Below are positions 1 to 34,448 of a stretch of DNA of 34,448 nt, piece by piece (within the stretch, counting starts at the first letter, position 1; every line of letters starts with the position of its first letter). Where the stretch lies: contig CACJUZ010000008.1 in the NCBI GenBank assembly GCA_902596745.1, positions 1 through 34,448 of the forward strand. The letters are read 5' to 3'. The notes beneath the pieces were generated by a model. That model saw only the letters and a program-made list of their open reading frames with translations. It was not told the DNA's origin and made no database searches. The translations under genes and the position numbers were made by a program. The DNA is from an uncultured Pelagibacteraceae bacterium (GTDB taxonomy: Bacteria; Pseudomonadota; Alphaproteobacteria; Pelagibacterales; Pelagibacteraceae).

Positions 1-10
1 GAAAAAAAAA

Positions 11-718
11 TTAGCTAAAATTATCAATAGAAGAATAAATTTTTGTTTCTAAGTCATTTATAAAAACGTTTTTATCTTTTCCAGGTTCTATAGGATCTAA
101 AAAAACTATCTTTATATCATGATTATGTTTTAAAAAACTATTTTTCGGCCAGACTTTACCAGTATTTAAAGCAACAGGGACACAGGGTAAATTTAATACT
201 TCATAAATTCTGCCTGCACCTTTTTTAAATGGCGTTTTTTCACCAAATCTAACTCTTGTTCCTTGTGGAAATATTAATAAAGGTCTTTTACTACTTTCAA
301 TATTTTTTTTAATTTTTTCAAAAAAATTTAAATTATCTTTTGTTATTGTATCTCTTACGATATCTATCGAACCAATTTTTTTTAAATACCAGCCAAATAA
401 AGGGATTTTAAGAAGTTCTTTCTTAAGTATAAAAATAGGGTACTGTAAAGGAGCTTGGAGTATAAATGTTTCAAGTAAAGATTGATGTGCACTTGCAACA
501 AAATATCTTTCATTTTTTTTTAAATTTTCTATTCCAGAAAAAGTAACTTTAACACCTAATATAAATCTTAATAAAAATATAATTATATACGCTAATATTT
601 TTCCACAAATAAGAGTTGTTTTTCTCGGTAAAATTAATGTTGGTAAAGCTATAATAAAAACCAATATTAAAGTTAAATAAAATAATGTAGTAAATAAAAG
701 TGATCTTATAAATTGCAT
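11..718 (-). CDS. plsC: 1-acyl-sn-glycerol-3-phosphate acyltransferase
   Basis: This 235-residue protein belongs to the PlsC/LPLAT acyltransferase family. The family transfers an acyl chain to lysophosphatidic acid at the inner membrane to make phosphatidic acid. A strongly hydrophobic N-terminus (about residues 5-55, two membrane segments) anchors it. The acceptor/catalytic block is present in degenerate form: a His after SA (SAHQS, near residue 77) stands where HxxxxD is usual. The FPQGTR block (near residue 151) matches the family's FPEGTR, with Gln for Glu. Length is normal. The start codon overlaps the lysA stop by one base (TAATG), so the two are probably translationally coupled, as the last gene of argH-lptM-lysA-plsC. 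The HQS replacement of the usual HxSxxD spacing could mean a divergent subfamily. The family call is firm; acyl specificity is unknown. Confidence 0.88.
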   Translation of the reverse strand: MQFIRSLLFTTLFYLTLILVFIIALPTLILPRKTTLICGKILAYIIIFLLRFILGVKVTFSGIENLKKNERYFVASAHQSLLETFILQAPLQYPIFILKKELLKIPLFGWYLKKIGSIDIVRDTITKDNLNFFEKIKKNIESSKRPLLIFPQGTRVRFGEKTPFKKGAGRIYEVLNLPCVPVALNTGKVWPKNSFLKHNHDIKIVFLDPIEPGKDKNVFINDLETKIYSSIDNFS

Positions 719-1947
719 TACTGGTTAAGTAAACTTTTTATATTTTGTTTTTTTCTAATTACTCTAGCTTTAGATTTATTTATAATTATTTCAGCTATTA
801 AAGGTTTGGTATTATAGTTTGAAGACAAAGAAGCTCCATAAGCCCCGACATCTGCTATAGCAACGTAATCTGATTGATTCAGATTTTGATATTTATTATA
901 TTTGATAAATTTGCAAGTGGTCTCACATATAGGGCCAACAAATTCAATTGGTCCTTTATTTTTTTTATTATTTTTACTAATTGGAATTATATTATGAACT
1001 GCATCATAAAGAGCAGTTCTCATAAAATCATTCATACCTGCGTTGAGTATTGCAAAAGTTTTATTAGATCCTTTTTTTAGATATTGAACTTTAGTTACTA
1101 AGATAGCCGAGCTACCCACAATTGCACGACCGGGTTCAAATATAATGTTGCAATTATATCTTTTTTTAAACTTTTCCACTAAATTTGAATAGTTTTTAAG
1201 GTTTATCTTTTTATCATTCTTTTTATAAGTGATACCAAATCCTCCTCCAAGATCTACAAACTTGAAGTTAATTTTTGTTTTATTAATTATTTCCTCTAAA
1301 ACTTTTAAAGTTTTTTTAAAAGGATTTTCACTTAATATTTGACTGCCTATATGTACACTTATTGCATTGAGTTTCAAATTTTTTAATTTTTTTGTATTAA
1401 TACAAAAAGAAATTAAATTTGTCTTTGAAAGACCAAATTTATCCTCTGCTTTTCCAGTAGAAATTTTTTTATGTGTAGGAGCGTTTATATCAGGGTTAAG
1501 TCTGATACCAATATTAGACTTTTTCTTAAGTTGACCTGCAACTTTATTAATCAGAATGGCTTCATTTTCCGATTCAACGTTTATTAATAAAATATTTTTT
1601 TTAATAGCTAATTTAATTTCTTCCTCTGTTTTACCTACACCTGAGAAAACAATTTTACTTGGTTTTATGCCAGATTTTAAAGCCTTAAGTAATTCGCCTC
1701 CAGAAACTACGTCCGCACCTGATCCCATCTTTCTTAAAATTTTTAAAATTTGAATGTTTGAATTAGCTTTAACCGAAAAACAAATTAATGGATTAGATTT
1801 TTTAAAATTATTTAAAAATGATCTATAGTTTTCAATAATACAACTTTCTGAATAAAGATAAAATGGGGTATTAAATTTCGATGCTAGTCTTTTGACAGAG
1901 ACGTTCTCTACAAATAGATTATTATTTTTGTATCTAATAAAAGACAT
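718..1947 (-). CDS. lysA: diaminopimelate decarboxylase
   Basis: LysA is a PLP enzyme that decarboxylates meso-diaminopimelate to L-lysine, the last step of lysine synthesis. The 409-residue length is usual for the family. The PLP lysine is in the FSVKANSN motif (Lys60). Other family landmarks follow in order: HIGSQI, the glycine-rich phosphate-binding DLGGGFGI, EPGRAIVG, the active-site Cys block CETTC, and DVGAYGAS near the C-terminus. The start lies 3 bases after the stop of the small lipoprotein gene, and its stop overlaps the plsC start. The order argH - small lipoprotein - lysA is common in proteobacteria, which supports the call. No frameshift or missing key residue was seen. Confidence 0.96.
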   Translation of the reverse strand: MSFIRYKNNNLFVENVSVKRLASKFNTPFYLYSESCIIENYRSFLNNFKKSNPLICFSVKANSNIQILKILRKMGSGADVVSGGELLKALKSGIKPSKIVFSGVGKTEEEIKLAIKKNILLINVESENEAILINKVAGQLKKKSNIGIRLNPDINAPTHKKISTGKAEDKFGLSKTNLISFCINTKKLKNLKLNAISVHIGSQILSENPFKKTLKVLEEIINKTKINFKFVDLGGGFGITYKKNDKKINLKNYSNLVEKFKKRYNCNIIFEPGRAIVGSSAILVTKVQYLKKGSNKTFAILNAGMNDFMRTALYDAVHNIIPISKNNKKNKGPIEFVGPICETTCKFIKYNKYQNLNQSDYVAIADVGAYGASLSSNYNTKPLIAEIIINKSKARVIRKKQNIKSLLNQ

Positions 1948-1950
1948 ATA

Positions 1951-2061
1951 TTAAATTAATTTTGTAAAATTTTTTATTGATCCTTGGTATTCTGGGTTAG
2001 ATTTTTTTCCACAAGACCCAAGTAAAAAAACCAGTATTATAAGAGTAATAACAAACTTCAT
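1951..2061 (-). CDS. lptM: small LptM-like (YifL-type) outer-membrane lipoprotein
   Basis: This is a 36-codon gene. The peptide has a short basic N-terminus, a hydrophobic stretch, and a lipobox LLGSC with the lipidated Cys at position 17, followed by GKK and a polar tail. Its ATG overlaps the argH stop (ATGA), and it ends 3 bases before lysA. A tiny lipoprotein in this spot between argH and lysA is widespread in proteobacteria. Members of the LptM/YifL family (CGxKGPL motif) help LptD mature in the LPS export machinery. Only the CG-K part of that motif is visible here, so the reading frame and lipoprotein nature are well supported. The LptM role is inferred from position and motif. Confidence 0.72.
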   Translation of the reverse strand: MKFVITLIILVFLLGSCGKKSNPEYQGSIKNFTKLI

Positions 2062-3446
2062 CTAAGTTCCTTTTTATATTTTTTTAGCATATTTTTTACA
2101 TTTCTTTCAGATGTTCCACCATAGGAATTTTTTGAATTCATCGAGTTTTTGACATTAAATATTTTTAAAACATCTTTATTTAAGTTTTTATAAAATTTTT
2201 TTATTTCATTTAAAGTTAATTCGTCCAAATTTTTTTTATTTTTTTCTGCATAATTAACTATTTTCGATGAAATATTGTAAGCTTCTCTAAAAGAAATTTT
2301 TTTGTCTCTTACAAGATAATCAGCAAAATCTGTTGCAGTTGTATAGCCCGTTTTTGCCATATCGAACATTCTTGTTTTGTTTGGATTAACGTTTTTAATT
2401 AATTCATTGCTCATAGTTAGTGTGTCTTTTAGGGTGTCAAAACCATCAAAAACTAACGCTTTATCATCTTGTAAATCCTTAAAATATGAAATTGGAAGTC
2501 CTTTCATTATCGTTAACATAGAATTTAATTTTCCATAATTAATTCCAGTTCTACCTCTAATAAGTTCTGCAGGGTCCGGGTTCTTTTTTTGTGGCATGAT
2601 AGATGAGCCTGTAAGCATTCTATCATTAAAACTAATTAATTGATAAGCGTCAGAATTTAATATTATAAAATCTTCAGCCATTCTGGATAAATGCATCGCA
2701 CATACAGCGCAAGCATAGAGAAAATCTATTGCAAAATCTCTATCAGAAACTGTATCAATTGAGTTTCTTGTAGGTTTCTTAAAACCTAGTCTTTTAGATG
2801 TAAAATTTCTATCTATATTATACGATGTCCCGGATAAAGCTGCAGCTCCAAGAGGCGACTCATTGATTAATTCCATATTGGTTTGAAATCTTTTTTTGTC
2901 TCTTTTAAGCATCTCATAGTAAGCTAAAAGATAATGAGCGAATGAAACTGGTTGTGCATTTTTTAGGTGTGTAAACCCAGGCATTACTGTACCCACATTT
3001 TTATCTGCCTTATTTACTATATTTTTCATTAAAAAATTTAACTCTTTAATCAAAATTAAAGATGAATTTTTTACCCATAGCTTAAAATCTGTGACTACTT
3101 GATCGTTTCTTGATCTAGCGGTATGCATGTAACCTGCTGAATTACCAATTATTTCAAATAATTTTTTTTCAATATTCAAATGAATATCTTCATATTTCTC
3201 TTTAAATATAAATTTACCTTTTTTTATTTGTCCTTTGATCTTATCTAATCCTTTGAGAATTTTTTGACCTTCTTTAGTAGGTATTATTTTTTTTTTAATA
3301 AGCATTTGAGTATGGATTTTCGAGGCATAAATATCTTGTTCGTATAGTCTTTTATCTACATTAATAGAAGCCCCAATTCTTTGAAATGATTTAGAGACCG
3401 GGGTTTTAATTCTGCCTGACCAAACTGTCTTATTTTTATTTGTCAT
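2058..3446 (-). CDS. argH: argininosuccinate lyase
   Basis: ArgH cleaves argininosuccinate to arginine and fumarate, the last step of arginine synthesis, and belongs to the fumarase/aspartase superfamily. Numbering from the longest frame (ATG at 3464, 468 residues), the catalytic block HTARSRNDQ is at 114-122. The superfamily signature GSSIMPQKKNPD is at 286-297. I prefer the internal ATG at 3446, giving 462 residues, because family members begin just before the W-x-GR motif. The longer start would also leave only 11 bases before the divergent thioredoxin gene. Neither start has a clear ribosome-binding site. The stop overlaps the next gene (ATGA). Function is certain; the start is not. Confidence 0.95.
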   Translation of the reverse strand: MTNKNKTVWSGRIKTPVSKSFQRIGASINVDKRLYEQDIYASKIHTQMLIKKKIIPTKEGQKILKGLDKIKGQIKKGKFIFKEKYEDIHLNIEKKLFEIIGNSAGYMHTARSRNDQVVTDFKLWVKNSSLILIKELNFLMKNIVNKADKNVGTVMPGFTHLKNAQPVSFAHYLLAYYEMLKRDKKRFQTNMELINESPLGAAALSGTSYNIDRNFTSKRLGFKKPTRNSIDTVSDRDFAIDFLYACAVCAMHLSRMAEDFIILNSDAYQLISFNDRMLTGSSIMPQKKNPDPAELIRGRTGINYGKLNSMLTIMKGLPISYFKDLQDDKALVFDGFDTLKDTLTMSNELIKNVNPNKTRMFDMAKTGYTTATDFADYLVRDKKISFREAYNISSKIVNYAEKNKKNLDELTLNEIKKFYKNLNKDVLKIFNVKNSMNSKNSYGGTSERNVKNMLKKYKKELR

Positions 3447-3475
3447 AAACTGTGTTATTTTCAATTTAAATTAAT

Positions 3476-4009
3476 ATGAAAATTAGTAAATCTTTTAAAA
3501 TCATAACGTTCATTTTTATAGGTTTTTTATTTGTTAATAACCCGTTAGCGTATGCTGAACTTCCTAATAATCTTATTATTCACGATAAACCTAAAAAAAT
3601 CACAAACGTATCTTTTAAAGATATCAACCTTCAAGACGTGGATCTATCCAAAAATAAAGGCAAGATCATGGTATTGAATTTTTGGGCTACTTGGTGTGCT
3701 CCTTGTAAAAAGGAGATGCCATCACTTGAAAAACTTGCTCAAGATTTACCTCAAATAAATGTTTACCCAATAAACATGGAGCCACCTAATAAACTTAGAG
3801 TAAGAGATTGGTTACAAGATATAGGTGTAGTTAGTTTGAACACCTATTTTGACCCAAAATTGGACTTAGCAAAAAAATTTAAATTAATTGGAATGCCGAC
3901 TACAGTTTTACTTAATCAAGAAGGACATGAGTTTGGGAGAATAATGGGTGAATTTGATTTTAACGAAAAAAAATTTAGAAATTTATTAAAAGACAAAATT
4001 AATCTTTAA
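3476..4009 (+). CDS. TlpA-family periplasmic thioredoxin-like reductase
   Basis: This 177-residue protein has an N-terminal signal or anchor (about residues 8-27, ending near AYA). A thioredoxin fold follows, with the active site WATWCAPC (Cys74 and Cys77) and the cis-proline motif GMPTT near residue 139. TlpA/ResA/CcmG-type proteins reduce disulfides in the periplasm, often for cytochrome c or copper-site assembly. No cytochrome maturation genes are adjacent, so the target cannot be named. The gene is divergent from argH, and its 3' end overlaps the converging HIG1-like gene by 11 bases. Confidence 0.88.
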   Translation: MKISKSFKIITFIFIGFLFVNNPLAYAELPNNLIIHDKPKKITNVSFKDINLQDVDLSKNKGKIMVLNFWATWCAPCKKEMPSLEKLAQDLPQINVYPINMEPPNKLRVRDWLQDIGVVSLNTYFDPKLDLAKKFKLIGMPTTVLLNQEGHEFGRIMGEFDFNEKKFRNLLKDKINL

Positions 4010-4199
4010 AAAAATAAGCAAGTAATACCAAAACAATTATCGCGATAAATTGAAGAAGAACTCTTAATTGCATTAATTTATTTGAGTATTTTTTACTAGT
4101 ACTTCCCCCTTTGAATAAAGTATAAATACCTAATATAAGTACTATGGCGACAGCACCAAGAAGTGAAAAGCCAATAAAGTTAAATAAAAGTTCTGACAT
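3999..4199 (-). CDS. HIG1-domain twin-transmembrane protein
   Basis: This 66-residue protein has two membrane helices (about 5-28 and 45-63) joined by a basic loop that ends in LMQLRVLLQ. That pattern is typical of the bacterial HIG1 / 'twin transmembrane protein' family. Mitochondrial HIG1 proteins associate with cytochrome oxidase and supercomplexes, but the bacterial role is not established. It is divergent from the hydrolase at 4215, with only 15 bases between starts, and converges with the TlpA-like gene. The family call rests on the helix-loop-helix layout and the RxxxQ region. Confidence 0.75.
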   Translation of the reverse strand: MSELLFNFIGFSLLGAVAIVLILGIYTLFKGGSTSKKYSNKLMQLRVLLQFIAIIVLVLLAYFFKD

Positions 4200-4214
4200 A
4201 GAAAGATATATATA

Positions 4215-4868
4215 ATGAGCTACTCGTTAAATACAACTGTTATTAATGAAACTAATAAACAGAGGGCTGATAACGCAATAATTTTATGTCATGGATATGG
4301 CGGTGATGGAAAGGATATTTCTATTTTAGCAAATTATTGGAAAAATTATCTTCCCAAGACTGTATTTCTCTGCCCAGATGCACCAGAGAGATGTGCTGTA
4401 AGTCCGTCCGGATTTCAGTGGTTTGATTTAATGGATCAAACTAAAGATGAAATATTGACCAAATCTTTAGTCGCAGAATTTAAATTGAATAAATTTATTG
4501 ATGAAGTTAAATCAAATCTTAATTTACCAGCAGAAAAAATTATTTTATGTGGGTTTAGTCAAGGTTGCATGATTAGTTTACAAACGGGACTAAAAAGAGA
4601 AGATAAGATAAATTCTATAATTGGATATTCAGGCAAAGTTATTGATACAAAACACATTGAAAACAATATTAAGTCAAAACCAGATATTATATTGATGCAT
4701 GGTGATAAAGATGAGGTTGTTCCTGTTAGTTTTTTACTTGAAGCCAAAGAATTATTTAATAAAATGAATTATAAAATTCAGACAAAAATATTTAAAAATT
4801 GTGAGCACAGAATACCCCAGGAAGGATCCAGTCTGGGTCTAGAATTTATTCAAAACCGAATGTATTAA
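4215..4868 (+). CDS. phospholipase/carboxylesterase-family serine hydrolase
   Basis: This is a 217-residue alpha/beta hydrolase of the Abhydrolase_2 (carboxylesterase/lysophospholipase) family. The oxyanion loop is LCHGYGGDG near residues 24-32. The nucleophile elbow is GFSQG with Ser115, the acid is Asp166 in HGDKDEVVP, and the base is His198 in CEHRIP. All three catalytic residues are in the family's order and spacing. There is no signal peptide, so it is cytoplasmic. Family enzymes hydrolyse carboxyl esters or acyl-thioesters; the substrate here is unknown. It stands alone between a divergent HIG1-like gene and an HNH nuclease 61 bases downstream. Confidence 0.88.
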   Translation: MSYSLNTTVINETNKQRADNAIILCHGYGGDGKDISILANYWKNYLPKTVFLCPDAPERCAVSPSGFQWFDLMDQTKDEILTKSLVAEFKLNKFIDEVKSNLNLPAEKIILCGFSQGCMISLQTGLKREDKINSIIGYSGKVIDTKHIENNIKSKPDIILMHGDKDEVVPVSFLLEAKELFNKMNYKIQTKIFKNCEHRIPQEGSSLGLEFIQNRMY

Positions 4869-4929
4869 TTTAAAAAAGTGTAACAAAATTATAACTTGAT
4901 TTAATTTTTTTTATCATTTAGCTTTAGTC

Positions 4930-5499
4930 ATGATTATTTCTGCTAACGAAAAAGTGCCATTAGAAAAATGTCCTGCATTAGTTTTAAATGCAGATTTTAG
5001 ACCACTGAGTTATTATCCTTTATCTTTATGGTGTTGGCAAGATGCAGTAAAATCAGTTTTTCTAAACAGAGTTAGTATTGTATCAAATTATAAAAGAAAA
5101 ATTCGCAGTCCTTCATTTGAAATGAACCTTCCTAGCGTAATTGCACTTAAAAGTTTTATTAAGCCCTCAGACAATCCGAATTTTACAAGGTTTAATGTTT
5201 TTCTAAGAGATAAGTTTACTTGTCAGTATTGTGGAGATAAAAAAGATTTAACTTTTGATCACTTGTTACCAAAATCTAAAGGTGGTGTTACAGATTGGGA
5301 AAATGTAGTGACTGCTTGTTCAACATGCAATGTTAAAAAAGGTGGTAAATTATATGAGTCTAGTGGAATGAAATTATTTAGCAAGCCTTACAGACCAACT
5401 GTTGACGACCTTCATAAAAATGGAAGAAATTTTCCCCCAAATTTTTTACATGAAAGTTGGATGGATTACTTATACTGGGATATTGAATTAGAACCTTAA
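4930..5499 (+). CDS. HNH endonuclease-domain protein
   Basis: This 189-residue protein has a C-terminal HNH fold. Zinc-binding CQYC (Cys98, Cys101) precedes the catalytic FDHLLPKSKGG (Asp110-His111), Asn125, and the second zinc pair CSTC (Cys130, Cys133). The N-terminal 90 residues (LNADFRPLSYYPLSLW) match the standalone HNH proteins common in alphaproteobacteria and cyanobacteria, not homing endonucleases. It is therefore probably a resident housekeeping nuclease and not a selfish element; no intron or intein surrounds it. Its physiological role is unknown. Its stop lies directly against the stop of the converging coq7 gene. Confidence 0.9.
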   Translation: MIISANEKVPLEKCPALVLNADFRPLSYYPLSLWCWQDAVKSVFLNRVSIVSNYKRKIRSPSFEMNLPSVIALKSFIKPSDNPNFTRFNVFLRDKFTCQYCGDKKDLTFDHLLPKSKGGVTDWENVVTACSTCNVKKGGKLYESSGMKLFSKPYRPTVDDLHKNGRNFPPNFLHESWMDYLYWDIELEP

Positions 5500-6033
5500 T
5501 TATATTTTTTCTGAAATAGCGATTGCTATTCTTGAGGAAGTTTTAATCACCTTATCTAAAATACTATATAATCCAGATTTAGTTGCACCACTCTCGTAAG
5601 CGATATCTTTGTGATCCAATTCATCTTGTCTAAACTTCATAATTTTCTTTTTCAATTCCTCTTCATCTTCCCTGAGTTTATAAGTTTGATCTTTATAATG
5701 ACCGTCAATAACTTCTTCAACTGAAGCAGTACAAAGCATTGCTGCTTTTTTTCCCATCATTGCAGTGCCAAAGCCAAGTGTAATACCCATTAAATCCCAA
5801 AGAGGTAAAAGTTTAGTCGGTTTAATATTTCTTCGCTGAATTTCTTTATCAAAAAATTCAAAATGTTCTTTTTCATGCTCTCGCATATCTTCTATTTTCC
5901 TCTTTAGTTCATCATCTTGTTTAAAAGTTTTTAGTGCTAATAATTGACCTTCATAAATCTTTATAGCACCTCGCTCACCAGCATGGTCTACTCTAATAAT
6001 TTCTTCTAAAGTTTTTTTATCTGTTTTATTCAT
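5500..6033 (-). CDS. coq7: demethoxyubiquinone hydroxylase (COQ7 family)
   Basis: COQ7 is a di-iron enzyme that hydroxylates demethoxyubiquinol late in ubiquinone synthesis. The 177-residue protein shows the carboxylate and histidine ligands of the family: HAGERGAIKIYEGQ (Glu20 region), EHEKEHFEFF, EEVIDGHYKDQ and the C-terminal DELDHKDIAYESGA. The length fits the short bacterial/mitochondrial type. The start overlaps dsbB by 8 bases, so the pair is probably cotranscribed. The reaction uses O2, in keeping with an aerobic organism. The call is firm. Confidence 0.95.
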   Translation of the reverse strand: MNKTDKKTLEEIIRVDHAGERGAIKIYEGQLLALKTFKQDDELKRKIEDMREHEKEHFEFFDKEIQRRNIKPTKLLPLWDLMGITLGFGTAMMGKKAAMLCTASVEEVIDGHYKDQTYKLREDEEELKKKIMKFRQDELDHKDIAYESGATKSGLYSILDKVIKTSSRIAIAISEKI

Positions 6034-6493
6034 TTTTAATAATCAACCTTAATAATATAATACTTATTATTGTAGATAAAACTGCGTTAAATGTAGCAAG
6101 TGATAAACCAAATATTGTAAAAGTAACCTCTTTGCAACTAATCGGAGTGTTTTCTAATGTTTTTAAAAGTTCATCAGTATTTTGAACTTTATTACTTCCA
6201 CCAAGTTCGCATAATAGGCTCTCACTAAAAATTCCTTGTTCAATCCCTACATGATACACTGATACTACAGCACCAAATACAAATAAAATAAAAATTATAA
6301 ATAGAATTATTTTATCCCATTTTTTAATAAACAATAACAGTGAACTTAATATTAAAGTACCAAAATAAGGAATACGCTCAATTTTACACAAGTTACATGG
6401 TTCGTGGCCAAGTATAAATTCAACAAAATATGCAAAACTTAACGAAAAAAAACTTATTAAAATTAATGAATTTAAAACAAAATTTCTATTCAT
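6026..6493 (-). CDS. dsbB: disulfide bond formation protein DsbB family
   Basis: This 155-residue protein has four membrane helices. The quinone-linked redox pair is CNLC (Cys33, Cys36) at the periplasmic end of helix 1, followed by the family motif ERIPYFG. A second, widely spaced Cys pair (Cys95 and Cys120) lies in the large periplasmic loop, as expected for DsbB. DsbB reoxidises the thiol oxidase DsbA and passes electrons to ubiquinone. The neighbouring coq7, which makes ubiquinone, overlaps its 3' end. A dsbA partner is not in this window. One base separates it from the upstream YqaA-type gene. Confidence 0.9.
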   Translation of the reverse strand: MNRNFVLNSLILISFFSLSFAYFVEFILGHEPCNLCKIERIPYFGTLILSSLLLFIKKWDKIILFIIFILFVFGAVVSVYHVGIEQGIFSESLLCELGGSNKVQNTDELLKTLENTPISCKEVTFTIFGLSLATFNAVLSTIISIILLRLIIKNE

Positions 6494-6494
6494 A

Positions 6495-7091
6495 TTATCT
6501 TAAATAAAAATATATTCCTAAAAAAATTATTACTAATATAATTCCAATAATTGTGAACAATTTAAAACCCTCCTTTTTAAGAAGTATTTCAAATTTATCT
6601 CCAAATTTCATTGATAAATATGATACTATAAAAAATCTGAGTCCTCTTGAGATTAAACTTATCAATATAAATAAATAAATATTAAAACCTATAAAGCCAC
6701 TAGTAATCGTAAAGACTTTGTAAGGAAGAGGAGTAAAACCTGCTAAAAATAAAGTTCCAATCCAAAATACTACACCTGTTTTATTTGATAACTTGTCCTG
6801 TAAAACGAAGACTTTGTCCTCATAATTATAAAACTCTATAATACTCATAGAAAACTCCAAAAACATACTTCCTAGAAAATAACCTAAAATTCCACCTAAA
6901 ACTGAAAACAGCGTAGCTATTAAAAAAATTTTTATAAAATTCTCTTTTTTTGCTAGAACCATAGGTACAATCATTACATCTGGTGGTACTGGGAAAAACG
7001 AACTCTCGATAAAAGATATAAAAGCCAGGAAAGGCTTAGAAAATTTATGCCTAGCTAATTCTAAACATCTATCATATAATTTTTCTAACAT
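6495..7091 (-). CDS. YqaA/DedA-type (SNARE-associated family) membrane protein
   Basis: This is a polytopic membrane protein of about 198 residues. The N-terminal region contains FIESSFFPVPPDVMIVPM, the conserved re-entrant motif of YqaA-type DedA proteins. Later come LGGILGYFLG and FTPLPYKVFTI. DedA-superfamily proteins include lipid (undecaprenyl-phosphate, phospholipid) transporters; the YqaA branch has no settled substrate. The frame is open to 7142, but I choose the ATG at 7091 (MLEKLYD). Family members start about here, and the longer start would overlap the 5' end of the divergent gene at 7108. It is probably first in an operon with dsbB and coq7. Confidence 0.82.
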   Translation of the reverse strand: MLEKLYDRCLELARHKFSKPFLAFISFIESSFFPVPPDVMIVPMVLAKKENFIKIFLIATLFSVLGGILGYFLGSMFLEFSMSIIEFYNYEDKVFVLQDKLSNKTGVVFWIGTLFLAGFTPLPYKVFTITSGFIGFNIYLFILISLISRGLRFFIVSYLSMKFGDKFEILLKKEGFKLFTIIGIILVIIFLGIYFYLR

Positions 7092-7107
7092 TAACACTTT
7101 TATAAGC

Positions 7108-8196
7108 ATGTCTGAAAAAAAAGAAATAAAAAACTTAACCAATTTAACAAAAGTAGACTTTCAAAAAAAAGATAAAAATGAGTTTAAAGATGATTTCATA
7201 AGTAGATCTGAAGTACATTCTATATTATCTACAAATTTTGGAAGAATAAGTGATCATTGGTTTAAATTTTCTACTACCTGGAATTACAATGCTTATCAAA
7301 CATTTCAAGATATGGATAAATACTTGATCCTGATTTATCTCGTTCAAAAGTCTTTTCGTCATTACGCGGATATACATATTATTCACTCCGAGGAACAATT
7401 TTATACCAAAGAGGAATTCGAAATTGAAAAAATAAATTTAATCGAAATTTCTGAAGATCTCTCAATTGCGAAAGAAACAGTAAGAAGAAAAATTAACGAA
7501 CTAAATACAGACCAGATTATTGTGAGAAAAGGAAAAAAGATTATTTTAAAACCTTTAACTTTTGTCCATCAAAGACCCAAACATTCAGTAAAAACTTTAT
7601 CTCAATTTTTACATATATGCTCAAAATACTTAGCTACACAGGAATGGTTCGGTTCTCTTGTTGAAGCAAAAAAAATAGAAGATTTTATAAGACAAAATTT
7701 TACACTTGTTTGGAGGTTTTTCTTTAGATTTAAAATCCCATTTTTAATAAGACAAAGAAAATTTTTTGGAGACTTAGAAAGTTTTATTGTATCTGGCACT
7801 ATATTTGCGAACAACATAGTTCGACTCAAAGAAAAATATAAAAATAATCCTGTAACTCAAAATTCTGAAGTAAATGATCTTGGCCAAGAAAATTTTGTTG
7901 GGTGGGCTAAATTTATAATTTTATCAAAAGAACCTATTCTTGGTATGAATGCTTCTTCAATTTCTGAAATTACTGGTATTCCAAGAGCAACAGTAATAAG
8001 AAAACTAAGAATTTCTGAAAAGACTGGCATGATATTCAAAGATAAACAACAGCTTTACACAATTGGAAAGACATATAAATCTAAACTTAAAGATCTTGGA
8101 AAAGTATTTTCTGAGAACCAAATTGATTTATGTAAGTTTGTATCAACTTTCTTCGAGCTCTATAGAAATCCTAATGTTAACAAAAATCTTAAATAA
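7108..8196 (+). CDS. putative DNA-binding regulator with two helix-turn-helix segments
   Basis: I do not recognise this 362-residue protein by name. Two similar winged-helix-like segments can be seen. The first, about residues 110-148, has a helix-turn-helix core EDLSIAKETVRRKI followed by a basic wing. The second, about 280-320, has a core SEITGIPRATVIRKL and a wing ending LYTIG. Both carry the T-V-x-R-K signature of a recognition helix. Between them lies a helical, aromatic- and Arg-rich region (165-245, for example VWRFFFRFKIPFLIRQRKFF). The N-terminal 30 residues are polar and lysine-rich. No signal peptide is present. It is divergent from the dedA-dsbB-coq7 operon and is followed by tRNA-Leu. 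A transcriptional regulator is the likely role; targets are unknown. Confidence 0.6.
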   Translation: MSEKKEIKNLTNLTKVDFQKKDKNEFKDDFISRSEVHSILSTNFGRISDHWFKFSTTWNYNAYQTFQDMDKYLILIYLVQKSFRHYADIHIIHSEEQFYTKEEFEIEKINLIEISEDLSIAKETVRRKINELNTDQIIVRKGKKIILKPLTFVHQRPKHSVKTLSQFLHICSKYLATQEWFGSLVEAKKIEDFIRQNFTLVWRFFFRFKIPFLIRQRKFFGDLESFIVSGTIFANNIVRLKEKYKNNPVTQNSEVNDLGQENFVGWAKFIILSKEPILGMNASSISEITGIPRATVIRKLRISEKTGMIFKDKQQLYTIGKTYKSKLKDLGKVFSENQIDLCKFVSTFFELYRNPNVNKNLK

Positions 8197-8219
8197 ACTC
8201 TTTATTGAAAGTATTATTT

Positions 8220-8225
8220 TATAAT
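8220..8225 (+). promoter_or_regulatory. probable -10 element of tRNA-Leu
   Basis: A perfect TATAAT lies 12 bases upstream of the mature tRNA-Leu 5' end, placing transcription start a few bases before the tRNA. No good TTGACA-like -35 is seen at 16-18 bases, which is not unusual in such AT-rich DNA. The same promoter would also serve the acyl-CoA synthetase gene immediately downstream. Confidence 0.45.
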
Positions 8226-8237
8226 ATACTTAATTAA

Positions 8238-8324
8238 GGGCGAATGGTGGAACTGGTAGACGCGCCGGACTCAAAATCCGGTGGTAGCAATACCTTGAGA
8301 GTTCGAGTCTCTCTTCGCCCACCA
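8238..8324 (+). tRNA. tRNA-Leu (CAA)
   Basis: The gene is 87 bases long with an encoded CCA. The 7-bp acceptor stem GGGCGAA/TTCGCCC is perfect. The anticodon arm CCGGA/TCCGG encloses loop CTCAAAA, giving anticodon CAA (Leu, UUG codons). A long variable arm (class II), as expected for Leu, precedes the T arm, which contains GTTCGAGTC. The next ORF begins 4 bases after the CCA. Confidence 0.97.
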
Positions 8325-8328
8325 AATT

Positions 8329-10005
8329 ATGGATATTAGTAAATTAAATAGTTTAGTTGAGCTTTATTTTGAAAAAGCAAAAAATATAGATGAACAAAAA
8401 ACTTTTTTGAAATGGTTAAAACCTGGAAAGCAAACTTATAATTGGAAAAATATTACTGAAAGAATTTATAAACTCTCTTATAAAATTAAGACTATAATCA
8501 ATGAGGGTGACAGATGTTTAATCTTATCGGAGAATAGACCTTATTGGTTAATGGCAGATATTTCAATCATGAATGCTGGAGGAATATCGGTTCCTATTTT
8601 TACAACATATTCAGCAAGCGATTACGAATATATACTAAATGATTGCAAACCTTCGTTAATAATCGTTTCAAATCAAAATCAATTTAATAAAATAAAAAAA
8701 TTCTTAAATAAAGAAGTTAAAAAGATCATCTCTTTTGAGAAAATTGATACGGAAAGTTTAATTATTACAGAAATATTTAAAAAAGAAAATTTCGAGAAAA
8801 TCATAAATAAAAATTTAACAAGAAATAAACCTGCGTGTATAATTTATACTTCTGGGACTTCAGGAAATCCAAAAGGAGTCGTTTTGAGTCATGGAGGTAT
8901 ATTGTCTAATTGTGAAGGTGCTGTAGAATTACTACAACCTTTAATACAAAAACAAAATCCTATATTTTTAACTTGGCTGCCACTATCACATTCTTACGAA
9001 CATACTGTTCAATTTATACAAATTCTTGTTGGCGCTAAAGTTTTTTATGCTGAAAGTCTAGAAAAATTAATTCCTAATATGTCAGTAGCTAAACCAACTA
9101 TCATGACAGCAGTTCCGAGGTTTTATCAAAATATTTTCCAAAAAATAAATATAAATTTTGAAAAACAAAAAGGTTTTAAAAAAAAATTAATTAATAAAAC
9201 TTTAGATCTAGGAAAAAAAATACTTCAAAAAGATAAATTAAGTTTAAGCGAAAAAATAATTAATTTTTTATGTGAACTATTAGTAAGAAAAAAAATTAGA
9301 AATCAATTTGGAGGTAATCTTCAAGCGTTTGTGTCAGGGGGTGGAGCTTTGGACAGAAATATTGGTGAGTTTTTAAACTCTGTAGGCTTGCCAACACTTC
9401 AAGGGTATGGTCTGACTGAGGCATCACCAGTTGTAAGTTGTAATCTTCCAGATCTAGTGAAAGTAGAAACTGTCGGTCCACCATTTAGAAATAATAAAGT
9501 TAAAATTGCTGAAGATGGAGAAATTCTAATTAAGGGTGAAAACGTTATGTTGGAATATTGGAATTTAAAAGAGGAAACAGAAAAAACTATCAAAGATGGA
9601 TGGCTTCATACCGGGGATATAGGTGAATTAGATAGTAATAATTATTTAAAAATAACAGATAGAAAAAAAGATATAATTGTTAATCTTGGTGGAGATAATA
9701 TTTCACCTAGTAAGATAGAGAATATTCTATGTTTGGATGAAAATATTAAACAATCTTTAGTTTATGGAGATAAAAAAAATTATTTAGTTGCACTTATTGT
9801 TAGTGAAAAAGAAATTAAAAAAGAAAAAATTAAACTTATAATTGAAAATATAAATAAAAATTTGACTCAAATAGAAAAAATTAAAAAATTTGTTTTAATT
9901 AACGAAGAATTTACAATTAATAACGGAATGTTAACACCAACTTTAAAGTTAAAAAGAAAAGAAATAATAAAAAATTATAAACAACAATTAGAAAATCTTT
10001 ATTAA
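8329..10005 (+). CDS. long-chain acyl-CoA synthetase (AMP-forming)
   Basis: This 558-residue adenylate-forming enzyme activates fatty acids to acyl-CoA using ATP and CoA. The P-loop motif YTSGTSGNPKG is at about 173-183. The A5-type motif YGLTEASPVVS falls near 363, and WLHTGDIGELD and the hinge ITDRKKDIIVNLGG follow further on. The C-terminal catalytic Lys region is TPTLKLKRK. The short C-terminal domain and LTEASPVVS motif resemble FadD15/FAA-type long-chain synthetases. The ATG is 4 bases past the tRNA-Leu CCA with no Shine-Dalgarno. If the tRNA is cut at its 3' end, the mRNA would be nearly leaderless. The enzyme family is clear; chain-length preference is not. Confidence 0.9.
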   Translation: MDISKLNSLVELYFEKAKNIDEQKTFLKWLKPGKQTYNWKNITERIYKLSYKIKTIINEGDRCLILSENRPYWLMADISIMNAGGISVPIFTTYSASDYEYILNDCKPSLIIVSNQNQFNKIKKFLNKEVKKIISFEKIDTESLIITEIFKKENFEKIINKNLTRNKPACIIYTSGTSGNPKGVVLSHGGILSNCEGAVELLQPLIQKQNPIFLTWLPLSHSYEHTVQFIQILVGAKVFYAESLEKLIPNMSVAKPTIMTAVPRFYQNIFQKININFEKQKGFKKKLINKTLDLGKKILQKDKLSLSEKIINFLCELLVRKKIRNQFGGNLQAFVSGGGALDRNIGEFLNSVGLPTLQGYGLTEASPVVSCNLPDLVKVETVGPPFRNNKVKIAEDGEILIKGENVMLEYWNLKEETEKTIKDGWLHTGDIGELDSNNYLKITDRKKDIIVNLGGDNISPSKIENILCLDENIKQSLVYGDKKNYLVALIVSEKEIKKEKIKLIIENINKNLTQIEKIKKFVLINEEFTINNGMLTPTLKLKRKEIIKNYKQQLENLY

Positions 10006-10135
10006 ATTTAATTTAAAATAAATTAAATAATCTTAAAAAAACATTGATATTACTCAACTTTTTAAAGTATTTAAAATTAAACTATTTTAAACAAAAAAAT
10101 TTAATTTTAATAAAAATTTACACTTTACTTTGTGT

Positions 10136-10202
10136 TTGACATCAAAGAAAAAAAACTTAAAGATTAAATAACAAAACGAATCATAAAGATTTGTTTATAA
10201 AC
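10136..10202 (+). promoter_or_regulatory. candidate promoter/operator of the Lys/Arg micro-gene
   Basis: The 208-base gap after the acyl-CoA synthetase gene contains a perfect -35-like TTGACA at 10136-10141, with only weak -10 matches downstream. It also contains a 10-base perfect palindrome GTTTATAAAC at 10193-10202, whose TATAAA could be a -10. The palindrome ends 11 bases before the ATG. Which element starts transcription cannot be decided by eye. Confidence 0.3.
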
Positions 10203-10213
10203 AGGGAGATAAG

Positions 10214-10279
10214 ATGGCTAAAAGAAGAAAAAAAGCTAAAAAGAAAAAAGCTAAAAGAAGAAAAAGAAGAAGAAGATAG
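10214..10279 (+). CDS. 21-residue Lys/Arg-rich micro-protein
   Basis: The frame encodes 21 residues: 9 Lys, 8 Arg, 3 Ala and the start Met. It is preceded by a good Shine-Dalgarno (GGGAG at 10203-10207, 6 bases before the ATG). It is followed within 26 bases by a 15-bp hairpin terminator. Its own ribosome-binding site, terminator and upstream promoter-like sequence argue for a real gene despite the low complexity. A peptide this basic must bind polyanions such as rRNA, mRNA or DNA; a ribosome-associated or nucleoid-associated role is the natural guess. Known tiny ribosomal proteins such as bTHX have more varied sequences. No function can be assigned from sequence. Confidence 0.6.
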   Translation: MAKRRKKAKKKKAKRRKRRRR

Positions 10280-10304
10280 TACTCTTCTAAATTCTTTGTT
10301 AATT

Positions 10305-10343
10305 AAACGCCCTTTTTAATTTTTTAAAAAGGGCGTTTCTATT
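10305..10343. terminator. strong intrinsic terminator, shared by convergent genes
   Basis: A perfect 15-bp inverted repeat (AAACGCCCTTTTTAA at 10305-10319 with TTAAAAAGGGCGTTT at 10324-10338) closes a TTTT loop. On the plus strand it is followed by a CTATTTTT tract. It would stop transcripts from the micro-gene and, read from the other side, from carD, whose stop codon is only 7 bases away. Confidence 0.85.
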
Positions 10344-10344
10344 T

Positions 10345-11007
10345 TTAATTTTCAAGTAAATTTCTATTTCTTCCAAGGGCTTTATCCATTTTCTTTTGGA
10401 CTTCCTCAGGCGTAGTCTTTAGAACAGCTTCAAATTCAGATTTAAGTCTATCGTAAGCTTTTTCAAATAATTGTCTTTCAGAATACGATTGTTCAGCAAT
10501 AATATCAGTATTTTTGTTTAAATCTTTAACAACCTCAGCTAGTTCATAAATTTTACCTGAATTAATTTTTTGATCATATTCTTGAGCTCTCCTACTCCAC
10601 ATCGTTCTTTTTATTTTTGGCTTAGTTTTTAATATAGATACACATTTGTTAATTTGATTAATAGAGGATATTGGTCTTAAATTTGATTGCTGGTTTATAG
10701 GTACAGTTAGGGTGAGTTTTTCTTTTTCAATAAATATTTTGTAAAATTGAATCTCAATTTGACCAATTTTAGCTTTTTCTATCGCAGTAATTTTTCCAAC
10801 ACCATGTTTCGGATATACTACGAAATCTTTGACACCATATTGTTTTTTTTCTGTAGCTTGTTTTTTAATTTTTTTTATCTCCGGTTTTTCTTCTTGATTT
10901 GGATTGGCTTGTTTTTTAGGTAATTCATCTAATTTAGTTTTTTTAACTAATACTTTTTTATTTTTTTTTATCTTTTTAACCTTTTTTGTTTTTTTCTTTT
11001 TTGGCAT
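10345..11007 (-). CDS. carD: CarD/CdnL-family transcription regulator with lysine-rich N-terminal tail
   Basis: This 220-residue protein has a CarD-type RNA-polymerase-interaction domain starting near residue 57 (DFVVYPKHGVGKI). The helical C-terminal DNA-interacting part follows (TMWSRRAQEYDQKINSG ... SYSERQLFEKAYDRL), including the conserved Trp that inserts at the promoter bubble in CarD proteins. CarD/CdnL binds RNA polymerase beta and stabilises open complexes, especially at rRNA promoters. The first 55 residues contain 24 lysines in KK-x-KK repeats, an addition to the usual length of about 165. It is last in helicase - terB - fdxA - carD, 2 bases after fdxA. Confidence 0.9.
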   Translation of the reverse strand: MPKKKKTKKVKKIKKNKKVLVKKTKLDELPKKQANPNQEEKPEIKKIKKQATEKKQYGVKDFVVYPKHGVGKITAIEKAKIGQIEIQFYKIFIEKEKLTLTVPINQQSNLRPISSINQINKCVSILKTKPKIKRTMWSRRAQEYDQKINSGKIYELAEVVKDLNKNTDIIAEQSYSERQLFEKAYDRLKSEFEAVLKTTPEEVQKKMDKALGRNRNLLEN

Positions 11008-11009
11008 AT

Positions 11010-11348
11010 TTATTTAAATGGTTTTTCTGAAAAATGCTTATCTAGTTTATTTTTCATTTTCTCGTATTTTTTGTGCTCTGGCATAGGATCTTTTTTTTTA
11101 TTAATATTAGGCCATAATGCAGAAAACTTTTTATTTAGCAACAACCATTTATCCTTATTTTCGATGTCGGTTGTATCAGAGACAATGGCTCCTATAGGGC
11201 ATTCAGGCTCACATACTCCACAGTCGATACACTCATCTGGATTTATTGCTAGCATGTTTTCACCTTCATAAAAACAATCTACAGGACAAACTTCTACGCA
11301 GTCTGTCAATTTACATTTAATGCATTCGTCTTTAACAATATAGGTCAT
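11010..11348 (-). CDS. fdxA: 7Fe-8S ferredoxin
   Basis: This 112-residue ferredoxin is of the FdxA/Azotobacter FdI type. Cysteines 9, 17 and 50 would bind a [3Fe-4S] cluster. Cysteines 21, 40, 43 and 46 would bind a [4Fe-4S] cluster. Extra Cys12 and Cys25 also match the family. The C-terminal tail (SALWPNI) is typical. It is a small cytoplasmic electron carrier with unknown partner. The start overlaps the terB-like stop (ATGA), and carD follows after 2 bases. The fdxA-carD pairing is a known alphaproteobacterial arrangement. Confidence 0.95.
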
Positions 11349-11737
11349 TTTGATTTTAAAAGTCTCATTTTAATCTCACCACTTTGTTTATCAGAAAAGT
11401 AAATTAGTCCACATATTCTTCTCATCAAATTTGACTCATATAAATCCACAGAATTATCAGATATTAAAATTTTCCATAGTTGTTCAATAATTTCGCTTTT
11501 AATTTTTAAAGAACTATCTTTAATAATTTTTGTGTAATTTAAAAGTTGATTAGAATTTTCCTCCAGTTTTTCTGCCTCTAACATAATATTCGCTTTAGAG
11601 TTTTTATCTTCAAGATTATTTTCTATAAAATTGAAAATAATTTTCTTTTCTTTTTCGGAATAAATTTCATCTATTTTTGCCGCATGTATAAGTAATGCAG
11701 CTATTCCAATAATTTCCTCATTTTTTAATTTAAGCAT
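11345..11737 (-). CDS. TerB-like helical protein
   Basis: This is an all-helical protein of 130 residues. The N-terminal segment ([24 protein letters not shown]) carries the pattern of the TerB/DjlA-N family, in which acidic residues after the first helix and before the second bind metal. [15 protein letters not shown] near residue 95 looks like the matching second half. TerB-domain proteins are linked to tellurite resistance and membrane-associated stress complexes, but most genomic copies have no known role. It lies between the helicase and fdxA, overlapping fdxA by 4 bases and 1 base after the helicase. Confidence 0.75.
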
Positions 11738-11738
11738 T

Positions 11739-14204
11739 TTATTTCAAATCTAAAGTTAATAGTTTTTTAAATGGATTTTCATTTTTGTTTACATTAACAA
11801 ATTTATTTTTTCTTTTAATTTCACCTATATAATAATAAGTGTCTTCTTCTTTACCTTTTTTATAATTCATACATAACATAAGGCTATAAAAACTTTCTTT
11901 ATTACATCCAATTAAATTTATCATTTCAGCATTTATTTTAAATCTTTTCTTTTCAGTTTTATTTAAAATTTGAATAAATAATTTTTCAAGTATATCTATA
12001 CGAACATAATGGTTTTTAAACTTTTCAAAACCGCACAGCAGTAAGAAATTTTTATTGAAATTATTACTATTTAGGTAATTGAGTCCCGATCTAGGTATTT
12101 TTTGGTTGTTATCAATATTAAAAAATAATCTCCACAGTGAAATTCGAAGTGACACTGCTTTAGGTTTAAGCATTTTTGGGAGGTAAATGTGGTATCGACC
12201 AATTTTTATTCCTAAATCCCAAATTTTTTTCCTCTCGTCTATTTTTATAGCCTTAACAATTTCACTAACTAATTCTCTTTTAATAACACCGTTATTTTCA
12301 AAGAGTTGAAACATCAATGCTCTAATGTATTTGTTATTCACGTTTTCTTTATTAAGGTTAAGTAAATCGCCTAATACTTCCTTAATATAATTGTCTATCC
12401 AACTTTTCAAAAAGATTTCTAATTTTGATTTGGATATATCATCTAAAGCATCATCAGCTAAAATCTCTATTTCAGGATTGAGGTAATTGTTTCCTTTTTT
12501 AAGTCTTGCTATCTCATTATTTTTCCAAACAATCTTACAGTTTTCATTTAAAAAAATTTCTTTATTTTCTATTATTAAAGAAATTCTTTTTTCAAGTTCT
12601 TCCCCAACACCTTTTCTCGCAGCTTTTTTTATAGATTTAATATCTGTATCTAACGTTTTTGATGTAAGTGCAATAATAAATTTAAGACCTTTTAGTTCAC
12701 CAACAAACTGACCATTAATTAAAATCTTATCTTTATCATCAATTTTTGTATCTAATACTAAATCCTGTTTAAGACTTCTAGATAAAATACTGATTTTTTT
12801 GTCAATAAAACTATTAGTTAATTCTTGGTGTAATTTATCTGAAAGTTTGTCTTCTATCCCTTTTGTCAACTGGACCCAATAATCTGAATTTTCAACCCAA
12901 TTTTTTTTATTTGCAACATATGACCAAGTTCTCACATTTGAAATTCTATTTGAGAGGACATCAATATTTCCATGTTCCTTTTCTAAACCTTTAAGCTGCT
13001 CTTTCATGTAATCATTCGGTATTCTCCTCTTTCTGGTTGAAAGATATTTAAAAACTTTATCAACGATACTTATGTGTTGGCCATAGGCCTTCTTTTCAAA
13101 ATCTGGAATTTGACAACATTCCCAAAGTAGTTCCAAATTTTTATGATATATAATATTGTTGTTTCCTAATTTTAAGAAATGCCTCAAAACACTTTCATCA
13201 AGTGAGTCTTGGGTTCTTAATAAATTTTTATCAGAAGGCCTTTTCTCAAGAGATAAAATTAATTTTTCAGGATTTTTAAAGTTTAATTCAGAGTTTCTCC
13301 AATAAATCATTTTTGTTTCTGGTAAATGGTGTTTTTCAATATTTTCAATTTCATCAGAATTCAATGCCTCGCACTCTCCTGTAGTTCCAAAAAAACCGTC
13401 GTTTTTAAATCTTCCTGCTCTACCTGCAATCTGAGAGATTTCTATTAAGTTTAGTCTTCTAGTTTTTTTTCCATCAAATTTTTTAAGATTTGAAAAATAA
13501 ATTTCATTTATATCCATGTTCAAACCCATACCTATTGCATCTGTTGCTACTAAATAATCAACATCACCGGATTGATATAATTCAACTTGAGAATTTCTTG
13601 TTTTTGGACTTAACGAACCCATAATCACAGCTGCACCACCTTTTTGTCGCCTAATTAATTCAGCAATGGCGTAAACATCTTCTATTGAAAAAGCTATAAT
13701 AGCTGATTTTCTTTCTAGTCTAGAAACTTTTTTAAAACCACCATAAGTTAATTTTGAAAATCTTTCTTTTTTTTCAAATGCAACATCTTTAATTAAATCT
13801 CCAATTATACTTTGCATGACTTGTGAACCTAAGAACATAGTAAGTATTTTTCCTCTAAAGTTTAGCAGTCTATCAGTAAAAATATGTCCACGCTCTCTAT
13901 CGGCACACATTTGAATTTCATCAATTGCAACAAAATCTACCGTTTTATCTTTGGGCATTGATTCTACAGTGCAAATAAAATAATTCGCTGAACTTGGTAT
14001 AATTTTTTCTTCTCCAGTAATTAAAGCTACTTTTTCAAGACCAACTTTTGAAACACATTTGTCGTAAACTTCTCTAGCTAATAGTCTTAATGGAAATCCA
14101 AATATACCGGTGTCAAATTCAAGCATTTTTTCAATAGCCACGAATGTTTTTCCAGTATTAGTAGGACCCAAAAGAGCTATAACTTGATTAGAAGAGTTTT
14201 CCAT
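11739..14204 (-). CDS. Suv3-like superfamily 2 RNA helicase
   Basis: This 821-residue helicase resembles the mitochondrial degradosome helicase SUV3 and its alphaproteobacterial homologues. Walker A is GPTNTGKT (13-20), the DExH-type motif is DEIQ (95-98), and motif III is FLGSQ (near 125). In the second RecA domain, motif V is ATDAIGMGLN (220-229) and motif VI is QIAGRAGR (258-265). The long C-terminal half is not recognisable beyond the Suv3-type helical region and is lysine-rich. It probably unwinds structured RNA during decay, although the partner nuclease is not in the window. It is first of the helicase-terB-fdxA-carD operon. The start is 171 bases from the divergent aminotransferase gene. 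Confidence 0.88.
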   Translation of the reverse strand: MENSSNQVIALLGPTNTGKTFVAIEKMLEFDTGIFGFPLRLLAREVYDKCVSKVGLEKVALITGEEKIIPSSANYFICTVESMPKDKTVDFVAIDEIQMCADRERGHIFTDRLLNFRGKILTMFLGSQVMQSIIGDLIKDVAFEKKERFSKLTYGGFKKVSRLERKSAIIAFSIEDVYAIAELIRRQKGGAAVIMGSLSPKTRNSQVELYQSGDVDYLVATDAIGMGLNMDINEIYFSNLKKFDGKKTRRLNLIEISQIAGRAGRFKNDGFFGTTGECEALNSDEIENIEKHHLPETKMIYWRNSELNFKNPEKLILSLEKRPSDKNLLRTQDSLDESVLRHFLKLGNNNIIYHKNLELLWECCQIPDFEKKAYGQHISIVDKVFKYLSTRKRRIPNDYMKEQLKGLEKEHGNIDVLSNRISNVRTWSYVANKKNWVENSDYWVQLTKGIEDKLSDKLHQELTNSFIDKKISILSRSLKQDLVLDTKIDDKDKILINGQFVGELKGLKFIIALTSKTLDTDIKSIKKAARKGVGEELEKRISLIIENKEIFLNENCKIVWKNNEIARLKKGNNYLNPEIEILADDALDDISKSKLEIFLKSWIDNYIKEVLGDLLNLNKENVNNKYIRALMFQLFENNGVIKRELVSEIVKAIKIDERKKIWDLGIKIGRYHIYLPKMLKPKAVSLRISLWRLFFNIDNNQKIPRSGLNYLNSNNFNKNFLLLCGFEKFKNHYVRIDILEKLFIQILNKTEKKRFKINAEMINLIGCNKESFYSLMLCMNYKKGKEEDTYYYIGEIKRKNKFVNVNKNENPFKKLLTLDLK

Positions 14205-14271
14205 AATTGTGTCTGAATAAATTTTTAATACTATATATAGGTCGTCCTTGAGAACAAAATAAGATTAAAAC

Positions 14272-14307
14272 ATGACCGAATCAATTTGTCAAATGTTCTT
14301 CTTTTAA
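14272..14307 (+). CDS. possible 11-codon leader peptide
   Basis: A short frame MTESICQMFFF ends in three consecutive Phe codons (TTC TTC TTT) just before TAA, 69 bases upstream of the aminotransferase ATG. Runs of one amino acid before a stop are the hallmark of attenuation leader peptides. It has no convincing Shine-Dalgarno, and Phe runs arise easily in T-rich DNA, so this is only a candidate. Confidence 0.15.
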   Translation: MTESICQMFFF

Positions 14308-14324
14308 AGTTTTAATTGACTTGA

Positions 14325-14372
14325 ATCATAGAGTCCCCGTAAGGTGATTACTAGCTTTTTTTTAAAAAGGCT
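14325..14372 (+). promoter_or_regulatory. candidate structured 5' leader with Shine-Dalgarno-sequestering hairpin
   Basis: Upstream of the aminotransferase, AATCA and TGATT (14345-14349) can pair around a CC-GTAA-GG mini-hairpin with a GNRA-type loop. Immediately after, 14353-14359 (AGCTTTT) pairs with 14366-14372 (AAAGGCT, one G-U), burying the AAGG Shine-Dalgarno 5 bases before the ATG. This arrangement suits translational control. It does not clearly match a riboswitch class I know. Confidence 0.35.
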
Positions 14373-14375
14373 TAT

Positions 14376-15611
14376 ATGACAAACTATACTAAGAAAAGTA
14401 TTTTAAAACTTAAACCATCTTCAACTTTAGTAATAAACGAAAAGTCTAAAGAACTAATAGCACAAGGAAAAAAAGTTTATAGCTTTGGTTTCGGCCAATC
14501 TCCTTTTCCAGTTCCAGAAAGTATAGTATCTGAATTAAAAGAAAATGCTCATAGAAAAGAGTATTTACCAATTCAAGGCTTAGTAAAATTAAGAGAGTCA
14601 ATTTCTAAGCACTTAGAAAAAAAAACTGGAAATATATATCCAGCAGAAAATATTCTAATAACTCCAGGTTCAAAAGAAGCAATGCTTTTAATGCACGTAG
14701 CCTTTAATGGTGAAATTATTCTTTCTGCACCTAGTTGGGTTTCATATGAACCACAAGCTATTATTGGTAGAAATAAAGTTCATTGGATAGAAACTACAAG
14801 AGAAAATAATTGGTTTCCAACTGCAACACAACTTGAAAAGAAAATTAAGTCAATTAACAAAAAAAATTTAATATTTATTTTGAATTCCCCAAATAATCCT
14901 TCTGGAACAACTTGCAATAATTTAATGGAATTAGCGGCCGTAGCAAAAAAACATAAGCTTTTAATTTTGTCTGATGAAATTTACACTGATCTGACATTTT
15001 GTAATAAATATGAATCAATTTCTAAATTTTATCCCGAAGGTACATTTATAAGTGGCGGATTAAGTAAATGGTGCGGCGCAGGAGGGTGGAGAGTAGGATT
15101 TTTTGCTGTACCAAAGAAACTGTCAAATTTTTTAGAAACTATTGTAACATTAGCCAGCGAGTCATACTCAACTGTAAATACTCCAGCTCAATATGCGGCC
15201 GTTCAAGCATACGAAGGAGATTTTACAGAATATAAAAGAAAAACATTAAATATTTTAAAATCAGTGGGTAATTATGTTTATAACAATCTTAAATCTAATA
15301 AAGTTTTAATAAATCAGCCTCAAGGTGCTTTTTATTTGATGCCTGAGTTCTTAAATAAAAAATTTAAGAACTCAACTCATTTATGTAAAACAGTGCTAGA
15401 GGAAACCGGCGTAGCTATGCTTCCAGCTTCAGATTTTGGTTTTAATCCAAAAAGATTGCTTACCAGGTTGTGCTATATTGATTTTGACGGAGATCAATTT
15501 TTAAAAGCCGATATTAATGGTAAACTTTTAAGTGATAAAATAATCGAAAAGTATGCACCAAATGTAGTCGAGGGTGTACAAAAATTATCAAATTGGGCTA
15601 AAAATTTATAA
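14376..15611 (+). CDS. class I/II PLP aminotransferase (aspartate-aminotransferase-like)
   Basis: This 411-residue fold-type I aminotransferase belongs to the AspC/AAT Igamma-like group. The cofactor motifs are NSPNNPSGTT (170-179), SDEIYTD (199-205) and the Schiff-base Lys231 in SGGLSKW. The substrate-carboxylate Arg is probably in the C-terminal RLCYIDFDG. It transfers an amino group between an amino acid and a 2-oxoacid; the specific substrate cannot be read from sequence. It is followed after 65 bases by a TAXI-TRAP transporter, so the two may handle the same amino or oxo acid. The 5' leader holds a Shine-Dalgarno-masking hairpin. Confidence 0.87.
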   Translation: MTNYTKKSILKLKPSSTLVINEKSKELIAQGKKVYSFGFGQSPFPVPESIVSELKENAHRKEYLPIQGLVKLRESISKHLEKKTGNIYPAENILITPGSKEAMLLMHVAFNGEIILSAPSWVSYEPQAIIGRNKVHWIETTRENNWFPTATQLEKKIKSINKKNLIFILNSPNNPSGTTCNNLMELAAVAKKHKLLILSDEIYTDLTFCNKYESISKFYPEGTFISGGLSKWCGAGGWRVGFFAVPKKLSNFLETIVTLASESYSTVNTPAQYAAVQAYEGDFTEYKRKTLNILKSVGNYVYNNLKSNKVLINQPQGAFYLMPEFLNKKFKNSTHLCKTVLEETGVAMLPASDFGFNPKRLLTRLCYIDFDGDQFLKADINGKLLSDKIIEKYAPNVVEGVQKLSNWAKNL

Positions 15612-15620
15612 AGATTCTCT

Positions 15621-15650
15621 TTGACCTCAACCTTTATCCATAGTTAAATT
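15621..15650 (+). promoter_or_regulatory. candidate promoter of the TAXI binding-protein gene
   Basis: TTGACC (15621-15626) is followed after 17-18 bases by TTAAAT/TAAATT (15644-15650), a fair sigma70-type pair. It lies in the short gap between the aminotransferase and the binding-protein gene. A GGGGG ribosome-binding site precedes the next ATG. This would let the binding protein be expressed on its own. Confidence 0.4.
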
Positions 15651-15676
15651 ATAACTAATAACAAACGGGGGTACAT

Positions 15677-16672
15677 ATGAAAAAACTAATGTCATTGATT
15701 TCAGCGTTTTTAGTGATGTTCGCTTTTGCGAGTCCAATCGCTAAATCAGCAGAATTCTTTACTATAGGAACTGGTGGACCAACTGGAGTTTATTTCCAAA
15801 CTGGTAACGCCATTTGTAAAATGTTACATAAATCAGCGATAAGTGCTGAACATGGAAGAAAAAAAGGTACAGCTAAAGCTTATAGATGTACCGCGCCTTC
15901 AACAGGTGGTTCTAACTATAACATAGGACAAATCAAAGATGGTGAGTTTCAATTTGGTGTTGCTCAGTCAGATTGGCAGTTCCATGCTTACAACGGTTCA
16001 AGTAAATGGGAAGGAAAACAGTTCGGTGATTTAAGAGCTGTATTTTCTGTTCACAATGAACCTTTCCAAATTTGGGCAAGTAAAAAATCTAAAATAAAAG
16101 ATTTTAAAGGCTTAAAAGGAAAAACAGTTAACATTGGTAATCCAGGTTCTGGTCAAAGAGGAACTATGGAAGAGTTAATGAAAGCTATGGGAGCTGACAT
16201 GAGTATGTTCAAAGCAACTACAGAACTTACTTCTTCTGAACAAGTAAAAGCTCTTTGCGACGGTAAAATAGACGCATTCGGATATTCTGTAGGATTTCCT
16301 AATGGTGCTATGGAGCAAGCAGCAACTTGTAAAGCGAAAGCTAGTCCAATTAATTTAACTGGCGCACCAGTTCAAGGTTTAATTGACGGAGCTGACTATT
16401 ATGCTAAAGCAGTAATCCCAGCAGGTACTTACTCAAATCAGAAAAAAGACGCTACAACATTCGGTGTAAAAGCTACTGTTGTTACGAGCGCTAATGTTTC
16501 TGAAGAGCTTGTATACTTAGTTGTAAAAGCAGTAATGGAAAACTTTGATGATTTCAGAGCTCAACATCCTGCTTTTGGACCACTGGAAAAGAAAAATATG
16601 ATAGCTGATGGTTTGTCAGCTCCATTACATCCAGGAGCGATTAAGTATTATAAAGAAGCTGGATTAATGTAA
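15677..16672 (+). CDS. TAXI-family TRAP transporter solute-binding protein
   Basis: This 331-residue exported protein has a signal peptide of about 24 residues (basic MKK, hydrophobic core, cut near AKSA). The mature protein begins with FFTIGTGGPTGVYFQTG, the family hallmark of TAXI (TRAP-associated extracytoplasmic immunogenic) receptors. It continues with VNIGNPGSGQRGTMEELM and the LCDGKIDAFGYSVGFPNG region typical of the ligand pocket. TAXI receptors deliver ligands such as glutamate or 2-oxoacids to a fused permease. The codons look more GC-balanced than in the neighbours, consistent with high expression. A terminator-like hairpin separates it from its permease gene. Confidence 0.93.
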   Translation: MKKLMSLISAFLVMFAFASPIAKSAEFFTIGTGGPTGVYFQTGNAICKMLHKSAISAEHGRKKGTAKAYRCTAPSTGGSNYNIGQIKDGEFQFGVAQSDWQFHAYNGSSKWEGKQFGDLRAVFSVHNEPFQIWASKKSKIKDFKGLKGKTVNIGNPGSGQRGTMEELMKAMGADMSMFKATTELTSSEQVKALCDGKIDAFGYSVGFPNGAMEQAATCKAKASPINLTGAPVQGLIDGADYYAKAVIPAGTYSNQKKDATTFGVKATVVTSANVSEELVYLVVKAVMENFDDFRAQHPAFGPLEKKNMIADGLSAPLHPGAIKYYKEAGLM

Positions 16673-16692
16673 TCTTAATAAATAATTAAACT

Positions 16693-16725
16693 AAAAAGGC
16701 CCAATATTTTTTGGGCCTTTTTTTT
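16693..16725 (+). terminator. terminator/attenuator between TAXI receptor and permease
   Basis: A perfect 12-bp stem (AAAAAGGCCCAA at 16693-16704 with TTGGGCCTTTTT at 16711-16722) has a 6-base loop and runs into a T tract. It sits 20 bases after the receptor stop and 22 bases before the permease start. It probably lowers permease transcript relative to the abundant receptor. Confidence 0.85.
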
Positions 16726-16747
16726 ATTATATTGTATCTTCTAGCTA

Positions 16748-17635
16748 ATGAGTCAAAATATAAAAGACACTATCAAGCAGAAAATAAGCGAGGATATCTC
16801 TCCGACTAAAAATTTATCTGGTTTTCATCTAAAAATTGTTATGGGGATAGCAATAATTTGGACTTTATTTCAACTTTGGTATGCTTCTCCATTTCCATTT
16901 TGGTTTAATTTCGGCATGTTCAAGGGTCTACCAGCTAGAGCAATTCATTTAGGATTTGCGCTAACATTAACTTTTCTTATATTTCCAATAGCAAGGGGAA
17001 AAAAAATTTCCTTTTTCGACATTCTAATAAGTTTAGTTGCAGCTTTTTGTTGTCTGTATATTTATTTTTTTTACGATGATTTGGTTAATAGGGGAGGGAT
17101 TTTATTAGTAAAAGAATTTTATGGTTTTAAAGTTCCCGTTGAATTAATTATTGGTACTTTTGGTATTCTCATATTATTAGAAGCAACAAGAAGAGCTATA
17201 GGCTTACCTCTAGTCATTATCGCAATTTGTTTTCTGTTATTTTCATATTTTGGAAAATATGCACCAGATATAATTTCTCATGGTGGTCTTTCTCTAAAAA
17301 GATTAGTAGGTTTTCAATGGTTCGATCAAGAGGCGATATTCGGAATTCCAATCGGTGTTTCAGTTGATTTTATCTTTTTGTTTGTTTTATTTGGAGCATT
17401 ATTAGAAACCGCTGGCGGAGGAAAATATTTTTTAGACTTAGCTTTTGCTATGGTTGGTAAAATGCGAGGAGGACCGGCTAAAGCTGCGATTCTTGGTTCG
17501 GGAATGACAGGAATGATTTCTGGATCTTCCATTGCGAATACAGTTACTACTGGAACATTTACAATTCCAATTATGAAAAAAAACTGGTTTCTCACAAGAG
17601 AAAGCTGGAGCAATAGAAGTCTCATCCTCAGTTAA
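16748..17635 (+). CDS. TRAP transporter fused 4TM/12TM permease, N-terminal part (split by frameshift)
   Basis: This frame holds the DctQ-like membrane domain (helices from about residue 27) and the start of the DctM-like domain (EAIFGIPIGVSVDFIFLFVLFGALLE, AGGGKYFLDLAFAMVGKMRGGPAKAAILGSGMTGMISGSS as separate segments). After TIPIMKK the sequence becomes nonsense and stops at 17635. Dropping one A from the A8 run at 17576-17583 joins it in frame to the next reading frame. The joined protein has about 774 residues, the expected length for a fused TAXI-TRAP permease. The original gene therefore spans 16748-19073. Causes could be a sequencing error, a true inactivating mutation, or slippage on the A run. 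Confidence 0.85.
   Translation: MSQNIKDTIKQKISEDISPTKNLSGFHLKIVMGIAIIWTLFQLWYASPFPFWFNFGMFKGLPARAIHLGFALTLTFLIFPIARGKKISFFDILISLVAAFCCLYIYFFYDDLVNRGGILLVKEFYGFKVPVELIIGTFGILILLEATRRAIGLPLVIIAICFLLFSYFGKYAPDIISHGGLSLKRLVGFQWFDQEAIFGIPIGVSVDFIFLFVLFGALLETAGGGKYFLDLAFAMVGKMRGGPAKAAILGSGMTGMISGSSIANTVTTGTFTIPIMKKNWFLTRESWSNRSLILS
17576..17583 (+). other. A8 homopolymer, site of the +1 frameshift in the TRAP permease
   Basis: Reading ATG followed by eight A's puts the ribosome into a frame that stops at 17635. With seven A's the translation continues KKTGFSQEKAGAIEVSSSVNG and flows into the downstream frame. That sequence is what the family shows here. The switch is therefore localised to this run. 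Confidence 0.85.
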
Positions 17636-17645
17636 CGGTCAAATA

Positions 17646-19073
17646 ATGCCACCTGTAATGGGTGCAGCTGCTTTCGTTATGGCAAGTTTCATAGGTGTTA
17701 CTTATTTTGAAGTAGTTAAACACGCTTTTTTACCTGCAGTAATTTCATATATTGCATTGTTCTATATATCTCACTTGGAAGCATTGAAATTAGGTCTTAA
17801 AGGAATGGATGATGCAGACGTCCCACATTTAAAGAAAACTTTTCTTTCTGGCTTACATTTTTTAATACCAATTTTTGTCCTAATTTTTTTACTTGTTTAT
17901 ATGAGATACACAGCAGGGTTTTCAATTTTTTATGCAACTTTATCTTTGATCTTAGTAAATTTAATAAATCGTATAATTAAAAATCCAGACCTTAAAACTG
18001 GCCTAACTGACTGGTACAACCAAACAATCGTTGGGCTTCAAAAAGGTGCAATCAATATGGTTGGAGTTGGTATCGCAATTGCAACAGCTGGTATAATAGT
18101 AGGAGCAGTTGGTTCAACTGGATTAAGTACAAATTTAATTATAGTGATCGAAACAATAGCCAGAGACAACGTTATAATTTTAATTTTACTAACCATTATA
18201 CTCTGTTTATTACTTGGAATGGGTCTTCCAACTACCGCGAATTATGTTGTTGTAGCCTCTCTAATGGCCACTGTTCTTGTCGATGTTGGAAATGCTTCTG
18301 GTTATATTTTTCCTCTGATCGCTGTTCATTTGTTCGTATTTTATTTCGGTTTAATGGCCGATGTAACGCCGCCGGTTGGTTTGGCGTCGTATGCAGCAGC
18401 AGCAATTTCTGGAGGTGACCCTCTCAGAACCGGTCTGCAAGCTATTTGGTACAGTTTAAGAACAGGTATTTTGCCTATAGTTTTTCTATTCAATCACGAA
18501 CTTTTACTGATCGGTGTAGATAATATTTGGCAAGCATTAACAGTGATAATTACATCCTTAATTGGAATTTTAGTTTTTACTGCTGCAACTCAGCAATGGT
18601 TTATAAATAGATTAAAATGGTATGAAATTATAGCATTCTTAATAATCTCCATATCCTTTCTGGCCCCAGATTATGTTTTAAGTAAATTTTATCCAAAGTT
18701 TAATGAGCAGAAACTTACAGCCGAAAATATTCAAAACCTTTCTTTTGACCCAGCCAAAGAAGTTCATATTAAGGTTACCAGAATCACTGAATATGGAGAA
18801 AGATATAAATTATTTGTAATTGACAGAACAAAATTTGAAAATGAGTATAATTTAGAAGAATATGGAGTAACTTTGTCCCAACAAAATGATCAACTAACAA
18901 TAGATAAATTAAATTGGAAGGGTGAAGCAAAAAAATCTGGAATGCAAATGGGCGATATCATAAGCAATTTTAAAATTGAAAACCCTGATAGACCTAATAA
19001 AGCAATGGTTTATCCATTTTCATTTCTATTATTATTAGTTTTTGGGTATAATAATTTTAGACGCAAACATTAG
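17646..19073 (+). CDS. TRAP transporter fused permease, C-terminal part (split by frameshift)
   Basis: This is the continuation of the permease in the second frame, shown from its first ATG (MPPVMGAAAFVMASF). The true in-frame sequence begins at the A8 run upstream. It contains the remaining DctM helices with family motifs GLPTTANYVVVASLMA and LMADVTPPVGLASYAAAAISG. A C-terminal soluble segment of about 120 residues resembles the DUF3394 domain of fused TAXI permeases, including a PDZ-like GEAKKSGMQMGDII, followed by a last helix. All of this is intact, with no further damage after the frameshift. That argues for a recent event, an assembly error, or continued use through slippage. Confidence 0.85.
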   Translation: MPPVMGAAAFVMASFIGVTYFEVVKHAFLPAVISYIALFYISHLEALKLGLKGMDDADVPHLKKTFLSGLHFLIPIFVLIFLLVYMRYTAGFSIFYATLSLILVNLINRIIKNPDLKTGLTDWYNQTIVGLQKGAINMVGVGIAIATAGIIVGAVGSTGLSTNLIIVIETIARDNVIILILLTIILCLLLGMGLPTTANYVVVASLMATVLVDVGNASGYIFPLIAVHLFVFYFGLMADVTPPVGLASYAAAAISGGDPLRTGLQAIWYSLRTGILPIVFLFNHELLLIGVDNIWQALTVIITSLIGILVFTAATQQWFINRLKWYEIIAFLIISISFLAPDYVLSKFYPKFNEQKLTAENIQNLSFDPAKEVHIKVTRITEYGERYKLFVIDRTKFENEYNLEEYGVTLSQQNDQLTIDKLNWKGEAKKSGMQMGDIISNFKIENPDRPNKAMVYPFSFLLLLVFGYNNFRRKH

Positions 19074-19082
19074 TGAGTAATT

Positions 19083-19232
19083 ATGTTACAGCAGATTTAC
19101 AGATGGTTCTGCTATATTGGAATTCATAGGTACGATATTATTGATACAAAATATGGTTTTGGCGCGGCAGGTTCAACCGAAACTGTTAAATGTAAAGACT
19201 GTGGAATTACAAAAATTAGACAAAAAAGTTAA
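19083..19232 (+). CDS. 49-residue CxxC (zinc-ribbon-like) small protein
   Basis: The frame starts 9 bases after the permease stop and encodes 49 residues. It has an aromatic N-terminus (YRWFCYIGIHRYD), a Gly-rich middle (GFGAAGSTETV) and a CKDC knuckle near the end. Cys10, His15 and the CxxC pair could bind one zinc. The composition (TETVKCKDCG) looks like a real zinc-ribbon and not random translation. The overlapping longer frame 19117-19341 has no such features. No function is known. It may be cotranscribed with the transporter. Confidence 0.55.
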   Translation: MLQQIYRWFCYIGIHRYDIIDTKYGFGAAGSTETVKCKDCGITKIRQKS

Positions 19233-19255
19233 ATTAAAAGAAAATATTTATCTAT

Positions 19256-20620
19256 ATGAAGAAGAAAGTAATAATCTCTTTAATCGTTTTTTCAATAATT
19301 GCCTTTTTAGGACTTTGGTCGATTGTAAGTGGTGGTTATGATAAACAAAATAAATTAATACTTGCTCTTAAAGAAATCATTCCATCAAGTGTAGCAAAGA
19401 AAGTAAGAGATACAATTTTTATAATTCCTGATCTAAAGGAGAGAAATAAATTTCTTTCAACGCAAGTTGCAAAGTATGAGCAAGGCTACGATGGAACATT
19501 ATTTAATAGTGAAAATATTTTATCAAAAAAACGCAATGAAGCTTATTCACTTAAAGAATTTTTCTTACCTTTTCCAAGACTTGATACAAGATTAGGTTGG
19601 AAGGCTACAGAAAATTCAAAAAGAGCACATTACTTAGAAATAGTTGACAATAAAGTTTTTGCAATGTCAGGTCTTGGGGAATCAATTTATTTTAATCTAT
19701 CAAATCTAAATAACGACAAACTACTCCAAAAAAAGATAAAAAATAATATTGATGTTTTGTTAAAAAATATGAATGCAGAATTAATTGGAATAAGAGATTT
19801 ATTTCACAATAATAATTACCTGTATATTAGTCTTCAACATAAAGATAAAAACGGTTTTACTATAGGAGTTTACAGAGCTCCTCTAAGTACTAAAAATTTA
19901 AATTTTGAAAAATTTTTTTCTATAAATGAATATTGGGATATTTATAACGTATTTTCCGGTGGAAGATTGGAAAAATTTCATGATGATAAAATATTATTTA
20001 CTATTGGTTTTTCTCATCAATATAATAAATCTCAACAGAAAAACTCTTTTTTAGGAAAAATTATTTCTATAGATAAAGAAACTAAAGAACATAAATTAAT
20101 ATCTTTTGGTCACAGGAATCCACAAGGATTATTTTACAACTCAAATTCCAAAATAGTCATGAGTACAGAACATGGACCTAAGGGCGGTGATGAAATAAAT
20201 TTCAACTTTTTAGAAGAGGATTTAACAAAAAATTTTGGTTGGCCGATCTCTTCCTACGGCGCGCCTTATCCTGGACAAAAGTCAAAATTTGAGGAGAATG
20301 GTTGGATGCAAACTAGTCATAAAGAGAATGGATTTATAGAGCCTATAAAACACTTCACTCCATCGATTGGAATAAGTGAATTGTTTTTTATAAAAAAAGA
20401 TGAAAAAAATAAATCTAATCAGCTTTATGTATCTTCACTGAGAGCTGGCTCAATATATGTTTTAACTTTGGATAAAACGCTTAAAAAAGTTATTGATGAG
20501 GATAGGATATTTTTTCCTAATAAGAGGATAAGAGATTTAAAATATGATAAAAAAAATAATCAATTTTTATTTTTATCTGAATATACCCCATCTATTGGTG
20601 TTTTGAAAAAAATTAATTAA
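19256..20620 (+). CDS. membrane-anchored PQQ-dependent sugar dehydrogenase-like beta-propeller
   Basis: This 454-residue protein has one N-terminal membrane anchor (about residues 4-25) and a large extracytoplasmic domain. The C-terminal half has the conserved blocks of the glucose/sorbosone dehydrogenase (GSDH, YliI-like) family: GHRNPQGLFY, STEHGPKGGDEINF and NFGWPISSYG. In that family the His-Arg-Asn-Pro-Gln and EHGP-GGDE segments form the PQQ/calcium site, so the core residues are kept. The N-terminal 150 residues are less typical. Whether it oxidises sugars or is a non-catalytic propeller cannot be told; no PQQ synthesis genes are visible in this window. It precedes an exported MsrB by 9 bases. 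Confidence 0.75.
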   Translation: MKKKVIISLIVFSIIAFLGLWSIVSGGYDKQNKLILALKEIIPSSVAKKVRDTIFIIPDLKERNKFLSTQVAKYEQGYDGTLFNSENILSKKRNEAYSLKEFFLPFPRLDTRLGWKATENSKRAHYLEIVDNKVFAMSGLGESIYFNLSNLNNDKLLQKKIKNNIDVLLKNMNAELIGIRDLFHNNNYLYISLQHKDKNGFTIGVYRAPLSTKNLNFEKFFSINEYWDIYNVFSGGRLEKFHDDKILFTIGFSHQYNKSQQKNSFLGKIISIDKETKEHKLISFGHRNPQGLFYNSNSKIVMSTEHGPKGGDEINFNFLEEDLTKNFGWPISSYGAPYPGQKSKFEENGWMQTSHKENGFIEPIKHFTPSIGISELFFIKKDEKNKSNQLYVSSLRAGSIYVLTLDKTLKKVIDEDRIFFPNKRIRDLKYDKKNNQFLFLSEYTPSIGVLKKIN

Positions 20621-20629
20621 AATTTACAT

Positions 20630-21079
20630 ATGGATAAAAGGTCTTTTATTAAAATAATTTTTATTGGGTTAGCACCTTTATTTTTTCCATTTAAAATATT
20701 TTCTATTGAAAAAAAAATAATAAATCCAGATTTATCAGAAGAACAAAAAAGAATAATGTTTGGTGAAGAAACCGAAAGAGCTGGCACTAGCCCTCTTAAT
20801 TTTGAGAAACGAAAAGGCTCATACCATTGCGCAAATTGTAATGCCAAGTTATTTGAGTCTGTATCTAAATTTGATAGTGGAACTGGCTGGCCATCCTTTA
20901 GCGAAGCTTTGCCAGGAGCTTTTAAAACAAAAGTTGATTATTCCTTTGGCATGAAAAGAATTGAATACCATTGTGCTAAGTGTGGTGCTCACCATGGACA
21001 TGTTTTTAATGATGGACCTGGACCTAATGGCAAAAGATACTGCAACAATGGTTTGTGTTTAATTTTTATTCCTGATTAA
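20630..21079 (+). CDS. msrB: exported peptide-methionine (R)-S-oxide reductase
   Basis: MsrB reduces methionine-R-sulfoxide in proteins. The 149-residue frame has an N-terminal signal of about 25 residues (KRSFIK followed by a hydrophobic core, resembling a Tat-type signal with KR in place of RR), so it probably acts in the periplasm. The zinc site is two CxxC pairs (Cys67/Cys70 and Cys115/Cys118). FDSGTGWPSF and HHGHVFNDGP are the substrate-site signatures. RYC (Cys138) holds the catalytic cysteine. A second Cys143 nearby could act as a resolving thiol. Its 3' end overlaps the converging thioesterase gene by 4 bases. Confidence 0.93.
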   Translation: MDKRSFIKIIFIGLAPLFFPFKIFSIEKKIINPDLSEEQKRIMFGEETERAGTSPLNFEKRKGSYHCANCNAKLFESVSKFDSGTGWPSFSEALPGAFKTKVDYSFGMKRIEYHCAKCGAHHGHVFNDGPGPNGKRYCNNGLCLIFIPD

Positions 21080-21453
21080 GATAATATTTTCCAAGTTCCT
21101 GATGCGGTAGCAACAATTCCGTTAGAATTTAAAATTTTACAATTTATAAAAACTAATGTTTTAGTTTTTTTCAATACCTCTACTTTACCTACTAGATTAT
21201 CTCCTTGCTTACCTGCCGAGATATATTTTATATCTAAATTTACCGTGACTGATCTTTTGTTTCCTGCTGCTATATGAGCAGCATTTCCCATACCCGTGTC
21301 AGCGATAGTAGCTATAAAACCACCGTGTGCAATTTTGCCAGTATTGAGAAACTTTTCCTCTACTTTAATACTAAATTCGTAGTTAGTTTCATCTATCTTT
21401 TTAAAAGAAAGATCGCCAATATTTTGCATAAAACCTTTTTTAGTTTCGTCCAT
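21076..21453 (-). CDS. PaaI-type hotdog-fold thioesterase
   Basis: This small single-domain hotdog protein carries the family signature GKIAHGGFIATIADTGMGNAA. Its helix follows the HGG turn, and the catalytic Asp lies in the ADT segment. Family enzymes hydrolyse acyl-CoA thioesters, often aromatic or short-chain. The open frame reaches 21480 (134 residues). I prefer the ATG at 21453 (125 residues), which reduces overlap with the upstream transporter gene from 41 to 14 bases. Other ATGs at 21468 and 21480 remain possible. Substrate is unknown. Confidence 0.82.
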   Translation of the reverse strand: MDETKKGFMQNIGDLSFKKIDETNYEFSIKVEEKFLNTGKIAHGGFIATIADTGMGNAAHIAAGNKRSVTVNLDIKYISAGKQGDNLVGKVEVLKKTKTLVFINCKILNSNGIVATASGTWKILS

Positions 21454-22342
21454 ATATTTTTTTACCATAGATCGGTGCAAGTTGAGAGAAAATAACTGCA
21501 GATAATATTATTATAATTCCAAATATTTTAAATTCATTCAAAAATTGATCCAATAAAAACCAAGCAGCCATTGAACCAAAAACTCCCTCCAATGAAAAGA
21601 TAATTGCTACAGGAGCTGGAGATAAATTTTGTTGAGCAAATATTTGAAGCATAAAAGCTATTCCACTTGATAAAACCCCAGCATACAAGAGCTCCGTCAT
21701 TTCCATGGATATAACTTTTAGTGAAATAAATTCAAAAGAAAAAGCTGGGACAAATGAAATTATTGATGCAGTCAAACATTGAAATGTAGCTATTGAAATT
21801 GGGTAATTAAAAACTTTTAAAAATTTTGAGATAAAAACAATATGAAATGCCCAAAAAAAAGCTCCTACAATTACTAAAGAGTCCCCGAAGCGCACTCTTA
21901 TGTTATCAAGCTCACTAAGAAGTAAACCACCAATTAAACACATCAATACAGATGGCCAAACTGAATTATGTATTTTCTTCGAAAAAAGAAAATAGGCTAT
22001 TACAGGTACTATCACTACATATAAAACAGTGAATACTGCTGAATTAGCTACGTCAGTATACAGTAAAGAAATTTGTTGAAATATGTTTCCACCTGCTAAA
22101 AAAAATCCTAATAAAAATAAATAACCAATAATAAATTTTAATTCTAATCTCGTATTTTTAACTTTTTGATATTCAAATATAAAAAAAAACGGAAGAAGTG
22201 CTAAAAAACCAAGCGCTAACCTTACTGCTGAAAAGGTGTATGGACCTATAAAATCCATGCCCATATCTTGTGCGATAAAAGCAGTTCCCCAAATGAACGA
22301 GCATGCGATAGCACAAGCTAAAGATACAAAGTTTTTACTCAT
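21440..22342 (-). CDS. EamA/DMT-superfamily transporter
   Basis: This 300-residue protein has about ten membrane helices in two EamA repeats. The first repeat opens with ACSFIWGTAFIAQD, the usual W-G start, with a basic, aromatic loop after helix 3. The second repeat ends with PAPVAIIFSLEGVFGSMAAW, a family hallmark. DMT transporters export or import amino acids, nucleosides and other metabolites; the substrate is not deducible. The gene lies 23 bases downstream of aceF and overlaps the thioesterase gene, so it may be cotranscribed with the pyruvate dehydrogenase genes. Confidence 0.88.
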   Translation of the reverse strand: MSKNFVSLACAIACSFIWGTAFIAQDMGMDFIGPYTFSAVRLALGFLALLPFFFIFEYQKVKNTRLELKFIIGYLFLLGFFLAGGNIFQQISLLYTDVANSAVFTVLYVVIVPVIAYFLFSKKIHNSVWPSVLMCLIGGLLLSELDNIRVRFGDSLVIVGAFFWAFHIVFISKFLKVFNYPISIATFQCLTASIISFVPAFSFEFISLKVISMEMTELLYAGVLSSGIAFMLQIFAQQNLSPAPVAIIFSLEGVFGSMAAWFLLDQFLNEFKIFGIIIILSAVIFSQLAPIYGKKIYGRN

Positions 22343-22365
22343 ACTATTTATTACGGCAATTTAAA

Positions 22366-23607
22366 TTATACGGCAAGCTTGAAAGCAAAATCTTTACCTA
22401 GACTCTTATTTAAATGAACACAAAACCTTGCTCCCTCCGCACCATCGATAATTCTATGATCGTAAGACAAAGATATTGGTAAAATTTTTCTATTTACTAG
22501 CTGACCTTTAATTCTAACTAATTTGTCATAACTTCTTCCAACACCTAAAATCGCGACTTCAGGTGGATTTATTATTGGAGTAAAAAATGTTCCACCTATT
22601 CCTCCCAAACTAGAAATAGTCATTGAACCACCAAAAAATTCTTTTTTATTTATTTTTAAATCTCTGCACTCCCTACTTACTTTTCTCAATTCATCTCCTA
22701 TTTCTTTAATATTCATCTGATCAACATCTCTTAATTTTGGAACCATAAGCCCATGAGGTGTATCTACAGCAAAACCAATGTGGTAATATTTTTTATAAAC
22801 TATTTTATTTTGATCAGGATCTATTGAACAATTAAAATTAGGAAAATCTTTTAAAGCATTTACAACTGCCCTAGTTATAAAAGCTAAAGGCGTTACAGAA
22901 ATTTTTTCTCCAGTGAAATGATCAAATAATGATGTTCTAAATTGCTCCATTTCTGTAATATCAATTTCGTCGTGTTGAGTTACATGTGGTATTTCAGTCC
23001 ATGATCTTACTAGTTGAGGTCCTGAAAGCTTTTTTACTCTTGGTATTTCCTTGATCTCAATTTCTCCAAATTCTTCATGTGAATATTCATCTTTATATTT
23101 TTTCGGTTCAACTTTACCTTGATTGACAGATACTTGAGACTTAACAAATTTTTTTACATCATCTTCTGTTACTCTGCCCGATCTCTGTGAACCTTGTATT
23201 TGTGTTACATTAGCGCCAAGTTCTCTTGCAAATTTTCTGACTTTAGGGCTAGCTAATTTAACCCCCGAGGTAGATTGAATAACTGGAGAAGGAACTGGGT
23301 CTGGTTTCTTTGATATTATTTCTTTAACTTTGTTTTTTTGTAAAGGTTTTTCTTTCAAATCTGTTTTTGATTCTTCGCTAACAGTAAGTATAAGATCACC
23401 TTCACTTACTTTATCACCTATCTTAATTTTAATTTTTTCTATAATCCCATCTGATGTAGATGGTACCTCTACACTGGATTTGTCGCTTTCGATTGTAATT
23501 AAAGAGTCATTTTTTTTTATTTTTTGTCCGGCCTTAACCAAAACCTCAATGACCTCAACATCTTTAAAATCACCTATGTTTGGAACTAAGATATCTTTAG
23601 AGGACAT
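22366..23607 (-). CDS. aceF: pyruvate dehydrogenase E2, dihydrolipoamide acetyltransferase
   Basis: This 413-residue E2 has one lipoyl domain (about 1-80, lipoylated Lys43 in ESDKSSVEVPS). A linker and a peripheral-subunit-binding domain follow (about 118-160: ASPKVRKFARELGANVTQI ... SGRVTEDDVKKFV). The catalytic domain carries SYDHRIIDGAEGARF near its end, containing the catalytic His and Asp. E2 passes the acetyl group from lipoamide to CoA. The single lipoyl domain contrasts with the three in the E. coli enzyme. It follows aceE after 1 base. The lipoyl domain is about 70% identical by eye to the one fused to AceE. Confidence 0.95.
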   Translation of the reverse strand: MSSKDILVPNIGDFKDVEVIEVLVKAGQKIKKNDSLITIESDKSSVEVPSTSDGIIEKIKIKIGDKVSEGDLILTVSEESKTDLKEKPLQKNKVKEIISKKPDPVPSPVIQSTSGVKLASPKVRKFARELGANVTQIQGSQRSGRVTEDDVKKFVKSQVSVNQGKVEPKKYKDEYSHEEFGEIEIKEIPRVKKLSGPQLVRSWTEIPHVTQHDEIDITEMEQFRTSLFDHFTGEKISVTPLAFITRAVVNALKDFPNFNCSIDPDQNKIVYKKYYHIGFAVDTPHGLMVPKLRDVDQMNIKEIGDELRKVSRECRDLKINKKEFFGGSMTISSLGGIGGTFFTPIINPPEVAILGVGRSYDKLVRIKGQLVNRKILPISLSYDHRIIDGAEGARFCVHLNKSLGKDFAFKLAV

Positions 23608-23608
23608 T

Positions 23609-26600
23609 TTATAATTTTGTTGGAAACACTTTTTCTTTATTTATTTTGTATTTCTTAATCGCTTTTTCTGCATGCTTGGATGCAATTAATTGCTCTTTCG
23701 CTAATGCACTTAGAGTGTAAGCAACAATATGTTGTTTATCAACTTCAAAAAACTTTCTCAGATTTTTTCTTGTATCACTTCGTCCATATCCATCAGTTCC
23801 GAATGAATAGAATGGCTTATTTACATATGGTCTAAGCTGATCTGAAAATGATCTAATATAATCAGAAGCTGCAAACACAGGGCCTTCTCTTTTTTCTAAA
23901 CATTTTTCCACGTAAGATTTCTTCTTTTTTCCATCAGGATTTAATAAGTTCCATCTTTCAGTTTCCATCCCGTCTTTTCTGAGCTCATTAAAACTTGTGA
24001 CACTCCAAATATCAGAGTCAATTCCATATTCTTTAGAAAGAATTTCAGCAGCATCTATTACTTCTCGCAAGATTGTACCAGAGCCTAGAAGTTGAACTCT
24101 AGTATTGCCTTTATTTCTTGTTTCTTTAAGCAAATACATTCCTTTTAAAATACCATCGTCAACATCTTTAGGTTTAGCAGGATGAGGATAATTTTCATTC
24201 ATTGCCGTAATATAATAAAAAATATTTTCTTTTTTTTCATGCATTCTTCTAATTCCATCTCTTAAGATTACAGCCATTTCATATGCAAAAGTTGGATCAT
24301 AACTTACACAATTTGGAATATTAGATGCCATAAGATGACTATGACCATCTTGGTGTTGTAATCCCTCTCCAGCTAGAGTTGTTCTTCCAGCAGTTGCACC
24401 AATTAAAAAACCTCTTGCTTGAGAGTCTCCTGCTGCCCAGGCCAAATCACCAACTCTTTGAAATCCAAACATTGAATAAAATATGTATATAGGTATCATT
24501 TCTATATCATGATTTGTGTATGCTGTTCCCGCCGCAATCCAAGATGACATAGCCCCAGACTCTGTAATCCCCTCCTCTAAAACCTGTCCACTTTTATCTT
24601 CACGATAAGAACTCAGTTGCTCAGAGTCGACTGGCTCATATTTTTGTCCTTCGTGAGCATAAATTCCTATTTTTTGAAAAAAACCTTCCATACCAAATGT
24701 TCTAGCTTCATCTGGAATTATCGGAACTAATCTTGGTGATACATTTTTGTCTCTTAACAAAGCAGTAAGCATTCTTACCAAAGCCATAGTAGTCGACATT
24801 TCTTTTTCCCCTGTCGACTTCATAAAACTATCAAAAATATCTTTTGGAGGAGTTTTAACCGCTTTTGCAAAAGATGTCCGCTCTGGAATAAATCCACCTA
24901 ATTTTAATCTGCGATCTTTAAGGTATTTAATTTCTTCTGAATTTTCATCAGGTCTATAATACTCAATATTTTTAACTTGTTTGTCCGTCAGAGGAACACC
25001 AAATCTGTCTCTATAGTATAACAAATCTTCCTCATCCATTTTTTTCTGTTGATGAGTGGTATTTATACTTTCACCAGATTTACCCATTCCGTACCCTTTA
25101 ATTGTTTTAGCAATAATGACTGTTGGCGAACCTTTATTTTTCATAGCAGCATCGTACGCTGCGTAAACTTTATGAGGATCATGACCACCCCTATTTAATT
25201 TCCATATGTCTTTATCTGTCAAAGTAGATACTAATTCTTTTAATTCCGGGTATTTACCAAAAAATTTTTCTCTTACATAGTTACCACCTTTTGCCTTAAA
25301 AGCTTGATATTCACCATCCACACACTCATTCATTCTTTTAATTAAAAGCCCGCTTTTATCTTTTGCTAAAAGTTGATCCCAATAAGAACCCCAAATTACT
25401 TTAATCACATTCCATCCTGTCCCTCTGAAACTACCTTCAAGTTCTTGAATAATTTTACCATTCCCTCTAACAGGACCGTCAAGTCTTTGTAGATTACAAT
25501 TAATCACAAAAATTAAATTATCTAATTTTTCTCTTGCTGCTAATCCAATCGCACCTAATGACTCTGGTTCATCCATTTCACCATCACCTAGAAAAACCCA
25601 AATTTTTCTCCCTTCATCTTTAATTAATCCTCTATTAATTAAATATTTTAAAAACCTAGCTTGATAGATACCCATTATTGGTCCAAGTCCCATAGATACG
25701 GTCGGGAATTGCCAGAAGTTTGGCATTAACCATGGATGAGGATAAGAGGACAATCCATCTTTTTCAACTTCTTGTCTAAAGCCATCTAATTGTTTAGCAG
25801 TTAGTCTTCCCTCTAAAAATGCTCTAGCGTACATACCAGGTGCTGAGTGTCCTTGAAAATATATTAAGTCACCACCAAATTTATTATTTTTTGCTCTCCA
25901 AAAATGGTTCATTCCTACATCGTATAATGTTGCAGCTGATGCAAAAGTTCCTATATGTCCACCAAGTTCTGAACTTTTTTTGTTTGCTTTCACAACCATA
26001 GCAGCGGCATTCCACCTTATGTAGGCACGGATTTTTTTTTCAATATTTTGATCTCCTGGTGATTTAACCTCTGCTTCAGGCGGAATAGTATTTATATATG
26101 GTGTTGTTCTAGTGTCAGGAAGCACCAATCCTGCCTTATAGGCTTGATCGATTACTTTATTTAATAAGTAACTTGCTCTGGACGCCCCATCATTTTCAAT
26201 TACAGAATTTAAAGACTCAATCCACTCATTTGTCTCTAACGGATCAATATCATCTTTGGATGTCGGCTCAGCAAAAACTTTTTTAATTTGTTTCAAAGAT
26301 TGAGTAGTGACAACATTTCCATTTTTTTTTGGTTTTTCTTTTTTAATTTCTTTGTGAACTTTTTGCTCTTCATTTTTGACTTGAATATTAGGGCTATCTT
26401 TAGACTCTAATGTTACTAGTAAGCTCCCTTCTGAAACTTTATCACCAACTTTAACTTTTAAATCTTTAATTTGTCCTTCTGAAGGAGATGGAATTTCTAC
26501 ACTTGATTTGTCACTCTCAATAGTAACCAAGGGATCATTTTTTTTAATTTGATCTCCTGGTTTTACTAATACTTCGATTACTTCCACATCTTTAAAATCA

Positions 26601-26632
26601 CCGATGTCAGGGACTGAAATATTTTGAGCCAT
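23609..26632 (-). CDS. aceE: lipoyl-domain fusion of homodimeric pyruvate dehydrogenase E1
   Basis: This 1007-residue protein is a homodimeric E1 (AceE) with an added lipoyl domain. Residues 1-77 are the lipoyl domain, with the expected lipoylated Lys42 in ESDKSSVEIPS. Residues 78-126 are a charged Lys/Glu linker. From about 127 (DIDPLETNEWIESLNSVIE) it aligns with ordinary AceE. The thiamine-pyrophosphate site is FLGDGEMDEPESLGA ... VINCNLQRLDGPVRGNGKI, and the enzyme continues to the AceE-type C-terminus (SDTRKNLRKFFEVDKQHI). AceE decarboxylates pyruvate and acetylates lipoyl groups. AceE is usually about 890 residues with no lipoyl domain; the extra length equals the fused part. First gene of aceE-aceF; no lpd (E3) is present here. 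Confidence 0.95.
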   Translation of the reverse strand: MAQNISVPDIGDFKDVEVIEVLVKPGDQIKKNDPLVTIESDKSSVEIPSPSEGQIKDLKVKVGDKVSEGSLLVTLESKDSPNIQVKNEEQKVHKEIKKEKPKKNGNVVTTQSLKQIKKVFAEPTSKDDIDPLETNEWIESLNSVIENDGASRASYLLNKVIDQAYKAGLVLPDTRTTPYINTIPPEAEVKSPGDQNIEKKIRAYIRWNAAAMVVKANKKSSELGGHIGTFASAATLYDVGMNHFWRAKNNKFGGDLIYFQGHSAPGMYARAFLEGRLTAKQLDGFRQEVEKDGLSSYPHPWLMPNFWQFPTVSMGLGPIMGIYQARFLKYLINRGLIKDEGRKIWVFLGDGEMDEPESLGAIGLAAREKLDNLIFVINCNLQRLDGPVRGNGKIIQELEGSFRGTGWNVIKVIWGSYWDQLLAKDKSGLLIKRMNECVDGEYQAFKAKGGNYVREKFFGKYPELKELVSTLTDKDIWKLNRGGHDPHKVYAAYDAAMKNKGSPTVIIAKTIKGYGMGKSGESINTTHQQKKMDEEDLLYYRDRFGVPLTDKQVKNIEYYRPDENSEEIKYLKDRRLKLGGFIPERTSFAKAVKTPPKDIFDSFMKSTGEKEMSTTMALVRMLTALLRDKNVSPRLVPIIPDEARTFGMEGFFQKIGIYAHEGQKYEPVDSEQLSSYREDKSGQVLEEGITESGAMSSWIAAGTAYTNHDIEMIPIYIFYSMFGFQRVGDLAWAAGDSQARGFLIGATAGRTTLAGEGLQHQDGHSHLMASNIPNCVSYDPTFAYEMAVILRDGIRRMHEKKENIFYYITAMNENYPHPAKPKDVDDGILKGMYLLKETRNKGNTRVQLLGSGTILREVIDAAEILSKEYGIDSDIWSVTSFNELRKDGMETERWNLLNPDGKKKKSYVEKCLEKREGPVFAASDYIRSFSDQLRPYVNKPFYSFGTDGYGRSDTRKNLRKFFEVDKQHIVAYTLSALAKEQLIASKHAEKAIKKYKINKEKVFPTKL

Positions 26633-26723
26633 AATTATTAGTATAAACTGAAAAGGAATTTATTAAAAATCGTTAAATTAATAAATGCCAAAATTGAAGC
26701 AATTTATTCATAAAGAACCTTTT

Positions 26724-26752
26724 TTGACACAATTTACTCGATTTTTTGTCAA
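26724..26752. promoter_or_regulatory. inverted repeat TTGACA-N17-TGTCAA upstream of aceE
   Basis: TTGACA (26724-26729) and TGTCAA (26747-26752) form a 6-bp inverted repeat with a 17-base spacer, about 92-120 bases upstream of the aceE start. They could be two opposed -35 elements or a dyad operator. No convincing -10 sits at the right distance on either strand. Confidence 0.25.
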
Positions 26753-26773
26753 TAAAAATTAGATAATTAAGAT

Positions 26774-26875
26774 ATGAAATGGATATTAAACATTTTTTTT
26801 AAAAAAAGGGACCGAATAACTAAAAGTGAATATTTAGTTCAAAAAATTATTCTTAAAAAGTACTTTTTAAAATAA
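26774..26875 (+). CDS. possible 33-residue basic microprotein
   Basis: The frame MKWILNIFFKKRDRITKSEY... encodes 33 residues rich in Lys, Ile and Phe, in the 249-base gap between aceE and the HDAC-like gene. It has no good Shine-Dalgarno and lies in very AT-rich sequence, where such frames arise by chance. Its amphipathic, basic composition is the only reason to list it. Confidence 0.2.
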   Translation: MKWILNIFFKKRDRITKSEYLVQKIILKKYFLK

Positions 26876-26881
26876 AAATTA

Positions 26882-27778
26882 TTATTTTATTATTTCTGAA
26901 CAATTTTTATGAAGCATTGAATGAAGTTCTATAAGCTTTACGAAATTTTTATTGTATCCTCCACCTAAGACTCCACACAAAGGAGTATTTCTTTGATAAA
27001 AGTTCTCAATGACAATTTGATCTCTTTTATTAACTCCCGCATCTGTAATTTTAAGTTTTCCTAACCTGTCTTCAAAATGAATATCTACACCAGCAACATA
27101 AAATATAAAATCGTATTTATTTTGATTTAATACTTTTAAATTTTTATGAAGAATATTTAAGTATTCATCATCTTCTGTATTTTCTGCTAACTCGATATCC
27201 ATATCACTTTTTGATTTTTTTGCAGGATAATTAGAAGCACAGTGCATACTAAAAGTAAGTACATCTTTATCGTTTTTAAATATTTCAGAATTACCATTCC
27301 CTTGATGAACGTCTAAATCTAAAATTAGGATTTTTTTCGCATACCCTTTTTTTTTAAGATAATTGGCTGCAACCGCAACATCGTTGAATACACAGTATCC
27401 AGCTCCAAAGTCAAAAGTTGCATGATGACTTCCGCCTGCAGTATTACAAGCTAGTTTGGAGTCTAAAGCCAATTTACTTGCAAGCACTGTTCCTCCTGTT
27501 GCAACAAAAGACCTTCTTACAACACTATCATTAATAGGAAATCCAATTTTTCTTTGTGATTTAATATCCAAAGTTTTATTTTTTATCTGATAAATATATT
27601 CTAAAGAATGAGAAGTTTTCATCGTTTCAATAGAACATTCTTTTGGAATAAAAAATTTTTTTACAACTTTTTCTTTCAATAGATGATCTGCTAAGGCACC
27701 GAATTTTTTTATAGGGAATTTATTGTCGTCATTTATTTTTGCAACATAATCGGGATGATTAATGACGGGAAGTTGCAT
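26882..27778 (-). CDS. histone-deacetylase-family amidohydrolase
   Basis: This 298-residue protein belongs to the arginase/deacetylase superfamily, class of bacterial HDAC-like enzymes (AcuC/HdaH-like). The motifs run in order: GGSHHATFDFGAGYCVFNDVA (tandem His charge relay and the GYCVFND strand), LDLDVHQGNGNSEIF (zinc Asp and His), and VAGVDIHFEDRLGKL (second zinc Asp). The C-terminal GGGY (VLGGGYN) replaces the tyrosine loop. Zinc-binding residues all appear present. It would remove acetyl or acyl groups from lysines, polyamines or small molecules. It is last in a thiolase - microprotein - deacetylase group, 6 bases after the microprotein. Confidence 0.9.
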   Translation of the reverse strand: MQLPVINHPDYVAKINDDNKFPIKKFGALADHLLKEKVVKKFFIPKECSIETMKTSHSLEYIYQIKNKTLDIKSQRKIGFPINDSVVRRSFVATGGTVLASKLALDSKLACNTAGGSHHATFDFGAGYCVFNDVAVAANYLKKKGYAKKILILDLDVHQGNGNSEIFKNDKDVLTFSMHCASNYPAKKSKSDMDIELAENTEDDEYLNILHKNLKVLNQNKYDFIFYVAGVDIHFEDRLGKLKITDAGVNKRDQIVIENFYQRNTPLCGVLGGGYNKNFVKLIELHSMLHKNCSEIIK

Positions 27779-27784
27779 TAGATC

Positions 27785-27919
27785 TTAGTTGTAAGCTAGA
27801 TAAATTGAAATTATAACGACCCAAAAAAATGCATAGTATAAAACATACCCCTTTGGAGTAAACGGCATCTTTTTTAGTTTACGTTTTCCTCTGCCTTTAT
27901 ATGGTTTAGATATTTCCAT
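27785..27919 (-). CDS. 44-residue single-membrane-helix microprotein
   Basis: The start overlaps the thiolase stop by one base (TAATG), and the deacetylase gene begins 6 bases after its stop. The peptide has a very basic first half (KPYKGRGKRKLKKMPF) and a C-terminal hydrophobic helix (GYVLYYAFFWVVIISIYLAY), a clear inside-positive membrane topology. Tight packing between two real genes and a non-random composition make it likely genuine. I do not recognise the family. Confidence 0.55.
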   Translation of the reverse strand: MEISKPYKGRGKRKLKKMPFTPKGYVLYYAFFWVVIISIYLAYN

Positions 27920-29094
27920 TATCGTTCTATACTCATTGCTATACCCATTCCACCACCAATACACAATGTGGCCAAACCTCTCTTAACATCGCGTTTAATC
28001 ATCTCGTGAATTAAAGTGACAAGAATTCGAGTACCAGAAGCACCTATTGGATGACCTATTGCAATTGCTCCACCATTAACGTTAACTTTTTCATCTGGAA
28101 TTCCTAGTGTTTTTAAAACAGCAATACTTTGAGCTGCAAAAGCCTCATTAACTTCAAAAAGGTCTACGTCATCAATTTTCCATCCTGCTAAATCTAAAGC
28201 TTTTTTTGTTGCTGGAATAGGTCCAGTGCCCATAAGAGCTGGTTCAACACCGCAACTAGCCCAAGACTTGATAGTGATTAATTTTTTTAAATCTCTTTTT
28301 TTTGCTTCCTCCTCTGACATTAGAGTTACTGCAGCCGCTCCATCATTAATTCCAGAAGCATTTCCAGCAGTTACAGTACCATCCTTTTGAAAAACTGGTT
28401 TAAGTCTAGTTAAGCTATCTAAATTAATTCCATCTCTAGGGTGCTCATCTTTATTGAAATCTATCTCTGCTTTTTTTGATTTAATTTTTAAATTAGTGAT
28501 TTCGTCTTTAAACTTATTGTCTTTGATTGCTTTTAATGCTTTTTCTTGCGACTTAAGAGCAAATTTATCTTGTTCTTGTCTAGTCACTTGAAATTTAGTA
28601 GCCACATTCTCAGCGGTTACTCCCATGTGATATCCGTGGAAAGCATCCCATAACCCATCTTTTATCATCGTATCAACTAACTCAGTATTACCTATTTTTT
28701 TTCCATCTCTTAAATGAATTGCGTGTGGTGCTAGAGACATGTTCTCTTGACCACCAGCGATAACTATCTTTGAATCTCCTGACTTTATACTTTGAAACCC
28801 TGATGCTATTGATCTCAATCCCGAACCACATACTTGATTTACAATATAAGCTGGTTTTTCTTTCGGAATGCCAGACTTCATGGCTGCTTGTCTCGCAGGA
28901 TTTTGGCCAGTTCCCCCAGTCAAGACCTGACCCATTATTGTTTCATCTATATCAGAAGATTTGATATTTGATCTCTTAATTACCTCTTTTATAACTACAG
29001 AACCCAATTCTTCGCTAGGAATATTTTTGAGAGCTTTACCCAATGAACCAACGGCGGTTCTCACAGCTGAAGTTATAACTACAGATTTACTCAT
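27919..29094 (-). CDS. acetyl-CoA C-acetyltransferase (thiolase II)
   Basis: This 391-residue biosynthetic-type thiolase condenses two acetyl-CoA to acetoacetyl-CoA, or runs in reverse. The nucleophile Cys89 is in NQVCGSGLRS, the catalytic His348 in AIGHPIGASG, and the second Cys378 in LCIGGGMG, all at standard positions. The length matches AtoB/PhaA. It is the first gene of a three-gene unit with a membrane microprotein and an HDAC-like enzyme. No phaB/phaC or ketone-body genes are next to it, so the pathway (acetoacetyl-CoA degradation or synthesis) is open. Confidence 0.94.
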   Translation of the reverse strand: MSKSVVITSAVRTAVGSLGKALKNIPSEELGSVVIKEVIKRSNIKSSDIDETIMGQVLTGGTGQNPARQAAMKSGIPKEKPAYIVNQVCGSGLRSIASGFQSIKSGDSKIVIAGGQENMSLAPHAIHLRDGKKIGNTELVDTMIKDGLWDAFHGYHMGVTAENVATKFQVTRQEQDKFALKSQEKALKAIKDNKFKDEITNLKIKSKKAEIDFNKDEHPRDGINLDSLTRLKPVFQKDGTVTAGNASGINDGAAAVTLMSEEEAKKRDLKKLITIKSWASCGVEPALMGTGPIPATKKALDLAGWKIDDVDLFEVNEAFAAQSIAVLKTLGIPDEKVNVNGGAIAIGHPIGASGTRILVTLIHEMIKRDVKRGLATLCIGGGMGIAMSIER

Positions 29095-29156
29095 ATTTCC
29101 TTTATAAATTAAAAGCCTTTAATTTCAACAATATATTTGATAATTGGTATATTATT

Positions 29157-29233
29157 GCGCCTGTAGCTCAACTGGATAGAGCGCTTGGCTACGGACCAGG
29201 AGGTTCTGGGTTCAAATCCTAGCAGGCGCACCA
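29157..29233 (+). tRNA. tRNA-Arg (ACG)
   Basis: The gene is 77 bases long with an encoded CCA. The acceptor stem GCGCCTG/CAGGCGC is perfect. Anticodon arm CTTGG/CCAGG (one G-U) encloses loop CTACGGA, giving anticodon ACG, read as ICG for CGN codons after tadA editing. The T arm contains GTTCAAATC. It is divergent from the thiolase gene. Confidence 0.97.
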
Positions 29234-29242
29234 AAGGAATTT

Positions 29243-29320
29243 ATGAGTTTGAACAAAGCTGTAATAGTTTTTTTTATATTAGTTTTTGTGTTAATTTTAT
29301 CATTAACATTTGTTTTATAA
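29243..29320 (+). CDS. possible 25-residue hydrophobic microprotein
   Basis: Nine bases after the tRNA-Arg CCA, a Shine-Dalgarno (AAAGGA, about 29233-29238) precedes a 25-residue frame. After MSLNKA it is one continuous hydrophobic helix (VIVFFILVFVLILSLTFVL). The stop abuts the stop of the converging uppP. The ribosome-binding site and membrane-helix composition support it, although T-rich DNA encodes hydrophobic residues easily. Confidence 0.4.
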   Translation: MSLNKAVIVFFILVFVLILSLTFVL

Positions 29321-30082
29321 TTAATTTTGATAAGCAAAAATAAGAATTAAAACACCAAGAACTATTCTATACAAAACAAAAACATCAAGGCTCGCTTTCT
29401 TTAAATATCCTAAAAAAGCTACCATTGTTACGTAAGAAAAAACAAATGATAATATTATACTACTAAAATTGAGTTTTATTAAATCGAAACTATCAGTTAT
29501 ATAAATATTGTAAATTCCAAAAACTGATACCGCTAATAATGTTGGAATTGATAGAAGAAACGAAATCTTAGCTGCATTAACTCTATCAAACTTGAGAAAT
29601 CTTGCTGCAGTTATGGCTATCCCAGATCGACTTACACCCGGTATTAATGAAAAAATATGTAAGAAACCTATTATTAAAGCTGATTTAATATCTAAATTAA
29701 TTTCTAGATTTTTTTCATTTTCCATTTTATCTGAAAAGTACAATAAAATACCAAACAACACCGTTGTCCAACCTATTATTTTAAGTGATCTTAAATCATA
29801 TATTACATCAGTTTGTACAATTAAATAACCGAATAAAATTATTGGTAAAGAGGCTATTATAATTAACATAAAAACTTTTCTATAAATAATGAAGCTTAAT
29901 ATTTCCTTCCGAAAAAAAACAAGCACTGCTAAAAATGAACCAATATGTAAGCTTACATTTAGTATTAAGTCTTCACTTATGAAATTCATAAATTTTGAAA
30001 AAAGAATGATATGAGATGACGAGCTAATTGGTAGAAATTCAGTTATACCTTGAACTAAAGAAAGTATTAGAATCTCCAACAT
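29321..30082 (-). CDS. uppP: undecaprenyl-diphosphatase
   Basis: This 253-residue BacA/UppP-family membrane enzyme dephosphorylates undecaprenyl diphosphate to recycle the lipid carrier of peptidoglycan synthesis. The two signature motifs are present: the Glu-rich QGITEFLPISSSSH (11-24) near the N-terminus, and PGVSRSGIAITAARFLKFDR (the family's PGxSRSG) in the second half. About seven hydrophobic helices surround them. It is monocistronic, with a 168-base gap to divergent gltD. Confidence 0.94.
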   Translation of the reverse strand: MLEILILSLVQGITEFLPISSSSHIILFSKFMNFISEDLILNVSLHIGSFLAVLVFFRKEILSFIIYRKVFMLIIIASLPIILFGYLIVQTDVIYDLRSLKIIGWTTVLFGILLYFSDKMENEKNLEINLDIKSALIIGFLHIFSLIPGVSRSGIAITAARFLKFDRVNAAKISFLLSIPTLLAVSVFGIYNIYITDSFDLIKLNFSSIILSFVFSYVTMVAFLGYLKKASLDVFVLYRIVLGVLILIFAYQN

Positions 30083-30182
30083 TCTTAAATTTAATAAACT
30101 TTAGATTGAATTCCAAAGATATAATTAAATAGCATATCAGCTATGCATAAAAAAAACCGCATAAACCCTATTTATCAACATA

Positions 30183-30207
30183 TTTAGGTAAATATTATTT
30201 ACTTAAA
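30183..30207. promoter_or_regulatory. 25-base palindrome upstream of gltD, candidate operator
   Basis: TTTAGGTAAAT (30183-30193) and ATTTACTTAAA (30197-30207) form an 11-bp inverted repeat around ATT, with one G-T exception. It ends 43 bases upstream of the gltD ATG and 101 bases from uppP. Its symmetry suits a dimeric repressor site or -10/-35-overlapping operator. No T-tract follows, so a terminator is unlikely. Confidence 0.35.
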
Positions 30208-30250
30208 AAGTATTCCAATTTTCTACTTTTTAGCCTAGAACACCAAAACT

Positions 30251-31696
30251 ATGAGTAAAAAAATGTTGAAATTTGTTGACGTAAGTCAGGAGACCCCTGT
30301 CAAAAGAAAGACTGATAGCAGGAAGAAAGATTTTAATGAAATTTACGATCAATATATAACCGACAAAGCCAAAGAGCAATCTAGTAGGTGCTCTCAATGT
30401 GGAGTACCGTTTTGTCAAATACATTGTCCTTTGCAAAACAATATTCCCGATTGGCTTAAACTAACTGCCGAAGGACGATTAAAAGAAGCATACGAAATAT
30501 CTCAAAGCACAAATAATATGCCCGAAGTTTGTGGAAGAATTTGTCCGCAAGACAGATTATGTGAAGGTAATTGTGTTATAGAACAATCAGGTCACGGTAC
30601 AGTCACAATAGGTTCAGTTGAAAAATACATTACTGACACAGCATGGGAAAAAGGATGGGTTAAACCGATCAAGATTGATAAAGAATTAAAAGAAAGCATT
30701 GGTATAATAGGTGCAGGCCCAGCAGGTCTTGCATGTGCAGAAGAAATGAGAAAGTACGGGTATCAAGTGACTGTTTATGACCGTTATGATAGGCCAGGAG
30801 GATTATTAATATATGGGATACCTAATTTTAAACTTGAAAAATTTGTTGTCGAAAGAAGAACAAAACTTTTAAAAGAGAGCGGAATAAAATTTATACAAAA
30901 TTTTGAGGTTGGAAAAGATAAAACTTTAAAAGAACTTAAATCACAGCATGATGCGGTTCTGATTGCAACTGGTGTCTATAAAGCTAGAGAGATTGATATC
31001 CCTGGATCAGATTTAGAAAATATTTTTCCTGCAATGGACTTTTTAACTGCCTCAAACAGAAAAGGCTTAGGAGACAAAGTAAAATTGTTTGATGACGGAA
31101 CTTTAAACGCAGAAGGCAAAGACGTTGTAGTAATTGGTGGCGGGGATACTGCAATGGATTGTGTAAGAACTGCAATAAGACAAAAAGCAAAATCAGTTAA
31201 ATGCTTATATAGAAGAGATAAAGCGAATATGCCTGGTTCAGCTAGAGAAGTTGGAAACGCAGAGGAAGAAGGCGTAGATTTTGTTTGGTTAACAAGTCCA
31301 AAATCATTTATCGGAGATAAAAAAATAAATGAAGTAGAAGTTAGCAAAATGAAGCTAGGTGAGCCAGATGCATCTGGAAGAAGACGACCTATACCTATTG
31401 TTGATGGGGAATTTAAAATAAAAGCTGACTTAGTAATTAAGTCACTTGGGTTCGATCCGGAAAATATTCCTAAATTATTTAATAGCGAAGATCTTGTAGT
31501 TTCAAAGTGGGGAACAATTAAAATCGACCTCAAAACTATGCAAACAAATATTGAAGGAGTATTTGCTGCTGGAGATATTGTGAGAGGCGCATCACTTGTA
31601 GTATGGGCGATAAGAGATGGAAGAGATGCTGCAGAACAAATGGATAAATATATTTCTTCGAGAAGAAAAAATACTAAAAAAGAATTTGCTGCGTAA
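30251..31696 (+). CDS. gltD: glutamate synthase (NADPH) small subunit
   Basis: GltD feeds electrons from NADPH through FAD and two [4Fe-4S] clusters to GltB. The 481-residue protein has the N-terminal cluster ligands: CSQCGVPFC...HC (Cys47, 50, 55, 59) and CGRICPQDRLCEGNC (Cys94, 98, 104, 108). An FAD-binding GAGPAGLACAEEM (about 154), an NADPH-binding VIGGGDTAMDC (about 292) and the closing AAGDIVRGASLVVWAI complete the fold. It directly precedes gltB with a one-base TAATG overlap, so the two subunits are coupled. The order gltD-gltB is the reverse of the E. coli operon. Confidence 0.96.
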   Translation: MSKKMLKFVDVSQETPVKRKTDSRKKDFNEIYDQYITDKAKEQSSRCSQCGVPFCQIHCPLQNNIPDWLKLTAEGRLKEAYEISQSTNNMPEVCGRICPQDRLCEGNCVIEQSGHGTVTIGSVEKYITDTAWEKGWVKPIKIDKELKESIGIIGAGPAGLACAEEMRKYGYQVTVYDRYDRPGGLLIYGIPNFKLEKFVVERRTKLLKESGIKFIQNFEVGKDKTLKELKSQHDAVLIATGVYKAREIDIPGSDLENIFPAMDFLTASNRKGLGDKVKLFDDGTLNAEGKDVVVIGGGDTAMDCVRTAIRQKAKSVKCLYRRDKANMPGSAREVGNAEEEGVDFVWLTSPKSFIGDKKINEVEVSKMKLGEPDASGRRRPIPIVDGEFKIKADLVIKSLGFDPENIPKLFNSEDLVVSKWGTIKIDLKTMQTNIEGVFAAGDIVRGASLVVWAIRDGRDAAEQMDKYISSRRKNTKKEFAA

Positions 31697-34448
31697 TGAA
31701 AAACTATTTAAAAAACAAAAAATATCTTACAGAGAACAACGCTTACGATCCTTCTTTAGAACATGAGGCATGTGGTGTAGGATTAATAGCAACTACGGAC
31801 GGAAAAAAAAGTCGAAAAGTAGTTGATTATGGAATAGAAGCATTAAAAGCTGTTTGGCACAGGGGCGCTGTAGATGCTGACGGTAAATCTGGAGATGGAG
31901 CTGGAATTAAATTAGAAATTTCCCCTGAGTTTTTCTTAGAAAAAATATTAGAAACTGGACATAATCATGATCAAGATAGAAGAATATGTGTCGGCATGGT
32001 TTTTATGCCTCGAAATGATTATGCCGATCAAGAAAAATGTAGATCAATAATCGAGACAGTTTTGCTAAGTAAAAATTACTATATTTATGGTTGGAGACAA
32101 GTTCCAGTTAATCCAAAAGTTTTAGGTCCCACAGCTGACTCCAATCGACCTGAAATCGCGCAAGTTCTTTTTAGAAAAAACAAAGTAATAAAAACAAATG
32201 ATTTAGAAAGAGATTTATATGAAGCTAGAAAAAAAATAGAAAAAGATGCTCGGGAAAACCAATTAAACAGTTTTTACATATGCTCTTTGAGCTCAAGATC
32301 TATAGTTTATAAAGGTATGTTTTTAGCCGAGTCACTTGCCGATTTTTATTTGGATCTAAAAGATCCAACTTTTAAATCTAGATTTGCAATATTTCACCAA
32401 AGATATTCCACTAATACTTTTCCAAGTTGGGATTTAGCGCAACCCTTCAGAACTCTAGCACACAATGGAGAAATAAATACTTTAAAAGGAAATGTAAATT
32501 GGATGAGAATTCATGAACAAGATATGACAAGTAAACTTTTTAAAAATATAGAAGATTTAAAACCAGTTATAATCCCGGGTAATTCAGACTCGGCATCTTT
32601 AGATAATGTATTTGAATTATTAACTCATTCTGGAAAGCTTGCTCCATTGATCAAATTAATGATGATCCCAGATGCTTGGTCTAAAAGGAGTAAAACTGTT
32701 CCTAAAAATCACCAACAATTATTTAACTTTTTAAATAGTACGATTGAACCATGGGATGGACCTGCTGCAATTTGTGCTACTGATGCTAAATGGATTTTAG
32801 CAGCTGTCGATAGAAATGGCTTAAGACCTCTTAGGTATTCAATAACCTCAGATGGCTTAATATTCGCAGGTTCAGAAACAGGAATGATTAAAATTCCAGA
32901 AGAGAAAATAATTAAAAAAGGGAGACTCGGACCAGGAGAATTAATAGCTGTAGATTTAAAGGAGGGGAAGCTTTATCAAGATAAAGAGATAAAAGATTAT
33001 ATATCTAAAGATTATAAGCAGTTTAATAATCAAATAGTTGATCTTGATAAAAAATTAAAGGTCACTGAAGAAGAAACAAATTTTTCAGGCAATGATTTAA
33101 GAAGAAGACAGTATTTATCTGGTTATAGTGTTGAAGATTTAGAATTAATTCTTCATCCTATGGTCGAAGAAGGTAAAGAGGCTACAGGTTCAATGGGGGA
33201 CGACACACCGGTAGCAGTTTTATCAAGTCACTTTAGGCCTATATCACATTACTTCAGACAAAATTTTAGCCAAGTAACAAATCCGCCGATTGACTCGTTA
33301 AGAGAAAACAAGGTAATGAGTTTAAAAACAAGATTTGGTAATTTGGGTAATATACTTGATTTTAATAATCTAACACAAGAAGACATCTTTGTTCTCGACA
33401 GTCCAATACTTACAAATTCTCAATTTAAAAAGTTTAAAAAACTCTTTTCAAAAAAAATCAAATTAATTGATTGCACATTTAGTGTTAATGAAACTTTAAA
33501 AGATAATATCAAAAAAATTCAAGAAGAGTCTGAAATAGCGGTAAGAGAAGGAAGTACTACCTTAGTATTAAGTGATAAAAATATTTCTGAAAAGAGAGCA
33601 AATATTCCAATGGCTTTAGCAGTAGGAGCGATTAATTCTAATTTAGTAAAATTGGGATTAAGAGGATACTGCTCTTTAAATATAGAAACATCAGAAACTT
33701 TAGACACTCATTCATTTGCAGTTTTAATTGGAGTTGGAGCTACAACAGTAAACCCTTATTTGATAATAGATAGTATATACCAAAGGTTTGAGAAAAATTT
33801 ATTTGGTAAATATAAATTTAATGAGTGTGTAGAGAGATTCAAAAGTTCAATTGAAAACGGATTATTAAAAATTATGTCTAAGATGGGAATTTCAGTCATT
33901 AGTTCTTATAGAGGAGGGTGTAACTTTGAAACTGTTGGACTAAGTAGGGCATTAGTTTCAGATTATTTTCCAGGAATGATATCAAGAATTTCTGGTATTG
34001 GTTTGATAGGAATAGAAAAAAAAATTAAGGAAATACACGAGAAGGCCTATAAAAAAGATATTCAGATATTACCGATCGGGGGAATATATAAGTATAGAAA
34101 AACTGGGGAAAACCATCAGTTTCAAGGAAAATTAATTCACACATTACAACATGCCGTAACAGTCGGCTCTTACGAGACATTTAAAAAATATACAGATGGT
34201 ATAAATAATATGTCTCCTGTTAATTTAAGAGATCTTTTAGATTTTAAAAAATCAAATGATCCAATTAACATTAAAGAAGTTGAGCCCGTAGAAAATCTTA
34301 CTAAAAGGTTTGGTAGCGGGAGCATGTCACACGGTGCTTTGTCTGCAGAGGCACATGAAACATTAGCTGTTGGCATGAATAGAGTTAAAGGAGCCTCTTG
34401 CAGTGGCGAAGGGGGCGAAGACTCTGCTAGATTTAAAATTCAAGAAAA
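31696..34448 (+). CDS. gltB: glutamate synthase large subunit, 5' part (runs off window)
   Basis: The frame opens at the ATG overlapping the gltD stop and stays open for about 917 codons to the window edge. GltB makes two glutamates from glutamine and 2-oxoglutarate. Cys26 (EACGVG) is the likely amidotransferase nucleophile after removal of a propeptide. The class II glutaminase domain carries RYSTNTFPSW and LAHNGEINTLKGN. The central domain includes GYSVEDLELILHPM and ATGSMGDDTP. The FMN domain begins with RFGSGSMSHGALSAEAHE and GEGGEDSARF. The 3Fe-4S ligands and C-terminal beta-helix domain lie beyond the edge; GltB is usually about 1500 residues. Confidence 0.96.
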   Translation, partial: MKNYLKNKKYLTENNAYDPSLEHEACGVGLIATTDGKKSRKVVDYGIEALKAVWHRGAVDADGKSGDGAGIKLEISPEFFLEKILETGHNHDQDRRICVGMVFMPRNDYADQEKCRSIIETVLLSKNYYIYGWRQVPVNPKVLGPTADSNRPEIAQVLFRKNKVIKTNDLERDLYEARKKIEKDARENQLNSFYICSLSSRSIVYKGMFLAESLADFYLDLKDPTFKSRFAIFHQRYSTNTFPSWDLAQPFRTLAHNGEINTLKGNVNWMRIHEQDMTSKLFKNIEDLKPVIIPGNSDSASLDNVFELLTHSGKLAPLIKLMMIPDAWSKRSKTVPKNHQQLFNFLNSTIEPWDGPAAICATDAKWILAAVDRNGLRPLRYSITSDGLIFAGSETGMIKIPEEKIIKKGRLGPGELIAVDLKEGKLYQDKEIKDYISKDYKQFNNQIVDLDKKLKVTEEETNFSGNDLRRRQYLSGYSVEDLELILHPMVEEGKEATGSMGDDTPVAVLSSHFRPISHYFRQNFSQVTNPPIDSLRENKVMSLKTRFGNLGNILDFNNLTQEDIFVLDSPILTNSQFKKFKKLFSKKIKLIDCTFSVNETLKDNIKKIQEESEIAVREGSTTLVLSDKNISEKRANIPMALAVGAINSNLVKLGLRGYCSLNIETSETLDTHSFAVLIGVGATTVNPYLIIDSIYQRFEKNLFGKYKFNECVERFKSSIENGLLKIMSKMGISVISSYRGGCNFETVGLSRALVSDYFPGMISRISGIGLIGIEKKIKEIHEKAYKKDIQILPIGGIYKYRKTGENHQFQGKLIHTLQHAVTVGSYETFKKYTDGINNMSPVNLRDLLDFKKSNDPINIKEVEPVENLTKRFGSGSMSHGALSAEAHETLAVGMNRVKGASCSGEGGEDSARFKIQE

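Follow-up and report, generated by a model that had tools for sequence, protein, structure and literature searches.

The homodimeric pyruvate dehydrogenase (PDH) E1, AceE, carries its own N-terminal lipoyl domain (LD) in the Pelagibacteraceae (SAR11), and the adjacent E2, AceF, in many of these genomes has none. The domain was detected in a stretch of 34,448 nucleotides from an uncultured member of the family (the window; contig CACJUZ010000008.1, assembly GCA_902596745.1). The E1-borne LD is probably a working arm of PDH, and the sole one where E2 has no LD, with an AceF-type LD having been duplicated onto AceE and the LD of E2 having been repeatedly lost. In the broader form of this proposal, which we regard as likely, the PDH arm of SAR11 would have been relocated from E2 to E1, such that the E1-LD is the primary arm family-wide and E2 in many lineages comprises only a subunit-binding domain and a catalytic core. 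The elements of the window on which this analysis is based are as follows.

22366 to 23607, minus strand: aceF, encoding an E2 of 413 aa with one LD, an E3-binding domain and a catalytic domain (open reading frame and Pfam).
23609 to 26632, minus strand: aceE, encoding an LD–linker–homodimeric pyruvate dehydrogenase E1 of 1007 aa (PF00364 and TIGR00759).
23612 to 26260, minus strand: E1 part of AceE (alignment with E. coli E1, 1l8a and 9h1n).
26261 to 26401, minus strand: K/E-rich flexible linker of AceE, approximately residues 78–124 (low pLDDT, linkers of the family, dN/dS).
26402 to 26626, minus strand: N-terminal LD of AceE, approximately residues 3–77 (PF00364, AlphaFold2 model, dN/dS).
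26507 to 26509, minus strand: codon of Lys42 in the motif ESDKSS, predicted lipoylation site (invariance of Lys42, conservation of ESDKS).

The aceE frame of the window opens with ATG. Residues 4–75 of its product match PF00364 (Biotin_lipoyl; 75.1 bits, cut-off 22.1) and hold a lysine in the DK turn, as expected of a lipoyl domain, and residues 125–1005 match the homodimeric E1 equivalog TIGR00759 (aceE; 1444.2 bits, cut-off 859.9). These matches confirm the sequence-only reading of the protein as an LD (residues 1–77, with Lys42), a linker, and a complete homodimeric AceE. Lys42 is invariant in alignments of 26 and of 25 rows. Residues 127–1004 align with residues 6–883 of E. coli E1 (1l8a), placing His527, also invariant in 25 rows, opposite the active-site residue His407 of E. 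coli. In an AlphaFold2 model of AceE, the LD region forms a block with pLDDT of 70–88 and beta strands flanking the Lys42 turn, a pattern fitting an LD, while residues 81–120 (the linker) have pLDDT of 23–25; the mean over the full model is 47.8, with the E1 part at low confidence. The LDs of AceE and AceF, whose identity had been put at about 70% by eye, are identical at 52 of 79 aligned positions (66%), and a single base separates the aceE stop from the aceF ATG. AceE residues 4–115 score 92.4 bits with an AceF model versus 19.5 bits with an LD-bearing E1-beta, which, together with LD trees described below, supports the suggested duplication of an AceF-type LD and its fusion to AceE. The LD-bearing E1-beta of the heterotetrameric, Zymomonas type (NF008854) was rejected as a source, scoring over cut-off in 0 of 41 genomes, with four partial sub-cut-off matches that begin behind the LD part.

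Within the genus and family of the window, the main AceE has an N-terminal extension. Pelagibacteraceae loci were found by the E1 family alone (TIGR00759) and chosen for fetching so as to cover 12 genera. Among the 79 non-identical loci with a complete aceE next to aceF, 78 carried at least one E1-LD. The single exception (L022) has an aceE with internal stops and an LD in an upstream 195-aa open reading frame, and it is the only case resembling two separate proteins at this locus; no complete main aceE without an LD was found among the Pelagibacteraceae loci examined. A larger set of 143 loci comprises these 78 plus 65 non-identical loci from named genomes, the latter chosen by an LD-plus-E1 query and hence biased toward fusions. 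The counts exclude AceE frames truncated by a contig end, loci with no AceF next to AceE, and identical E1 sequences; one partial locus (L004) was dropped, and L022 was counted among the 79 and not among the 143. The numbers of LDs on E1 and E2, respectively, were one and one in 92 loci, one and none in 37, two and one in seven, one and two in five, and two and two in two. The motif ESDKS is held by 152/152 E1-LDs and by 106/106 first E2-LDs of this set. Tandem-LD AceE proteins of 1102–1125 aa prevail in two genera, g5 (5/6) and g236 (4/6). Seven short AceE paralogs (883–891 aa) in the family have neither an LD nor an adjacent E2. Each of the four that were scanned scored slightly higher with AKGDH_not_PDH than with aceE, albeit below the cut-off of the former. 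These paralogs may derive from AceE copies whose LD was lost.

Beyond the family, the fusion was not encountered in surveys of the class and the phylum. An LD-plus-E1 query of named genomes returned, as its best 80 loci, exclusively entries labeled Pelagibacterales, Pelagibacteraceae or Pelagibacter (SAR11), including Candidatus Pelagibacter ubique HTCC9565 (L243). A class-level survey detected AceE over cut-off in 8 of 289 genomes (three of the 289 being Pelagibacteraceae), and none of the five genomes with AceE from other families of the class (L035–L039) has an E1-LD; each encodes a homodimeric AceE without LD and a one-LD E2. In a phylum survey, AceE scored over cut-off in 161 of 398 genomes, and among the matches listed, an in-frame LD outside Pelagibacteraceae was present in 0 of 20 long-frame loci fetched (all 14 listed with open frames of at least 957 aa and six of 939–943 aa). 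AceE over cut-off was absent from 16 genomes of the sister family f2, of which nine were searched for E2 (eight with a single E2, one with none). Thus the initial impression that fusion of an LD to a homodimeric AceE is much rarer than LDs on E1-beta or E3 holds outside SAR11, as judged from the 20 long-frame candidates, and fails within Pelagibacteraceae, where the fusion is the rule.

An N-terminal lipoyl arm is the feature by which the E2 of a 2-oxoacid dehydrogenase complex is usually identified. As judged by an LD profile, AceF has no LD in 37 of the 143 loci (about a quarter) and in 20 of the 78 loci found by E1 alone. In these loci, the nearest ATG for AceF falls between 1 bp upstream and 6 bp downstream of the aceE stop, and its product opens directly with the E3-binding domain. 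All nine LD-less AceFs scanned with Pfam contain PF02817 (E3_binding) and PF00198 (2-oxoacid_dh), i.e., the other domains of an E2, and PF00364 was found in none of the nine, leaving them short of the at least one lipoyl domain expected of an E2. The arginines of the peripheral subunit-binding domain (PSBD, the E3-binding domain) and the catalytic His and Asp are invariant among 16 aligned LD-less AceFs, and a structural model of an LD-less AceF has a mean pLDDT of 73.8. The remaining 106 of 143 loci keep an E2 LD with ESDKS; the E2 LD is therefore not simply useless. The earlier idea that the E1-LD makes up for the presence of just a single LD on E2 fits these observations poorly, given that L035–L039 have a one-LD E2 and yet no E1-LD, and that many SAR11 E2s have no LD at all.

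Four LD-less genomes are near-complete (G377, 99%; G407, 98%; G428, 97%; G329, 95%), and each encodes three PF00364 proteins over cut-off, namely AccB, SucB, and AceE. No LD fused to E3 was found among these matches. Each also encodes two E2s, SucB and the LD-less AceF (E2s were counted in these four of 20 LD-less genomes). Because the other PF00364 proteins are AccB, a biotin protein, and SucB, and because there are only two E2s, the AceE LD is, judged from gene content, the only LD that can belong to PDH in these four genomes. The AccB biotin motif EAMKT was present in the seven LD-less genomes read. Supply of a PDH LD by another gene was likewise rejected across all 20 LD-less genomes, in which PF00364 matches over cut-off fall only in frames of AccB, SucB, or AceE size, save in G336, where one partial match lies in a 157-aa frame at a contig end; three of the 20 have just two matches, with SucB or AccB not found. 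As for the lipoylation genes, all 11 genomes searched have a LipB over cut-off; ten of the 11 also have a LipA over cut-off, and in the eleventh (G366) LipA is split in two frames.

One alternative is a mixed complex of PDH and 2-oxoglutarate dehydrogenase in which LD-less AceF makes use of the LD on SucB, leaving the E1-LD as an accessory; actinobacterial hybrid complexes likewise have components in common. A SucB with the lipoyl site ETDKV is present both in G377 and in the genome of the window, and a hybrid complex of this kind is described for Corynebacterium (PMC7568260). This possibility is nonetheless unlikely, as the E1-LD is of the AceF type, with ESDKS in every one of the 152 copies, and is found in every complete main aceE, whereas the E2 LD comes and goes. 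Very unlikely is a second alternative, that the E1-LD is an unlipoylated docking or structural domain helping to keep E1 attached to the E2 core: E1-LDs show no variation at the lysine, and on this view PDH in LD-less genomes would be left without its own arm. Its attraction comes from AceF itself, in which the second LD lacks the lysine in six of six SAR11 loci checked, and an LD can therefore persist without that residue.

Decay of the LD-less aceEF loci, or loss of their PDH function, is highly improbable. Two loci lend themselves to such a reading, the LD-less AceF of G377 (L085/L142), in which the motif DHRVVNG has Asn in place of the catalytic Asp, and the stop-interrupted AceE copy of L022, although the E2 there keeps its LD. 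Against this, the dN/dS of E1 is 0.02–0.04 in five LD-less pairs, 35 of the 37 LD-less AceFs retain the full catalytic motif (one, L078, being cut by a contig end), and G329, G377, G407, and G428 have no second AceE listed over cut-off. Selection also bears on the LD itself: of 13 chosen pairs, 11 allowed its dN/dS to be computed, giving values of 0.00–0.15 (in two tandem-LD pairs, the value includes the piece between the LDs), with 0.05–0.33 for the AceE linker. Divergence of the E1-LD relative to E1 is 1.3–2.1-fold in four of five sets and 0.98 in the fifth (three pairs), and the idea that the E1-LD evolves more slowly where E2 has no LD was dropped, no consistent slow-down being seen. Translation from a downstream TTG at residue 113, leaving the LD unmade, is barely conceivable, for although that codon is in frame (as are GTG16 and TTG35, among residues 2–168, the next ATG being residue 212 within the catalytic part) and no clear ribosome-binding site was found in the 40 bases preceding the ATG, the LD frame is under purifying selection and the LD is conserved across the family. 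The protein-level selection likewise speaks against a start near residue 120, raised in the sequence-only reading. Because the domain recurs family-wide, with ESDKS in all E1-LDs and low LD dN/dS, the AceE LD is, on comparative grounds, neither a chance match nor a misread start.

The history of the two LDs was reconstructed from trees of aceEF and of the LDs alone, the short LD-less AceE paralogs being left out of the former. On a FastTree of 143 family rows, there are eight changes of E2-LD state and four of E1-LD number; on a tree of 57 rows (53 of the family), there are nine and four, and seven of these nine E2-LD changes are forced by well-supported branches. Placement of all LD-less loci in a single clade was rejected (p-AU 1.8e-6). 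The E2-LD changes are probably losses; if all seven are, and if an LD was as likely to be lost from E1 as from E2, the arithmetic probability of seven of seven falling on E2 is ∼0.008. The LD tree, with 73 columns, is weakly resolved. It separates the E1- and E2-LDs of the family from outgroup E2-LDs, as anticipated from a duplication, while the order of events sought from such a tree is not settled by so short an alignment: free LD trees do not recover the E1-LDs as one clade, and a single E2-LD clade (p-AU 0.74) and a single E1-LD clade (p-AU 0.55) are each compatible with the data. Regain of E2-LDs from E1-LDs is accordingly unsupported as a candidate, and the LD history is compatible with one duplication followed by repeated loss on E2.

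The proposed relocation of the arm would proceed from duplication of an AceF-type LD onto the N terminus of homodimeric AceE in Pelagibacteraceae. Lys42 of AceE would be lipoylated, and an E1 active site would reductively acetylate the lipoyl group. The arm would then carry the acetyl group to the catalytic core of E2, where it would pass to CoA, and would finally be reoxidised by E3. The N-terminal segment of E. coli E1 binds the PSBD of E2 (PMC6270654), and PDB 9h1n contains a 49-aa E1 chain with an E2 PSBD chain; AceE residues 127–169 align with the former, such that the first ∼45 residues of the E1 part are the counterpart of the PSBD-binding segment, conserved directly behind the LD linker. 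Because E1 would bind the PSBD through a segment just behind its LD, the E1-LD is predicted to be tethered to the complex at almost the position from which an LD on E2 would extend. The linkers are also much alike, those of the E1-LD being K/E-rich and 40–88 aa long (median 54; 141 linkers) and those between the E2 LD and PSBD 41–56 aa (median 46; 77 linkers). With the E1-LD anchored near the usual site, the E2-borne LD may have become dispensable and been repeatedly lost, whereupon the E1-LD would be the only arm of PDH.

E. coli E2 carries three LDs. The SAR11 system shares with E. coli AceE/AceF/Lpd the class of E1, the PSBD, the catalytic E2, the aceE–aceF gene order, and the AceF type of LD, and differs from this homodimeric PDH in having one or two LDs on E1 and zero, one, or two on E2. 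Actinobacterial OdhA, an E1–E2 fusion that is not known to carry an LD, resembles LD-less SAR11 AceF as an E2 catalytic unit that would rely on an LD elsewhere; in that hybrid complex, the LD is on AceF, not on E1. Sinorhizobium has an E1-beta with an N-terminal LD, and E2 keeps its LD in the Zymomonas/Sinorhizobium type. The LD is thus on an E1 chain, as in SAR11, but the E1 is heterotetrameric. For Zymomonas, the LD is assigned to E1-beta in a title cited in PMC7873978; the text of that article gives E1 alpha. E3 proteins of Neisseria and Alcaligenes carry an LD (PMC7873978), i.e., the fusion is to a peripheral subunit as in SAR11, but to E3. The PDH of Mycoplasma hyopneumoniae, from an unrelated lineage, likewise has an LD outside E2, but with the arm on E3 (PMC7873978; Matic 2003, cited there). 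A study of SAR11 IIIa noted aceEF and multiple aceE copies, and the term "lipoyl" does not occur in its main text (PMC10030771). No report of an LD–AceE fusion or of an LD-less SAR11 AceF was found in a partial coverage of the literature on LD–AceE fusion, SAR11 PDH, and LD-less E2.

SAR11 are described as the most abundant heterotrophic bacterioplankton (PMC10030771), and in these very abundant organisms E2 recurrently lacks its arm, with E1 retaining one. Their PDH offers a direct test of whether active-site coupling requires the arm to be on E2, of the number of arms needed per complex, and of the geometry that is tolerated, and with cultured SAR11 isolates and heterologous expression, such a test of arm placement would be feasible.

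Some AceFs (the E2 of the pyruvate dehydrogenase complex) of genera g230 and g236 contain a second, divergent lipoyl domain, which was checked at the following loci:
L065, L068, L070, L117, L118, L122

The lipoyl lysine was replaced in all six, by Glu in four and by Asn in two, and the second domain is, as judged from these residues, a pseudo-lipoyl domain. Among AceFs devoid of any lipoyl domain, that of genome G377 (L085/L142) reads DHRVVNG, so that the Asp of the catalytic motif is substituted by Asn, whereas the other 35 complete proteins of this class contain DHR.[IVL]DG.

In AceE, the homodimeric E1, the linker joining the lipoyl domain to the E1 part often contains a short PxTEKIIxxAE-like motif, as at L098 and L070. 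Of 141 distinct linkers, 89 have it; this motif was not present in the six rows from the window genus in the AceE alignment A1. The AceE of G022 (L022) is interrupted by stops, and in G372 (L128) the AceE frame spanning model positions 4–604 continues into 1252 aa, perhaps reflecting frameshift or mis-assembly. The genome of G366 is otherwise complete, but its LipA matches (G366:C1:940635-941508) form two overlapping stretches that are not in the same frame, which may reflect a frameshift.

A second AceE-like E1 of 883 to 891 aa, lacking a lipoyl domain, was observed at seven loci (L130–L133 and L135–L137), with no adjoining E2. The AKGDH_not_PDH model yielded near-level scores for the four scanned, under its cut-off and slightly above their aceE scores. 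PMC10030771 mentions additional aceE copies in SAR11 IIIa.

Within the sister family f2, homodimeric AceE did not exceed cut-off in any of 16 genomes (G025–G040). E1-beta did not exceed cut-off either, a single partial match with a stop occurring in G029, and the nine genomes searched for E2 each contained at most one such gene. Given these gene complements, the f2 relatives may live without pyruvate dehydrogenase.
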